Below the pieces are notes generated by a model. The model searched no databases. It had not been told where the DNA came from and worked only from the letters and a program-made list of their open reading frames with translations. The translations under genes were made by a program, and so were the position numbers. Below are positions 1-64,000 of a DNA stretch of 64,000 nucleotides, one piece after another. Every line of letters begins with the position of its first letter. Position 1 is the first letter of the stretch. The stretch is from Idiomarina aquatica (GTDB lineage Bacteria > Pseudomonadota > Gammaproteobacteria > Enterobacterales > Alteromonadaceae): assembly GCF_004362895.1 (NCBI RefSeq), contig NZ_SNXI01000007.1, positions 1 to 64,000 on the forward strand. The letters run 5' to 3'.

Positions 1-88
1 GCCCTTGCCATTCGGATTATCTTCCCCTCAGTCAGGGTGATCCAGGCTTCTTACAACCTGGCGGGTTTGCCAGCTTCGCTGGGCAAAC
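1..88. other. unassigned edge sequence
   Basis: No gene can be supported here. One plus frame is open from the edge but shows no recognisable motif. On the minus strand an ATG at 11-9 follows a GGGGAAG stretch, so a gene downstream of rplQ could start there, but only 11 bases of it lie in the window. Confidence 0.3.
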
Positions 89-118
89 AAAAAAGCCGGC
101 ATAAGCCGGCTTTTTTGT
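89..118 (-). terminator. intrinsic terminator after rplQ
   Basis: GCCGGC, loop ATAA, GCCGGC, flanked by A6 and T6, gives a 12-pair stem with a 4-base loop. The T-run on either strand makes it potentially bidirectional. It lies 19 bases beyond the rplQ stop and would end the alpha operon. Confidence 0.9.
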
Positions 119-136
119 TTAGTTTAAACAAGTAGA

Positions 137-538
137 TTATTCAGCTGTAGCTTCTTCTACAACTTCTACTTCTTCAACTTCTGGTCTATCGACTAACTCG
201 ACGTAAGCCATAGGGGCGTTATCTCCCGCACGGAAGCCACACTTCATAATACGAGTGTAACCGCCTGGGCGTTGTTCATAACGCTGGCCAAGTTCATTAA
301 ACAACTTGCCTACGACTTCTTTGTCACGAGTGCGTGCAAACGCCAAACGACGATTTGCAACGCTGTCTTGTTTCGCCATTGTGATTAATGGCTCTACTAC
401 GCGACGCAACTCCTTCGCTTTTGGTAACGTTGTCTTGATAATTTCATGACGCACCAAAGACACAGCCATATTGCGGAACATCGCTTGACGATGGCTGCTA
501 TTGCGATTCAGTTGACGACCACTCTTACGATGGCGCAT
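137..538 (-). CDS. rplQ: 50S ribosomal protein L17
   Basis: L17 is a large-subunit protein near the polypeptide exit tunnel. The 133-residue product opens [12 protein letters not shown] and contains the family's RLAFARTRD and GGYTRI blocks. It is slightly longer than the E. coli protein (about 127) because of an acidic, valine-rich tail ([14 protein letters not shown]). It is the last gene of the alpha operon, 39 bases after rpoA, and is followed by a strong terminator. The ATG at 538 is preceded by AAGGG. Confidence 0.97.
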
Positions 539-577
539 ACCTATACCCTTCTCAGTAAATCAATTACTAAAGGAAAC

Positions 578-1567
578 TTAGTCGTTATCAATGAGACTAG
601 CTGGCGGCCAGTTTTCCAGGCGCATACCCAGAGACAAGCCACGTGATGCTAATACGTCTTTGATTTCGGTCAGCGATTTTTTACCCAAGTTAGGCGTTTT
701 TAATAGCTCAACTTCGGTACGCTGTACTAAGTCACCAATGTACTGAATTGCTTCTGCCTTAAGGCAGTTCGCAGAACGAACAGTTAACTCAAGGTCATCT
801 ACCGGACGAAGCAGAATCGGATCAAATTCCGGTTTCTCTTCTTTCTCTTCAGGTTCGCTGATATCGCGCAACTCGACAAAGGCTTCTAGCTGTTCAGCTA
901 AAATAGTTGCCGCTCGGCGAATTGCCTCTTCTGGATCTAACGTGCCGTTAGTTTCCATATCGATAACCAGCTTATCCAAATCCGTGCGTTGCTCTACACG
1001 AGCCGCATCAACACTATATGCGATACGTTCGACAGGGCTAAAAGACGCATCTACCAGTAAACGACCGATTGGACGTTCATCGTCGTCTTCAGACTGACGA
1101 GATGACGCAGGAACATAGCCACGACCACGTTCCACTTTAACACGCATGTTAAATTCACTATCACCGGTGAGATGACAGATAACGTGTTCAGGATTTACGA
1201 TTTCAACATCACCATCGTGCTGGAAATCGCCTGCGGTTACAGGACCTGCACCGGATTTGTTCAAGGTCAACGTCGCTTCGTCTTTGCCCTCGAGGCTGAC
1301 AGCCAGCCCTTTCAGGTTTAACAAAATTTCGATGACGTCTTCCTGTACGCCTTCTTTACTGCTGTATTCGTGCAGCACGCCGTCGATTTCTACTTCAGTC
1401 ACTGCACAGCCTGGCATTGACGACAATAGAATACGACGTAACGCATTACCTAAGGTGTAACCAAAGCCACGTTCTAGAGGCTCCAGTGTCACCTTGGCAT
1501 GAGTCGGGCTTACTTGCTCGATGTCGACTAACCTCGGCTTTAGGAATTCGGTAACAGAACCCTGCAT
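578..1567 (-). CDS. rpoA: RNA polymerase subunit alpha
   Basis: The alpha subunit dimerises to seed assembly of RNA polymerase, and its C-terminal domain touches UP elements and activators. The protein has 329 residues, as in E. coli. The N-terminal assembly domain carries [18 protein letters not shown] near residues 36-53. An acidic linker ([13 protein letters not shown]) near 240-252 leads to the C-terminal domain with NCLKAE and [11 protein letters not shown]. It sits between rpsD and rplQ as in the standard alpha operon. Confidence 0.98.
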
Positions 1568-1592
1568 TGTGTCCTCTCTCTATGCTTAAGCT

Positions 1593-2213
1593 TTACTTAG
1601 AGTAAAGCTCTACGATCAACTGTTCGTTAATTTCAGCAGACAAGTCAGTGCGTTCTGGAAGACGTTTGAACTGACCTTCCATTTTGCTGTTGTCTACTTC
1701 TAACCAAACTGGCTTTTCACGCTGCTCAGCCAATTCCAATGCTGCTGCGATACGTGATTGCTTTTTAGCTTTTTCACGTACTGATACAACATCTTCAGGA
1801 CGAACCTTGAATGATGGAATGTTAACAACTTGACCGTTTACAACTACAGCCTTGTGGCTGACCAGTTGGCGAGCTTCAGCGCGTGTAGACGCGAAACCCA
1901 TGCGATAAACTACGTTATCCAAACGCTGTTCAAGCAACTGCAACAGGTTCTCACCGGTATTGCCTTTCAGACGAGCGGCTTCTTTATAGTAGTTACGGAA
2001 TTGCTTTTCTAGGACGCCGTACATACGACGAACTTTTTGCTTCTCGCGCAATTGCACACCGTAATCTGACAAACGACCGCGACGCGCGCCGTGTTGTCCA
2101 GGTGCAGTTTCGATCTTACATTTAGAATCGATTGCGCGTACGCCGCTTTTCAGGAACAAATCTGTTCCTTCGCGACGGCTCAGCTTGAGCTTAGGACCCA
2201 AATATCTTGCCAT
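1593..2213 (-). CDS. rpsD: 30S ribosomal protein S4
   Basis: S4 nucleates 30S assembly by binding 16S rRNA and, in enterobacteria, represses the alpha operon. The 206-residue product begins [18 protein letters not shown]. It carries an S4 RNA-binding domain ([15 protein letters not shown] to about residue 160). It lies between rpsK and rpoA with short gaps, so it is co-transcribed with them. No unusual residues were noticed. Confidence 0.97.
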
Positions 2214-2241
2214 GATCTTTCTCCAACTATCGATTCACGCC

Positions 2242-2631
2242 TTAAACGCGACGTTTCTTAGGCGGACGACAACCGTTGTGAGGAATCGGTGTCACATCGG
2301 TAATATTTGTGATTTTGTAACCAACGGCATTCAGGGCACGAATCGATGATTCACGACCTGGGCCTGGACCATTCACAAATACTTCCAGGTTTTTAAGTCC
2401 GTATTCCTTCGCCATTTCACCTGCGCGTTCTGCGGCAACCTGTGCTGCGAACGGCGTTGACTTCCGTGAACCACGGAAACCTGACCCACCTGCAGTAGCC
2501 CACGAAAGTGCGTTACCCTGGCGATCAGTAATGGTAATAATGGTGTTGTTGAAAGATGCATGAACGTGAGCCATGCCATCGGCGACTTGCTTTTTAACGC
2601 GCTTGCGAGAGCGAGTTGGTGTCTTAGCCAT
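2242..2631 (-). CDS. rpsK: 30S ribosomal protein S11
   Basis: S11 forms part of the 30S platform near the mRNA exit channel. The 129-residue protein contains [34 protein letters not shown] and the C-terminal [15 protein letters not shown], all typical of S11. It is 12 bases downstream of rpsM and 28 bases before rpsD, inside the alpha operon. Confidence 0.97.
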
Positions 2632-2643
2632 TACTCAATCCCC

Positions 2644-3000
2644 CTATTTCTTAATTGGTTTGCGCGGACCTTTACGAGTGCGCGCATTTGTTTTAGTGCG
2701 CTGTCCACGTAGAGGTAAGCTGCGACGATGACGAAGTCCACGGAAACATCCGAGATCCATCAACCGTTTAATGTTCATTGATACTTCACGACGTAAGTCA
2801 CCTTCTACTACATATTTGGCAACTGCGTCACGAAGCGCGTCTAGTTTGTCTTCTGACAATGAACCAATCTTAGTGTCTTCAGCGATACCCGTTGCTGCAC
2901 AGATAGCCTGTGAGCGAGTACGGCCAACACCGTAGATAGCAGTTAAAGCAATAACTGCATGTTTATTGTCAGGAACGTTAATGCCAGCGATACGGGCCAC
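2644..3000 (-). CDS. rpsM: 30S ribosomal protein S13
   Basis: S13 sits in the head of the small subunit and contacts the P-site tRNA and the 50S subunit. I place the start at GTG 3000 so the protein reads [14 protein letters not shown], matching the family N-terminus; AGGAG lies 8 bases upstream. An in-frame GTG two codons earlier (3006) is too close to that AGGAG. E. coli rpsM also uses GTG. The tail [18 protein letters not shown] is typical. This is the first gene of the alpha operon. Confidence 0.95.
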
Positions 3001-3045
3001 TAACACGTCTCCTATAATTTGTAGGCATCAGTTGAAAAGCCCGTT

Positions 3046-3074
3046 AGGATACTCAACCGCATGCCGAATTGCAA
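3046..3074 (-). promoter_or_regulatory. candidate alpha-operon promoter
   Basis: On the minus strand TTGCAA (3074-3069) and TATCCT (3051-3046) are 17 bases apart, a reasonable sigma70 pair. It lies between rpmJ and rpsM, where E. coli has the alpha-operon promoter. The leader from here would be only about 40 bases, shorter than the E. coli S4-regulated leader, so S4 control is not evident. Confidence 0.5.
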
Positions 3075-3120
3075 ACACTTCAAAGGGGGCGACCCTTAGG
3101 CCACCCACCTTTCCTTCGAA

Positions 3121-3234
3121 TCAACCTTGTCGTTGCTTATGTTTAGCATCAGTGCAAATCACACGCACAACACCGTTGCGCTTAATGATTTTGCAGTTAC
3201 GACAGATTTTCTTCACGGAAGCACGAACTTTCAT
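3121..3234 (-). CDS. rpmJ: 50S ribosomal protein L36
   Basis: A 37-residue protein starting [15 protein letters not shown]. Cysteines at 11 and 14, a third at 27 and a histidine at 32 form the zinc ribbon of the zinc-binding L36 type. L36 binds 23S rRNA late in 50S assembly. GGAG stands 7 bases before the ATG at 3234. It follows secY by 24 bases and closes the spc operon, as in E. coli. Confidence 0.97.
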
Positions 3235-3258
3235 TGCTACTCTCCGTTCTACCTAACC

Positions 3259-4587
3259 TTAGCGGCCGTAGCCTTTTAGGTTAGCTTTTTTCAGCACAGA
3301 GTCATATTGATGAGACATCATATGAGTCTGTACCTGTGCCATGAAGTCCATGATGACAACAACGATAATCAATAACGATGTACCGCCGAAGTAGAACTGC
3401 ACGTTCCATGCAATCATCATAAACTCAGGAACCAAACAGACAAAGGTAATGTACAGTGCACCAGCTAAGGTTAACCGAGTCATGACTTTGTCAATGTACC
3501 GCGACGTTTGTTCACCTGGGCGTATGCCCGGGATGAAAGCGCCGGATTTCTTCAAATTATCTGCCGTCTCGCGAGGATTAAATACCAACGCGGTATAGAA
3601 GAAACAGAAGAAAATAATTGCAGCCGCGTATAATAGCACATAAAGCGGCTGACCTGGAGATAAAGTCATCGATACTTGTTGTAAAATATCGGCAACCGTA
3701 CCTTCACCCGACCCAAACCAGGTCGCAATGGTACCAGGAAACAAAATAATACTCGATGCGAAAATCGGCGGAATAACACCGGCCATGTTAACTTTCAATG
3801 GCAAGTGTGTACTTTGTGCTGCAAACACCTTACGACCTTGCTGACGTTTTGCATAGTTAACAACGATACGACGTTGTCCACGCTCCACGAAAACTACGAA
3901 GTAAGTGACTGCTAACACAACCACACCGATTAACAACAGCAGCAGTAAGTGCAAGTCGCCTTGGCGTGCTTGCTCAAACGTCTGCCCAATTGCTGATGGT
4001 AAACCTGCAACAATACCCACGAAAATCAGGATAGAGATACCGTTACCAATACCACGCTCAGTAATCTGTTCGCCTAGCCACATCAGGAACATTGTCCCGG
4101 TAACTAAGCTCACTACAGCGGTAAAGTAAAAACCAAAGCCTGGATCAATAACAAGACCCGGCATTAGATTCGGTAAACCGGTAGCGATACCAACAGATTG
4201 GAAAGTCGCCAGTATTAAGGTACCCCAGCGCGTATACTGGTTGATCTTACGTCGCCCAGATTCGCCCTCTTTCTTAAGCTCAGCAAGGCGCGGATGAACC
4301 ACGGTTGCCAACTGCATAATAATCGAGGCCGAGATATACGGCATGATACCTAGTGCAAATACCGACGCACGTTCCAAAGCACCACCGCTGAACATGTTAA
4401 ACATGGCAACGATGGTATCTTTCTGTTGTTCGAACAACTGAGCTAAAACTGCGGCATCAATACCAGGAATAGGCACAAAGGAGCCCGCTCGGAAAACGAT
4501 AATCGCTCCTAATACAAACAACAGGCGACGCTTGAGTTCCGACGTGCCACCTTGCGCTCGATTTGATTCCAATCCTGGTTTAGCCAT
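3259..4587 (-). CDS. secY: protein translocase channel subunit SecY
   Basis: SecY forms the pore of the SecYEG translocon in the inner membrane. The 442-residue protein has ten hydrophobic spans. It carries the family blocks [13 protein letters not shown] (about 33-45), [14 protein letters not shown] (plug and TM2 area) and [13 protein letters not shown] (cytosolic loop before TM9). Length and N-terminus agree with E. coli SecY. It lies between rplO and rpmJ, the canonical spc position, so its expression is tied to ribosome synthesis. Confidence 0.98.
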
Positions 4588-4592
4588 GAGCT

Positions 4593-5030
4593 CTATCCTT
4601 CGATTTTGCCGCCAGCAGCTTCAATAGCTTCGCGAGCGCCTTTGGTGACTTTTAGACCATTAACGGTCACTTTGCGGCTGATTTCGCCAGACTTGATGAC
4701 TTTAGCAGCCAACACGTTCTTGCGGATTAAACCAGCAGCTTTCAATGTTGCTAAATCAACAACATCACCCTCGACTTTCGCAATCTCTGCCAGGTTCAAT
4801 TCTGCAGTGGTCATAGCCTTGCGAGAAGTGAAACCGAATTTTGGCAGACGACGCTGGATTGGCATTTGACCGCCTTCGAAACCTGGCTTAACGGAACCAC
4901 CAGAGCGAGATTTCTGCCCTTTGTGACCGCGACCACCGGTTTTACCCAGACCTGATCCAATACCGCGCCCAACGCGCTTTTTGCTGCTTTTTGCACCAGG
5001 TGCAGGAGAAAGATTATTTAATTCCATCAT
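4593..5030 (-). CDS. rplO: 50S ribosomal protein L15
   Basis: L15 binds 23S rRNA in late 50S assembly. The 145-residue product has the glycine-rich [21 protein letters not shown] segment and [18 protein letters not shown]. Two consecutive ATGs (5030 and 5027) follow GGAGGGATAA, which also contains the rpmD stop. The second would give [11 protein letters not shown], closer to other L15 proteins, so the true start may be 5027. It is coupled to rpmD. Confidence 0.96.
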
Positions 5031-5213
5031 TTATCCCTCCACCTTAACCATGTAATTTACTTGGTTCACCATACCGCGGACTGCAGCAGTGTCTTCCAAC
5101 TCTACTGTGTGACCAATGCGGCGGAGACCTAAGCCACGTAGTGTAGCTTTATGCTTCGGTAAACGACCGATGCTGCTACGCGTCTGTGTTACTTTGATTG
5201 TCTTGTTCGCCAT
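5031..5213 (-). CDS. rpmD: 50S ribosomal protein L30
   Basis: A 60-residue L30 with [18 protein letters not shown] at the N-terminus and [16 protein letters not shown] in the middle. L30 is a small 50S protein often absent outside proteobacteria-like spc operons. The stop is immediately followed by the rplO start, and rpsE ends 6 bases upstream. Confidence 0.95.
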
Positions 5214-5219
5214 TGTTCA

Positions 5220-5720
5220 CTACCCCAGTATTTCGTCAACGCGCAATCCACGCTTCGCCGCAACTTGCTCCGGCGACTTCATGTCGTTCAGTGCTTTGAT
5301 CGTTGCACGAACCACGTTGATTGGGTTGGTTGAACCGTATGCTTTTGACAGCACGTTATGAACGCCTGCAACTTCCAGTACTGCACGCATCGCACCACCG
5401 GCGATGATACCTGTACCTTCAGAAGCAGGTTGCATGTATACCTGTGAACCTGAGTGACGACCCTTAACAGGGTGTTGCAAAGTTTCGCCTTTCAGCTGCA
5501 CCGATACCATGTTACGGCGTGCTTTTTCCATAGCTTTTTGAATAGCTGCTGGAACTTCACGTGCTTTACCGTAACCGAAACCGACTTTACCTTTGCCATC
5601 GCCAACTACAGTCAGTGCGGTGAAGCTAAAGATACGACCACCTTTAACAACTTTCGCCACACGGTTGACCGTAATCAACTTCTCGATCAGTTCACCGTTT
5701 TGAGCTTCTGCATTTGCCAT
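5220..5720 (-). CDS. rpsE: 30S ribosomal protein S5
   Basis: S5 helps keep decoding accurate and lies at the mRNA entry side of the 30S subunit. The 166-residue protein has the double-stranded-RNA-binding-like N-terminal domain ([19 protein letters not shown], then [14 protein letters not shown]). The C-terminal half contains [13 protein letters not shown]. It sits between rplR and rpmD, as usual. Confidence 0.97.
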
Positions 5721-5729
5721 GTTCGTCTC

Positions 5730-6083
5730 CTAGAACTGAAGTCCAGCTTCGCGCGCAGCGTCTGCTAATGCAGCAACGCGGCCGTGGTATTTAAAACCAC
5801 TGCGATCGAAAGTGACGCTTGTAACGCCCTTTTCTACCGCACGCTCAGCGATGATTTTGCCCACGACTTTAGCGGCATCAACGTTACCCGTTGCTTTCAC
5901 TTGGTCGCGAACTGCCTTTTCAACCGTCGATGCGGCTGCCAGCACTTCAGAACCGTTTGGGGCGATCAACTGTGCGTAAATATGACGCGGTGTACGGTGT
6001 ACAACCAGTCGATTTGCACCCAACGCTTTAATTTGTTTACGTGCGCGAGTAGCACGACGTAAGCGAGCTGCTTTCTTGTCCAT
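5730..6083 (-). CDS. rplR: 50S ribosomal protein L18
   Basis: L18 binds 5S rRNA together with L5 and L25. The 117-residue protein starts [18 protein letters not shown] and ends with [26 protein letters not shown], a pattern characteristic of L18. It lies 9 bases downstream of rplF. Confidence 0.97.
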
Positions 6084-6092
6084 CGTATTACC

Positions 6093-6626
6093 CTACTTTT
6101 TCTTGGCTTCTTTACGGCGCACTTGCTCGTCTGCATAGCGAACACCTTTGCCTTTATAAGGCTCTGGCTTACGGTATGCACGAATGTTAGCGGCAACTTG
6201 ACCAACTAACTGCTTATCTGCGCCTTTAACGACAACCTCGGTTTGAGAAGGAGTTTCAATGGTGATTCCTTCAGGAATCTCGAACTCCACAGGGTGTGAA
6301 AAGCCCAACGTCAGGTTAAGTTTTTTACCTTGCGCTTGCGCACGGTAACCAACACCAATCAGTTGTAACTTACGTTCGAACCCTTTGGTTACTCCAACCA
6401 CCATGTTTTGCAACAATGCACGCGCAGTACCTGCTTGCGCAGTAGCGTTAGCAACGCCATCACGCGGAACAGTACGCAGTTCGTTGTCTTCTTTTACCAA
6501 TTCAACGGCATTATTGACTACGCGACTCAGTGAGCCTTGAGCACCTTTAACTGTTACTTCCTGGCCATTTAGCGCAATTTCAACGCCAGCAGGAATTTCA
6601 ATAGGTGCTTTAGCAACACGTGACAT
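6093..6626 (-). CDS. rplF: 50S ribosomal protein L6
   Basis: L6 sits near the factor-binding site at the base of the L7/L12 stalk. The 177-residue product starts [15 protein letters not shown]. It contains two related folds and the C-terminal signature [25 protein letters not shown]. It is 14 bases downstream of rpsH, with a good AGGAGG-type site before its ATG. Confidence 0.97.
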
Positions 6627-6640
6627 TTCCTACCTCCTAA

Positions 6641-7033
6641 TTACGCTACGTAACCGATGATTTCGCCACCAAGACCAGCTTGGCGAGCGGCACGATCGGT
6701 CATTAGGCCTTTCGATGTTGAAACAACAGCGATACCAAGACCACCCATCACGTTAGGCAGCTCGTTGCGCTTCTTGTAGATGCGCAAACCAGGGCGACTA
6801 ACGCGCTCGATTGATTCTATTACTGGCTTGCCTTCGAAATATTTCAATTCGATTTCAAGCTCAGGTTTTGCATTACTCTCGGCGTTAAAGCCAACAATGA
6901 AACCTTCTTGTTTAAGCACTTCGGCAATTGCCACTTTCTGCTTAGATGAAGGCATTTTCACTGTAACTTTATTAGCACCTTGAGCGTTGCGAATGCGTGT
7001 GAACATATCCGCAATTGGATCTTGCATGCTCAT
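6641..7033 (-). CDS. rpsH: 30S ribosomal protein S8
   Basis: S8 organises the central domain of 16S rRNA and, in E. coli, represses the spc operon by binding its mRNA near rplE. The 130-residue protein starts [18 protein letters not shown] and ends with [22 protein letters not shown]. It lies between rpsN and rplF. Confidence 0.97.
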
Positions 7034-7059
7034 ATTTGCTTTCTCCCGTGATTCGTGGC

Positions 7060-7365
7060 TTACCAGCTAGCTTTTTTCAAGCCAGGAATTTCACCGCGCA
7101 TCGCCATCTCACGGACCTTAATACGGCTCATGCCGAATTTACGCAGGAAACCATGAGGACGACCAGTAATACGACAACGGTTACGTTGACGCGTCGGACT
7201 GGCATCACGTGGGAGCTGTTGCAATTTAAGAACTGCTTCCCAACGCTCTTCGTCTGATGCATTTACGTCATTAATGACCGCTTTCAGTGCGTTGCGTTTT
7301 TCTGCGTACTTAGAAGCGAGTTTTGCTCGCTTAACGTCACGCGCTTTCATTGACTGTTTTGCCAT
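7060..7365 (-). CDS. rpsN: 30S ribosomal protein S14, zinc-free type
   Basis: S14 is a late-assembling protein in the head of the 30S subunit. At 101 residues, with a long basic N-terminal half and [20 protein letters not shown] near the C-terminus, this is the long form lacking paired zinc cysteines. It ends GLKKASW. It follows rplE by 11 bases. A zur gene is also in this window, but no alternative zinc-dependent or zinc-free paralogue of S14 is. Confidence 0.97.
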
Positions 7366-7376
7366 AACTCTACACC

Positions 7377-7916
7377 TTACTTTCTGAACGGGAAGTTAAA
7401 GGCAGCTAGCAAAGCACGAGCTTCGTCATCTGTGCCAGCATTTGTGGTAATGGTGATATCCAGACCACGTACCTTGTCGACTTTGTCATAGTCGATTTCC
7501 GGAAAGATGATCTGCTCACGAACACCCATGCTGTAGTTACCACGACCGTCAAACGATTTAGGGTTGAGGCCACGGAAGTCACGGATACGTGGGATTGCAA
7601 TCGAGATTAAACGTTGCAAAAAGTCCCACATGCGCTCGCCGCGCAGAGTTACTTTACAGCCAATCGGGAAGCCTTCACGGATTTTGAAACCGGCGACAGA
7701 CTTGCGTGCAACAGTACGGATTACCTTTTGACCAGAAATGGCCTCGAGGTCCGCAACTGCGTTATCAAGTACTTTTTTGTCAGCCAGAGCTTCACCAACA
7801 CCCATATTCAGGGTGATTTTCTCAATCCGAGGGACTTGCATGACGCTGTTGTAGCTGAACTCTTTAACTAGTTCAGGAACTACCGATTCTTTGTAAAAAT
7901 CATGCAGTTTCGCCAT
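7377..7916 (-). CDS. rplE: 50S ribosomal protein L5
   Basis: L5 binds 5S rRNA and contacts the P-site tRNA. The 179-residue protein has [37 protein letters not shown] and a C-terminal [20 protein letters not shown]. Its length equals that of E. coli L5. It sits between rplX and rpsN in the spc operon. Confidence 0.97.
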
Positions 7917-7936
7917 CGTAAAACTCCAAAATTGAA

Positions 7937-8251
7937 TTAAATGATTGCGTTGTTCGACTTGAAGAAACGGACTTTTTTGCCGTCTTCAGTACGAAATCCA
8001 ACACGATCTGCTTTACCTGTCTCTGGGTTAAGGATCGCTACGTTCGATACGTGGATAGGCGCTTCTGTTTCAACGATGCCGCCAGATTCACCAAGTGCCG
8101 GATTTGGCTTTTGGTGCTTCTTGACAACGTTGACGCCTTCTACGATCACGCGATCTTTATCGGTAAGAACTTTAAGAACTTTGCCTTGCTTGCCCTTGTC
8201 CTTACCTGCCAGGACGACTACTTCGTCATCACGTCTAATTTTTGCCGCCAT
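7937..8251 (-). CDS. rplX: 50S ribosomal protein L24
   Basis: L24 initiates 50S assembly and lies near the exit tunnel. The 104-residue protein has an N-terminal KOW motif ([17 protein letters not shown]) and the segment [12 protein letters not shown]. It follows rplN by 10 bases and precedes rplE by 20. Confidence 0.97.
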
Positions 8252-8261
8252 AATGGACTCC

Positions 8262-8630
8262 TTATAGAACTTCTGGTGCCAGCGAGATAATTTTCATAAA
8301 CTGCTCTGAACGCAGCTCACGAGTTACCGGCCCGAAGATACGAGTACCAATGGGCTGTTGGTTGTTGTTTAACAACACAGCCGCGTTGCGGTCAAAACGG
8401 ATGACCGACCCGTCTTGACGACGGACGCCTTTTCTGGTGCGAACGACCACCGCATTAACAACATCACCTTTCTTCACCTTACCGCGCGGAATTGCTTCCT
8501 TGACAGTAACTTTGATGATATCGCCGATGTTTGCGTAACGGCGGTGCGAACCACCTAGAACCTTAATACATTGTACGCTGCGCGCGCCGGAGTTATCGGC
8601 AACGTCCAGGGTAGTTTGCATTTGGATCAT
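8262..8630 (-). CDS. rplN: 50S ribosomal protein L14
   Basis: L14 lies at the subunit interface and contacts 16S rRNA. The 122-residue product starts [19 protein letters not shown] and contains [20 protein letters not shown]. It is the first gene of the spc operon. Upstream on this strand there is no rpsQ: the divergent Mrp operon begins 296 bases away, so rplN depends on a promoter in that gap. Confidence 0.97.
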
Positions 8631-8649
8631 TTCAGTGCCCCGCTTAGTT

Positions 8650-8672
8650 AAAAAAACAGACCCTCTCGGGTC
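8650..8672 (-). promoter_or_regulatory. hairpin with T-run in the rplN leader
   Basis: Read on the minus strand, GACCC, loop GAGA, GGGTC, then TG and seven T. It resembles a weak intrinsic terminator (5-pair stem) 20-42 bases before the rplN ATG, downstream of the candidate spc promoter. It could be an attenuator; the short stem makes this uncertain. Confidence 0.35.
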
Positions 8673-8711
8673 GTGCTGCCTTTGGTTTTTCCCTTATAAA
8701 AAGGGCGGCGA

Positions 8712-8720
8712 ATTGTAACA
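8712..8720 (-). promoter_or_regulatory. candidate spc-operon promoter, extended -10
   Basis: The minus strand reads TGTTACAAT, an extended -10 element (TG, one base, TACAAT). No good -35 is visible 17 bases upstream, which is acceptable for extended -10 promoters. Transcription would start about 75 bases before rplN. A promoter is required here because the S10 operon ends 7.6 kb away. Confidence 0.5.
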
Positions 8721-8926
8721 GATAAAAATACGATGTGGTAGGGCTATCTTACTTTTTTTCTTAACTGACGGTGAAACGACATGGTTTTGCTGTCGGATTC
8801 AGTTGGCAGTAAACCGCTGGGATGGTAAATTCGTACTCAAGACGTTCAAATTTAAACATATAAAGCGCCTAATAATCAATCACTGAGCTTTACCACTGGG
8901 AATGGCAACAGGAATTAAAAGAGCCT

Positions 8927-11716
8927 ATGAATTTACTCTTTATTATCATGGCGCCGCTTTTCGGAGCGTTGCTACCGTTATTGTTTAAACGTACTCCTCG
9001 CGCAGTACAAACATTGATTACGTTGGCGGTGCCGCTCAGCTGCATTGCCGTATTACTCAATTACGCTCCTGCCACTTTTGCCGGCGATGTACCCAAACAG
9101 TTTGTCGAGTGGCTTCCTGCGCTGGGGCTTAACTTTGCCTTGCGTCTGGATGGACTGTCATTGTTGTTTGTGAGCCTCATCCTTGGAATTGGTGTGCTCA
9201 TTATTGGTTATGCCCACTACTACTTGTCCCGTGATGATGACGAGGGCCGCTTCTACGCCTGTTTGCTGCTGTTTATGGCCTCTATGCTGGGTATCGTCAT
9301 GGCAGACAACATTCTGCTGATGTGGGCCTTCTGGGAGCTAACCAGTATTTCGTCGTTCCTGTTAATTGGCTATTGGTTCCATAGCAGTGATGCACGCCGT
9401 GGTGCACGGATGGCATTAGCCACTACCGGTGCAGGCGGTTTAGCGCTACTGGCCGGGCTATTGTTGATTGGCAATATCGCCGGTAGTTATCAGTTTGATG
9501 CGGTACTAGCCGCAGCCGATACCATCAAAAACCACGATTACTACGCTACGGCTTTAGTACTGGTGTTACTGGGGGCATTTACCAAATCCGCACAGTTCCC
9601 GTTCCAGTTTTGGTTACCTCATGCCATGGCAGCCCCAACACCAGTAAGTGCTTACTTGCACTCAGCTACCATGGTCAAAGCCGGTATTTTTCTGCTTGCC
9701 CGGTTCCATCCGGTTTTAGGTGGCACCGAGATGTGGCTAACTATCGTTACTGTGGTTGGCTTAATAACCATGTTAGTGGGTGCCTACTTTGCGCTACTAA
9801 AGCACGACCTAAAAGGGTTACTAGCTTTCTCGACTGTTAGTCATCTGGGCTTAATTTGTATGTTGCTTGGCATCGGTACAGAGGGAGCCATTGTTGCCGC
9901 GCTGTTCCACATTATTAACCATGCCTGTTTTAAAGCCGCGTTGTTTATGACCGCAGGTATCATTGACCACGAGAGCGGCACACGTGACATGCGCAAGCTA
10001 CAGGGACTAATGGGATTAATGCCCTTGACCGCGACACTGGCTATGGTTGTCGCCGCCTCAATGGCTGGGATACCGCCATTTAACGGCTTTATGTCTAAAG
10101 AGTTGTTCCTGGATCAGGCTGTGCAGCAACACTTGTTTGGTGGTTTGTCATGGTTTGTGCCTATTTTGGCTACCGTTGGCGCGGCACTATCGGTGGCGTA
10201 TTCGATTCGCTTTATTCATGACGTATTTTTTAATGGCGACTATAAAGAATTACCGAAGAAGCCTCACGACCCGCCACGCATGATGTCGGCACCCGTCGCT
10301 ATTCTGGCTATTATGTGTATAGCCATTGGTCTCGCGCCCATGACCATGGTGTCCGGCATATTAGACGTCGCAGCCAGCTCGGTAACCAATGCCAGTACAA
10401 CGGTTAAGTTGTCCTTGTGGCACGGTTTTAATTTACCGCTACTGATGAGTTTTGTCGCGGTCGTTGCCGGCATCTTAATTTATGCCGCGCGGGATCAATT
10501 ATTTACCTTTAACCGACAGTTTGATGGCCAGGATGCAAAACATAATTTCGAACGTATCGTACAACGCATCAGCGACCGCGCAGCACAGTTGTTTGATCGG
10601 CTTGATACTGGCTCCCTGCAACGTTACGTCGCTTTTGTGCTGATCAGCGTTATCGTCATCATGTTGCCGTCATTAATTGACCTTAGTGCCATTACCGGCG
10701 GAAAACCACAGCAACCTATTGATGTCGTATCGATGGTTGGCGCCATCGTACTAATTGCTGCCGCATTTGCGACCGCAACCCTACACCGTAACCGGTTTGT
10801 GATGTTGATGATGCTGTCTGTCGTTGGCCTGATGGTATCGCTAGCGTTTGCTCATTTCTCAGCTCCTGATTTGGCCATGACACAGTTAGTGGTCGAGGTC
10901 GTCAGTATTGTTTTGATGATTTTGGCACTCTTCTTTATGCCACAAAAAACTGCGCGGGCATCGAGCGGGCATCGGGTATTCCGGGATATTATTATTGCCA
11001 GCTTTATAGGTGGGATCGTGGCAACCCTCAACTTTGCCATTTTAACCTCACCCGCCGAGTCCATCTCTGACTTCTTTATTGCCAATGCCAAAATCGGCGG
11101 TGGTGGCACCAACGTGGTCAACGTCATACTGGTCGACTTTCGTGGCTTTGACACGCTCGGCGAGATCACTGTGTTGGCGATTGCCGCTGCGGGTATTCAT
11201 AAACTGCTGAATAAACTGAAGCCGTTTATGCCATCCAGCGATGTTGACGGGCGTCCATGGCACCGCATTAAACACCCGTTAATGCTAACTAACGTGGCTA
11301 ATTTGGTATTACCGATGGCAATGATGGTTGCGGTTTATATTTTCTTACGCGGCCATAACTTACCAGGCGGGGGCTTTATCGCCGGGCTTATCGCCGCCTC
11401 CGCTATGATCTTGCAATACATCGCCAATGGCGTCGACTGGGTTAAAGGGCGCTTTAACGTTAACTACCAGTCGTTAATGTCCATTGGGGTGATGATTGCC
11501 GCGCTGACCGGCCTGGGTAGCTGGCTATTTAGCAAGCCATTTTTAACCAGTTGGTTCACTTACCTAAAATGGCCCGTGGTTGGGAAGTGGGAGTTCGCGA
11601 CCGCGCTACTCTTTGATCTCGGTGTGTTCCTAACCGTTATCGGCGCGACCATGATGATTCTCAGTAACTTTGGCAAGATGACCACTCGCCACCGTCCAAC
11701 GTACGAGGGCAATTAA
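8927..11716 (+). CDS. mrpA: Mrp Na+/H+ antiporter, fused subunits A and B
   Basis: This is the large membrane subunit of the Mrp (Mnh/Sha/Pha) cation/proton antiporter, a relative of NuoL of respiratory complex I. The 929-residue protein has a proton-antiporter core with PTPVSAYLHSATMVKAG near residues 236-252. A MrpA C-terminal region (FSAPDLAMTQLVVEVVS) lies near 645-660. From about 775 on there is a MrpB-like domain containing GHNLPGGGFIAGL near 808. No separate mrpB exists, so A and B are fused, as in many proteobacteria. AGGAA lies upstream of the ATG. The stop overlaps the next start (TAATG). Confidence 0.95.
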   Translation: MNLLFIIMAPLFGALLPLLFKRTPRAVQTLITLAVPLSCIAVLLNYAPATFAGDVPKQFVEWLPALGLNFALRLDGLSLLFVSLILGIGVLIIGYAHYYLSRDDDEGRFYACLLLFMASMLGIVMADNILLMWAFWELTSISSFLLIGYWFHSSDARRGARMALATTGAGGLALLAGLLLIGNIAGSYQFDAVLAAADTIKNHDYYATALVLVLLGAFTKSAQFPFQFWLPHAMAAPTPVSAYLHSATMVKAGIFLLARFHPVLGGTEMWLTIVTVVGLITMLVGAYFALLKHDLKGLLAFSTVSHLGLICMLLGIGTEGAIVAALFHIINHACFKAALFMTAGIIDHESGTRDMRKLQGLMGLMPLTATLAMVVAASMAGIPPFNGFMSKELFLDQAVQQHLFGGLSWFVPILATVGAALSVAYSIRFIHDVFFNGDYKELPKKPHDPPRMMSAPVAILAIMCIAIGLAPMTMVSGILDVAASSVTNASTTVKLSLWHGFNLPLLMSFVAVVAGILIYAARDQLFTFNRQFDGQDAKHNFERIVQRISDRAAQLFDRLDTGSLQRYVAFVLISVIVIMLPSLIDLSAITGGKPQQPIDVVSMVGAIVLIAAAFATATLHRNRFVMLMMLSVVGLMVSLAFAHFSAPDLAMTQLVVEVVSIVLMILALFFMPQKTARASSGHRVFRDIIIASFIGGIVATLNFAILTSPAESISDFFIANAKIGGGGTNVVNVILVDFRGFDTLGEITVLAIAAAGIHKLLNKLKPFMPSSDVDGRPWHRIKHPLMLTNVANLVLPMAMMVAVYIFLRGHNLPGGGFIAGLIAASAMILQYIANGVDWVKGRFNVNYQSLMSIGVMIAALTGLGSWLFSKPFLTSWFTYLKWPVVGKWEFATALLFDLGVFLTVIGATMMILSNFGKMTTRHRPTYEGN

Positions 11717-12057
11717 TGGAAACACTCTATTCAGTCACTGTCGGTATATTGACCGCGTGTAGCATCTTTTTAATTCTCCGTGGCCGTTCATTCCCGGTTG
11801 TGGTGGGTATTACTATGCTTTCTTATGCAGTTAATCTGTTTCTGTTTTCGACCGGACGCCTGACTATCGATGGCGCGCCCATACTCGGAACGCAAGACAG
11901 CTACGCCGATCCGCTGCCTCAGGCATTGGTGTTAACGGCTATAGTTATCGGTTTTGCGATGACGGCGTACTCGATTATTCTTGCCGTGCGCACCCGTGGC
12001 GAAGTCGGCACCGACGAAGTCAGTGATTCAGATAGTTCATCGGAGGGTAAACGCTGA
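11716..12057 (+). CDS. mrpC: Mrp antiporter subunit C
   Basis: MrpC is a three-helix membrane subunit related to NuoK. The 113-residue protein carries DPLPQALVLTAIVIGFAMTA, the conserved MrpC/NuoK block, near residues 68-87. A hydrophilic acidic tail follows (DEVSDSDSSSEGKR). Its ATG overlaps the mrpA stop and its TGA overlaps the mrpD ATG, so translation is coupled along the operon. Confidence 0.94.
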   Translation: METLYSVTVGILTACSIFLILRGRSFPVVVGITMLSYAVNLFLFSTGRLTIDGAPILGTQDSYADPLPQALVLTAIVIGFAMTAYSIILAVRTRGEVGTDEVSDSDSSSEGKR

Positions 12058-13580
12058 TGTTGCAACAACACCTTGCTATATTACCCATTCTGATTCCGCT
12101 ATTTGCTGCATTATTGCAGTTATTACCCTGGGGCAACCGACCGCAGCCTAAGCGCCGTGCCATCGGCCTATTGGCCAGTATTTTAACGCTAATTGCTGCG
12201 GTTGCACTGTTAGTCGAAGTGCAGCAACAAGATATGCTGGTGTACTTATTGGGCAACTGGGATGCTCCCTTTGGCATCGTACTGATGGTAGACCGTCTCA
12301 GCGCGCTAATGATGCTGATAACCGCAGTGTTAGCTCTACCAGTATTGATTTATGGTTGTTACGCAGAAGATAACCTCGGGTCGCACTTTCAGGCGCTTTA
12401 TCAATTCCAGATTATGGGCATCATGGGTGCCTTTGCCACTGGCGATATCTTCAACCTGTTCGTGTTCTTCGAGGTATTACTTATTTCGTCGTATGCCTTG
12501 ATGATGCATGGTGGCGGTAAATTCCGCGTGCGCGCAACGCTGCATTATGTGCTACTTAATCTATTAGGTTCAGCACTATTTTTAATTAGCATCGGAGTAC
12601 TCTACGGCGTAACCGGCACACTCAATATGGCAGATATGGCGGTGAAAATTCAGTCACTGACCGGCGACCAGGCAATGTTAGCTAAAGCGGGCTCGTTAAT
12701 GCTGCTAATTGTCTTCGGCCTGAAAGCCGCAATACTGCCACTGCATTTTTGGTTACCGCAGGCATACTCAACAACCACCGGCGTGGTCGCGGCATTATTC
12801 GCCATCATGACAAAGGTTGGCGTGTACTCAATTATCCGCGTTTACTCGCTAATATTTGGCGCTGACGCTAATGAGTTAGCGTTGGTTGCTCATGACTGGC
12901 TATGGATTATGGGCTTGTTAACATTAGTTGCCGGTGCTATCGGTATACTTGCAGCGCGCGATCTACGACTGATGGTGGCTTATTTAGTCGTTATCTCGGT
13001 GGGCACGCTGGTGGCGGCCTTCAGTCTGTCATCAGCAGCCACTACCGGCGCCACGCTATTTTATCTGATTCATTCCACTTTTATTACGGCAGCACTGTTT
13101 TTACTCGCCGACCTGATGGCCTTTGAACGGGGTAAGACAGCCTCCCGTATTGTCTCGGGTAAGAAAATGGCAAACCATTCGACCTATGCGACATTCTTTT
13201 TGATCGGCGCGATTGCCATTATTGGGCTACCACCACTCTCAGGGTTCGTATCTAAATTGATGATACTTGAATCCGCTGCTGCCAATGGCCATAACTTCTG
13301 GCTTTGGGGCGCGATTATCGGCGCTACTTTCGTCATGCTGGTAGCAGTCACGCGTGCGGGCAGCAAAATGATTTGGCATACCCTATCCGGCAAAGCATCT
13401 GAGCAGTCGGCGCCACTGGGTAAACGAATAGCACTGGCTTCGTTATTATCACTGACCTTATTAATCAGTATTTTTGCCAACCCTATCCGTCAATATACCG
13501 ATGCGGTTGCTGATCAGTTAACTGACGTCGATAGTTATCCGGTTCATGTGTTAAAACGCGCGGGAGGTGAACATGAATAA
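12057..13580 (+). CDS. mrpD: Mrp antiporter subunit D
   Basis: MrpD is the second large antiporter-like subunit, related to NuoM/NuoN and, with MrpA, thought to carry ion channels. The 507-residue polytopic protein has LKAAILPLHFWLPQAYSTTT near residues 220-239, then AALFAIMTKVGVYSIIRV, typical of the family. It ends KRAGGEHE, and those last codons contain the ribosome-binding site and start of mrpE. Confidence 0.95.
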   Translation: MLQQHLAILPILIPLFAALLQLLPWGNRPQPKRRAIGLLASILTLIAAVALLVEVQQQDMLVYLLGNWDAPFGIVLMVDRLSALMMLITAVLALPVLIYGCYAEDNLGSHFQALYQFQIMGIMGAFATGDIFNLFVFFEVLLISSYALMMHGGGKFRVRATLHYVLLNLLGSALFLISIGVLYGVTGTLNMADMAVKIQSLTGDQAMLAKAGSLMLLIVFGLKAAILPLHFWLPQAYSTTTGVVAALFAIMTKVGVYSIIRVYSLIFGADANELALVAHDWLWIMGLLTLVAGAIGILAARDLRLMVAYLVVISVGTLVAAFSLSSAATTGATLFYLIHSTFITAALFLLADLMAFERGKTASRIVSGKKMANHSTYATFFLIGAIAIIGLPPLSGFVSKLMILESAAANGHNFWLWGAIIGATFVMLVAVTRAGSKMIWHTLSGKASEQSAPLGKRIALASLLSLTLLISIFANPIRQYTDAVADQLTDVDSYPVHVLKRAGGEHE

Positions 13581-14061
13581 GCTGATGCCCGCCCCACTAC
13601 TCAGCGCATTCTTATTACTGATATGGTTGTTGTTATTTAACTCTCTCAGCGCCGGTGTAGTGCTATTGGGCGTAGTCTTCTCTTTGTTAATACCGATACT
13701 GTTACGTCCGGCCTGGCCTCATTTTGCAGAGGTTAAAAAACCGCATTTAGCCGTAATTTACTTCTTTATCTTGCTGTTTGATATCGTTGTCGCCAACTTT
13801 AAAGTCGCAGCCCTTATTTTAGGTAGTCGCAAAAGCATCAAGCCGGCCTTTTTTGTTTACCCGTTAGACATGAAAGAAGAACTGCCGGTTACCATCCTTG
13901 CCAGTACTATAACCCTCACACCAGGTACAGTATCTTGTGAAATAACACGAGGCAGGAAGGGCATTCTGATCCATGCGTTTTCGGAAGACGATCCAGAGCA
14001 AGTGATCAATACGATCCGTCACCGATACGAGCGCCGTCTAAAGGAGATATTTGAATGCTAG
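13573..14061 (+). CDS. mrpE: Mrp antiporter subunit E
   Basis: MrpE is a small membrane subunit needed for full Mrp activity. The ATG at 13573 sits 5 bases after GGGAGG; an in-frame GTG at 13567 lies inside that site and is less likely. The 162-residue product has two N-terminal membrane spans, then FFVYPLDMKEELPVTILAST and ITLTPGTVSCEI, typical of MrpE. It overlaps mrpD by 8 bases and mrpF by 7. Confidence 0.93.
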   Translation: MNKLMPAPLLSAFLLLIWLLLFNSLSAGVVLLGVVFSLLIPILLRPAWPHFAEVKKPHLAVIYFFILLFDIVVANFKVAALILGSRKSIKPAFFVYPLDMKEELPVTILASTITLTPGTVSCEITRGRKGILIHAFSEDDPEQVINTIRHRYERRLKEIFEC

Positions 14062-14324
14062 GTACTATTTTGCAAATTGCATTTTTGTTGTTCAGCCTAT
14101 CGATATTAATGAACCTTTGGCGGCTGGTTAAGGGGCCCGATTTGCCCGACCGGATACTGGCATTGGATACTATTTATATCAATTCGCTGGCACTGCTTTT
14201 ACTACTGGGCATGTTCCAAAATACACAAACTTACTTTGAGGCCGCATTGCTGATTGCAATGTTTGGTTTCGTTGGCACCATTGCTGCCGGTAAGTTCTTG
14301 TTACGTGGCGACCTCATCGAGTAA
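14055..14324 (+). CDS. mrpF: Mrp antiporter subunit F
   Basis: An 89-residue protein with three membrane spans and the MrpF motif KGPDLPDRILALDTIYINS near residues 26-44. MrpF belongs to the Mrp complex in the inner membrane. AAGGAG inside the end of mrpE lies 8 bases before its ATG. mrpG follows after 11 bases. Confidence 0.93.
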   Translation: MLGTILQIAFLLFSLSILMNLWRLVKGPDLPDRILALDTIYINSLALLLLLGMFQNTQTYFEAALLIAMFGFVGTIAAGKFLLRGDLIE

Positions 14325-14335
14325 GGAAGTTAATT

Positions 14336-14710
14336 ATGGAAACGCTTAATGCACTACCCGTGTGGAGCCAATGGCTTATTGGCTTTTTTATCCTGTTAGG
14401 ATCTGTGTTTGCCTTTATCGGTTCGCTGGGCTTGGCGCTTTTACCTGATTTTTTTACCCGTTTACATGCGCCGACAAAAAACACCACGCTGGGTATCGGC
14501 GGTATCGTTATTGCATCGATTATCGCAACATCGGTGCAAGGCTCCGTCACCCTAAGTGAACTTCTTATTGCCATATTTTTATTCCTTACGGCACCCATTA
14601 GTGCACACATCATGGCAAAAGCAGCGCTACATACCGAGCTGAAGATGTTCTCTCGTACCCGGGATTATCGTCAAAAGGGTGACGCCTACGAACACGAAAA
14701 AGCCGACTAA
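14336..14710 (+). CDS. mrpG: Mrp antiporter subunit G
   Basis: The 124-residue protein has three membrane spans. It contains the MrpG pattern FIGSLGLALLPDFFTRLHAPTK (split here as GLALLPDFFTRLHAPTK, residues about 32-48), followed by TLGIGGIV. AAGGAAG precedes the ATG. It ends the six-gene operon, so all subunits A to G are present. The last codons form half of a terminator stem. Confidence 0.93.
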   Translation: METLNALPVWSQWLIGFFILLGSVFAFIGSLGLALLPDFFTRLHAPTKNTTLGIGGIVIASIIATSVQGSVTLSELLIAIFLFLTAPISAHIMAKAALHTELKMFSRTRDYRQKGDAYEHEKAD

Positions 14711-14725
14711 ATGTCGGCTTTTTTT
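14697..14725 (+). terminator. terminator shared by mrpG and the porin gene
   Basis: AAAAAGCCGAC, loop TAAAT, GTCGGCTTTTT forms an 11-pair stem with T7 on plus and A-run partner on minus. It includes the mrpG stop codon. The convergent porin gene ends 18 bases further, so it can serve both. Confidence 0.85.
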
Positions 14726-14742
14726 AACGTAGTTGAGTTGCT

Positions 14743-16164
14743 TTAGAAGTAGTAACCGAAGTTAATGTTAAAGCGGTCATTAACCTCACCACCATCAGTA
14801 GCAATGTTACCGCCAATAAACGGCTGGTTTTTCGCTCTCACGTAATCGACATAGGTATAAAACCCGCCACCTGCAGCTACGGCTACACCGAGAACATTCA
14901 TCCAGGTGTCGTCCTGATAGCCGGCTTTGTCGGTAATGATACTGTGGTCATTGTAGAAGGTTAAACTGGTAATTGGACCGATATCGGTAGGTAGCGTGTA
15001 AGCAACGTTACCGGTGTATATTTTCGCCTCGGTCGGAATTGCGTCATAGTAGGCATAAGCCCCCATATACACACCGCGGTTTTCTACTTCCAGGTCATAC
15101 TCGTAATCAGCATACTGTAATTGAACGTTCCACGGACCGTTGTTGTAGTTCGCGTGTGCGCCCCATGCAAAACGGTTGCCTACGTTCTGATCATTGTATT
15201 GCGAGTATGCTTCAAATCCCTCTGCGGCAGTACCGGAATAGAAATTATTGCCCTGCGCTGACAAACCAACTTCCAGGTTGTGGTCATCGGTGAAGTGGAA
15301 TACCCGTGCACCCCGAACGGCATAGCTGTTGCTCTCACCGATAGCAAGACCCGGCGTGTCATAAGCACCCTGACCTGGTAGCCGTATACCAACGCTGTCG
15401 TAGTTATAACGCGCGGTGCGATCGCTGGTTGACCCGTCTACACCCCCCTGTTCGTCCGACTTATGGTAAGCAATGTCAAACTGCCAGTCGTCGTCGCGAT
15501 AGAGTAAGCGAATACCGTTGTCGTGTTCATCTTCTAAACCAACATAAAAGGTCGAGTTAAAGAAGTAGCTGTGTGAGTTGTATGGCAAGTTACCAAAGGG
15601 TACTTTGACCACACCTACCTGGCCCTGCCAATTTTCAGTGAAGTTATAGCCGAACCAAGCATGTTTAACCGAATCCATATAATGGAACCAACGATACTCA
15701 GCTGACAGGATCACGTCGCCAATTTCGCCGTCAAAGTTAAGACGGAAGATATCGAAGTCCAGGTCACCCGTGCGATTTTCGTTACCTTGGTTGTAGTTAT
15801 TGTACTCATACTGAAAACGTACCGCACCGTGCACCTTTATTGGCCAGTTCTCATTTTCTTCAGTTTTGTCTTCAAGTTTCGCCAAACGAGCCTGAACACC
15901 GGAGTCAGCGCTGTTTTCGCGTATTGACTGACGTTGTTTGCTATCCGTTTGTTTATATTCTTTGCGCGTCACCATTTGCTCATGACGCTCCTGCATTTTT
16001 TCCTTCTGCGCTTCTTGCTCTGCTAGGCGCTGCTCAAGTTCAGCAAGTTTCTGTTTTAGCATCTCGATCTGGGTTTGCACGCTTTGATCATCTTGCGGCG
16101 CCGCAGAGGCGAGAATTGGGGATGCAGCGAACACCGACGCTGCGAGTATCCATCCTTTTGCCAT
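14743..16164 (-). CDS. outer-membrane porin with coiled-coil N-terminus
   Basis: The predicted 473-residue protein starts at ATG 16164, 6 bases after AAGGAG; longer readings lack a site. A signal peptide (MAKGWILAASVFAASPILASA) is followed by a coiled coil of about 70 residues rich in Q, E and K (LKQKLAELEQRLAEQEAQKE). From about residue 95 there are alternating aromatic strands (KVHGAVRFQYEYN) typical of a beta-barrel, ending in GYYF with a terminal phenylalanine for BAM insertion. The layout resembles trimeric porins with an N-terminal coiled coil. Substrate is unknown. It is convergent with mrpG and follows rpsQ beyond a terminator. Confidence 0.8.
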   Translation of the reverse strand: MAKGWILAASVFAASPILASAAPQDDQSVQTQIEMLKQKLAELEQRLAEQEAQKEKMQERHEQMVTRKEYKQTDSKQRQSIRENSADSGVQARLAKLEDKTEENENWPIKVHGAVRFQYEYNNYNQGNENRTGDLDFDIFRLNFDGEIGDVILSAEYRWFHYMDSVKHAWFGYNFTENWQGQVGVVKVPFGNLPYNSHSYFFNSTFYVGLEDEHDNGIRLLYRDDDWQFDIAYHKSDEQGGVDGSTSDRTARYNYDSVGIRLPGQGAYDTPGLAIGESNSYAVRGARVFHFTDDHNLEVGLSAQGNNFYSGTAAEGFEAYSQYNDQNVGNRFAWGAHANYNNGPWNVQLQYADYEYDLEVENRGVYMGAYAYYDAIPTEAKIYTGNVAYTLPTDIGPITSLTFYNDHSIITDKAGYQDDTWMNVLGVAVAAGGGFYTYVDYVRAKNQPFIGGNIATDGGEVNDRFNINFGYYF

Positions 16165-16198
16165 AAATAGCTCCTTAGTTTGGCGAGACGTAGCGACC

Positions 16199-16207
16199 AT
16201 TATAACA
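16199..16207 (-). promoter_or_regulatory. candidate porin promoter, extended -10
   Basis: The minus strand reads TGTTATAAT, a perfect extended -10. The -35 region is poor (AAAATT at 17 bases). The start would lie about 30 bases before the porin ATG, and downstream of the S10-operon terminator, so the porin has its own transcript. Confidence 0.6.
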
Positions 16208-16271
16208 ATCGCTTACTTCGAAATTTTAGTATAACTCGCTGACTAATACCGATATTTATATTATTTAGATC

Positions 16272-16306
16272 AAAAAAAAGGCCTCCGCAAGGAGGCCTTT
16301 TTGTTA
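16272..16306 (-). terminator. terminator of the S10 operon after rpsQ
   Basis: GGCCTCC, loop GCAA, GGAGGCC with T8 on the minus strand. It lies 19 bases after the rpsQ stop. It separates the S10 operon from the downstream porin gene and from the distant spc operon. Confidence 0.9.
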
Positions 16307-16324
16307 TTTAGTCGTTATCTGCGT

Positions 16325-16588
16325 TTAGACAACAGTAGCTTGCTCAACAACTTCAACCAGTGTCCAAGACTTATTCTTAGACAATGGACGTGATTCGCGA
16401 ACAATCACGATATCGCCCATTTTGCACTGATTGTCTTCGTCGTGTGCGTGTACTTTAGTTGTACGCGAGATGTATTTACCGTAGACCGGGTGCTTAACAC
16501 GGCGCTCTACAGCTACAGTGATGGTCTTATCCATCTTATCGCTGACAACTTTGCCTTGCAGTGTACGAATACGTTTATCTTGAGACAT
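16325..16588 (-). CDS. rpsQ: 30S ribosomal protein S17
   Basis: S17 binds the 5' domain of 16S rRNA early in assembly. The 87-residue protein has [20 protein letters not shown] and [18 protein letters not shown], both typical. It is the last gene of the S10 operon, as in E. coli, and is followed at once by a strong terminator instead of continuing to rplN. Its ATG touches the rpmC stop. Confidence 0.97.
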
Positions 16589-16779
16589 TACGCACCTGCC
16601 TTATCGTTCAAGATGGTTTTAATACGCGCGATATCGCGACGTACTTGCTTCATCATGTGAGTCTGATTCAGCTGACCAGTTGCCGCTTGCATGCGCAGAT
16701 TAAACTGCTCACGACGCAAGTTCAGCAATTCTTCTTGCAGCTGCTCAACGGTTTTTTCTTTCAGTTCACTTGCTTTCAT
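16588..16779 (-). CDS. rpmC: 50S ribosomal protein L29
   Basis: L29 lies beside the exit tunnel and helps dock trigger factor and SRP. I choose ATG 16779 ([14 protein letters not shown], 63 residues), which overlaps the rplP stop as TGATG; a GTG one codon earlier is possible. [13 protein letters not shown] and [12 protein letters not shown] are typical of L29. Confidence 0.96.
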
Positions 16780-17192
16780 CACATTACCGTCCGAGTCACA
16801 AAAGTGGTTTTGAATGGCAACTTACGAGCCGCAAGGCGGAACGCTTCACGTGCCAGTTCTTCAGAAACACCGTCCATTTCGTACAGTACGCGACCTGGCT
16901 GAATCTGAGCAACCCAGTATTCGACGTTACCTTTACCTTTACCCATACGAACTTCTAAAGGCTTTTTGGTAATTGGTTTGTCTGGGAATACACGGATCCA
17001 GATTTTACCTTGACGCTTAACGTGACGAGTCATTGCACGACGGCCGGCTTCGATTTGACGCGCGGTCATACGACCACGGTCAGTCGCTTTTAAACCAAAG
17101 GTTCCGAAGCTGACTTTGTTACCAGACTGCGCCAGACCACGGTTACGGCCTGTGTGAACCTTACGGAATTTAGTACGCTTAGGTTGTAACAT
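16779..17192 (-). CDS. rplP: 50S ribosomal protein L16
   Basis: L16 contacts the A-site tRNA and is needed for peptidyl transfer and late 50S assembly. The 137-residue product begins [19 protein letters not shown]. It contains [20 protein letters not shown], including the arginine that is hydroxylated in E. coli. It lies between rpsC and rpmC and overlaps rpmC by one base. Confidence 0.97.
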
Positions 17193-17204
17193 TATCGTCT
17201 CTCC

Positions 17205-17885
17205 TTACTTACGGTTTTTGCCGCGCTTAGGAGCTGGTTTTTCTTCTGTTGGCAAGCCACCAAGAACTTCGCCACGGAAAATCCAGACCTTAACACCGAT
17301 GATACCGTAAGTGGTGTTCGCTTCTGACGTCGAGTAATCGATGTCTGCACGCAGTGTGTGCAAAGGTACACGACCTTCACGATACCACTCTGTACGTGCG
17401 ATTTCAGCACCGCCCAAACGGCCGCTAACTTCTACCTTGATACCCTTGGCACCAAGACGAATAGCGTTTTGAACAGCACGTTTCATCGCACGACGGAACA
17501 TCACACGACGCTCCAACTGACCCGAGATGTTGTCAGCAACAAGCTGAGAATCCAGCTCAGGCTTACGTACTTCAGAAATATTGATTTGCGACGGCGCGCC
17601 AGTCAATTTCTGAACCTGCTTGCGCAGCTTTTCTACGTCTTCGCCTTTTTTACCGATAACAACACCTGGACGTGCAGTGTGAATAGTCACACGAACACTT
17701 TTCGCAGGACGCTCGATAACGATACGAGACACTGATGCATTGCGCAGTTCTTTAGTCAGGAACTTACGTACCTGATGATCACTGTGCAGGTTATCAGCGA
17801 ATTCGTTTGTATTCGCATACCAGGTTGCATTCCATGGTCTGGAGATACCTAGGCGAATACCATTAGGATGTACTTTCTGACCCAT
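17205..17885 (-). CDS. rpsC: 30S ribosomal protein S3
   Basis: S3 forms part of the mRNA entry tunnel. The 226-residue protein starts [20 protein letters not shown], has a KH domain with [19 protein letters not shown], and a C-terminal domain with [20 protein letters not shown]. It is close to the E. coli length (233), with a slightly shorter tail. It sits between rplV and rplP. Confidence 0.97.
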
Positions 17886-17895
17886 AATTTATCTC

Positions 17896-18228
17896 CTAGC
17901 TATCCGACACGACCACAGTAATGTGGCTGGTGCGCTTAAAGATACGATCGGCACGGCCTTTCGCACGTGGCTTGATACGCTTCATTGTAGGACCTTCGTC
18001 TAAGAAGATCTTAGCAACTTTCAGCTCATCAATGTCCGCACCTTCGTTGTGTTCCGCGTTAGCGATAGCTGATTCAAGAACTTTCTTGATCAAGCCAGCT
18101 GCTGCTTTAGGGCTGTACGCAAGGATGTCCAGCGCTTTTTCTACTGGCAAACCGCGAATTTGGTCAGCAACCAAACGGCCCTTTTGAGCAGAAACGCGGG
18201 CAAATTGGTGTTTAGCAATTGCTTCCAT
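17896..18228 (-). CDS. rplV: 50S ribosomal protein L22
   Basis: L22 lines the exit tunnel with an extended hairpin. I take ATG 18228 ([20 protein letters not shown], 110 residues); the GTG just before it is an alternative. [20 protein letters not shown] is the tunnel loop region. It lies between rpsS and rpsC. Confidence 0.96.
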
Positions 18229-18241
18229 CACTTTCTACCTC

Positions 18242-18520
18242 TTACCGTTTCTTCGCTTTCTTATCAGCAGCATGGCCGCGATAAGTACGGGTTGGTGCGA
18301 ATTCACCCAGCTTATGACCGATCATTTCGTCTGAAACGAAAACTGGAACGTGCTGACGACCATTGTGTACAGCAATCGTCAAGCCGATCATATCTGGCGT
18401 AATCATTGAACGACGGGACCAAGTTTTAATTGGCTTTTTATCCCCGGCTTCCAACGCTTTCTCCACCTTATTTAGCAGGTGAAGGTCAATAAATGGACCT
18501 TTTTTAAGAGAACGTGGCAT
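18242..18520 (-). CDS. rpsS: 30S ribosomal protein S19
   Basis: S19 pairs with S13 in the head of the 30S subunit. The 92-residue protein starts [19 protein letters not shown] and contains [14 protein letters not shown] and [20 protein letters not shown]. All are invariant features of S19. It is 16 bases downstream of rplB. Confidence 0.97.
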
Positions 18521-18536
18521 GTTATATCCTCAACTC

Positions 18537-19361
18537 TTATTTGTTGCGACGGCGTACGATGAATTTATCGGTACGCTTGTTCTTACGGGTTTTATAGCCC
18601 TTGGTCGGCGTGCCCCAAGGTGTCACTGGGTGACGACCACCAGAGGTACGGCCTTCACCACCACCGTGCGGGTGATCAACCGGGTTCATCGCCACACCGC
18701 GAACGGTAGGACGAACACCGCGCCAACGTTTGGCACCAGCTTTACCCAATTGTTGTAGCATATGCTCAGCATTGCCCACTTCGCCGATAGTTGCACGACC
18801 TTCAGACTGTACGCGACGCATCTCGCCAGAACGTAAGCGGATGGTGACATAAGCACCGTCACGCGCAACGATCTGTGCGTAAGCACCTGCAGAGCGTGCT
18901 AACTGAGCACCTTTGCCAGGTTGCATTTCGATGGCGTGTACAACACTACCTACCGGAATGTTACGCATTGGTAATGCGTTACCCGGTTTGATTGGCGCAT
19001 CAGAACCTGATTGTACGCGGTCACCCACGTTCAAGTTCTTAGGAGCCAACATGTAGCGACGCTCACCGTCTACGTACAATATCAGAGCGATGTTCGCTGA
19101 ACGGTTTGGATCGTATTCGATACGCTCAACCTTTCCAGGAATACCGTCTTTATTACGTTTAAAGTCGATAATACGGTAGTGGTGCTTGTGACCGCCGCCG
19201 ATATGGCGAACCGTAATACGACCGTTGTTGTTACGACCACCTGACTTGCTGATTTTTTCCAGCAACGGTGCGTAAGGCTTGCCTTTGTACAGTTCCTGAC
19301 CAACGACTTTAATCTTGTGGCGTTGACCCGGAGACGTAGGCTTACTTTTAACTACAGCCAT
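18537..19361 (-). CDS. rplB: 50S ribosomal protein L2
   Basis: L2 supports the peptidyl-transferase centre and joining of the subunits. The 274-residue protein starts [15 protein letters not shown]. Near its C-terminus it carries [20 protein letters not shown], which includes the functionally important histidine (H229 in E. coli). It lies between rplW and rpsS. Confidence 0.98.
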
Positions 19362-19375
19362 GATTATTCCTCCTG

Positions 19376-19678
19376 TTACTCAGCGCCGCCAACGAAGTCG
19401 ATGTCAGCACCCTCTTTCAGGGCTACATACGCTTTTTTCCAATCGTTACGTTTACCGAAACGGAAACCGGTACGCTTGGTTTTACCCTTCACGTTAACAG
19501 TGCGTACGTTCTTAACTTCAACTTCAAAAAGTTTTTCGACAGCCGCTTTAATTTCGGATTTAGTTGCATCTTTTGCGACCTTGAAAACAACCGTGTTGTT
19601 GCCTTCAGCCGTCATGGTGCTTTTTTCCGAAACGTGAGGTGCTAGGATCACATTAAGCAAACGTTCTTCGCGCATCAT
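19376..19678 (-). CDS. rplW: 50S ribosomal protein L23
   Basis: L23 at the exit tunnel docks trigger factor and SRP. The 100-residue product starts [20 protein letters not shown] and contains [20 protein letters not shown]. Its ATG overlaps the rplD TGA (ATGA), so the two are translationally coupled. Confidence 0.97.
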
Positions 19679-20280
19679 GATAACACCTCCTCAAGCTGCT
19701 TGACTGCGTCGGCAGTCATCAGGACGTTTTCGAAAGCGATTAAGCTAACAGGGTCGATACCTTGAACGTCGCGTACATCAACTTTATGCAAGTTGCGTGA
19801 CGCCAGGAACAAGTTCTCGTCCACGTCTTTAGTCACAATCAAAACGTCATTCAGGTTCAAACCTTTCAGTTTTTCAACCAGTTGCTTAGTCTTCGGTGCT
19901 TCAACACTGAAGTTTTCAACAACGGTTAAACGATCCTGACGAATCAATTCAGACACGATGCTTTTAATTGCACCGCGATACATTTTCTTATTTACCTTTT
20001 GGGCGTGACTTTGCGGTTTAGCCGCGAAAGTTGCACCACCCGAGCGCCAGATCGGACTGCGGATAGTACCCGCACGAGCACGACCGGTGCCTTTTTGACG
20101 CCATGGCTTCTTGCCGCCGCCAGCTACTTCAGAACGAGTCTTCTGTGCTTTTGTACCCTGACGAGCACCGGCTGCGTACGCTACAACTACCTGGTGGACA
20201 AGTGCTTCGTTGTACTCACGTCCAAAGGTAGCTTCGGAAACCTCAAGAGCGCCTTTTGCGTCTTTCAATGTTAATTCCAT
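19675..20280 (-). CDS. rplD: 50S ribosomal protein L4
   Basis: L4 lines the exit tunnel and, in E. coli, represses its own S10 operon through the leader RNA. I choose ATG 20280 ([20 protein letters not shown], 201 residues) to match the family N-terminus; GAGGAG lies 7 bases upstream, and an earlier ATG at 20286 is possible. [20 protein letters not shown] is the tunnel loop. It follows rplC by about 18 bases. Confidence 0.96.
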
Positions 20281-20298
20281 CACCATTCTCCTCAGACG

Positions 20299-20937
20299 TT
20301 ACGCCTTGACCGCAGGTTTAACGATAACATCACTGCCGGTAGCACCAGGGACCGCACCTTTGATCAACAACAAGTTGCGTTCTGCATCTACACGGACCAA
20401 CTCAAGTGATTGAGTGGTGACGCGTTCGTTACCCATTTGACCAGCCATTTTTTTGCCTTTAAATACTTTACCAGGCGACTGGTTTTGACCGATTGAACCC
20501 GGTGCACGGTGTGATAATGAGTTACCGTGGGTAGCGTCCTGAGTACGGAAGTTCCAGCGCTTCACGGTACCGGCAAAGCCTTTACCTTTAGAAGTACCAG
20601 TAACGTCCACTTTTTTAGTTTCTGCAAAAACTTCTACAGTCAGTTCAGAACCCACTGCATAATCTTCGCCTTCGCCATTTTCAAGGCGGAATTCCCAAAG
20701 ACCGCGACCAGCCTCTGTACCAGCTTTAGCAAAATGACCTGCTAAAGGCTTGGTGACACGACTCGCTTTCTTCTCGCCTGTGGTCACTTGAAGCGCGCGA
20801 TAACCGTCTGTGTCTTCAGATTTAACCTGAGTCACACGGTTCGCCAACACTTCGATCACAGTAACAGGAACAGAAGCGCCGTCTTCCTGGAAGACACGCG
20901 TCATTCCTACTTTACGACCGACTAGACCTATAGCCAT
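20299..20937 (-). CDS. rplC: 50S ribosomal protein L3
   Basis: L3 initiates 50S assembly and reaches the peptidyl-transferase centre. The 212-residue protein starts [20 protein letters not shown]. It carries [19 protein letters not shown], including the glutamine methylated by PrmB in E. coli. It is the second gene of the S10 operon, 38 bases after rpsJ. Confidence 0.97.
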
Positions 20938-20975
20938 TGTTAAAACCTCTCGTGTGTAATCCTATTACTGCCCAC

Positions 20976-21460
<485 letters not shown>

Positions 21461-21466
21461 TCGCGA

Positions 21467-21494
21467 ATTATACACCTTCGCGACCGTATGTCAA
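21467..21494 (-). promoter_or_regulatory. S10 operon promoter
   Basis: The minus strand has TTGACA (21494-21489) and TATAAT (21472-21467), both perfect sigma70 hexamers, with a 16-base spacer. This is the strongest promoter I can see in the window and fits the expected demand for ribosomal protein mRNA. Confidence 0.88.
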
Positions 21495-21507
21495 CATTTA
21501 GCAATAT

Positions 21508-21565
21508 GTAGGTTGCGCCTATGGCGCGACTTCTTGGTAGAACTTGCGCTAAAAGCGCAAGCTAC
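21508..21565. repeat. REP-like inverted hairpin pair (BIME-like)
   Basis: Two hairpins face each other, each opening with GTAG on its own strand. The first is GTAGGTTGCGCC, loop TAT, GGCGCGAC on plus. The second is GTAGCTTGCGCT, loop TTT, AGCGCAAG on minus. GTAG followed by an imperfect palindrome is the layout of REP sequences mobilised by RAYT transposases, and paired REPs form BIMEs. The element includes the stop codon of the dipeptidase gene and has no T-run. I saw no second copy and no RAYT gene in this window. Confidence 0.6.
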
Positions 21566-22758
21566 TTGGCGTGATCCAAAACCTGCTGCCAAACGCGGGT
21601 AAAGTTACCACCCAGAATCATTTCAATTTCTTTTTCGGAGTAGTCACGGTCTAACAGACCCTGAACTAAATTAGGATAAGTAGAAACATCTTTTAGGCCA
21701 ACCGGCAGTGAGTCACCAACGCCATCATAATCTGAGCCAATACCAATATGCTCAACACCAATTAATTCTTTGACGTGGTCGATGTGGTCCAATACCTGTT
21801 CCAGCGTCGCGTAGGGGTATGGATTAGTTGCTTCGATTTCAGCAACACGGCGCTTCGCTTCATCACTGTCCTCGCCAAACTGCTGGTAAACGGCTTGAAT
21901 CCGTTTTTTCATCATATCGCGGTAACGATTGGCTTGTTGGGCAACAAACGACGAACCGAAATTAATTTGTACTACACCGCCATTTTCAGCCAGTTTTTTG
22001 AGCATATCGTCGCTCATATTGCGTTCAAAGCCCGGAGTAAAGCTACGTAACGACGAATGCGAGGCTATAACCGGCGCTTCAGTCGTTTCGATAACGTCGT
22101 AAAAGGCTTCGTCAGAGATATGTGATACATCGATCATCATGCCAATATCGTTACACGCTTTGACCAGTTCAAAGCCAAACTCGCTAAGCCCGTCCCATTG
22201 CTTGCGGATGTCATAGGACGAGTCAGAGATATGATTGGTTTGTGAGTGAGCAAACGAAATATATCGTACGCCACGCTCATAGAACATTTCCAGGTTGTCG
22301 AGATCGCCCTCCATTGGGGTTCCGTTTTCCATCCCCATAGCGATAGACATCAGTCCATTATTCATATTTTCGCGCGCTTCAGCGGGCGAATAGGCAAGTG
22401 CAAATTTATTCGGTGCGCGACCCACCAATGCTTCCATACTATCAATCAAGTCATGAGCTAACTCAATACTGCCACCGGTTTGCTCATATTCGGCCGGGAT
22501 ATAAATAGCCATAAAGGGTACGTTCAGACCGCCCTCTACTGCACGGGGGTAGTCAAAGTCGCCGCTTTCTGTGGCAACAGTTACATCTTCCCAGCTATTA
22601 TGAATTCGATAGGGCACATCAATATGGGTATCGGCGATAAGATATTTTTTTGCCAGTTGTTTTGCTTTGTCGCTCGCCTGGTATTCCTGTGCGCCGGCCA
22701 TAGTAGCCGCTACACTCATTACCGCCAGCACTGACGCTTTTATCGTTGTTTTTAACAT
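21562..22758 (-). CDS. exported M19 membrane dipeptidase
   Basis: A zinc dipeptidase of the renal-dipeptidase family (peptidase M19), predicted in the periplasm and likely to split dipeptides. I choose ATG 22758 (398 residues), 7 bases after GAGG; a longer reading to 22779 has no site. The signal peptide reads MLKTTIKASVLAVMSVAATM with AGA before cleavage. Visible metal ligands are the HID of IADTHIDVPYR (about residue 45), the Glu of MGMENGTP and the His of ASHSSLRSF; GIGSDYDGVG is also typical. The 3' end runs into a REP-like pair. Confidence 0.88.
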   Translation of the reverse strand: MLKTTIKASVLAVMSVAATMAGAQEYQASDKAKQLAKKYLIADTHIDVPYRIHNSWEDVTVATESGDFDYPRAVEGGLNVPFMAIYIPAEYEQTGGSIELAHDLIDSMEALVGRAPNKFALAYSPAEARENMNNGLMSIAMGMENGTPMEGDLDNLEMFYERGVRYISFAHSQTNHISDSSYDIRKQWDGLSEFGFELVKACNDIGMMIDVSHISDEAFYDVIETTEAPVIASHSSLRSFTPGFERNMSDDMLKKLAENGGVVQINFGSSFVAQQANRYRDMMKKRIQAVYQQFGEDSDEAKRRVAEIEATNPYPYATLEQVLDHIDHVKELIGVEHIGIGSDYDGVGDSLPVGLKDVSTYPNLVQGLLDRDYSEKEIEMILGGNFTRVWQQVLDHAK

Positions 22759-22815
22759 GCTTAATCCTCGGTAATACAATAAACTGTTTTCTGGATTAGG
22801 CAGGTTAACAAATCT

Positions 22816-22938
22816 TCAACTGTGACGCACTATAGATGCGCTGAATGCGATAAAAGCGCCGATTACTAACGTCCCTATTATCAGGGTTCCAACGACCGGC
22901 GCTACTAACCAGGCAAGCCACCATTCATTAATAAACAT
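22816..22938 (-). CDS. 40-residue single-span membrane protein
   Basis: An unrecognised small gene. It encodes a 40-residue product starting MFINEWWLAWLVAPVVGTLI, with a continuous hydrophobic stretch of roughly 25 residues and a basic end (VRHS). GAGG lies 6 bases before the ATG. It starts 18 bases after the stop of the next upstream gene (22957-23223), so the two are probably one transcript. The tryptophan-rich N-terminus and glycine-spaced helix suit an inner-membrane miniprotein. No function can be assigned. Confidence 0.6.
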   Translation of the reverse strand: MFINEWWLAWLVAPVVGTLIIGTLVIGAFIAFSASIVRHS

Positions 22939-22956
22939 GGTTAACCTCACGCACGT

Positions 22957-23223
22957 TTATTGAGTTTTTGGCTGGTTTTGCTTTTCTTCGGCCGGCTCGT
23001 TAGCAGCAACTGCCTGGTCGCTTTCTGAGGCAAGTAATTCATCACCCCATACGGTTAACGTCTCAATCACCGTGGCTTTGGTTGCGTTAAACAATTCAAC
23101 CGATACGTTTGCAACTTGCTCGCTAATAAAAGAGGTAGCTTCTTGCTCCGCTTGCTGTGCAGACGCTGCACTGGATACCATAAGTGCTGTAGCTGCCACT
23201 GAAGTTAAGATGACTTTTTTCAT
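22957..23223 (-). CDS. small exported protein of unknown function
   Basis: An 88-residue product with a clear signal peptide (MKKVILTSVAATALMVSSAA then SA) and AAGGAG 6 bases before the ATG. The mature part of about 65 residues is helical in character (QEATSFISEQVANVSVELF) and ends in a hydrophilic tail rich in E, Q, N and P. I do not recognise a family. It probably forms an operon with the 40-residue membrane protein downstream. Confidence 0.7.
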   Translation of the reverse strand: MKKVILTSVAATALMVSSAASAQQAEQEATSFISEQVANVSVELFNATKATVIETLTVWGDELLASESDQAVAANEPAEEKQNQPKTQ

Positions 23224-23409
23224 GATGTTCTCCTTTGTATTCTTGTTTGTGTTCGACTCAATAGTTAAGTCGTAGTTACTAATACAAAGGTTGTGCCAAC
23301 TTCTATTTGTTTACTAACACCATGATTTTATTGGTTTTTTATTTGCCTTCTAAAACACAGGCGAATACCGCCATTAACTACCAAATAATTAATTAGCTAA
23401 TTTAACCAA

Positions 23410-24405
23410 CTAACTGGTCAAATCCGCTAACGTCTCTTCAGGGTTAAGCCTAAACGCCAGTGCACCTTCTATTAATGCGCTCCCGTCTTTGGCTCGAGGA
23501 CCTTTTATACTCAAATATTGCCGCCATTTTTTACCACCCGGCTGGCCCTGGAATAGCCCCAGCATGTGGCGCACCACGTGCCACGCACGGCCACCTTGGC
23601 TTATATGTTCATTCACGTAGGTAATCATTTGCCTGGCAACCTGTTCGCGGTCGAACCCCAGCCGCTCCTCGCTCTCAATACCAGCTAACTCAGTGAGCAT
23701 CCAGGGATTTTGGTATGCTTCACGACCAATCATTACCGAATCCACGTGTTCAAGGTGCGCCAACACCTCAGCCTTGCTTTTTACACCGCCATTGATACTA
23801 ATGGGTGTATCGATATAACGTTGCTTAGCCTGATAAACACGCTGATACTGAAGTGGCGGTACCTCACGATTTTCTTTTGGGCTCAAACCACTCAGCCAGG
23901 CTTTTCGGGCATGCAGCGTCAACTGGTCAACACCGGCATCCACCACGGCATCTAAAAATTGATATAAAAATTCGTCTGAATCCTGTTCATCAATACCAAG
24001 CCGCGTTTTAACGGTGACCGGTATATCCACCACCCGCTTCATAGCCCTGACACAATCAGCTACGGATTCGGGCTGCGCCATCAAGCAAGCGCCAAAACTA
24101 CCATTTTGAACCCGATCGGACGGACAACCGACATTAATGTTTACCTCATCGTAACCCCGTTGCTGAGCCTGCTCGGCGCAGCGTGCCATAGCCTCAGGTT
24201 CACTGCCGCCAAGCTGCAAGGCGACCGGATGCTCAGCGTCATTATAAGCCAGGAAATCCTGTTGACCGAATAAAATTGCGCCAGTGGTTACCATTTCCGT
24301 ATAAAGTAAGGTTTTAGGAGTCAATAGCCGATGAAAATATCGACAATGACGATCGGTCCAATCCAGCATCGGGGCCACTGAGGTTTTGTAGGGATAGCTA
24401 GGCAT
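23410..24405 (-). CDS. dusA: tRNA-dihydrouridine synthase A
   Basis: DusA is an FMN enzyme that reduces uridine to dihydrouridine in the tRNA D-loop (U20/U20a in E. coli). The 331-residue protein starts with SVAPMLDWTDRHCRYFHRLL. It has the active-site region NVGCPSDRVQNGSFGACLM around residues 92-110, with the catalytic cysteine in the last block, and ends normally for DusA. It is divergent from zur, a neighbourhood shared with E. coli, where dusA lies beside zur. The intergenic gap holds no integrated element. Confidence 0.95.
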   Translation of the reverse strand: MPSYPYKTSVAPMLDWTDRHCRYFHRLLTPKTLLYTEMVTTGAILFGQQDFLAYNDAEHPVALQLGGSEPEAMARCAEQAQQRGYDEVNINVGCPSDRVQNGSFGACLMAQPESVADCVRAMKRVVDIPVTVKTRLGIDEQDSDEFLYQFLDAVVDAGVDQLTLHARKAWLSGLSPKENREVPPLQYQRVYQAKQRYIDTPISINGGVKSKAEVLAHLEHVDSVMIGREAYQNPWMLTELAGIESEERLGFDREQVARQMITYVNEHISQGGRAWHVVRHMLGLFQGQPGGKKWRQYLSIKGPRAKDGSALIEGALAFRLNPEETLADLTS

Positions 24406-24491
24406 ACGTTAGGCAAATCACTTGATAACAGAATTAATCCGCATTATACCGTAACAACAGGCATATCTCACCACCTACCCGTGCAAAACGG

Positions 24492-24519
24492 TTGCCTCTG
24501 ATTTAAAAGGCATTACAAT
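24492..24519 (+). promoter_or_regulatory. candidate zur promoter
   Basis: TTGCCT (24492-24497) and TACAAT (24514-24519) are 16 bases apart, about 30 bases before the zur ATG. This is a plausible sigma70 promoter. No convincing Zur operator palindrome overlaps it. Confidence 0.5.
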
Positions 24520-24548
24520 GAGGTTTCAGCATTAATACTGTGTAAACT

Positions 24549-24989
24549 ATGACCAAGTCAGAAACCGAGCGCCTTGTTCGCAAGGCTGAAAAACTTTGTC
24601 AGGCGCGTGGCGCCCGTATGACATCGACGCGTAAAGAAGTATTTGCCATTCTCGCCCAGCAGGATGGTTCAATTGGTGCTTATGATCTGCTCGATCAATT
24701 AAAAATTATCGTGCCAAATGCCAAACCACCTACTATTTACCGCGCATTGGATTTTTTACAAGAGCAAGGCTTTGTCCACAAAATCACTTCATCGAATAGT
24801 TTTGTACTTTGCTCGCATTTTGATCACCACCACCCGGTGCAAATGTTAATCTGTGAATCATGCGGAAACGTCCAGGAGATCCAATCTGACGGCGTTTACG
24901 AAGAGCTTCAGCATCAAGCTGAAGGACAAGGTTTTTTGGTACAAGAACAAACTATAGAGGCACACGGGCTTTGCGCTAAGTGCCACTAA
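24549..24989 (+). CDS. zur: zinc uptake regulator, Fur family
   Basis: Zur represses zinc uptake genes when zinc is plentiful. The 146-residue protein has a winged-helix domain (ARMTSTRKEVFAILAQQDGS, PPTIYRALDFLQEQGFVHKI) and a dimerisation domain. The latter holds HFDHHHPVQMLICESCGNV and a C-terminal CAKCH, so two CxxC pairs can bind structural zinc. These features and its position next to dusA favour Zur over Fur. The gene is monocistronic or reads into the M1 peptidase 55 bases on. Confidence 0.92.
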   Translation: MTKSETERLVRKAEKLCQARGARMTSTRKEVFAILAQQDGSIGAYDLLDQLKIIVPNAKPPTIYRALDFLQEQGFVHKITSSNSFVLCSHFDHHHPVQMLICESCGNVQEIQSDGVYEELQHQAEGQGFLVQEQTIEAHGLCAKCH

Positions 24990-25044
24990 CAGTATCATTA
25001 TTTAAGACTTTCCTTATAACAATACAAAATAGATAGGCCTTCCT

Positions 25045-27384
25045 ATGAAGTTAAATTACCTGTTGGGTATTACGATTGCAGGGTTAGGATTTTCCACGCT
25101 TGCCAGTGGTCAGGCGTTTGATGATAAATTTCGTCAGTTAAACGACGATAAATTTCGTACCCCTAACGTTTACCGTACAGCATCCGGCGCTCCGGGCCAC
25201 CAATACTGGCAGCAAGAGGTTGACTACGATATTCGCGTAACACTGAATGACGATAATCAAAGCGTCAGCGCGCGTAGCACCATTACCTATACCAATAACT
25301 CACCGGATACCCTGCGTTATTTGTGGGTGCAGTTAGACCAAAACCGGTTCAAAAAGGATTCAATTGGTCCCAAAACCCGCGCTACCTCAGCAGATAGCCT
25401 TGAACGGGTGAGCTTTTCTCGTATGGAAAGCATGTTAACCCAGGAAGAGTTTCCGGCTGGTTACACTATTACCGATGTCAGCGATACCCGCGGCGAGCCG
25501 ATGGATTACACCATCAATGACACCATGATGCGTATTGATTTAGATGAAGCACTGGCATCGGGTGAAAGCGTTACTTTTAACATCGGCTGGCAGAACAACA
25601 TTATCGAAGCTGATGTACTAGGTGGCCGTGGTGGTTACGAGTACTTCGAGGACGATGGTAACTATCTGTATGAAATGGCGCAGTGGTTCCCGCGTATGGC
25701 AGCCTACTATGATGTAGAAGGCTGGCAGAATAAGCAGTTTATCGGCAACGGTGAATTTGCCCTGGAGTTTGGCGATTACACTGTTGCGATTACGGTACCA
25801 GCCGATCATATCGTGGCCTCAACCGGCGAGCTACAAAATGCCGAAGAGGTGTTAACTGACGAACAATTAGATCGTCTAGAGCAAGCTAAATCATCTGACC
25901 AACCAGTTAAAATCGTGACTCAGGACGAAGCGCTGGAAAACGAAAAAGAAGGCACTGACGAAACCAAAACCTGGGTTTTTAAAGCCGATAAAGTTCGTGA
26001 TTTTGCCTGGGCATCATCGCGTAAGTTTATCTGGGATGCGCAGCGCTATCAAAAGGGTGACACCGACGTTATGGCAATGTCGTTTTACCCGGAAGAAGGC
26101 AACCCGCTATGGGAGCGTTATTCGACGGCGTCAATTATTCACACCATTGACGTATATAACGACTACAGCTTTGACTACCCCTACCCTGTTGCGATTTCAG
26201 TAAATGGTCCGGTCGGTGGTATGGAGTACCCTATGATCACCTTTAACGGTCCGCGCCCATATCTGGACGAAGAAAGTGGTGAGAAATATTACTCTAAACG
26301 CACTAAATACGGCCTGATTACCGTCATCATCCACGAAATCGGTCATATTTACTTCCCCATGATCGTCAACTCAGACGAACGCCAGTGGACCTGGATGGAC
26401 GAGGGTATCAACACCTACCTACAGTTCTTAGCGGAACAAGAATGGGAGCCCGACTATCCATCCTGGCGTGGCGATGCACGTAATATCGTGACCTATATGG
26501 CTAGTGATAACCAAATGCCGATTATGACTAACTCAGAATCTATTCTGCAGTTTGGTAATAACGCTTATGGTAAACCAGCGACAGCATTGAATATTCTGCG
26601 CGAAACTATCGTGGGTCGTGAATTATTTGACTTTGCCTTCCGTGAATACGCTAATCGCTGGAAGTTTAAACGACCGACTCCAGAAGACCTTTTCCGCACC
26701 TTAGAAGACGCCAGTGGCGTTGATCTTGACTGGTTCTTCCGTGGTTGGTTCTACACCACAGACCATGTCGACATCAGCCTGGATCAGGTCAATTTGCTGA
26801 CCGTCAGCACCCAGGATCCAGAGGTAGAGGCGGCATGGCGTAAGCAGGTTGATGAACAGGACCCGGAAACCATTACCGCGGTTCGTAATCAAGACGTAAT
26901 GTATAAAATCCACCAACAAGAACAGTTGCAGGACTTTTATAACGAGCATGACGAATACACGGTTACTAATGCTGATCGCAACAAATACAAGACGTTGCTG
27001 GATGGTCTTAATGAAGAACAAAAAGCAATGCTTGATAACGGCAGTAACTTTTATGTCTTAGACTTCAGTAATCTTGGCGGTCTGGTCATGCCTATTCTGC
27101 TTGATCTCCACTACCAAGACGGTAGTAAAGAACACGTCCGTATTCCGGCAGAAATCTGGCGTCGCTCGCCGCAGCAGGTCAGTAAATTGCTGATTCGCGA
27201 CAAAACCATCGCAGAAATCGTGCTCGACCCATACTGGGAAACCGCTGATGTTGATACTACCAACAACTATTGGCCAGCCCGTCCGGTGCCATCACGTATC
27301 GAACTATTTAAACGTGGTGATCGCGACAACAGCATGATGGAAGATTATGATGCAGAACTTAAAACAGACGACGATGAAGAATAA
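25045..27384 (+). CDS. exported M1-family zinc metallopeptidase
   Basis: The 779-residue protein has a signal peptide (MKLNYLLGITIAGLGFSTLA then SG). It carries the M1 aminopeptidase core: GGMEYP near 391-396, the substrate-anchor motif, and HEIGH at 430-434 with the third ligand Glu453 in WMDEGIN, fitting HExxH-18-E. GGMEY replaces the usual GAMEN, as in other M1-like secreted enzymes of this group. After the catalytic domain a 200-residue C-terminal part has no recognised domain. Probably a periplasmic or secreted peptidase. Its end overlaps the next gene, indicating a functional pair. Confidence 0.9.
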   Translation: MKLNYLLGITIAGLGFSTLASGQAFDDKFRQLNDDKFRTPNVYRTASGAPGHQYWQQEVDYDIRVTLNDDNQSVSARSTITYTNNSPDTLRYLWVQLDQNRFKKDSIGPKTRATSADSLERVSFSRMESMLTQEEFPAGYTITDVSDTRGEPMDYTINDTMMRIDLDEALASGESVTFNIGWQNNIIEADVLGGRGGYEYFEDDGNYLYEMAQWFPRMAAYYDVEGWQNKQFIGNGEFALEFGDYTVAITVPADHIVASTGELQNAEEVLTDEQLDRLEQAKSSDQPVKIVTQDEALENEKEGTDETKTWVFKADKVRDFAWASSRKFIWDAQRYQKGDTDVMAMSFYPEEGNPLWERYSTASIIHTIDVYNDYSFDYPYPVAISVNGPVGGMEYPMITFNGPRPYLDEESGEKYYSKRTKYGLITVIIHEIGHIYFPMIVNSDERQWTWMDEGINTYLQFLAEQEWEPDYPSWRGDARNIVTYMASDNQMPIMTNSESILQFGNNAYGKPATALNILRETIVGRELFDFAFREYANRWKFKRPTPEDLFRTLEDASGVDLDWFFRGWFYTTDHVDISLDQVNLLTVSTQDPEVEAAWRKQVDEQDPETITAVRNQDVMYKIHQQEQLQDFYNEHDEYTVTNADRNKYKTLLDGLNEEQKAMLDNGSNFYVLDFSNLGGLVMPILLDLHYQDGSKEHVRIPAEIWRRSPQQVSKLLIRDKTIAEIVLDPYWETADVDTTNNYWPARPVPSRIELFKRGDRDNSMMEDYDAELKTDDDEE

Positions 27385-27877
27385 ATTAGCCGTCTTTTTT
27401 ACTGCATTATTGTCACTTGCGCTGCTACCTCAGGTAGCAGCGCACAAGTATTTTTTTGGGCTGACTGAAGTCAGTTATAACCCCCGCACCCAACATGTCG
27501 AGGTTGTTCATCAATACACTCTGCATGACGTGCAACGGGCGTTACAGAAGCAGTACGGTGATGACTTCACGCTCGACAACCCTAACGCAGAAGCGCAAAT
27601 AATGCGTTGGCTTGAAAACCAATTCACCCTTTTTGACAGTAATGACAATAAAGTAAAGCTTAACTGGATTGGCTTTGAAGCTGACTTCCAGAATATTTGG
27701 CTTTACCAGGAAGTTGATATTGCCCCGACCGATTTTTGTAATTGGCGGGTGAGTAACAATATATTGATGCGCGAATTTGCTCCACAGGTGAATACCGTTA
27801 ACTTTGTAACCGATAACGGCACTGATGGCGTTACCTTGACTCGCGAAAACTATACAAAAGCGGTAAACTGCCAATAA
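27374..27877 (+). CDS. exported DUF6702-like protein
   Basis: The chosen ATG at 27374 overlaps the M1 gene by 11 bases (ATGAAGAATAA) and gives 167 residues; a longer reading to 27347 would spoil the signal peptide. The signal peptide is MKNKLAVFFTALLSLALLPQ then VAA. The mature protein begins HKYFFGLTEVSYNPRTQHVE, which resembles DUF6702 proteins, and has LHDVQRALQKQYG and paired cysteines (NWRVS region and final NCQ). Such proteins recur next to M1 peptidases in Alteromonadales and Bacteroidetes as I recall; role unknown, possibly a partner or inhibitor. Confidence 0.75.
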   Translation: MKNKLAVFFTALLSLALLPQVAAHKYFFGLTEVSYNPRTQHVEVVHQYTLHDVQRALQKQYGDDFTLDNPNAEAQIMRWLENQFTLFDSNDNKVKLNWIGFEADFQNIWLYQEVDIAPTDFCNWRVSNNILMREFAPQVNTVNFVTDNGTDGVTLTRENYTKAVNCQ

Positions 27878-27907
27878 ATACTTGCAACGACATAGGGACA
27901 AGATTGC

Positions 27908-28378
27908 ATGAATGCTGAGTTCGTAAACCCATTTCTGCAGGCATTACAAAATGTAATGTCGATGATGGCGCAAACGGAATTGAAACCCGGAAAGCCGCAG
28001 CTTAAAAAAGATGATGTCGCGCGAGGCGATGTGTCCGGCATTATCGGTATGGTTGGGCCACAAATAAAAGGCTCGTTTTCTATCTCTTTTGAAGAAAACC
28101 TGGCCTGCGAAATCATGAATAAGATGTTAGGCGAAATGCCAGACTCAGTTGATGACGAAGTCTGTGACATGGTGGGTGAAATTACCAATATGGTTACCGG
28201 TGGAGCCAAAAAAACCCTGGGTGAAAAAGGGTACGAGTTTGATATGGCTACTCCGATTGTTGTATCCGGTAAAGATCACACGATTTCACACCGTTCTGAA
28301 GGTCCCAGAATTATCATGCCTTTTAGCCATATTGCCGGCAAAGCCTACATCGAAATTTGTTTTGATAAGATTGGCTAA
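27908..28378 (+). CDS. CheX-type CheY-P phosphatase
   Basis: A stand-alone CheX/CheC-family protein of 156 residues, cytoplasmic. It contains DMVGEITNMVTGGAKKTL, in which Glu91 and Asn94 match the E-x2-N catalytic pair that dephosphorylates CheY. KGSFSISFEENLACEIMNKM is the typical CheX fold region. No other chemotaxis gene is nearby, so the response regulator it acts on is not known. It starts 30 bases after the DUF6702-like gene and may share its transcript. It converges on dnaB with only 25 bases between, and I see no strong terminator there. Confidence 0.85.
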   Translation: MNAEFVNPFLQALQNVMSMMAQTELKPGKPQLKKDDVARGDVSGIIGMVGPQIKGSFSISFEENLACEIMNKMLGEMPDSVDDEVCDMVGEITNMVTGGAKKTLGEKGYEFDMATPIVVSGKDHTISHRSEGPRIIMPFSHIAGKAYIEICFDKIG

Positions 28379-28403
28379 GGTTTATTTTAGCCGTCAACTC
28401 TAA

Positions 28404-29795
28404 CTAGTAATGGTCATCGGCAGCTCGCGCAAAATTATCAAAGCGGGACAAGTGGCCATGAAACTTAAGCTCTATCTTGCCTATAGGCCCGTTACGCTGT
28501 TTACCTATGATAATTTCTGCCAGCCCTTTCTCACCGCTGTCCGGATGATAAACCTCATCCCGGTAGATAAACATAATGACGTCAGCATCCTGCTCTATTG
28601 AGCCGGATTCACGTAAATCAGAGTTTACCGGCCGTTTATCAGAGCGTTGCTCTAGTGAACGGTTTAACTGCGACAACGCAACTACCGGTACATTGAGCTC
28701 TTTGGCCAGCGATTTTAACGAGCGCGATATTTCTGCAATTTCCAGCGTGCGGTTCTCGGACATCCCCGGTACCGTCATCAATTGCAGATAATCCACCATG
28801 ATCATTGATAAACCATCGTGATCCCGTGCAATACGACGAGCACGAGAACGCACTTCGGTAGGTGTCAGCCCCGACGCATCATCAATGTAAAGATTGTTTT
28901 TCTCGTTGAGAATATTCATCACTGAAGCAATGCGTGCCCAGTCATCATCCTCAAGTTTACCGGTCCGAACTTTGTTCTGATCAACCCGGCTTAATGATGC
29001 CAGCATACGCATCATAATTTGTTCTGCCGGCATCTCCAGACTGAATACCAGAACGGGCTTTTCTTCGTTCATTGCAATATTTTCAGCCAGGTTCATCGCG
29101 AAGGTTGTTTTACCCATCGACGGACGCGCGGCGACAATAATCAAATCCGATGGCTGCAGCCCGGCTGTCATCTGGTCCAGATCGTGGAAACCACTGGATA
29201 CTCCGGTCACGCCGTTGTGGTTTTTAATTTTACTTAACGCGTCTATGCGCTCGATAGTCTTGGCCAGAATATCGCTGACACCCTTGGGGCCCTCTGTCGC
29301 GCTAGTACGTTTTTCGGCAATGCGGAATACTTTACTCTCCGCCTCATCCAGCAGTTCCTGGCTGGTTCTGCCCTGCGTATCGTAACCGGACTCGGCAATG
29401 TCATTGGCGGCTGCGATCATTTCGCGCAAAACAGCCCGTTCACGCACAATATTTGCGTAGGCTAAAATATTGGCCGCACTGGGGGTATTTTTTGATATTT
29501 CACCTAAATAAGCGAAACCACCCACTTTGTCCAATTCACCTGCGGCCTCGAGTACTTCAGAAACAGTAACCAAATCCATTGGTTGGCTGTTATCAGATAG
29601 TTTTTGTAGGGCCTGAAAAATCATCCGATGCCCGCGATGATAAAAGTCTTCGGCAATGATGCTGCCAGCCACTTTATCCCAGGCATCGTTATCAAGCATT
29701 AATCCGCCTAACACGGACTGTTCAGCCTCGATCGAGTGAGGCGCTGAACGCAGCGCCTCAATTGCTTTATCAGATTTTTTTGCAGCTTGGGCCAT
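28404..29795 (-). CDS. dnaB: replicative DNA helicase
   Basis: DnaB is the hexameric 5'-3' helicase at the replication fork. The 463-residue protein has the N-terminal primase-interacting domain (PHSIEAEQSVLGGLMLDNDA) and a RecA-like domain with Walker A ARPSMGKTTFAMNLA and Walker B MIMVDYLQLM. Further on are SQLNRSLEQRSDKRP and ESGSIEQDADVI. There is no intein. It lies 48 bases after the DUF4097-type gene and may share its transcript. In E. coli, dnaB is also near dusA and zur. Confidence 0.97.
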   Translation of the reverse strand: MAQAAKKSDKAIEALRSAPHSIEAEQSVLGGLMLDNDAWDKVAGSIIAEDFYHRGHRMIFQALQKLSDNSQPMDLVTVSEVLEAAGELDKVGGFAYLGEISKNTPSAANILAYANIVRERAVLREMIAAANDIAESGYDTQGRTSQELLDEAESKVFRIAEKRTSATEGPKGVSDILAKTIERIDALSKIKNHNGVTGVSSGFHDLDQMTAGLQPSDLIIVAARPSMGKTTFAMNLAENIAMNEEKPVLVFSLEMPAEQIMMRMLASLSRVDQNKVRTGKLEDDDWARIASVMNILNEKNNLYIDDASGLTPTEVRSRARRIARDHDGLSMIMVDYLQLMTVPGMSENRTLEIAEISRSLKSLAKELNVPVVALSQLNRSLEQRSDKRPVNSDLRESGSIEQDADVIMFIYRDEVYHPDSGEKGLAEIIIGKQRNGPIGKIELKFHGHLSRFDNFARAADDHY

Positions 29796-29843
29796 GCAAG
29801 ACGCTTCTCTTGAGTGGTATTGAATAACCCGCCTACTATAGCG

Positions 29844-30812
29844 TTATTCGCTGCGAATTTCGATAGTTCCGGACACCGTACTCATTTTTACCCGCGCAGC
29901 GCCAGAGCCGGCAGTAAAGTCCAATGATGATGAGGCCCCCCAACGAGACTCATCAGCTTTAGCATCGGTAATTCCGTTGACAATGTCGCCGCCTGCATTA
30001 GCTTTCAGATCAAAGGTTGCGTTTACCTCACCCAATAAGCGGAAGTTTAAGTCACCGCTCACCGACGAGGCGTCCAGACTTGCGGTGTCGTTAAGCCCGA
30101 GCGTGATATCAACGTCGCCGCTGACGTTTTTTACATCGCCTGAATCGACGGCAGGCAAACGCATCTCTACATCACCGGAGACATTCTGCAACTGAAAGCG
30201 CTTTAAGGTATCAGACTGAACATCGACGTCGCCACTGACCGCCTGGTATTTTGCAACGGTCGCTGCATTTTCAATATCGGTAATATCACCACTTACCGTT
30301 TCTAAGGTAACATCGCCCGCTAACTGGCTGGCTTTGATATCACCCGACACCGTTTTTAACAGTACATCGCGGGCGGCATTGGTGAGCTTGATATCACCAC
30401 TTACCAGGGTAATGTCTGTAACTGCCTGCAGGTCTGACGCACGCACGTCCATCGATACACCCTCTACTTTCAACGGGCTAGTTGATGGCATATACAGCGT
30501 TAGCTCCGAGCCTTCTTCGTCATTGTAACTCCAGCCGTTCTGCTCGGGCGTCCTAACCTCGATTCTCACGCCGTTGCCGCGTAGCTCAAAAATAAGCTCC
30601 TCGGCGTTTTCGTCGAGCGTTCCTACCAACCGAACCTGGCTTTTGTCATGTGTTATCACCTCTAACTCACCGCGCTCGTTATTGAGGTAAATCTGGGTGC
30701 CAGCACTAATATCGATGGTTTTATCAACCGGCTGTTGCGCCACACTGTTAAAACTGACCGAAGCCATTAGAACACCCGCCAATACCGGTAGGGCTTTTAA
30801 TAACTTACTCAT
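29844..30812 (-). CDS. exported DUF4097-type beta-repeat protein
   Basis: The 322-residue protein has a signal peptide (MSKLLKALPVLAGVLMASVS then FNSVAQ). Its body is built of repeats carrying VSGD at roughly 20-residue steps: VSGDIK, VSGDIKA, VSGDITD, VSGDVDV, VSGDVEM, VSGDVDI, VSGDLNF, then VSGTIEI at the end. This is the repeat layout of DUF4097 proteins, thought to form a right-handed parallel beta-solenoid, here in the periplasm. AGGAG stands before the ATG. DUF4097 genes are often linked to ECF sigma/anti-sigma genes; none is here, but a broken 62-codon gene lies directly upstream. Function unknown. Confidence 0.82.
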   Translation of the reverse strand: MSKLLKALPVLAGVLMASVSFNSVAQQPVDKTIDISAGTQIYLNNERGELEVITHDKSQVRLVGTLDENAEELIFELRGNGVRIEVRTPEQNGWSYNDEEGSELTLYMPSTSPLKVEGVSMDVRASDLQAVTDITLVSGDIKLTNAARDVLLKTVSGDIKASQLAGDVTLETVSGDITDIENAATVAKYQAVSGDVDVQSDTLKRFQLQNVSGDVEMRLPAVDSGDVKNVSGDVDITLGLNDTASLDASSVSGDLNFRLLGEVNATFDLKANAGGDIVNGITDAKADESRWGASSSLDFTAGSGAARVKMSTVSGTIEIRSE

Positions 30813-30826
30813 CGCACATCTCCTGT

Positions 30827-31015
30827 TTAGATCGCTTGTAATTTGGGTTGTTGCTGATAAGCCTGTTGCAACAACTGCAATTCTTGTTGGTTAATCCAGC
30901 GCAGCAGTTCGAGCATTTGCGCGTTACCGCCATTTTGTTGCATCGAGCGGATAAGTTGCTGCTGTTGAGCTTAATTCATTTGTTCAGGCAGTTTTATATC
31001 GGTGAGCTCGGACAC
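30827..31015 (-). pseudogene. small glutamine-rich gene interrupted by a stop
   Basis: A GTG at 31015, 5 bases after GGGAGA, opens a frame reading MSELTDIKLPEQMN, then TAA at 30973-30971. The same frame continues for 47 more codons (AQQQQLIRSMQQNGGNAQML and onward, ending QQQPKLQAI) to TAA at 30827. There is no ribosome site for a restart after the first stop. One C-to-T change in a CAA codon would explain it and would restore a 62-residue amphipathic, Q/L-rich helical protein. It precedes the DUF4097-type gene by 14 bases, so it was probably the operon's first gene. Confidence 0.6.
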
Positions 31016-31106
31016 CGTTGTCTCCCTGTCTATGCATTACTTTTTAAGTTATTTGCTAATGAGTCGCTATGGGTTTTAGCAGGGTTTACAGGCGGGGTAA
31101 ATTTTT

Positions 31107-31139
31107 TCAAAAAAAAAGCTGCCGAATGGCAGCTTTTTC
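31107..31139 (-). terminator. terminator after rplI
   Basis: AAAAAAAGCTGCC, loop GAAT, GGCAGCTTTTT: a stem of over 11 pairs with T9 on the minus strand, 23 bases after the rplI stop. It isolates the rpsF operon from the DUF4097 operon downstream. Confidence 0.9.
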
Positions 31140-31161
31140 TCTGGTTGTTGGCACTTACTGA

Positions 31162-31614
31162 TTAGTCAGCAGCAACAACTTTCAGGTTTACGTTAGCAAA
31201 CACGTCTGCGTGCAAGTGCAATTCCAGCTCGTATTCGCCAGTTTCACGGATAGTACCGTGAGGCATTAATACTTCAGCTTTCTTCACTTCTACGCCGGCT
31301 GCAGTAATCGCGTCAGCGATATCACGCGTGCCGATTGAACCGAACAGTTTACCTTCGTCACCAGCTTTAGAAGCGATTTCGATAGTATCCAGTGCGTTGA
31401 TTTTTTCTGCACGAGCTTCTGCTGCTGCTAATTCGTCAGCAAGCTTAGCTTCGTACTCAGCGCGACGCTGTTCAAACAGTTCAATGTTTGATTTGGTTGC
31501 AGGAACCGCTTTACCCTGAGGGAATAAGAAGTTACGTGCATAACCTGATTTAACGCTAACTTGGTCGCCTAAGCCACCCAGGTTAGCAATTTTGTCTAAC
31601 AAGATGATATTCAT
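31162..31614 (-). CDS. rplI: 50S ribosomal protein L9
   Basis: L9 links its N-terminal domain to the L1 stalk base by a long helix and helps maintain frame. The 150-residue protein begins [20 protein letters not shown] with [13 protein letters not shown], has the helix near residues 41-75 and the C-terminal domain [15 protein letters not shown]. It is the last gene of rpsF-priB-rpsR-rplI. Confidence 0.97.
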
Positions 31615-31649
31615 TTTTCGCTACCCTTAATCTTGGAACCGTTGCTAAC

Positions 31650-31886
<237 letters not shown>

Positions 31887-32186
31887 CTAGATCTGTTCTA
31901 AGTGCTGAGCATGAAGTACTAAACGCGCCAGACCATTGTTGTCTTCGTGGCGATGCAGAAAACCTTCTGCGTGTACCTCACTACCCACCGTCAATTTTTG
32001 TAACCAGTGTTGTAACCCTTCACCGCTCATAACGAGCTGCAGTTTAACGTAACTTTGACGGTTCATTCCGGCTTCCGGTTGCATCGAACGGTGTTCGATG
32101 GTCACCAATAAGTGCTCGATGCCCGACGGACTGGTTTCCAGCTTCGCGGGTTTACAAACAGTACCGGTAATGTGTAGTCGATTCAT
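31887..32186 (-). CDS. priB: primosomal replication protein N
   Basis: PriB is a single-strand DNA-binding OB-fold protein that helps PriA reload DnaB at stalled forks. The 99-residue protein starts MNRLHITGTVCKPAKLETSP with SGIEHL, and has the SSB-like arrangement of strands up to VHAEGFLHRH. Its position between rpsF and rpsR is diagnostic. The helicase it helps to load, dnaB, is 2 kb away. Confidence 0.93.
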   Translation of the reverse strand: MNRLHITGTVCKPAKLETSPSGIEHLLVTIEHRSMQPEAGMNRQSYVKLQLVMSGEGLQHWLQKLTVGSEVHAEGFLHRHEDNNGLARLVLHAQHLEQI

Positions 32187-32220
32187 ACGTCTCTCTGAGG
32201 GTCTGCTTTACTCAAACGAG

Positions 32221-32571
32221 TTAGGCAGCTTCACTGTCACCTTTACGATCTTCCTTCGGCTTAGTCAGCGGCGAAGGTTCAACGATCGCTTCTTTTTTGC
32301 GCATAATCATGTTGCGCAATACTGCATCGTTAAAACGGAATGCAGTTTCCAGCTCTTCTACAACCTCTGCAGACGCTTCGATGTTCAACAGAACATAGTG
32401 CGCTTTGTGCAGTTTATTGATTGGATAAGCCAGTTGACGACGGCCCCAGTCTTCCAAACGATGGATCTGACCACCACCTTGCTTGATCGTTTCGCTATAG
32501 CGCTCGATCATGCCAGGTACTTGCTCGCTTTGGTCCGGGTGGACCATAAATACGATTTCGTAATGACGCAT
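32221..32571 (-). CDS. rpsF: 30S ribosomal protein S6
   Basis: S6 forms a platform heterodimer with S18. The 116-residue protein starts [20 protein letters not shown] and has [20 protein letters not shown] and [12 protein letters not shown] charged tail ([14 protein letters not shown]) follows, but there is no long poly-Glu run of the kind added by RimK in E. coli. First gene of its operon. Confidence 0.97.
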
Positions 32572-32590
32572 TACAGTTTCCTTTTGGTTC

Positions 32591-32622
32591 GTATAGCCTC
32601 GGTTCAGCTCAGCCGCACTGAC
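32591..32622 (-). promoter_or_regulatory. possible S6:S18-binding leader element
   Basis: The rpsF leader contains a segment with UCAG and CUGA halves and an unpaired AACCGA. A CCG in a bulge of a short stem-loop is the hallmark of the S6:S18-binding rpsF leader described in many bacteria. I could only check it by eye, so the fold is uncertain. Confidence 0.35.
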
Positions 32623-32677
32623 ATAGAAGCAAGGAACTCAACTAGTAGTTAATTCAATGGCTGATTTAAGCCGCGCG

Positions 32678-32706
32678 ATACTAACGCATTTAAAGGTAAA
32701 AAGCAA
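32678..32706 (-). promoter_or_regulatory. candidate rpsF operon promoter
   Basis: The minus strand has TTGCTT (32706-32701) and TAGTAT (32683-32678), 17 bases apart, about 100 bases before rpsF. Both hexamers deviate from consensus by two or three bases, so this is a moderate call. Confidence 0.42.
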
Positions 32707-32713
32707 TTTTTGC

Positions 32714-33151
32714 TTATTCGCTGTCGGCGGCTTGGTGGGATGATTCAATACGGTCGGTCAGCAGGCCAACCAGGCGGCCAACCAATTCGTTTTTGACTTC
32801 GCTCTGACCGCGCACAACAATATGATCAAAACGTTTATCGTTGCGATGCAAGGTGGCATCAATTTGTATCGCTCCGTCGCGTTCGACCAGCGCTATTACC
32901 ACGTCATATTGCGCTTCGCGGTCACCCACTTTATGCCACTCGTGGCGCACCTCTAAGCGGTTATCAATATCTTCAGCAACCTCACTCAGGGTGCGGGTTT
33001 CTGTAGTATCAAATTGATACTCGAAGTTTACGTAGGGTTTGGTCGAGCGAATAAACTCACCCGACTCCCAGTTAGGAGTCCAGCTAATAAAAACCATTGC
33101 AATTAACACTAAGGCAATGGCAATGGGCAATAGTCGACGTTTAAGATCCAT
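32714..33151 (-). CDS. membrane-anchored protein of unknown function
   Basis: I choose ATG 33151 (145 residues), which overlaps the rlmB stop by 11 bases and suggests coupled translation; longer readings run deep into rlmB. The product starts MDLKRRLLPIAIALVLIAMV, a single N-terminal anchor, followed by a soluble periplasmic-type domain with KPYVNFEYQFDTTETRTL and a charged C-terminus. I do not recognise the family. No upstream ribosome site of its own is evident. Confidence 0.6.
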   Translation of the reverse strand: MDLKRRLLPIAIALVLIAMVFISWTPNWESGEFIRSTKPYVNFEYQFDTTETRTLSEVAEDIDNRLEVRHEWHKVGDREAQYDVVIALVERDGAIQIDATLHRNDKRFDHIVVRGQSEVKNELVGRLVGLLTDRIESSHQAADSE

Positions 33152-33887
33152 TGCGCTGTCTGACAACCTCAAATAAACACACGCCACTGGCGACCGATAC
33201 ATTTAAACTACTGACACTGCCTGCCAACGGAATCGATACCAGTTCATCGCAGGTTTCACGCGTTAAGCGGCGCATGCCTTTACCTTCAGCGCCCATTACC
33301 ATGGCAGTCGGGCCCTGATAGTCTATTTCGTAAAGTGATTTTGTTGCTTCGCCCGCCGTACCGACAATCCAGACATTCAATTGCTGTAGTTCCCGGAGCG
33401 CACGAGCCAGGTTGGTCACTACGACCATTGGCACCACTTCCGCGGCACCAGAGGCGACCTTACGCACGGTCGGCGTAATCTGTACTGACTTGTCTTTAGG
33501 CACCACCACGGCGGTTACCCCAGCGGCATCGGCAGTGCGCAGGCAGGCCCCCAGATTATGCGGGTCGGTAATACCATCCAGCACTAAAAATAGTGGCGAC
33601 TGCTCACTGTCATCAATCAATTTGGCAAAATCATGTTCGGTCAGCGTAGGCAAAGACGTTACCGTGGCTACCACGCCTTGGTGATTACCACCCTCAGCGC
33701 GTTTATCCAGCGCATGCTTTGGCACCCACTGCGGCCTGATGCCAATCGTATGCGTTTGTTGCACCAGTGCATTGACCGCATCATTTTGGCGCTCTTTAGA
33801 GACATAAAGCTCAACCAATCGGTCCGGATGGTTATCCAAAATAGAACGAACCGCGTGTAAACCAAATACCGTGACCTTTTGGCTCAT
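33141..33887 (-). CDS. rlmB: 23S rRNA 2'-O-methyltransferase (G2251)
   Basis: RlmB is a SPOUT-class enzyme that methylates the ribose of G2251 in the P-loop of 23S rRNA. The 248-residue protein has an N-terminal L30e-like substrate-binding domain (VTVFGLHAVRSIL). The knotted catalytic domain has NLGACLRTADAAGVTAVVVP, MGAEGKGMRRLTRE and IPLAGSVSSLNVSVASG. It overlaps rnr by 4 bases (ATGA), as in the conserved rnr-rlmB pair. Confidence 0.96.
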   Translation of the reverse strand: MSQKVTVFGLHAVRSILDNHPDRLVELYVSKERQNDAVNALVQQTHTIGIRPQWVPKHALDKRAEGGNHQGVVATVTSLPTLTEHDFAKLIDDSEQSPLFLVLDGITDPHNLGACLRTADAAGVTAVVVPKDKSVQITPTVRKVASGAAEVVPMVVVTNLARALRELQQLNVWIVGTAGEATKSLYEIDYQGPTAMVMGAEGKGMRRLTRETCDELVSIPLAGSVSSLNVSVASGVCLFEVVRQRNGS

Positions 33888-36199
33888 GATGATTTTTTAC
33901 CCTTGCCTTTGTTGCCCTTTTGCGGCTTCTTATTAGTTGGCTTTTTGCCACCCTGAGATTTTTTGCGCTGGGTTTTACCACTATTACGTTTGCGTTGTTT
34001 ACCCGCAGGGCTCTCTGCCGCGATCAAGCTTAAATCGATCTTACGTTCATCCAGGTCAACGGTCTTAACTCGAACCTGAACTTTATCACCGAGGCGGTAC
34101 ACGGTGCGTGTATTTTCACCAATCAACAACCCTTTTTGATTGTCATACTGATAATAATCATCGCCGAGATTGCTAATATGAACCAGACCATCGATTTGGT
34201 ATTCGTCCAGGCGAACAAACAAACCAAAGTTGGTTACCGATGAGACCACACCACTGAACTCCATACCGATGTGATCTAACATGAATTCACATTTCAGCCA
34301 TTCATCCACTTGCCGCGTTGCATCATCAGCCCGACGTTCAGTCATCGAACAATGTACGCCAAGATCCTCCAGCTCACGCTCACTGTAAGCCCATGCACCC
34401 GTCAACGCTTGCTCTGTGCCTTCACGCTTACGCAGAATCGATTTAATCGCCCGATGCAGAATCAGATCAGGGTAGCGCCGAATCGGCGAAGTGAAGTGCG
34501 AGTAGGATTTAAGCGCCAGCCCAAAATGCCCTTCATTCTCAGACTGATAGACGGCCTGCTGCATTGAGCGCAGCAACATCGTCTCGATCAATTCATGATC
34601 AGGGCGATCTTTGACTTCCTCTAATAATTTACCATAGTCCGATGGCGTTGGCTTATCGCCGCCGCCCAAACTTAACCCCAGTTCGCCCAGGAAAGCCCTG
34701 AAACTGGTTAAACGCTCGTCTGCCGGTGCTTCATGCACGCGGAATAGCGCACCAATTTCTTCTTCGCTTTCAATCAGTCGCGCCGATGCAACGTTCGCGG
34801 CAATCATGCACTCTTCGATAATTTTGTGCGCCACATGACGTTTGACCGGTTCAATCCGCTCAATTTTGCGGTGCGCATTAAAAATAAAGCGCGTTTCCTG
34901 CGTGTCAAACTCTATGGCAGAGCGTTGTTTACGTACCGTAGCCAGTGCTTTATACACATTGTGCAGTTCTTCAATATTGCTGAGTACGTTTTTATACTGC
35001 TCGCGCAGTTCTGCGTCACCATCTAAGATTTGCTTAACTTTGGTGTAGGTGAGGCGGGCGTGTGAATTCATCACCGCCGGATAAAAACGCGAGTTTTTCA
35101 GCTTACCGCGCGGGCCAATTTCCATTTCCGCGACCATACACAAGCGGTCGACGTTAGGATTAAGCGAACACAGCCCATTAGAAAGTTTTTCCGGTAGCAT
35201 CGGAATGACGTTATTCGGAAAGTAAACCGAATTACCGCGGTTAACGGCTTCGTTATCCAGCTGAGTCGACGGTTTTACGTAATAGGATACGTCAGCAATA
35301 GCTACCCATAAGCGCCAGCCTTTTTCTTCCGGCAAGGCACACACAGCGTCATCAAAATCACGTGAATCTTCGCCATCAATGGTTATTAATGGCAATTCCC
35401 GCAGATCGACACGGCCATCGTAAGCCTCTTTGGGTACTTCCTCGCTGTATTTTTCCAGCTCAGCGTCAATACCCTCTGGCCATTCGTTAGGAATATCATG
35501 CTCACGAATCGCGATTTCGATTTCCATACCCGGCGCCATATGGTCACCCAGTATTTCATAGACCTTACCAATAGGACTGGTGCGGCGATTAGGCCGGCGC
35601 GTAATGGTCACGACAACGAGTTGACCATGGCGCGCGCCAAGATTGTCGGCATGCGGTATTAAGATATCCTGACTAATACGCGAGTCATCCGGCACCACAA
35701 TGCCCAAATCATTTTCGACAAAATAACGTCCGACGATATTACTATCCCGCGGCTCAACAACACGAACGACACGACCTTCGGCACGGCCGCGGTTATCGGT
35801 CCCGGCAGGCTTAATCAGTACTTTATCGCCATGCAGCACCGAATACATTTGGTGGTGCGGAATAAAAATATCTTTGCCGCCGTCATCAGGGCGACAAAAT
35901 CCGAAGCCATCACGATGACCGATAATGGTGCCGCGGACCAACTGCATGCGCTCGGGCAGACCATAACAATTGGCTTTGGTATAGACTAATTGACCATCAC
36001 GCTCCATTGCCCGCAAACGACGCTTTACACCAATATGCTGTCGCTCATCCTGCAGCTTAAAATGCGTAATAAAATCGTCAAAGGGCACTGGCTTTAAGCG
36101 CTCAGTTACCAGTTCAAGCAGTTCATCCCGTGACGGGATTTCGACATCGTATTGTGGTGTCGTTTGGTCGTTGCTGTTGCTTGCGTTGTTATCGGTCAT
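33884..36199 (-). CDS. rnr: exoribonuclease RNase R
   Basis: RNase R is a processive 3'-5' exonuclease that degrades structured RNA and takes part in trans-translation and rRNA quality control. The 771-residue protein has an N-terminal winged helix, cold-shock domains (HRDGFGFCRPDDGGKDIF) and the RNB catalytic domain (TIDGEDSRDFDDAVCA, with the metal-binding aspartates, near 270-285). An S1 domain near 635-715 and a lysine-rich tail (GKKPTNKKPQKGNKGKG) follow. It is the first gene of rnr-rlmB-unknown. Confidence 0.96.
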   Translation of the reverse strand: MTDNNASNSNDQTTPQYDVEIPSRDELLELVTERLKPVPFDDFITHFKLQDERQHIGVKRRLRAMERDGQLVYTKANCYGLPERMQLVRGTIIGHRDGFGFCRPDDGGKDIFIPHHQMYSVLHGDKVLIKPAGTDNRGRAEGRVVRVVEPRDSNIVGRYFVENDLGIVVPDDSRISQDILIPHADNLGARHGQLVVVTITRRPNRRTSPIGKVYEILGDHMAPGMEIEIAIREHDIPNEWPEGIDAELEKYSEEVPKEAYDGRVDLRELPLITIDGEDSRDFDDAVCALPEEKGWRLWVAIADVSYYVKPSTQLDNEAVNRGNSVYFPNNVIPMLPEKLSNGLCSLNPNVDRLCMVAEMEIGPRGKLKNSRFYPAVMNSHARLTYTKVKQILDGDAELREQYKNVLSNIEELHNVYKALATVRKQRSAIEFDTQETRFIFNAHRKIERIEPVKRHVAHKIIEECMIAANVASARLIESEEEIGALFRVHEAPADERLTSFRAFLGELGLSLGGGDKPTPSDYGKLLEEVKDRPDHELIETMLLRSMQQAVYQSENEGHFGLALKSYSHFTSPIRRYPDLILHRAIKSILRKREGTEQALTGAWAYSERELEDLGVHCSMTERRADDATRQVDEWLKCEFMLDHIGMEFSGVVSSVTNFGLFVRLDEYQIDGLVHISNLGDDYYQYDNQKGLLIGENTRTVYRLGDKVQVRVKTVDLDERKIDLSLIAAESPAGKQRKRNSGKTQRKKSQGGKKPTNKKPQKGNKGKGKKSS

Positions 36200-36245
36200 A
36201 GAATCCTTAATTTTGCGCGTATCTTGCGTCTTTTACCTAACTAAT

Positions 36246-36274
36246 AGTATACGCACCTGAATAGCTCTTGTCAG
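36246..36274 (-). promoter_or_regulatory. candidate rnr promoter
   Basis: The minus strand has CTGACA (36274-36269) and TATACT (36251-36246), 17 bases apart, about 46 bases before the rnr ATG. One mismatch in each hexamer makes this a good sigma70 candidate. Confidence 0.65.
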
Positions 36275-36291
36275 TTAATCTACCATGACAA

Positions 36292-36319
36292 TAAAAAACC
36301 CCCGCTTACTTGCGGGGGC
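36292..36319 (-). terminator. terminator after the acylase gene
   Basis: CCCCCGC, loop TTACTT, GCGGGGG with T6 on the minus strand, 26 bases after the acylase stop. It insulates the acylase from the rnr promoter immediately downstream. Confidence 0.88.
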
Positions 36320-36344
36320 TGTTGCTGTGTTTTAGCCGAAAAAC

Positions 36345-38894
36345 TTATTCGTTTGGCTGCGATAAACTCAGCTCGCGAATGGTGTTTTCCTGAATATCAC
36401 TGTTATCAAACCAAATCGGACGCAACTGTGGCTGTTGCGAGTACAGCAGCGTCTGGTCAATGTAGTGATCAGAGAACACGTTACGTGACTGCGAGTAACT
36501 CAGTAGTCCTTCGGCTACCGGACCGTTCTCGGTAAATTCCATGGTAAACATCCAGCTTGAACCGTAGCTAATATGATAGCCAAGGCCGGCTTCGGTCAGG
36601 TTGGAACCATCTGCTTCAGGATAAATTAAACGCGGATAGATGGTACCATCTGAACCGGTGTTAGCACGGAAGACGTTAAAGCCACCTTCAACGTTGTTAG
36701 CACCACCCCAGGGTAAGCGCTGACCCGAAGGTTGTCCGGTCGGTAATGCGCGTTCGACAAATTGCACTTCGCCCAACGGCGCGTCAATCGGTAATCCCAG
36801 TGACTGGATGCGCACCATGGCATTACCCAGATCCGTTAATACCGACACATTGTTTACCATGTCGCGCGGCGTATTAAGTGGATCAGCCGGATCAAACTCA
36901 ACTTCCCATTTGGGGTTGCGATTAAATTCGGTAGCAAATTCACGGAACAACATCGCACCGACGCTATCTTTGTTCATCGTGCCATCCCACTGACCGAGCG
37001 TATCGCAAGCAGGTTTGATGCTGATATTGCCGGCCGCAGTAGATACCGGTTGTTCACCCTGACGGGTACACAACGCCAGCAGATCGTCCAACAGCACCTC
37101 AGCCAGATAGCTACGATTACTTAACAACTTCTCGGCGATATCTTCACGGGTAAACTTACCATCAGCAGAGCCACCTTCAGCCAGCATTTTTTGGCCTAAA
37201 CGCGAACGCCACGATTGTTCGTTGTTGATTGGTCCCCACAACGGCGCAACATTCTCAATTGGCGTATCCGGGTTGGTTAGCCAATAACTGTTATTCGAGT
37301 TTTGTACAAAGTCAGTGCGCAACAGTGAAGGAGCACGGTCAAACGACATCTTGCCGTCTGCTTTGAACATTGCTGAATTACCCGGCATCACAGGGAAGCC
37401 GGCAGAAGCACTAATGCCCTGCAGCAAGGTGTTTTGCTCCCATGCGGCAATCGCTTCGTCGCTGATATTCGGCACCGATGAACCATCAGTAAAGAAGGCA
37501 TCGCCATCGTCATCAACTGCCATCGCGTTGTTAAATACCGTACCGGTATAGTCAATAAAGCTTTGGCGGTATTCTTCGATATTACGCGCCCGGTTCATTG
37601 CCAGCCAGTGGTCAAGCACTTCGTAGTTTGGCAAGTTGGCATCGTAAATCGCATAAGCGACGTCTTTACCAAAATCATCCACACCCCAGGTTAATGGTGA
37701 GTTAGGAACCTTTATGATGGTACCGAACTCACTGTGGTAGCTGGTTTTTTCCAGGGTAATACTATTCCCGCCACCGACATTAACCCGAATCTGGTGCGTC
37801 TTGGTTGTCATCTCGACCGGCTCGCCGTCGACCAAATAGGTGGTACCCGATTCATCCGCCGGGTCCAGTTCTAATTGGTGCACAACAAAGCGGTTAGCGG
37901 TAGAGAAAGTATGCGTCCAGGCCACGTTCTCGTTAAAGCCGATATTAACCACACCTGGCATACCCGATAACGAGCCACCGGCAACTTTCAACTCGCCCGG
38001 AATTTCTATACCAAACTGCCAGAAGCGTTGGTTACCGGTATGCGGGAAGTGCGGGTTAGCTAACAGCATACCCTGCCCGGTTGCACTTAAGTCACGCCCC
38101 ACAGCCCAACCATTTGAGCCCATTTCGGTAGGGTTCGGTTCCGGCATGTGAACGTCTACATTGGCCAGATTCAGACTCGCGGTTTCCTGACCCGGCATAA
38201 CCGGCTGGGGCGCAAAGTCCTGCCCCGGAGGCGCTGCTACAAACACCGCACCCGTAAAGTTACTGGCTCCCGGCAACAACGCAACCCCCTGCGCATAGGT
38301 CAGCATGTCGACCGGCGTAATTTCGCGCACAAATGGTTGGCCGGCACATTGAGGGTCAATATTCGCAACACCGGTATCATTCAGGTACTTGTTATAACCT
38401 GCCGCATAACCTTCAAGTAAGGCTTTAGATTCGTCAGTCAGGCTGTCATAGCCCTGCTCCGCGTTGTCACGGATACCTAATGCTAAAAAGCCAAAATCAT
38501 CGATTAAGTTTTGGCTGTTACCCGATCCAATCGGGTTATCAGGACCAAAGAACATGGACCGCTGAGAATTAAACTTAACGATTTGATCGGCAAGGATACA
38601 AATATTGTCTTGCGCAAAGGCATAGCCCACGCCAAACGCTATACTTTCGACATTGTCGGCAGTTATGTAAGGTACGCCATAGTCTGTCCAGGTAATATCC
38701 GCGGTTAACTCACCATCTGTATCAAAGGTAGTTAACGGCTCCTGTTCTGGTAACGGACTACTGTGGTCAGGTTCTTCCGCCACTGGCGGTGCTTGGTATT
38801 CCGGTACGTCGTTTTCAAATTCACAGCCAGCGAGCGTCACTACGCCAGCCAGGATCATCCCCTGATAAATCCGACTTTTTGTTGGCAAATTCAT
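36345..38894 (-). CDS. lipoprotein Ntn amidohydrolase (penicillin/AHL acylase family)
   Basis: The 849-residue protein begins with a lipoprotein signal: MNLPTKSRIYQGMILAGVVT, then LAGC, the cysteine being the lipidation site near residue 24. It belongs to the penicillin-acylase/acyl-homoserine-lactone acylase family of self-cleaving amide hydrolases. MGSNGWAVG near 258-266 marks the cleavage point, with Ser260 as the new N-terminal nucleophile of the beta chain. NNSYWLTNP and LPWGGANNVEGG are also typical. The family acts on N-acyl amides such as AHL signals or aculeacin; the substrate here is not shown. AAGGAA precedes the ATG. Monocistronic. Confidence 0.88.
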   Translation of the reverse strand: MNLPTKSRIYQGMILAGVVTLAGCEFENDVPEYQAPPVAEEPDHSSPLPEQEPLTTFDTDGELTADITWTDYGVPYITADNVESIAFGVGYAFAQDNICILADQIVKFNSQRSMFFGPDNPIGSGNSQNLIDDFGFLALGIRDNAEQGYDSLTDESKALLEGYAAGYNKYLNDTGVANIDPQCAGQPFVREITPVDMLTYAQGVALLPGASNFTGAVFVAAPPGQDFAPQPVMPGQETASLNLANVDVHMPEPNPTEMGSNGWAVGRDLSATGQGMLLANPHFPHTGNQRFWQFGIEIPGELKVAGGSLSGMPGVVNIGFNENVAWTHTFSTANRFVVHQLELDPADESGTTYLVDGEPVEMTTKTHQIRVNVGGGNSITLEKTSYHSEFGTIIKVPNSPLTWGVDDFGKDVAYAIYDANLPNYEVLDHWLAMNRARNIEEYRQSFIDYTGTVFNNAMAVDDDGDAFFTDGSSVPNISDEAIAAWEQNTLLQGISASAGFPVMPGNSAMFKADGKMSFDRAPSLLRTDFVQNSNNSYWLTNPDTPIENVAPLWGPINNEQSWRSRLGQKMLAEGGSADGKFTREDIAEKLLSNRSYLAEVLLDDLLALCTRQGEQPVSTAAGNISIKPACDTLGQWDGTMNKDSVGAMLFREFATEFNRNPKWEVEFDPADPLNTPRDMVNNVSVLTDLGNAMVRIQSLGLPIDAPLGEVQFVERALPTGQPSGQRLPWGGANNVEGGFNVFRANTGSDGTIYPRLIYPEADGSNLTEAGLGYHISYGSSWMFTMEFTENGPVAEGLLSYSQSRNVFSDHYIDQTLLYSQQPQLRPIWFDNSDIQENTIRELSLSQPNE

Positions 38895-39005
38895 CGCTTT
38901 TTCCTTGTTATTGTTTTTAATTTTTAAAACGATACTGCCTTATTCGTTTAGTGCTTGAGTATGGAAGCTACAGGTCGAACCTGCAAGTCAATTTCTGCCG
39001 GTTTA

Positions 39006-39785
39006 TTATAGCTTTATCGTGCCTTTCAGGTAATCTACCGCAGTGCCATGTATCTGCACTCGGTCACCGACCACGACACACTGCAATGTTCCGCCACGAC
39101 GGGATGCCTGGCGGGCTAAAATGTGGTTTTTATTTAACCGTTGCGCCCAATATGGCGCCAGCTGGCAGTGTGCCGAGCCGGTTACCGGATCTTCAGGTAC
39201 ATTAAGCTTGGGGAAAAAACAGCGGCTGACGCAGTCATAGTCGCGACCGGCGGCTGTAAATACGACCCCGCGCGAGTCCAGCCGCTGTAAGACGGATAAG
39301 TCGGGGGCGAGATCCAGCACCTGATGTTCATCAGCAAGAACAACAATGTGGTCAAACCCCAGCAACACGGCTTGCGGCTCAACGTCCAGTACCTGGCTAA
39401 TGGCCTCAGGCACCGCAACCGACTCCGGCAGCGTCGCCGGAAAGTCCATCATTAAACCTTGTTCTGTGCGATGCACAATAAGCTCACCGCTACGGCTCTC
39501 GAACGACACCTGCTGTTGAGCGTAACCCAAGTGCTCAAAAACCACATGCGCAGCCGCTAAGGTTGCATGACCACACAGATCCACTTCAGCTGCCGGCGTA
39601 AACCAACGCAGCTGAAAGCGCTCACCCTGCGGCACAATAAACGCGGTTTCGGATAAATTATTTTCTTCGGCTATTTTTAACAGCAGGTCATCAGCAAGCC
39701 ATTGTTGCAAAGGCACGACTGCTGCCGGATTCCCCTCAAAAACACGCTCAGCAAAAGCATCCACCTGAAATAAATTGAGTTCCAC
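39006..39785 (-). CDS. PhzF-family epimerase/isomerase-like protein
   Basis: The 259-residue cytoplasmic protein starts MELNLFQVDAFAERVFEGNP, followed by AAVVPL. It has the catalytic glutamate in NLSETAFIV (about residue 45), the second-half signature DLCGHATLAAAHVVFE, and EDPVTGSAHCQLAPYWA. PhzF relatives isomerise small metabolites, but most members have unknown substrates. No phenazine genes are present, so a phenazine role is not supported. It is a single gene between two unrelated neighbours. Confidence 0.87.
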   Translation of the reverse strand: MELNLFQVDAFAERVFEGNPAAVVPLQQWLADDLLLKIAEENNLSETAFIVPQGERFQLRWFTPAAEVDLCGHATLAAAHVVFEHLGYAQQQVSFESRSGELIVHRTEQGLMMDFPATLPESVAVPEAISQVLDVEPQAVLLGFDHIVVLADEHQVLDLAPDLSVLQRLDSRGVVFTAAGRDYDCVSRCFFPKLNVPEDPVTGSAHCQLAPYWAQRLNKNHILARQASRRGGTLQCVVVGDRVQIHGTAVDYLKGTIKL

Positions 39786-39833
39786 CGCAACTTCCTCTTG
39801 TTATTACCAGTTATTGGCTATACATAGTAAGTG

Positions 39834-40169
39834 ATGAACACGATGCTGATAAAGATATTCAACTTATTTCTGCTGCTAGCGAGCGCAATGACTGTCGCGC
39901 ATGCCGAATACGTTTATGCCGGCGTCAAGTCAGATAAACACAACATCACCCAGCATACGACGCTAGACAGACAGGGTCTCAATTACCACCAAACGCTGTT
40001 ACAAGCAGACGTTGAAAACGAAACGAGTGATCTCGACAGTTTAACAACTACGCCGGAACTCCCCCCCTGGCATCGTCTATCGTTCGGTCAACCGTCAGCA
40101 CTGTCGCTAGCTAATGTCGCGTTTAAGTTTTCTTTCCCACAGAGCCGTGCCCCGCCAGTAATCTGCTAA
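39834..40169 (+). CDS. small exported protein of unknown function
   Basis: An unrecognised gene of about 111 residues. Possible starts are ATG 39834 or 39843; none has a strong ribosome site. The N-terminus (LIKIFNLFLLLASAMTVAHA) is a signal peptide ending AHA. The mature part of about 85 residues is polar with threonine-rich and proline segments (TTTPELPPWHRLSFG) and ends PQSRAPPVIC, with a single terminal cysteine. It might be a short surface or periplasmic protein. Coding status is plausible but unproven. Confidence 0.5.
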   Translation: MNTMLIKIFNLFLLLASAMTVAHAEYVYAGVKSDKHNITQHTTLDRQGLNYHQTLLQADVENETSDLDSLTTTPELPPWHRLSFGQPSALSLANVAFKFSFPQSRAPPVIC

Positions 40170-40228
40170 CGCAATTTTGATTTAACGACGTCATCAACGT
40201 TTACTATCTGTGTTAGTGGAGTATTCAT

Positions 40229-40816
40229 ATGAACCAATTTAAAGCGATCCCATCCGATCACATGAGCCCGGAACTGGGCACAGAAAACACCCAGCAAGAG
40301 TTTAGTCACGCAAGTTGGCATGCGCCGGCGACGGCTGTGTTTGATGATTTCCGTCAGCATGAGCCCGTTATCGTCGATGCCGACACTAGTCTTGCTAAGA
40401 CCGAGTCACTTTTGCATAAAAGCGGTCAACGCTACGCCTGTGTGAGTAATACCAAAGGTAATATCATCGGATTTGTGGCGCTACGTGAGTTTTATGGCCG
40501 GCGTGCCATGCAATTAGCATTACAAGCTCAGATTCCGCGCGCTGAAGTGAGCGTCAGTGCGCTGATGGTGAACCTAGCGCAATTGCCACAAATCGAATAT
40601 CGGTTGCTGAATCAAGCGCGCATTGGCGATGCCGCAGCAACATTGAAGACTCGAGGTTACGACTTTTTAGTGATTAAAGAAGGGGAAATTCTGCGCGGCG
40701 TTATTTCATCACTACGCATCGCTGAAGTCACCGGAGAATCAGTAAACATTTATCACTCCGCGTCCACTTTTGCCGAAATCATGACTGCCGTCAGTCATGG
40801 TGAATTAATGGACTAA
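40229..40816 (+). CDS. CBS-domain protein
   Basis: A 195-residue cytoplasmic protein. After an unstructured N-terminus, two CBS-like repeats lie at about 48-105 (PVIVDADTSLAKTESLLHKS, then YACVSNTKGNIIGFVALREF) and about 110-170 (RIGDAAATLKTRGYDFLVIK). CBS pairs bind adenosyl nucleotides and act as energy or redox sensors, but no fused effector is present. GGAG precedes the ATG at a suitable distance. It stands alone between the small exported gene and the tRNA region. Confidence 0.75.
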   Translation: MNQFKAIPSDHMSPELGTENTQQEFSHASWHAPATAVFDDFRQHEPVIVDADTSLAKTESLLHKSGQRYACVSNTKGNIIGFVALREFYGRRAMQLALQAQIPRAEVSVSALMVNLAQLPQIEYRLLNQARIGDAAATLKTRGYDFLVIKEGEILRGVISSLRIAEVTGESVNIYHSASTFAEIMTAVSHGELMD

Positions 40817-40981
40817 CGTAAACAGCTAGCGGTAGCGCTTATTATTGATACAAGCGTTACCCAGCTATCGCCCAGTTTTACCGTCAAGTGGTCATAAAAC
40901 GTCTGTGTTTGCATCGCCGGGGGTGTTTGCTAACCCCAGCGGGACCATTAATAACAACCCCGACATGATAAATAGACGCAT
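40813..40981 (-). pseudogene. possible frameshifted small exported gene
   Basis: GAGG, 5 bases, then ATG at 40981 opens a signal-peptide-like frame (MRLFIMSGLLLMVPLGLANT), which stops at 40892 after 29 residues. If one C were removed from the CCCCC run near 40918, the frame would continue as AMQTQTFYDHLTVKLGDSWV to a stop at 40813. The extension is only 33 codons, so it could be chance. The element may also be a real 29-residue peptide or nothing. Confidence 0.3.
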
Positions 40982-41101
40982 AAATGCCTCAAGCGCGGAA
41001 TAAACTAAAAGCTTAAACTGAAGCAGTGGCGTTTTAGATCAATAGCGTGATTTGGCGCTGTGGTTTTAAAGGACTATTTATAACTGATTATTTCTAATTG
41101 A

Positions 41102-41188
41102 TGGTGCCGAGGGGGGGACTTGAACCCCCACGCTGTTACCAGCGGTGGATTTTGAATCCACTGCGTCTACCAATTCCGCCACCTCGGC
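41102..41188 (-). tRNA. tRNA-Leu (anticodon CAA)
   Basis: An 87-base gene with CCA encoded. The acceptor stem GCCGAGG pairs with CCTCGGC. The anticodon arm is GTGGA, loop TTCAAAA, TCCAC, giving CAA, which reads UUG. The long variable arm (CGCTGGTAACAGCG) marks a class II tRNA, and GGTTCAAGTCC is the T arm. It is single, with its own promoter upstream. Confidence 0.96.
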
Positions 41189-41219
41189 AAAAGATAGGAT
41201 GTCTTGGTCGACGGGTGGG

Positions 41220-41247
41220 ATTATACCCGTGACATGGTGCTAATCAA
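41220..41247 (-). promoter_or_regulatory. tRNA-Leu promoter
   Basis: The minus strand has TTGATT (41247-41242) and a perfect TATAAT (41225-41220) with a 16-base spacer, about 31 bases before the tRNA 5' end. A GC-rich stretch (CCC ACCCG) follows the -10, typical of a stringent discriminator. Confidence 0.75.
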
Positions 41248-41393
41248 GCACTTATTGCAGAAATTTTTCAGTTACTGGTTTAATTGCTGATTAGTTAACC
41301 AATGCCGCCTTTTTTGCCCCATGCATACGCGATTTTTCGGCTTCGTGTTACACTTTCGTGGTTTGATTAGCACAAGCAACGATAAGGGTTACC

Positions 41394-41903
41394 GTGGTTA
41401 CCGAAGCACAAAAATTACATGCCAGTTTCCCCAGTGCGGGAATACTTCGACGTCTTGCCGCGTGGATTTATGATTTACTGGTAGCAGCCGCTATTATTAT
41501 GCTGGCATCTGCTGTGGCGCTAGCTTTTGCCGGGATCTTGTCTGCAACCGGCATGATTACCTTAACCGAAGAGTTCGACCACGCGGCCTGGCTGGCTCAG
41601 GGGCCCTGGTACAGCATTTATTTGATTACCGTGGTGGCGATTTTTTTTGGCTATTTCTGGAAAACCTCCGGGCAAACCGTCGGTATGCGCGCATGGCGGT
41701 TAAAACTACAAAACCGTGATGGCAGTAAACTGTCGCTAACCCAGGTCGTGATCAGGTTACTAACGTGCTGCGCCGGCCTTGGCAGTTTATGGGTGTTAGT
41801 CGATTTTAAAAACCGTCGCAGCTGGCACGACTACGCCGCCGGCACTGAGCTGGTTGTGCTATCTAAAGAGGCTAACCAGCTATTTTATTGGCATGATTTA
41901 TAG
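41394..41903 (+). CDS. RDD-family membrane protein
   Basis: The 169-residue inner-membrane protein starts at GTG 41394, 6 bases after AAGGG. It has RRLAAWIYDLLVAAAIIMLA (the R-A-x-D motif in TM1), a second span near 75-93 and WKTSGQTVGMRAWRLKLQNR. Next come a third span and VDFKNRRSWHDYAAGTELV, all typical of RDD proteins. Some RDD proteins have been linked to ion transport or stress, but the role is generally unknown. It ends 17 bases before the convergent lptG stop. Confidence 0.88.
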   Translation: MVTEAQKLHASFPSAGILRRLAAWIYDLLVAAAIIMLASAVALAFAGILSATGMITLTEEFDHAAWLAQGPWYSIYLITVVAIFFGYFWKTSGQTVGMRAWRLKLQNRDGSKLSLTQVVIRLLTCCAGLGSLWVLVDFKNRRSWHDYAAGTELVVLSKEANQLFYWHDL

Positions 41904-41920
41904 TCGCTTCCGCGAACAAG

Positions 41921-42991
41921 CTAGCCCGGCCGCTTCTGCATAAAATAAACAGCCAAACCGGCAAACACGATACTGGGCAATACCGCGCCCAGTATCGCCG
42001 GAATCTGGTAAACCTGCGCTAACGGCCCGAAAATCTCGTTGGTTACGTGAAAACCAAAACCGGTCACCACGCCCAATAAGATGCGCGCCCCCATACTGGT
42101 CGAGCGCAGCGGCCCGAAGATAAACGACAACGCCACCAATAACATCACCGCGACCGTAATCGGTGCTAATACCTTGCGCCACAGCGCCAGCTCATAACGC
42201 TGCGATGACTGCTGGTTGCTCTCCAAATAGGTCAGGTAATCCAGTAGCCCGGTTATCGACAAAGACTCCGGCTTTACCGTTACAACGCCCAGTTTGTCAG
42301 GTGTTAAACTTGACTGCCACGCTATTGATGGCACCCGGCGTTCGTTAATTCTGCGTTCACCAATTTCGGTCACCACCACCTGGTTTAAGCGCCATTTTTG
42401 GTCACTGAATACCGCTGACTGCGCATAGGTAACCGTGTCTAACTGCTTTTGTTCGGTAAACTCGTAAATCAATACGCTGTTCAGTTGGCCGGTATCCTGC
42501 ACTTCGCCGATATTGATAAAACGATTACCGTCTTTAGCCCACACCCCGCGCTGCGCCGAAATCAAGCTACCACCGGATATTTCCTGTGCCCGGATTAACC
42601 GCCCTTTGGCTTCCATTGGCGGCGCAATCCACTCGCCAATCGCCATTACCGCGACCATCATAATAATGGCGGTTTTCATCACCGCAGCCGCAATATTCAG
42701 GCGCGAGCGCCCCGCTGCCATCATCACCACTAACTCGGAGTTACTGGCCAACATGCCCATGCCTATCAAACCACCCAACAAGGCAGCCATAGGAAAGAAT
42801 ACCTCGATATCCCGGGGCAGGCTGTAAAACACAAACAACGCGGCATCAACCACTTCGTAACTGCCCCGCCCCACTGACTTTAACTGTTCAACAAAACGAA
42901 TCAGCGACGACAGCCCGGTCAACACAGCTAAACTAAGTAGCGACGTACGCAACACCGTCATACCGATGTAACGTTCCAGAATTGATAACAT
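41921..42991 (-). CDS. lptG: LPS export permease LptG
   Basis: LptG is one half of the LptB2FG ABC transporter that extracts lipopolysaccharide from the inner membrane. The 356-residue protein has spans at the N-terminus, around 65-120 and 270-350, with a periplasmic beta-jellyroll between (RFINIGEVQDTGQLNSVLIY). SLPRDIEVFFPMAALLGGLI is the coupling-helix area that meets LptB. It starts at the lptF stop, so the two are co-translated. Confidence 0.95.
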   Translation of the reverse strand: MLSILERYIGMTVLRTSLLSLAVLTGLSSLIRFVEQLKSVGRGSYEVVDAALFVFYSLPRDIEVFFPMAALLGGLIGMGMLASNSELVVMMAAGRSRLNIAAAVMKTAIIMMVAVMAIGEWIAPPMEAKGRLIRAQEISGGSLISAQRGVWAKDGNRFINIGEVQDTGQLNSVLIYEFTEQKQLDTVTYAQSAVFSDQKWRLNQVVVTEIGERRINERRVPSIAWQSSLTPDKLGVVTVKPESLSITGLLDYLTYLESNQQSSQRYELALWRKVLAPITVAVMLLVALSFIFGPLRSTSMGARILLGVVTGFGFHVTNEIFGPLAQVYQIPAILGAVLPSIVFAGLAVYFMQKRPG

Positions 42992-44091
42992 TAACTACGC
43001 CCCCATTTTAGCGAGGCCAGCATCCGTAAGCCCACCGGACGCCCCTTACCAATTAATATCATGCCGAATATCAATAGCCCGATATGGATCCACCACAAAC
43101 CAATAGCGGTAGGAATGACACCATCGCGGACAGCAGATTTAGCCGCCATCAGCAGCAGAAAGTACCCCAAATAGATAAGCAGCGCCGGTGCCATCCGCGC
43201 GAATTTACCCTGCCGCGGATTAACCCGGCTTAACGGCACCGCAATCAATGTCAGCAACGGCATCGCCAACGGAATCGCCACACGCCACTGAAACTCAGCC
43301 ACAGCCGCAGCGCCGGACTCTTGCAGCAGCTCTTGCGTACTGTAGGCTTCCAGCTTGCGAATTTGCTCGTTAACCGGCTGCTCTTTAATCTGCAGGCGAT
43401 AGCTATCAAACTGCATCAGCTGGTAGCTGTTGGCATCACCAGCAAAGCGTTTACCGTTATTCAGCTCCAGCCATTGCTCACCCGATGCTTCGGTAATAAC
43501 CCGGCCACCATCCGCCATCACCACACTGCCTGACTGCAGTTGACCCTGTTCATGCTGGTGCTGTGCTACAAACACATTATCCAGCTGCCCCTCTTCACCC
43601 TGCGCTTCGATAAAAATGACGGCTTTTTGGTTACTGGCTTGCTGAAAACGACCGGGCATTAATGCCGTCAGGCCACTATCTGCGCGTGCTTTATCTTCAA
43701 TTTTCTGTTCTTGATCTAATGCCCATGGCACTGCCCACAACGTTAACGCCGCCGTGGCAAGCGCTAATACCAGCGACAGCACCAGCGTCACCCGGGTGAC
43801 ATACCATTCGCTAACACCACAGGCGTGCAGCACGGTCATTTCGTTATCTGCGTAAATACGCCCGTGCGCCAGCAAAATACCCAAAAACAGGCTTAACGGC
43901 AGGATTAGTGACAATAATGCCGGTAAGTTTAACGACAACAGCTGAAATATGATGGTACCGGGAATATCACCTTCGGATGCATCCGATAGCACCCGGACAA
44001 ATTTTTGACTGACAAAAATTGTTATCAAAATAAATAAAACGGCAAGTTGAGATTTAAAGGTCTCATTGATCAGGTATTTAAATATGCGCAC
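42991..44091 (-). CDS. lptF: LPS export permease LptF
   Basis: LptF pairs with LptG in LptB2FG. The 366-residue protein begins MRIFKYLINETFKSQLAVLF, has SLNLPALLSLILPLSLFLGI in the coupling region and a periplasmic domain from about 135 to 265. The C-terminal spans are near 270-350. It is divergent from pepA, the conserved enterobacterial arrangement. Confidence 0.95.
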   Translation of the reverse strand: MRIFKYLINETFKSQLAVLFILITIFVSQKFVRVLSDASEGDIPGTIIFQLLSLNLPALLSLILPLSLFLGILLAHGRIYADNEMTVLHACGVSEWYVTRVTLVLSLVLALATAALTLWAVPWALDQEQKIEDKARADSGLTALMPGRFQQASNQKAVIFIEAQGEEGQLDNVFVAQHQHEQGQLQSGSVVMADGGRVITEASGEQWLELNNGKRFAGDANSYQLMQFDSYRLQIKEQPVNEQIRKLEAYSTQELLQESGAAAVAEFQWRVAIPLAMPLLTLIAVPLSRVNPRQGKFARMAPALLIYLGYFLLLMAAKSAVRDGVIPTAIGLWWIHIGLLIFGMILIGKGRPVGLRMLASLKWGRS

Positions 44092-44250
44092 CGGCTTTCG
44101 CTCTTAATGTTCGCTCTAAGTTTAACCCCATAACATGGGTTTTTACTGGAATAGCTGTGATTTTTAAGTAAACTTGGTATTTTAACAACAAATTTATGCT
44201 TTAGGTAAACTATAGCAGGCCTTTAGCCCTACCGAAACAGGAGCCGTTTC

Positions 44251-45759
44251 ATGGAGTTCAGCGTAAAAAGTGGTAACCCGGAAAAACAACGCTCTGCTTG
44301 TATCGTCGTTGGGGTCTTTGATCCCCGTCGATTGTCAGGCGTAGCCGAACAACTCGACAACGTTAGCGATGGCTATCTGAGCAACTTATTGCGCCGCGGC
44401 GACCTCGAAGGCAAAGCCGGTCAGGTATTGCTGTTACATCATGTACCTAATGTCCTCGCCGAGCGTGTATTGCTTATTGGTTGTGGCAAAGAGCGAGAGC
44501 TTGACGAACGCCAGTATAAGCAAATTATTGCAAAAATGATCAATACGCTTAACGAAACAGGCTCGATGGAAGCGGTCTGCTTTTTAAGTGAACTGCATGT
44601 TAAAGGCCGTGATACCTACTGGAAAGTTCGGCAAGCCGTTGAGGCTGCACGTTCCGCTAATTACACCTTTAACCAGTTAAAAACTAAAAAAGAGGAGCCG
44701 CGCCGACCGCTGCGTAAGCTGGTGTTTAACGTGCCCAGCCGCAAGGAACTAGGTATTGGTGAGCAGGCGATTCAGCATGGTTTAGGTGTAGCAGCCGGAA
44801 TGGATCGTTGCCGCGACGTAGCCAACATGCCGCCGAATATCTGCACACCCCGTTATTTAGCAGAACAGGCGAAGGAAATAGCTGACAGCTACGACAACTT
44901 AACCGTGACCACGGTTGAAGAAAGCGAGATGGAGCAGCTGGGCATGAATGCATACCTGGCCGTTGGCCGTGGCTCAGAGCATGAGTCAGTGCTTACACTG
45001 ATGCATTACCGCGGTGCTGCCGATGAGCAGGCACCTATTGTGTTAGTTGGTAAAGGCCTGACATTTGACTCCGGCGGTATTTCCATCAAACCCTCCGCCA
45101 ACATGGACGAAATGAAATATGACATGGGCGGTGCTTCCGGTGTTATCGGCGCGATGCAGGCGTTGGCAGAGTTACAACTACCGATCAATGTTATTGGCGT
45201 GATGGCAGGCTGCGAAAACATGCCCGATGGCAAAGCTTATCGCCCGGGCGATATTCTTACTACCATGAGCGGACAGACGGTTGAAGTATTAAACACTGAT
45301 GCTGAAGGCCGTTTAGTCTTATGCGATACGCTAACTTATGTTGAACGTTTTGAGCCCGAATTGGTTATCGACATGGCTACCTTAACCGGTGCCTGCGTGG
45401 TTGCACTGGGTTCACATGCCTCGGCAGTTTTAAGTCAGCACAACCCGCTGGCCAGCGAAATTCTTAGTGCCGCATCGCAAAGCGGCGACAAAGCGTGGCG
45501 CTTGCCACTGTGGGACGAATATCAGTCGCAGCTGGATAGTCCGTTTGCCGATATGCAAAACATCGGCGGCAAAGAAGCCGGTACCATTACCGCGGCCTGT
45601 TTCTTATCGCGCTTTACCAAAAAATACACCTGGGCACACATGGATATTGCCGGCACCGCATGGAATGGCGGCGCTAATAAGGGATCAACGGGTCGCCCGG
45701 TGCCGCTGTTGACGCAATTCCTGATTAATCGTTGCAGCCAGACGGATAGTTCAGAGTAA
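44251..45759 (+). CDS. pepA: leucyl aminopeptidase (M17)
   Basis: PepA is a hexameric dizinc aminopeptidase; in E. coli it also binds DNA in plasmid dimer resolution and carAB control. The 502-residue protein has a variable N-terminal domain and a catalytic domain with [17 protein letters not shown] near 268-284, and the M17 signature [10 protein letters not shown] near 348-357. Metal ligands K, D, D, D and E fall in these blocks. CAGGAG precedes the ATG. holC follows after one base. Confidence 0.96.
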
Positions 45760-45760
45760 C

Positions 45761-46204
45761 ATGTCGCGGGTTACTTTTTTTCTGCTACCCGAGGCTGCCG
45801 CAGACGAGCAAAACGGTCTCATTTGCGATAAAATTGCGGATCTTTTTCGGCAACATAAAAAGGTTCGTGTCTTTGCTCGGTCGCAACAGCAGGCTGAACA
45901 AATCGACGAGCTATTGTGGCAGCGCCCGGCGGACAGTTTTATTCCCCACAATCTGGTGGGCGAGGGGCCTGCTAATGGCGTGCCGGTAGAAATCGTCTGG
46001 CCTGAGGCTGACAACATCGCCCGCCGGCCCGGCTACGTTTTGTTTAACCTGGCTGAGCAGGTGCCGGCGCAAGCACAACAAAGTCACACAATTTTTGATA
46101 TCGTGCCGGCCGATGAAGAGCAAAAAGCCATTGCACGTGAACGTTACAAACATTATCGGGCCAGCGGTTGCCAATTAACCACTGAGCCCCTGAACGCAGA
46201 GTAA
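45761..46204 (+). CDS. holC: DNA polymerase III chi subunit
   Basis: Chi links the clamp loader to SSB at the fork. The 147-residue protein starts [20 protein letters not shown]. It has [39 protein letters not shown] and a C-terminal [11 protein letters not shown], typical of HolC. The single base between the pepA stop and its start suggests coupling. valS follows 13 bases later. Confidence 0.94.
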
Positions 46205-46217
46205 TAGTAAGGTCATT

Positions 46218-49070
46218 ATGGATAAGACGTATTCCCCCAAAGACATCGAAGAAAACCTCTACCAGCAGTGGGAAGAAAAGGGCTATTTTAAGCCCAGTGG
46301 AGAAGGTCAACCCTATTCCATTATGATTCCGCCCCCCAACGTCACCGGTAGTTTGCATATGGGGCATGCGTTTCAGCATACCATCATGGATACGCTAACT
46401 CGTTACCAACGCATGGACGGCAAAAACACACTCTGGCAGGTTGGTTCTGACCATGCCGGTATTGCCACCCAAATGGTGGTAGAGCGACAGTTGGCGGCGC
46501 AGGATACAACACGCCAGCAACTCGGCCGCGATGCATTCATCGACAAAGTATGGGAATGGAAAGAACAATCCGGCGGCACCATCACCTCGCAGATGCGCCG
46601 TTTAGGTGACTCGGTCGATTGGGATCGTGAGCGCTTTACCATGGACGAAGGTTTATCAAAGGCGGTACTGGAAGTCTTTGTGCAGCTATACAAAGACGAT
46701 TTAATTTATCGCGGTAAGCGCCTGGTTAACTGGGATCCCAAACTGCAGACCGCTATTTCTGACCTGGAAGTAGAAAACAAAGAACAACAAGGCTTTATCT
46801 GGCACCTGCGTTACCCACTGGCTGATGGTGCAACAACAGCCGATGGCAAAGATTACCTGGTGGTCGCAACGACCCGTCCGGAAACCATGCTCGGTGACGT
46901 CTGTGTTGCCGTGCATCCGGACGATGAGCGCTATCAGCATTTGGTTGGCAAACATATAGAGCTACCTATCGTTAACCGCCGTGTGCCGATTATTGCTGAC
47001 GATTATGTTGATGCTGAATTTGGTACCGGTTGTGTGAAAATTACGCCGGCGCACGACTTTAATGACTATGAAGTAGGCAAACGTAACCAACTGGGTATGA
47101 TCGCCGTATTTGACGATACCGCGCATGTGCTCGCCACTGCGGGCTTGTTTACCAGCACTGGCGAAGAGCTGGACGAGCTCAATGGCTTTGACGGTAAACT
47201 GCCGGCGCAATACGCTGGTCTGGAACGTTTTGAAGCGCGAAAAAAATTAATTGCCGAATTTGAAGCCAATGGCTTGCTGGAAAAAACCGAAAAGCACACC
47301 AACAAAGTGCCTTATGGCGATCGCGGTGGCGTCCCCATTGAGCCACACTTAACCGACCAATGGTATGTGCGCGCAGCACCGCTGGCTAAACAAGCCACCG
47401 AAGCGGTTGAAGACGGGCGTATTGAATTCGTGCCGAAGCAATACGAGAACATGTATTTTAGCTGGATGCGTGATATCCAGGATTGGTGTATCTCTCGTCA
47501 GCTATGGTGGGGACATCGCATTCCGGCCTGGTATGACAACGACGGTAACGTCTATGTCGGCCGTAACGAAGACGAAGTTCGTCGCGATAACGAGCTGTCG
47601 GCAGATATTCAATTGCGTCAGGACGATGACGTGCTCGACACCTGGTTCTCGTCAGCGCTGTGGACTTTTTCTACACTAGGCTGGCCGGAACAAACCGATG
47701 ATTTAAAAACCTTCCACCCGACCGATGTGTTGGTAACCGGTTTTGATATCATTTTCTTCTGGGTTGCACGCATGATCATGATGACCATGCACTTTATGAA
47801 AGACGAGCAAGGGCAACCACAGGTTCCTTTCAAAAAAGTGTATGTAACCGGGCTTATTCGGGACGAAGAAGGCCAGAAAATGTCGAAGTCTAAGGGCAAT
47901 GTACTTGACCCGCTGGACATGATTGATGGTATCAGCGCCGACGAGCTGGTGGCAAAGCGCACCGCTAACTTGATGCAGCCGAAAATGCGCGAGAAAATTG
48001 AAAAAGCCACGCGCAAACAATTTCCGGAAGGGATTACACCACACGGCACCGATGCGTTGCGTTTTACTCTGACCGCACTCGCTTCAACCGGACGCGATAT
48101 TAACTGGGACATGAAACGTCTGGAAGGCTACCGCAACTTCTGTAATAAGTTGTGGAACGCCAGCCGCTTCGTGTTGATGAACACCGAGGAGCATGATTGT
48201 GGTGCAGCCGGCGGCGATATGACGCTGTCGTTGGCTGATGAGTGGATCCTGGCGCGTTTCAATCACACGGTTAAGGAATTCCGTCAGGCGCTGGACAGCT
48301 ACCGCTTTGACATGGCGGCATCTATTGCCTACGAATTCACCTGGAACCAGTTCTGTGACTGGTATCTGGAGCTGACCAAACCGATTTTGCAACAGGGTAG
48401 CGACGCTGAGCAACGCGGTACACGGCGTACGCTGGTTACGGTACTAGAGCAGTTACTGCGTTTATTACACCCGATCATGCCATATATCACCGAGACTATC
48501 TGGCAGCGCGTTAAACCGCTGGCCGGCATACAAGGCGAAACCATTATGCTGCAAGCGTTCCCGCAGGTCTGTGACGATACTGATGTGCAGGCAATGCAGG
48601 ACATGGAATGGCTGAAGCGGGTTATCCTGGCTATACGTAACATTCGCGGCGAGATGGACTTATCACCCAATAAACCATTGCCTCTGTTGCTATCGCATGC
48701 CGATACCATGGCACGGGGCCGTATCGAGAAAAACCAGAACTTTTTAAGTAGCCTGGCGAAGCTCGAGTCGGTTGAGTTCCTTGGCGATAATGATGATCCA
48801 CCGGCTAGCATGACGGCGCTGGTTGATAATCTGCAGCTGCATATTCCTATGGCCGGGCTGATTGACAAAGACGCTGAGCTTAAGCGCTTGAACAAAGCGA
48901 TTGAAAAAGCGGAGAAAGACCTGCAACGTGTCAGTGGCAAGCTAAGTAACGAAAACTTTGTCAGTAAAGCACCTGAAGCGGTGATTGCGAAAGAACGTGA
49001 AAAGCAGACCGAAGCGCAGGAATTGGTTAACCAGTTACAGGAACAACTGAAGAAAATTGAGGCGCTGTAG
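46218..49070 (+). CDS. valS: valyl-tRNA synthetase
   Basis: ValRS charges tRNA-Val and edits threonine. The 950-residue class I synthetase has the HIGH-type motif [17 protein letters not shown] near 35-51 and an editing (CP1) domain around 200-340 with [35 protein letters not shown] is near 554-571. An anticodon-binding domain and a C-terminal coiled-coil arm of about 65 residues (from about 885) complete it. It closes the pepA-holC-valS operon. Confidence 0.97.
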
Positions 49071-49118
49071 TTAAAAGAGTTAAAATAGTTAAGTTAGCCA
49101 CTGCGCCTTAAACCTCAG

Positions 49119-49150
49119 TAAAAGCGCTTGAGTCACTCAAGCGCTTTTTT
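49119..49150. terminator. bidirectional terminator between valS and rraB
   Basis: AAAAGCGCTTGAGT, one base C, ACTCAAGCGCTTTT: a very long near-perfect stem with T6 on plus and A-run on minus. It overlaps the stop codon of rraB and serves both converging units. Confidence 0.9.
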
Positions 49151-49532
49151 ATTCTTCGTCGTCCTCATAATCTTCATCATATTCTTCATCGTCGAGTAGT
49201 GTGCCCCAGCCGTCATACTCAACACCGCACTCATCGGCAATGGTCGCAACTTCGCGAATTTGACGCGCCAACACGTCTTCATCAAGGCCTGCGTCAACCG
49301 TCGCCGCAAAAGCAAACCAGCGTTGTCCGTTATCGTCTTCAAATTCGTCGGCATCATCAACGTGATAGCCTTCCTTTACCAGCTCTACCGCAGCTTTCTC
49401 TAACTTAGTAAAGTCCTGACTCGCCAGGTGATGATCGATTTCGTACAACAACGAAGGATCCGCACCATCACTCACCAAAGCGTCTATGGTTTCGCGGCTC
49501 TGCTGTAATAAGGCCTCTAGGTTTACACTCAT
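49149..49532 (-). CDS. rraB: RNase E regulator RraB
   Basis: RraB binds RNase E and inhibits its action on a subset of transcripts. The 127-residue acidic protein contains LYEIDHHLASQDFTKLEKAA, DFEDDNGQRWFAF-like GQRWFAFAATVDAGL and ends with a run of D and E residues (YDEDYEDDEE), typical of the family. It overlaps plsC by 4 bases (ATGA). Confidence 0.9.
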   Translation of the reverse strand: MSVNLEALLQQSRETIDALVSDGADPSLLYEIDHHLASQDFTKLEKAAVELVKEGYHVDDADEFEDDNGQRWFAFAATVDAGLDEDVLARQIREVATIADECGVEYDGWGTLLDDEEYDEDYEDDEE

Positions 49533-50278
49533 GAATCTTCCTTTTGCTTGTGTTCAGGTTGCTCACCTTCTAACTGAGCATCCAGCGCGGCAATTTTTTT
49601 CGCCATTAGCTGATGACTATGTTTGCTTAACTCGCGCAAAGTCTCTTTGCGGTAGTTAGCAATCGGCAGAGGTTGCAAAAACTCTACCAGTAACTCGCCG
49701 TTATCCCAGCGATTGATATCGATTTTACCATGTAAATTAGAGACACACACCGGCACCACGTCAACGCCCGCTTGGTACGCGGTATGAAAAGCACCGTTTT
49801 TAAACGGCAACAGGCCTCGTCCGTTACTGCGGGTTCCCTCCGGAAACATCCACACCGAGATATCGCGCTTTTTTATCGCGGCAGCCGTTTGTGCAATGGT
49901 ACCGTGCGCCCTGCCCTTATTGTTGCGGTCAATCAAAATATTACCGGCCAGCCAGTATAACCAACCAAAAAATGGGATCCACTTAAGGCTTTTTTTGCCC
50001 AGGGTGACGGTGTTGGGCGGCAGTGCTGCGGCGATCGTAAAAATTTCCCAGCTATTTTGGTGGTTACAAATATAAACGTAGGGACCATTTTTAGGTACAT
50101 CAGGATGCACTTTTACCCGCAGCTTAAGCCCGAGTATACGCGTCGCTGAACCAAAAATGTGAGCCCAACGATAGGTGTTATTGCGATGAAATGGCCTTAA
50201 TATGCAGAACAAACAGCCGATAACACCCACTAACACAATAAAAATGCCTAAAACCAACCAGCGAACCGCAGCTAACAT
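49529..50278 (-). CDS. plsC: 1-acyl-glycerol-3-phosphate acyltransferase-like protein
   Basis: PlsC adds the second acyl chain in phospholipid synthesis at the inner membrane. The 249-residue protein has an N-terminal span (RWLVLGIFIVLVGVIGCLF), the acyltransferase motif NHQNSWE (His73, Glu78) and the substrate motif FPEGTRSNG. The first motif ends in E rather than the D of most PlsC, which is an HX4E variant. This may be a paralogue rather than the sole PlsC. Coupled to rraB, divergent from the Hpt/HD gene. Confidence 0.88.
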   Translation of the reverse strand: MLAAVRWLVLGIFIVLVGVIGCLFCILRPFHRNNTYRWAHIFGSATRILGLKLRVKVHPDVPKNGPYVYICNHQNSWEIFTIAAALPPNTVTLGKKSLKWIPFFGWLYWLAGNILIDRNNKGRAHGTIAQTAAAIKKRDISVWMFPEGTRSNGRGLLPFKNGAFHTAYQAGVDVVPVCVSNLHGKIDINRWDNGELLVEFLQPLPIANYRKETLRELSKHSHQLMAKKIAALDAQLEGEQPEHKQKEDS

Positions 50279-50362
50279 TATTTCTCCTTGTTGTTTTGCC
50301 TCGCTAGTATAACCTCTTTAACAAGAGTAAACGTCCGATCAGTGACGACAGGAACCACAACG

Positions 50363-51469
50363 ATGACGATTTTTGAACGCCCGGCAATTGAAGATGAAGT
50401 CTATCAGGAACTGCTAGACGAAATTAAAGATTTACATCAGCAGGCAGAGACCAGCCTGATAGCACTTGAGCATGAACCAAATAACGAGCAACATCAACAC
50501 AGTGTGTACCGCTCAATCCATACCATCAAGGGTGATTTGGGCATAATTGGCCTATCGCCCATGGTTGCCGTTATAGGTGCCATTGAGGACTTGCTCGATT
50601 TAGTCCGCAAAGGTGACATGAGTTACAACTCGGTTTTTAGCGACATCGTGCTGTCATTGATTGATCAGGTTACCGAGTTTGTCGAAACTTGCCAGAACCA
50701 GGAAGTTATTGACGTACCCGATCGCCGTTATCAGAGCGTGATTGATTTAAGCGCCGACATTGTCGCCGCCAATGACACAGAACGTCAGCCGCTGCTGGGG
50801 CGTTTATTGGCTCGCTTGTCACCGGAGCTGATACTGGATTCTGATATTCAGCCGCAGCAACAATACCGGCCACCGCATACCGAAGATGACTGGGACTACG
50901 ATTTACGCTTTTTCAGGCGCCTAATGGCCGAGGTCGAAAGACGATCCAGCTATTGGCACGATCGTGCCGATCGTCAGCTAAAAATAGCGCTGATGATCAA
51001 TCGCTATGCAGGCAGCCCGGTGGACGAAAAGCAATTAACCGCGGCCTGTTATGTGCACGACTTCGGCATGGGCTTTATGCCGCTGACATTGTTGCACCAA
51101 AGCGAACCGTTAACACCGGATCAGCACAAATCTATTCAAAACCATGTTTACTTATCGGCTAAGCTACTGGAGAACCTGGATTACTGGAAGACGGCTAAAT
51201 TAATGGTGTTACAACATCATGAACATGCCGACGGTAACGGCTATCCGTTGGGCTTAAAAGATAATGAGATCAGCGACGGGGCAAAGATTCTGGCGCTGGT
51301 TGATACCTTTGACGCCATGACGCACGAACGAGCGCATCAGCACCACCTTAAGCGCCCCATCAGTCGTGCCGTCGCGGAAATTAACCGGCTGGCCGCCACC
51401 CAGCTGAGTCCATACTGGGTAACCGTTTTTAACGAAGCCATGAACAATTTAGTGAAAAGCTGGCGTTAA
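50363..51469 (+). CDS. Hpt and HD-GYP-like signalling protein
   Basis: I choose ATG 50363 (368 residues), 9 bases after AGGAA; a longer frame to 50288 has no site. Residues about 10-120 form an Hpt-like helical bundle with [15 protein letters not shown]; His53 in HTIKG would be the phospho-acceptor. Residues about 190-360 form an HD-type domain with HDFGMGFMP (H232, D233) and [14 protein letters not shown] (285-298). HD-GYP domains hydrolyse cyclic-di-GMP, but the usual HDIGK reads HDFGM here. It probably receives a phosphate and may signal, with catalysis in doubt. It ends at a TTAA shared with the parC stop. Confidence 0.82.
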
Positions 51470-53742
51470 TCGCCAGCTTGGTGCTCCTCAGCCTCGGTAG
51501 TCGCCGGGGTTTCTTCTATCGTTATCGCATCAACGCGTTGCAAACCGCGCGGCAGTTTGTTGCCTCGTCGTCCGCGTTCACCACGATAATGCTCTAAGTC
51601 CGAAGGTTTTAAGGTCAACTTACGTTTACCCGCCTGCAAGGTCACGGTGGCATCGTTAGGCGCGCTGGCCAAGGCAACGACATACTCTTCACGTGTTTGC
51701 GCGCGCAGTGCCGGAATACTGATAATCTTATTACCTTTGCCCTTTCCTAACTGTGGTAAATCAGCAACCGGAAATACCAGCATACGGCCCTCGTTGGATA
51801 CCGCTATAACACTCTCTTGCGAGGGTTCACGCACGCTCACCGGACTTAATACTTTAGCTCCGGTAGGCAGCGTCAGGATGGCCTTGCCATTTTTATTGCG
51901 ACTCACTAAATCTTTGAATTGGCAGACAAAGCCATAACCGGCATCAGAGGCCAACAGGTAATGTTGCTCCTCTTTGCCCATGATCACTTGATCGACTGAC
52001 TCGCCGGCAACAATGTTAAAACGGCCGGTGAGCGGTTCACCCTGTGAGCGAGCCGATGGCAACAGGTGCGCTTCGCAAGAATAACTGCGGCCGGAAGAAT
52101 CAAAAAACACCACCGGCTGGTTACTTTTACCTTCTGCAGCAGCAAGGAAGCTATCGCCTGATTTATAACTCAGCTTCTCGCCATCGATGTCGTGTCCTTT
52201 GGCGCTGCGCACCCAACCTTTTTTCGACAGCACAACCGTGACCGATTCGGCCGGCGTTAGCTCACGCTCACTCAAAGCTTTTGCTTCACCTCGCTCCACC
52301 AGTGGCGAACGGCGCTCATCACCATACTTTTCGGCATCCGCCAGCAATTCTTTTTTGATTAAGGTTTTCATGCGGCGCTCTGAACCCAACAACTTTTCCA
52401 GCTGCTCACGTTCTTTTTCGAGCTCGTCCTGTTCGCCCTTCAGCTTCATCTCTTCGAGCTTAGCTAAATGGCGTAATTTTAATTCCAAAATTGCTTCAGC
52501 TTGCTTGTCGCTCAGACCAAAGCGCTTGATCAGCTCTTCTTTAGGCTTATCCTCATAACGAATGATCTCGATGACTTCGTCAATGTTAAGGTAGGCAATC
52601 AACAAACCTTCTAACAGATGCAGTCGCGCCAGCACTTTATCCAGACGGAACTGCAGACGGCGCGTGACCGTTTCTAAGCGGAACTGCAGCCATTCGCTTA
52701 AAATTCCCACCAGCGGTTTAACTTTAGGACGTCCATCTAAGCCCAGAATATTAAGATTTACCCGATACTGCTTTTCCAGGTCAGTAGTGGCAAACAAATG
52801 CGCCATCAGTTGTTCGGTATCAACCCGATTTGAACGCGGCACAACCACCAGACGAGTTGGATTTTCGTGATCCGACTCATCGCGTAAATCCGACACCAGC
52901 GGTAGCTTCTTAGCTTGCATCTGCGCCGCAATTTGCTCAAGAATCTTGGCACCGGAGGCTTGATGCGGTAGTGCAGTAATGACTATCTCACCCTCTTCCA
53001 GCGCATATTTGGCACGCATTTTTACTGAGCCACGGCCGGACTCATAGAGTTTTTTGATGTCCTCCGCCGGGGTAATAATTTCGGCGTCGGTGGGATAATC
53101 CGGCCCGCGCATGTGCTCCATCACGTCATCCAGCGACGCGCTGGGCTTGTCTAGCAAGTGGGCACAGGCGTTAGCGACTTCGCGGGCATTGTGCGGTGGA
53201 ATATCCGTGGCCATTCCGACTGCTATCCCGGTTACGCCGTTAAGCAAAATATGCGGCAGGCGCGATGGCAGCACCTTGGGTTCTTTCATGGTGCCGTCAA
53301 AGTTTGGTATCCAGTCTGACGTGCCCTGCCCCAGTTCGCTCAGTAATACTTCACTAAATTTGGACAGCTTAGCTTCGGTATAACGCATTGCAGCGAAGGA
53401 TTTGGGGTCATCCGGTGATCCCCAGTTACCCTGCCCGTCAACCAACGGATAGCGGTATGAAAATGGCTGCGCCATCAACACCATAGCTTCGTAACAAGCG
53501 CTATCACCGTGCGGATGAAATTTACCCAGTACATCACCGACCGTACGTGCTGACTTCTTATATTTAGCCAATGCCGATAAACCCAGCTCTGACATCGCAT
53601 ACACAATACGGCGCTGCACCGGCTTTAAGCCATCGCCGATATGCGGCAGGGCTCGGTCCATAATCACGTACATGGAATAATTCAGATAAGCCTCTTCGGT
53701 AAAGCGGCTTAAAGGTGTCTGTTCACTGACTTCCATCGACAT
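51466..53742 (-). CDS. parC: DNA topoisomerase IV subunit A
   Basis: ParC is the cleaving subunit of topoisomerase IV, which decatenates daughter chromosomes. The 758-residue protein starts with [20 protein letters not shown]. It has [17 protein letters not shown] (Ser81 and Glu85, equal to E. coli Ser80/Glu84, the quinolone-susceptible residues) and the catalytic Tyr121 in [10 protein letters not shown]. The C-terminal domain has a degenerate beta-pinwheel ([13 protein letters not shown]). It lies 24 bases after parE. The stop codon overlaps that of the convergent Hpt/HD gene by 4 bases. Confidence 0.97.
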
Positions 53743-53766
53743 CGTTATACTCTCCGCTTAAATCCG

Positions 53767-55677
<1,911 letters not shown>

Positions 55678-55735
55678 TTATAGTTATAATAAATGAATAC
55701 AGCGATGATGATGATAATGTACCGCTAAGCTACGC

Positions 55736-56215
55736 CTATTTGAAGCCGTGGGGAAGAAATTTGTCGTTGAAGCCTGAACTCACCTGTCCCTGCTGTCGGC
55801 ATAATTGTAACCAATCTGCTAAAAATTGATTCACCTGATATTTTTCGTCGCGGTGGCGCATGTCAGGGTTGGGCTGTTGATAATGAACCGCCAATCGCCG
55901 CACGCCCTGACTAGCAATAACTTCCGCCATGCGCACATCATGGTACAAACGTATCTCCAGCTGCGCGCGTAAATAATCGGACGCCCAGTGTGCCGGCTGT
56001 TGCCGAATTAACAGCTCGGAGGTATAGCGAGCTTCGGAGGTAATGGTTAACTCAAAAGTTAAAAACTCACCGGTGGTGATGCTAATGGTTTCGCCAACAT
56101 CAGGGATTAGGTTTATCAGTCCGGCATAATTTCGCTCATGCAGACGGTGCAGTTCGGCGACATCGACCTGATAGCGTCTTTGCTGTGCCGGCTTTTGGCT
56201 ATGCTTTAAACTCAA
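55736..56215 (-). CDS. yqiB: DUF1249 family protein YqiB
   Basis: A 159-residue cytoplasmic protein of unknown function. It has HERNYAGLINLIPDVG near residues 27-42, LTFELTITSEARYTSELLIR, and ARLQIRLYHDVRMAEV-like LEIRLYHDVRMAEVIAS, then HYQQPNPDMRHRDEKYQVNQ. It starts at TTG 56215, 7 bases after GGGGAG, a rare start codon but well placed. In E. coli the order is nudF-yqiB-cpdA-yqiA-parE-parC; here cpdA and yqiA are missing from the interval. Confidence 0.87.
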   Translation of the reverse strand: MSLKHSQKPAQQRRYQVDVAELHRLHERNYAGLINLIPDVGETISITTGEFLTFELTITSEARYTSELLIRQQPAHWASDYLRAQLEIRLYHDVRMAEVIASQGVRRLAVHYQQPNPDMRHRDEKYQVNQFLADWLQLCRQQGQVSSGFNDKFLPHGFK

Positions 56216-56230
56216 CCCTGTGCTCCCCGC

Positions 56231-56842
56231 TTACTCAGTAAATAAATGCTGTTTATGTAATTGCATCCATTGTAGCCCAATCACGCTGGCTGCGTTATTA
56301 AATTGACCTTGTTCTAACATGGTGATGGCTTGTTCAAATGGCAGTTTGGTTACGCGAATATCTTCGTGTTCTTCGGCAAGGCCTCCAAAATCTGAGGCCT
56401 GACTGGCATCGACTTCGGCAATATAAATAGTCAGGCGTTCGTTGGTACCACCCGGGCTCGAATAATAGCTCAACGCTTTTTGTAAGCGCTGGGTGCGTAA
56501 CCCCGCCTCTTCATATAACTCCCGCGTTGCTACCTCTTCGGCACTTTCGTCAGCATCGAACATACCGGCAACAAACTCAAATAACCAAGGGCCCTGCTGG
56601 TTATTCATTGCGCCGACACGAAACTGTTCTAATACGACCAGCTCATCGGTACGCGGATCATAAGGTAACACCACGACAGCATCACCCCGGTCCATAATTT
56701 CACGGTCAATAATCGGCGACCAGCCACCACCAAACAGGCGATGTTTTAGCTGATACTTATAAATTGATAAAAAACCCTCGTATAAGGGGGTTACTTTTTC
56801 TATTTTTACGTCTTGCTTAGAAAATTTAGGCTTCACAGTCAT
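56231..56842 (-). CDS. nudF: ADP-ribose pyrophosphatase (Nudix)
   Basis: NudF cleaves ADP-ribose to AMP and ribose-5-phosphate. The 203-residue protein has the Nudix box GMFDADESAEEVATRELYEE followed by AGL, around residues 104-126. GPWLFEFVAG and YYSSPGGTNERLTIYIAEV are also typical. It is 15 bases upstream of yqiB and divergent from tolC. Confidence 0.94.
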   Translation of the reverse strand: MTVKPKFSKQDVKIEKVTPLYEGFLSIYKYQLKHRLFGGGWSPIIDREIMDRGDAVVVLPYDPRTDELVVLEQFRVGAMNNQQGPWLFEFVAGMFDADESAEEVATRELYEEAGLRTQRLQKALSYYSSPGGTNERLTIYIAEVDASQASDFGGLAEEHEDIRVTKLPFEQAITMLEQGQFNNAASVIGLQWMQLHKQHLFTE

Positions 56843-57065
56843 CCTTATTGTCGCAATTCACGTTCAATTCATCGATTAACATACATTCTGTTACACTTAG
56901 GCGTGATCTGAAACCATCTTTCGCTTAAAGTTAAAGCATTCTCAGGTTAAACTAGTATTCATTCAGCTCTGTATGTAAACTATTCGGCCATTGATGGTGA
57001 CTACTCTTAGGTGAACTAAGAAAATCATCAATCGCTCACATTTAAGCTACGGGACATTACGAACG

Positions 57066-58427
57066 ATGAAAAAGCATTTACTGTCCGCAACTGTCGGTTT
57101 GGCGCTTTCCGCAGTTACTTTTACGTCAAGCGCAGACGATTTGGCTCAAATTTATCAATTAGCCGTTAGCAACGACCCGGCGCTACTGCGTGCAGCCGCC
57201 GAGCGCGATGCAACGCAAAAAAATGTTGATATCGCTGAGTCCGGTTTCTGGCCACAAGTAACGGGCTCTATTGGTATTAGTGACGCTAAAGCCGACCGTT
57301 TTCAACCAGGTCTCGGTGTTTATGAGAGCGAGCAAAATGGTTGGAACGCCGGTATCAATATCAGTCAGAGCGTATTTGACTGGAGTACCTGGAAACAAGC
57401 CGACATAGCCGAAAAGCAAGCGTATCGCGCTGAAGTTGCCTACCGTGACGCGGCTCAGGGTCTTATGCTGCGCGTAGTCAATGCCTATTTTGGCGCGCTT
57501 CAGGCACAAGATGACCTGGATTTTGCAGAAGCCGAAAAACGTGCGATAGAACGTCAGCTGGAACAAACTAAACAACGCTTCTCGGTTGGTCTGACAGCGA
57601 TCACTGACGTACACGAAGCCCAAGCTCAGTACGACAGTGCAGTGGCCGCAGAAATACAAGCCCGCAACGCGGTTAAAATTGCCTTCGAAAATATCCGTGA
57701 GATTACCGGTCAATACCCGCAAACATTAGCGGGTCTGCAAACTGATGCCTTTGATCCGGTTGAGCCAACCCCAAACGAAGTGCGTGAGTGGGTAACCAAG
57801 GCAGAAAACGGTAATTTAAGCTTAATGCAAAGCATGGTTGCGGTAGATATTGCAGAGCAACAGATCAAGCTGGAACAAACCGGCCATTATCCTACCGTCT
57901 CGCTGAATGCGAGCTGGGGCACTGATGATAACGAAACCACAGTAAACGGCGACACCACCGATCTGCCACGGCTGGACTCACGGCAAATTGGTTTAAGTGT
58001 CGATGTTCCTATTTTCAGTGGCTACCGCACCAGTGCCACTGTGGCACAAGCACGCGACAACTACGTTGCTTCCAGCCAGACCATGGTAGAAACACAACGT
58101 ACGGTTGAGCGTGAAGTTCGCAATGCCTATTACGATGTGACTGCGTCACTGTCGAGTATTCAGGCATTTGAGCAGGCTGTTACCTCAGCTGAGAGTGCAC
58201 TTAAAGCGACCGAGGCCGGTTTTGAAGTCGGCACGCGAACCATTGTTGACGTGCTCAACAGTACGCGTAACTTGTTTAATGCTCGCCGTAACCTGGCTGA
58301 AGCACGTTATGGTTTCATCCGCCAACGGTTGGCATTAGAACAGTCAATTGGTGATTTAACACCGGAAGATCTGGAAGGCATTAATGCAGCGCTGTCTGAA
58401 AATGTTGACGGAACTGCTGCCGAGTAA
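57066..58427 (+). CDS. tolC: outer-membrane efflux channel TolC
   Basis: TolC is the trimeric outer-membrane exit duct for type I secretion and multidrug efflux. The 453-residue protein has a signal peptide (MKKHLLSATVGLALSAVTFT then SSA) and starts its mature part DDLAQIYQLAVSNDPALLRA. It contains the repeated helical-barrel halves (RFSVGLTAITDVHEAQAQYD and FEVGTRTIVDVLNSTRNLF). It is slightly shorter than E. coli TolC at the C-terminus. The 223-base gap to nudF holds the promoter, which I could not pin down. Confidence 0.95.
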   Translation: MKKHLLSATVGLALSAVTFTSSADDLAQIYQLAVSNDPALLRAAAERDATQKNVDIAESGFWPQVTGSIGISDAKADRFQPGLGVYESEQNGWNAGINISQSVFDWSTWKQADIAEKQAYRAEVAYRDAAQGLMLRVVNAYFGALQAQDDLDFAEAEKRAIERQLEQTKQRFSVGLTAITDVHEAQAQYDSAVAAEIQARNAVKIAFENIREITGQYPQTLAGLQTDAFDPVEPTPNEVREWVTKAENGNLSLMQSMVAVDIAEQQIKLEQTGHYPTVSLNASWGTDDNETTVNGDTTDLPRLDSRQIGLSVDVPIFSGYRTSATVAQARDNYVASSQTMVETQRTVEREVRNAYYDVTASLSSIQAFEQAVTSAESALKATEAGFEVGTRTIVDVLNSTRNLFNARRNLAEARYGFIRQRLALEQSIGDLTPEDLEGINAALSENVDGTAAE

Positions 58428-58464
58428 AATCAAGCGGATAAATTTCGGTTTTTTAGACCTAACA

Positions 58465-58500
58465 AAACACCGTGAACTCATCGGTTCACGGTGTTTTTTG
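58465..58500 (+). terminator. terminator after tolC
   Basis: AAACACCGTGAAC, loop TCATCG, GTTCACGGTGTTT followed by T-run: a stem of about 13 pairs. It lies 38 bases after the tolC stop and before the next gene. Confidence 0.9.
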
Positions 58501-58550
58501 TTTTTATGCTAGTATGCGACGAATTGTAACGCTGATAACAAGAAAGCGCC

Positions 58551-59477
58551 GTGATCGAAAAACCTAAATTCCAACTTTACTTTTTACACCCTAAGTTTTG
58601 GCTAACCTGGCTAGGGGTGCTATTTTTATACTTGGTTTCATGGCTTCCTTACCGACTGCAGCTGATACTTGGTAAAGGCCTGGGTCGGTTGTTTAAAAAA
58701 GCGATGCCGCGACGTGTCAATATAGCCCGCCGGAATTTGCAATTGTGTTTCCCCGACTATAGTGACCAGCAAATCGAAGAACTGGTTAACCGCAATCTGG
58801 AAAATACCGGCATTGCTTATTTTGAAATCGGTATCGCCTGGTGGTGGCCTGACTGGCGTATTAAGCGCAAGCTACATGTTCATGGCAAGGAAAATCTGCA
58901 ACAGGCACAGGCTGGCGGCAAAGGGGTGTTAATGTTGCTGTTCCATTTTTTAAGCCTGGAAGTGCATGCTCGCTTACATGGCTTTGTAAAGCCAGCGGTT
59001 GGACTTTACCGTCCTCACAACAACGCGGTTATGGAATTTTTACAAACGCGTGGCCGCGGTCGGTCGAACAAATATATGATCCAACGGCGTGACGTCAAAG
59101 GCATGTTACAGGCCATCGCCAATGGCGAGATTGCCGGCTACCTGCCCGATCAGGATTATGGCCGTCGCCGAGTCGAGTTTGTTCCTTTTTTTAACGTGCC
59201 CGATGCATCAACAACTACCGGTACGTCGTTATTTGCCAAACACCCGAATTGTAACGTATTAGTCAGCCGCTGTGTGCGACGGAATGATGGCACAGGTTAC
59301 GATGTATTTTATGAACCTATGTTATTTGACTTCCCCAGCGGGGATGACAAGGCCGATGCTGCGCGCATCAACAAACTCGTCGAGCGGGCAGTTGAACAGG
59401 CACCAGAGCAATATCTTTGGGTCCACAGGCGGTTTAAAACCCGCCCGCAGGAAGACATGCAAAGTTATTACAATTAA
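58551..59477 (+). CDS. lpxL: lipid A lauroyl-type acyltransferase
   Basis: An LpxL/LpxM-family late acyltransferase that adds a secondary acyl chain to the lipid A precursor at the inner membrane. The 308-residue protein starts at GTG 58551 as MIEKPKFQLYFLHPKFWLTW, matching the LpxL N-terminus. It has HFLSLE (His132, Glu137) as the HX4E catalytic pair, and YLPDQDYGRR. LpxL is preferred by the N-terminus, but which acyl chain and position it adds cannot be told from sequence. glnE follows convergently, overlapping by 4 bases. Confidence 0.88.
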   Translation: MIEKPKFQLYFLHPKFWLTWLGVLFLYLVSWLPYRLQLILGKGLGRLFKKAMPRRVNIARRNLQLCFPDYSDQQIEELVNRNLENTGIAYFEIGIAWWWPDWRIKRKLHVHGKENLQQAQAGGKGVLMLLFHFLSLEVHARLHGFVKPAVGLYRPHNNAVMEFLQTRGRGRSNKYMIQRRDVKGMLQAIANGEIAGYLPDQDYGRRRVEFVPFFNVPDASTTTGTSLFAKHPNCNVLVSRCVRRNDGTGYDVFYEPMLFDFPSGDDKADAARINKLVERAVEQAPEQYLWVHRRFKTRPQEDMQSYYN

Positions 59478-62338
59478 ACGCGGCTATCGGTTTTCTCGAA
59501 TAAGCGTTGCCAACAGTCAATAACTGCATCACGCTCGGCACTCAAGTCATGGCTAACCAGCGCCTGTTCACCCTGCAACGCCAGGGCATGGCTTTCGCAA
59601 CGTAAAATCTGGTAGGCATTAATTAAGTTCTGAGCGTCTACGTCGCTGATCAAATGCAGCTGCTGGGCGGTAGTTAAAATACGAATATTATCGCTGTAAC
59701 GGCACAATTCCGGGTGCTGGTGAGAATGCGCCAGCACCAAGTACTGTGTAATAAACTCGATATCGGCTATTCCGCCGGCGTCTTGTTTGACGTCAAAACG
59801 CTGTTGCTGACCGCTACTGAGGTGCGCGCGCATTTTTTTACGCATACTCAGCACGTCTTCCCTCAGCTCCTCCAGATCGCGTTGCCGGCACAACATCGCT
59901 TGTCGAATATCTTCAAGCTGTTGGCAAAGTGCCTTATGCCCATAAACGCATCGAGCTCTGACCAGCGCCTGAAACTCCCAGGTCCATGCGTCCTCGCGCA
60001 AATACCGCACAAAGGATTCCGCTTGCATTACTAACAAACCCGCTTGCCCTGACGGTCGCAACCTTAAGTCAACGTCATATAATATGCCGGCAACTGTACG
60101 GGTGGTAAACAAATGCAAGACGCGTTGTGCCAGGCGTAAATAAAATTGTTGTACGTCAATGGGCTTCGGCCCGTCTGTGGTAGCACTGTAGTCAGCGTCA
60201 CAAATAAAGACTAAATCCAGATCAGATCCGTAACCGAGTTCTAATCCTCCGAGTTTGCCATAGCCTAGTACTGCAAAACCGGTGTCATCGATAGTGCGCC
60301 CCGGCGGCTTACCATGTTTTGCCGTTAACTGCCCCCATGCCATCGCCACAACCTCGGCAATCACGGCCTGAGCCAGATAACTTAAGTGATCGCTAACTTT
60401 CATTAGTTCCAGCGCACCACTGATATCAGCTGCCGCTATCTTTAACTGCAAGGCTTGCTTAGCCTGCCGTAGCGCATCCATTTGCCGCTCCAGATCCTGT
60501 TCCGGAATTCGCACCAGGTAGTCCCTCAATACCGACGGATACTGGTTTAGCTCGGTTAGTTCATAAAGCTGCTGTGGATCAATCAGCTCATCGAGCAAAA
60601 TAGGATGCTGAGATAATTGCTCCGACACCCAGGGGCTGGCAGCACACAGCTTGCACAACTGCTCGCGGGCACCGGGATTTTCGGCTAACAACTCAATGTA
60701 GGCAGTACGACTCATTATTGCGCGCACCACCGCCAATACCCGGTCAAGCAGGTTTATCGGATGTTGTTGTGACAAAACCTGCCGCAGCAGCTGCGGCATT
60801 AAACGCGCCAGCGCGGCGCGCCCCCGAGGGCCCGAGCTGCGTTTGCGGGTTTCCAGCCGAAACTTTTTTACTTGCTGCCACAGCTCAGCAGCACTAACTT
60901 CAGTTTCTTGCTGCAAAATCTCAATGGCGGCATCGTCTTCCAGCATATCCTGCCAAAGTACCTGCAGGCCATGCTCCTCTTCATCCTGTTCGGATTCCGA
61001 ACCGATTACCTGACGAAACTGCGCGTGAATACGCGCCATGACCTCAGTCACTTGATCAACCAAGCTCTGCCATTGTTCAGCGCCATACAAATAGCAGAGC
61101 TGCTGCTGTTGTTCCGACGTATCAGGCAACTGCTGTGTCTGCTCGTCGTTTAATTGTTGCAGCCGGTGCTCCAGCACCCGCAAAAACTCATAATCTTCTA
61201 TAAGTTGTTCAGTCTCCGCATCGTCCATCAGACCAAGTAACCCAATCTGCCCATAGGCGTTGTAAAGTGACTGAGTTTGTAATGTTTTTTCCTGACCACC
61301 GCGGATTAGCTGATGCACCTGAGCGATAAATTCCACTTCGCGAATACCACCAGCCCCCAGTTTAATATTGTTTTTAACACCCTGACGCCGGGTTTCCTGG
61401 GTAATTAGCAGCTTCATTTTGCGCAGCGCTTCGATCGCACTAAAGTCGATATAGCGGCGATACACAAACGGGCGAATAAGGCTGTAGAACATCGATTGGG
61501 CGGCTGGATCTTTATTAATAACTCTGGCCTTAACCATGGCGTAACGCTCCCAGTCCCGCCCCTGCTCCTGATAGTAATGCTCGAGCGCAGCCAGACTACA
61601 CACCATAGGTCCTGAGCTTCCAAATGGTCTTAAGCGCATGTCAACGCGAAAAACCTGACCGTCAGCTGTCGACTCATCGAGAGCCGCGATAAGTGCTTGC
61701 GCCAGGCGCGTAAAATACACGTTATTTTCGAGTGTACGCCGACCACCCTGGGTCTCGCCTTGCTCCGGATAAAAGAAAATCAAGTCAATATCGGAGGAGA
61801 AATTAAGCTCGCCGCCGCCGAGCTTTCCCATCCCTAATACTACCAGCGATTGTTTGTCACCGGAGTCCGTGAAAGCTTCGCCATAGCGCGGCTTAAATGA
61901 CTCATGCAACCAGGTTAACGCTTGCTGAATTGCACTGTCAGCTATAGCCGTGTAGTGAGCCATCGCTGAGCGCACCGAAAGATCACCGGTTACCTCACGC
62001 CATAGCAGCGCGGCCATGTGAACATGCCGAAAGCTACGTAACTCACGTTTTAGTTGTTGCTCGTTATCACAATCTGCTAAGCGAACTGCCAATGCGGATT
62101 CATAATCATCGACTTTCAATGGGTCAGACTTAGCTTGCAGTAACGCTTGCGGATAACGTTCCAGTACCCGCGCAAAAAAAGAGCTGGCGGCGACTAAGTG
62201 ACGCAACTCATCTGCGGTATTGCGCGCAAGTGCTGACCAAATTGACTCGTCTACCCGCTCGGTAAATCGTTGCCAAAAACCATCTGTTGTTGCGATAAGT
62301 TGCTCGGGTGGAACCTGCGCGAGTCTGTTTTGGGTCAT
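59474..62338 (-). CDS. glnE: glutamine synthetase adenylyltransferase
   Basis: GlnE adds and removes AMP on glutamine synthetase in response to PII and glutamine. I start at ATG 62338 (954 residues; family about 946); TTG 62362 lies inside the upstream gene. Two nucleotidyltransferase domains are clear. GKLGGGELNFSSDIDLIFFY near 178-197 belongs to the N-terminal adenylyl-removase half; GYGKLGGLELGYGSDLDLVF near 690-710 belongs to the transferase half. It is next to the CYTH/CHAD gene, a common partner order in gammaproteobacteria. Confidence 0.94.
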   Translation of the reverse strand: MTQNRLAQVPPEQLIATTDGFWQRFTERVDESIWSALARNTADELRHLVAASSFFARVLERYPQALLQAKSDPLKVDDYESALAVRLADCDNEQQLKRELRSFRHVHMAALLWREVTGDLSVRSAMAHYTAIADSAIQQALTWLHESFKPRYGEAFTDSGDKQSLVVLGMGKLGGGELNFSSDIDLIFFYPEQGETQGGRRTLENNVYFTRLAQALIAALDESTADGQVFRVDMRLRPFGSSGPMVCSLAALEHYYQEQGRDWERYAMVKARVINKDPAAQSMFYSLIRPFVYRRYIDFSAIEALRKMKLLITQETRRQGVKNNIKLGAGGIREVEFIAQVHQLIRGGQEKTLQTQSLYNAYGQIGLLGLMDDAETEQLIEDYEFLRVLEHRLQQLNDEQTQQLPDTSEQQQQLCYLYGAEQWQSLVDQVTEVMARIHAQFRQVIGSESEQDEEEHGLQVLWQDMLEDDAAIEILQQETEVSAAELWQQVKKFRLETRKRSSGPRGRAALARLMPQLLRQVLSQQHPINLLDRVLAVVRAIMSRTAYIELLAENPGAREQLCKLCAASPWVSEQLSQHPILLDELIDPQQLYELTELNQYPSVLRDYLVRIPEQDLERQMDALRQAKQALQLKIAAADISGALELMKVSDHLSYLAQAVIAEVVAMAWGQLTAKHGKPPGRTIDDTGFAVLGYGKLGGLELGYGSDLDLVFICDADYSATTDGPKPIDVQQFYLRLAQRVLHLFTTRTVAGILYDVDLRLRPSGQAGLLVMQAESFVRYLREDAWTWEFQALVRARCVYGHKALCQQLEDIRQAMLCRQRDLEELREDVLSMRKKMRAHLSSGQQQRFDVKQDAGGIADIEFITQYLVLAHSHQHPELCRYSDNIRILTTAQQLHLISDVDAQNLINAYQILRCESHALALQGEQALVSHDLSAERDAVIDCWQRLFEKTDSRV

Positions 62339-62349
62339 ATTAATGCCAC

Positions 62350-63888
62350 TTACTGTTGCCAATACGGCTCACGCTTAAGTGCAGCTTTGCGCGAATATTC
62401 AAGCGCTTTTAGTAGCGATTCGCGTTGCACCTGCTGCCATTGAATTAAGCGTTCATCGTTAAATTGCTCACTGTTTTTTACCGTCTCGTGCAAAATGTGG
62501 AGCGCTGTGATTTCGCGAATTCCTCTTGCCAGATCCTGCCAGGGAGCGCGGAAACTGTCGCGAATAACGCCCTCAAACAGCTGACCGAAACAAGTCCCCA
62601 GCATCAGGCTGTGCTGTAACTTTGGTAGCAGCTTCAGATAGCGTTCCTCGCTCATATCCTCGACTTCTTCAAACGCGCTTTGCACCTCTTGCCAGTCTTC
62701 GCGCAGCAGCGAAGAAGCCCAGGGCTCCGCGGGCTGTTCCATAGCTGCAGTTTGCTGCCGCTCAATTAACAAGCGCGAAATATCCAACAACAGCAATTGA
62801 TAGTCATGTGAGCGCACCTGCTCAATCACCTGCGTTAATTGCACCACTTGCTGCTGGCTGTCCTGCAGCGTTTCGTACAAGCTGTTGTAGCGCTCTAACG
62901 CCCGGTGGTAAGCGCCATCCTGCGCGGTCAATTCGGCCAGCCCCTCAAAGCGTTTTAACCAACTAAAGTAATTCATCACCTCATTGATGCGCGCGACTAA
63001 CGGCTCACAATCAACACCGAGTTTTGCCAGTAGCTCAATAACCGTGCGGCACAAATAAATACCATCGGCCATCCCTTGTGCCGCTCTTACGTTTGCATGC
63101 CGCTCCAGACAAGATTCATTGTGTTGCCAGTGTTTCAGACCATATTCTACGGAACGATATAAGGCCTCTCCCAATGAGTGTTCGGGCCTGATATTTACAA
63201 AGTGAGTCTGCACAAAAGGTTCCAACACACTGCGTCCGGCCAGTAGATAGCCACGCGCCGCTTTGCTTAACGAACCCATTCTGGCATTGAGTTGTTGCAC
63301 CAGTTGTTGGCCCAGTTTATAAACGTCAGTTATCTCGCCACCCTGCAATTCAAGTTCAATTTCGGCTAAGGGCTCGGTTTCGCCATTCGCCTCTATTTGA
63401 CCTAAATCCAAAACACACTCGATATACCCATCACCACTGGGCAGCAAAAAACGATGCCGGGTAAAATCGGTCACAAATAGCTGCTGTAAATCTCGTTGTA
63501 CGTCATAAACCGGAAAGTCATCAGGCCAGATATCCGCGTCAAACAGCGTTAGATCCGGTGCCATCTCTACCGTCGGCACATTGTATTCGGGTCGCTCATG
63601 CATTCCACCTAACACCCGCCCCGCAAGTTTGATCGTCTGCTCGAGTTGATCTGCTGAGCGTCTGATACGTAATCCCATATCGAACTGTCGTAAACGTAAG
63701 TCACTGGTATCGTAGTATGCGTTTTCTAAACTAAGCTTTTGATAATCGGCTTGTTTTTGGAACTTTGTAGCGATATCCCGACACACAGTCAAGGCGTTAT
63801 CCCGCTGAGCCGGGTCAATAACTAACTTTAATTCGAGCTCTTGAGCCGTTGCGTTGGGTGTTTCAGTACACGTTTCGTTTGCCGACAT
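62350..63888 (-). CDS. ygiF: CYTH and CHAD domain triphosphatase (YgiF-like)
   Basis: The 512-residue protein is read from ATG 63888; an upstream TTG (63954) would add 22 residues without a good site. Near the N-terminus ELELKL gives the ExExK metal/phosphate motif of CYTH enzymes. This domain continues to about residue 230 (GSLSKAARGYLLAGRSVLEP ends it), and a helical CHAD domain follows (about 240-500). The E. coli homologue hydrolyses inorganic triphosphate. Placement beside glnE matches E. coli ygiF-glnE. Confidence 0.85.
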   Translation of the reverse strand: MSANETCTETPNATAQELELKLVIDPAQRDNALTVCRDIATKFQKQADYQKLSLENAYYDTSDLRLRQFDMGLRIRRSADQLEQTIKLAGRVLGGMHERPEYNVPTVEMAPDLTLFDADIWPDDFPVYDVQRDLQQLFVTDFTRHRFLLPSGDGYIECVLDLGQIEANGETEPLAEIELELQGGEITDVYKLGQQLVQQLNARMGSLSKAARGYLLAGRSVLEPFVQTHFVNIRPEHSLGEALYRSVEYGLKHWQHNESCLERHANVRAAQGMADGIYLCRTVIELLAKLGVDCEPLVARINEVMNYFSWLKRFEGLAELTAQDGAYHRALERYNSLYETLQDSQQQVVQLTQVIEQVRSHDYQLLLLDISRLLIERQQTAAMEQPAEPWASSLLREDWQEVQSAFEEVEDMSEERYLKLLPKLQHSLMLGTCFGQLFEGVIRDSFRAPWQDLARGIREITALHILHETVKNSEQFNDERLIQWQQVQRESLLKALEYSRKAALKREPYWQQ

Positions 63889-64000
63889 AAATGGATGAAT
63901 TCCAGTGCTGTAAGGTGTGCTGATAAAGGTATCGAGTTGCTGCCGCCGGGTCAATAAAAAGCACCTTTGCGTTTGCTTGACAGGACCCTGTAAAAGTTGC
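63889..64000. other. window end, upstream of ygiF
   Basis: 112 bases with no gene that I can support. The promoter and start region of ygiF fall here, but no clear -35/-10 pair is visible. Confidence 0.3.

Follow-up and report, generated by a model that had tools for sequence, protein, structure and literature searches.

An old inherited block of Mrp antiporter and porin-like genes at the junction of the S10 and spc operons in Idiomarina aquatica and its relatives

According to the abstract of Brandis (2021; PMC8046335), the insertion of a few genes between two intact operons, followed by their full disconnection, is a general pattern. The locus described here resembles it in that genes stand between the intact S10 and spc operons of Idiomarina, and in that the two operons are fully disconnected in relatives belonging to Pseudidiomarina; it differs in that the inserted content is salt-related and that two non-orthologous pairs of a BCCT transporter and a porin are found on the rpsQ side in different branches. 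Neither Alteromonadales nor Idiomarina is named in the main text of that paper, and the event may stand in the supplementary species or event tables. The class of event is already known from the same paper, and what is new in comparison with it is the salt-related content, the link between BCCT and porin, and the occurrence there of a further BCCT that is not orthologous to the first. In the collection searched, no paper pairs mrpA with rplN, and searches for Idiomarina together with Mrp, the S10 operon, osmoadaptation or gene order brought up nothing on the rpsQ-rplN locus among the papers listed; passages of PMC10893183 and PMC13272253 leave the place of the Idiomarina mrp locus unmentioned. 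A compatible-solute island of Colwellia is reportedly the subject of another study (PMC3691474).

In the window analysed, a stretch of 64,000 nucleotides of I. aquatica, rpsQ and rplN are separated by 7,694 bp (8631-16324) holding a six-gene group-2 Mrp operon and a gene for a porin-like protein (Table 1), which confirms the coordinates of the preliminary description. The porin-like gene is carried by the ribosomal strand, the mrp genes by the opposite one, with mrpA divergent from rplN. According to the ORF list, the S10 and spc/alpha gene runs continue uninterrupted on both flanks, so the insertion lies exactly at the operon boundary and breaks neither operon, as had been proposed. As in the insertions considered by Brandis, the flanking operons are intact, the inserted genes lie between them and the block is shorter than 10 kb. 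No integrase, transposase or flanking repeat was found at the I. aquatica locus in the ORF list, the profile search or the repeat search, which also bears out the earlier reading, nor was a repeat pair spanning both block edges present in the intergenic stretches; as regards the mechanism of insertion, the window bears no trace. The proposed comparison of the mrp genes with their flanks showed that they resemble ordinary neighbouring genes in both GC content and codon use.

Table 1. Genes and sequence signals at the rpsQ-rplN junction of I. aquatica (positions in the window).
Feature	Coordinates	Strand	Evidence
rplN (L14), first gene of the spc operon	8262..8630	-	PF00238, 188.9 bits; TIGR01067 over cut-off
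Putative spc leader hairpin GACCC-GAGA-GGGTC	8659..8672	-	scanner
Putative spc promoter, extended -10 TGT-TACAAT followed by a GC-rich discriminator	8712..8720	-	read by eye; conserved in alignment
Putative mrp promoter TTGGCA-17-TAAATT, TG before the -10	8803..8831	+	scanner; conserved in 44-sequence alignment
mrpA with fused B domains (Proton_antipo_M, MbhD, MbhE, MnhB)	8927..11716	+	Pfam/NCBIfam profile matches
mrpC	11716..12057	+	PF00420; NCBIfam PRK09094 over cut-off
mrpD	12057..13580	+	PF00361; PRK12666 over cut-off
mrpE	13567..14061	+	PF01899; PRK08965.1-2 over cut-off
mrpF	14055..14324	+	PF04066; PRK06161 (K+/H+ antiporter subunit F) over cut-off
mrpG	14336..14710	+	PF03334; PRK12674.1-5 over cut-off
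Putative shared terminator between mrpG and the porin gene (AAAAAGCCGAC-TAAAT-GTCGGCTTTTT)	14697..14723	.	read from sequence; absent from scanner list
Porin-like outer-membrane protein, 473 aa	14743..16164	-	ORF; apparent signal peptide, coiled-coil-like N-terminus, C-terminal GYYF (by eye)
Putative porin promoter, extended -10 TGT-TATAAT	16199..16207	-	read from sequence
Putative intrinsic terminator of the S10 operon, after rpsQ	16275..16302	-	terminator scan; control in relatives, operon interiors and shuffles
rpsQ (S17), last gene of the S10 operon	16325..16588	-	PF00366; TIGR03635 over cut-off

MrpA (929 aa) matches NCBIfam PRK12648 with 1313.1 bits (cut-off 1104) and unites MbhD, MbhE and MnhB in one chain, the fused A/B form of the group-2 (Pha) antiporters. 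The C, D, E, F and G subunits are complete, each over an NCBIfam cut-off, and are encoded by overlapping or closely spaced genes. Instead of the seven genes (mrpA-G) listed in the preliminary description there are therefore six, A and B being fused. Group-2 operons are matched in the gene set, A(B)CDEFG with fused A/B, and the I. aquatica operon differs from them in its place only, divergent from the spc operon; operons of the same type lie away from both rplN and rpsQ in six other Alteromonadaceae genomes (G020, G023, G024, G027, G029 and G035). The antiporter would expel cations against protons and would be expressed from its own promoter. As to the cation, the model for subunit F is named K+/H+ and others Na+/H+, names which do not show specificity.

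Signals proposed earlier for each block were located, namely a terminator after rpsQ, a shared terminator after mrpG and extended -10 elements for the porin gene and rplN. The terminator after rpsQ is predicted in 42 of 45 relatives, compared with 0/83 and 0/58 inside operons and 9/450 shuffles, and in one genome (G005) an IS abolishes any detectable terminator within 120 nt of rpsQ. Since the scanner called 11 promoters in total, against 13.4 in shuffles, and so gave no excess, weight is placed on conservation alone: the spc promoter is kept in the alignment of 44 Idiomarina and Pseudidiomarina sequences, and throughout the family its -10 can be made out by eye, whether the genome is contiguous or open at the seam. 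The spc leader hairpin recurs in many relatives, in some with changes on both sides, and matched no Rfam family. Judged by its signals, the rpsQ-rplN junction is an insulated seam composed of the terminator after rpsQ and the conserved spc promoter. As the S10 operon appears to possess its own terminator and the spc operon its own strong promoter, self-contained genes could land between them without disturbing the expression of ribosomal proteins, a simple and testable account in which terminator plus promoter make a safe landing site.

The porin gene most likely starts at 16164 (ATG behind AAGGAG) and not at 16200, the start assumed previously, because the latter overlaps the gene's own putative extended -10 (16207-16199). 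The last four residues of the protein (G470, Y471, Y472 and F473) are invariant in the 38 rows of the alignment. At a threshold of 0.001 neither Pfam nor NCBIfam profiles matched the I. aquatica protein, a search relaxed to E <= 10 brought up nothing porin-like, and the protein exceeds no curated cut-off of a porin family profile; sequence searches against solved structures returned no porin, the weak matches falling mostly on the coiled-coil part. Phosphate-selective porins (Porin_O_P) are weakly matched by 16 of the 38 rows at E <= 0.01 (best 6.5e-7), the I. aquatica protein not among them; besides lacking such a match, the latter differs from that family in its coiled-coil-like N-terminus and in the BCCT neighbour found in relatives. 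A Porin_O_P gene divergent from rplN in another genome (G030) is not counted, as it shows no similarity to the I. aquatica porin. The porin gene also adjoins a BCCT gene elsewhere (10/13), and this pairing predicts a function for the unnamed family as partner of BCCT osmolyte transporters, the porin probably letting osmolytes through the outer membrane.

Absent from the I. aquatica block, the BCCT gene is located at the seam beside the porin in P. planktonica, I. xiamenensis and I. tyrosinivorans. The older form of the block, seen in basal members, reads rpsQ - BCCT betaine-type transporter - porin - mrp - rplN, and most Idiomarina now lack BCCT in the block. That BCCT belongs to the block and is partnered with the porin had been overlooked at first. 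Two such seam proteins of relatives (L092 and L051) match the betaine/carnitine/choline transporter family PF02028 with 656 and 640 bits; L092 is above the TIGR00842 cut-off and below that of the glycine-betaine model NF047988 (592.9 of 650). Of the 12 Pseudidiomarina genomes whose sequence extends far enough, 10, among them P. planktonica, have BCCT following rpsQ. Two Pseudidiomarina MAGs (L186/L198 and L187/L199) have neither BCCT nor porin by rpsQ, P. taiwanensis (L196) has no porin within 9 kb of it, and in G014, an Idiomarina genome, BCCT and rpsQ fall on separate contigs. Two non-orthologous BCCT types stand downstream of rpsQ in different branches (AU p = 0.00036, on 19 of 22 tree rows with G091, G204 and G206 dropped; the value is optimistic, the group having been named after the first tree was seen). 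Salt-related genes seem to have entered the site on more than one occasion.

The Mrp and porin block is present in all 18 Idiomarina genomes whose rpsQ-rplN interval is contained in a single contig (19 were examined, the interval of G014 being broken at a contig end). Moreover, mrpA adjoins rplN in all 19 and lies divergently beside it in 25/25 Pseudidiomarina genomes in which rplN was found (26 searched). It had been stated beforehand that finding the block at this spot in all close relatives would make it an ordinary lineage trait, and such it is: the block is an old inherited trait of Idiomarina and Pseudidiomarina and can serve as a lineage marker for both, in line with the ancient insertion suggested in the preliminary description. 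In a quick MrpA tree built with 22 of 54 loci from outside and 12 of 13 from Pseudidiomarina, the two genera form one clade (SH-aLRT 100), each being monophyletic and P. planktonica basal. An assembly artefact at one block edge, for which no support was found, can be practically dismissed, given that independent assemblies show these joins as well, including four that consist of a single contig (G003, G005, G016 and G017, of which G005 has an extra IS); these four exclude the assembly join that had been considered at 8631-8926 or 16201-16324.

Recent horizontal transfer of the whole block into the I. aquatica strain as a mobile island might be read from the IS4-family transposase lying between porin and rpsQ in G005, and from the BCCT-porin pair of another genus (G091), which nests among the Idiomarina pairs in the tree while being located away from rpsQ, and which therefore indicates that the pair can move. 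Such transfer is nevertheless very improbable in view of the vertical MrpA tree, the genus-wide conservation, the native GC content and codon use and the missing edge repeats, and the retention of the block in both genera argues strongly against it. The explanation we consider probable is an ancestral block inherited vertically at an insulated seam, with each unit on its own promoter. In the common ancestor of both genera, the seam would have held a BCCT osmolyte transporter and its porin on the ribosomal strand, together with a group-2 Mrp cation/H+ antiporter operon facing away from rplN, the insertion presumably being neutral; the block would then have descended vertically, BCCT being lost in most Idiomarina, including I. 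aquatica, whereas in most mapped Pseudidiomarina it would have been split between porin and mrp, with the result that S10 and spc became separated.

Alternatively, the osmolyte and ion genes may be retained beside the ribosomal operons for a benefit in expression or dosage that this position offers, back-to-back mrp and spc promoters or read-through from S10 into the BCCT-porin pair coupling ion balance to growth rate. In its fullest version, the 3' end of S10 would be a preferred docking site for osmolyte-uptake genes, at which two non-orthologous BCCT-porin lineages, and possibly the porin of genus g11, arrived independently, with the Mrp operon tied to the spc promoter at the opposite edge and expression tracking ribosome synthesis by leaky termination and back-to-back promoters; if true, the docked genes would together be a salt-adaptation island following ribosome synthesis. 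Selection for linkage is suggested by the persistence of the mrpA-rplN join in 44/44 genomes (19 Idiomarina and 25 Pseudidiomarina) while other joins broke repeatedly, by the conservation of both the mrp and spc promoters, and by the two BCCT types at the rpsQ side together with the porin following rpsQ in 14/14 genomes of g11 with rpsQ found (17 searched). However, a terminator parts rpsQ from the downstream genes in nearly all relatives, and zero rplN-mrpA breaks against roughly five elsewhere is not significant (an estimate of about 0.13). In five complete genomes the locus is found at 0.56-0.59 of the distance between dnaA, taken as the origin, and the opposite chromosome point (0.67 for rpsQ of G070), which rules out an origin-proximal dosage gain. 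We therefore regard selected linkage, and equally its docking-site version, as unlikely, and a functional tie between ion homeostasis and ribosome synthesis finds no support, each unit having its own terminator or promoter.

The insulated seam has also been opened beyond these two genera. The preliminary statement that S10 and spc are usually contiguous fails in Alteromonadaceae, where, with one genome taken per genus, 14 of 17 other genera have an open seam, compared with 3 of 23 genomes from other families; by treating genera as independent, the Fisher test (p = 1.5e-5) overstates the evidence, since rnr-rlmB upstream of rplN is common to 9/10 fully separated genera, which may thus descend from one split. 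Within Pseudidiomarina, S10 and spc are apart in 11 of 13 mapped genomes (half of the 26), with at least 9 kb behind rpsQ free of spc or mrp; they include the complete genome G070, where rplN at 358 kb and rpsQ at 469 kb are ~110 kb apart, and full disconnection in the sense of Brandis is thus seen in G070 and most mapped relatives. In some species the block has gained either a TonB receptor together with a sulfotransferase or a transposase of the IS4 type. In G035, where rpsQ and rplN are contiguous, a BCCT-porin pair lies ~15 kb from the mrp operon; because its BCCT is of a third type, the pair is no more than a possible precursor of the block. Among the genomes examined, none has mrp alone in a connected rpsQ-rplN gap, and by parsimony the porin would have come first and mrp second, mrp loss in the porin-only g11 being the alternative. 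Taken as stages, the genomes line up as a series for the break-up of a very conserved operon cluster, from contiguous (G035) through porin only (g11) and BCCT-porin-mrp (basal Idiomarina and P. planktonica) to further inserts and full separation (most mapped Pseudidiomarina).

The window opens contig 7 of a 2.95-Mb draft genome; among the MrpA proteins compared, that of Idiomarina aquatica is nearest (93%), which identifies the source as an Idiomarina. Within the window, rpsQ and rplN are separated by 7,694 bp that hold an Mrp operon on the plus strand and a porin-like outer-membrane protein gene on the minus strand, which bears out the block of ~7.7 kb placed between these genes in the preliminary description. 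The Mrp operon is of the group-2 form and consists of six genes, with A and B fused. Judging by PF00361 matches, the genome encodes a single MrpA; of the other two matches, one is MrpD and the second, on contig 2, is a distant frame with 25% identity to MrpA. With ribosomal genes as the reference, the codon use of mrp is ordinary (0.47-0.53 vs 0.47-0.66 in three neighbours), and that of the porin is 0.61. The start of the porin gene should be relocated as listed in the table, which also includes an exact direct repeat that may be due to chance.

Coordinates of features at the rpsQ-rplN seam in the window and in related genomes
Feature	Sequence	Position	Strand	Remark
rpsQ	window	16325-16588	minus	last gene of S10 operon
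porin-like gene	window	14743-16164	minus	start should be relocated to 16164
rplN	window	8262-8630	minus	first gene of spc
rplN-leader hairpin	window	8659-8672	minus	short, GNRA-like loop; ~42 nt upstream of rplN
17-nt direct repeat	window	12980-12996; 16304-16320		in mrpD; just past rpsQ
TonB-dependent receptor/TPR-sulfotransferase insert	L035 (I. seosinensis)	3423-9324		with DbpA-type helicase
TonB-dependent receptor/TPR-sulfotransferase insert	L036	12003-16482
TonB-dependent receptor/TPR-sulfotransferase insert	L041	11866-16345
IS4-family transposase	L049 (complete genome G005)	16613-17998
mrpA match	G011, contig C16	70987-73773		one internal TAG stop reported

The same description had suggested comparing this interval among relatives, and this was carried out in 19 Idiomarina genomes, loci repeating sampled genomes being counted once only. 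Both mrp and the porin were found between rpsQ and rplN in all 18 genomes with the two genes on one contig, over intervals of 7.7 to 13.7 kb; in the nineteenth (I. tyrosinivorans), the contig stops past a betaine/carnitine/choline-type (BCCT) transporter gene, with rpsQ found at a different contig's end. Thirteen of the 18 have the two-block form seen in the window, and five carry extra genes. In I. seosinensis (additionally with a DbpA-type helicase), I. fontislapidosi and G008, genes for a TonB receptor and a TPR-sulfotransferase separate mrpG from the porin; between the porin and rpsQ, G005 has an IS4-type transposase and I. xiamenensis a BCCT transporter.

Among 26 Pseudidiomarina genomes searched, mrpA is divergent from and adjoins rplN in all 25 in which rplN was found. 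For 13 of these genomes, the position of rpsQ was mapped: P. planktonica has kept the connected form (rpsQ-rplN 9.3 kb), the complete genome G070 has ~110 kb between the two genes, in ten others a stretch of at least 9 kb behind rpsQ is free of spc and mrp, and in the last (G073) the rpsQ stretch is cut by the contig end. A BCCT gene lies behind rpsQ in 10 of the 12 genomes with enough sequence (the misses are the MAGs L186 and L187), followed by a porin in nine of these ten, P. planktonica included and P. taiwanensis (L196) excepted. The rpsQ-BCCT-porin order recurs in four genomes of the Pseudidiomarina group g51, two of which repeat genomes already counted. Past mrpG, locus L093 carries Flp/Tad-like genes, every one below the model cut-off, and other species show a comparable run of gene sizes.

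In a quick MrpA tree with SH-aLRT support only, using 22 of the 54 available outside rows, the 11 Idiomarina and 12 Pseudidiomarina rows fall together in one clade, separate from Halomonadaceae and other Alteromonadaceae, with each genus monophyletic and P. planktonica basal. We read this as pointing to a single acquisition or relocation of mrp before the two genera split. The record L095 (NZ_CP074112), labelled Idiomarina loihiensis SN11, sits with Pseudidiomarina by both MrpA and genus assignment and is probably misnamed.

In a third genus of the family (g11, 17 genomes searched), a porin lies behind rpsQ in all 14 genomes with rpsQ found, and rplN comes directly past it in all six whose stretch extends that far; in G028, the sole member checked for Mrp, the best match (39%) is on another contig. 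Among 17 other family genera, represented by one genome each, the operons are contiguous in three (G021, G026, G035), 1.1 to 2.8 kb apart in four (G019, G025, G028, G031) and fully apart in ten, the rpsQ contig ending after 3.7 kb in G027 and 7.1 kb in G033. An rnr-rlmB pair upstream of rplN is common to nine of these ten genera, which hence are not independent cases. The distance from rnr-rlmB to rplN varies in these disconnected Alteromonadaceae, and DUF4397 proteins occur in between at L155 (just below cut-off), L158, L159, L161 and L162. Outside the family, with one genome per family, the operons are contiguous (20 to 299 bp) in 20 of 23, the exceptions being G042, G043 and G053; in G038 neither rpsQ nor rplN was found. 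Brandis 2021 (PMC8046335) describes insertions between these ribosomal operons and their later disconnection, so that the kind of event is already known. A literature search at listing level found no account of the Idiomarina rpsQ-rplN insertion. In our view, its novelty lies in the salt-related genes that it contains, in the pairing of BCCT with the porin and in a single spot having been filled repeatedly.

The porin was matched in 60 of 196 family genomes, and the best 30 loci from these 60 genomes comprise eight Idiomarina without BCCT, five g11 and 17 others. A BCCT gene adjoins the porin in 14 of these 17 (not in L256, L257 and L258); without the four Pseudidiomarina at the seam, the count is 10 of 13, with either gene coming first. 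We regard this adjacency as good evidence that the porin serves the BCCT transporter. Where BCCT is upstream of the porin in G091, G153 and G210, rpsQ was not found within ~3 kb upstream of BCCT. In G035, with operons 167 bp apart, BCCT and porin adjoin each other elsewhere in the genome. Most mapped Pseudidiomarina carry a BCCT that is not orthologous to that of P. planktonica and Idiomarina, and a single BCCT clade was rejected (AU p = 0.00036, 19 rows, the group having been named after the first tree). Hence, BCCT-porin pairs would have arrived behind rpsQ at least twice, or a resident pair was replaced; the resolution of the porin tree is too weak to count arrivals. The pair of G091, from another genus (L242, L264), is nested among Idiomarina pairs, lies away from rpsQ and is likely a transfer out of Idiomarina.

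In the window, rpsQ is followed by a strong hairpin and T tail. One detector, applied to 120 nt downstream, finds a terminator there in 42 of 45 relatives (not in G005, which has the IS4 insertion, G037 or G041), vs 0/83 after rplP or rpsC, 0/58 after rplN or rplX and 9/450 shuffles. It is also present in the contiguous G021, G026 and G035, which makes it independent of any insertion. The 44 Idiomarina and Pseudidiomarina sequences keep, ahead of rplN, an extended -10 and a GC-rich discriminator, a feature that would imply stringent control, as well as the opposite-strand mrp promoter; elsewhere in the family, the spc extended -10 is recognisable by eye. From these signals we see the junction as an apparently insulated seam, whose terminator and spc promoter would account for both ribosomal operons staying unharmed.

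Mrp antiporters move Na+ or K+ out against protons and BCCT carriers take up betaine-type solutes; both aid salt tolerance, which suits the halophilic Idiomarina. Co-location of such genes at the ribosomal seam could be under selection. However, transcription appears to be insulated, the position is mid-replichore in five complete genomes (0.56 to 0.59 of half the genome, counted from dnaA) and mrp shows no unusual codon use, and in our view neutral tolerance of the seam is the likelier explanation.

The short hairpin in the rplN leader occupies the same place in relatives, with stems that vary on both sides (GACCC/GGGTC, GACTC/GAGTC, GGTCTG/CAGGCC). An Rfam search matched no family. In a best-stem search of 67 leaders, some of which lack the hairpin, the mean score was 10.8 vs 5.7 for shuffles. 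The hairpin may be an element of the spc mRNA leader.
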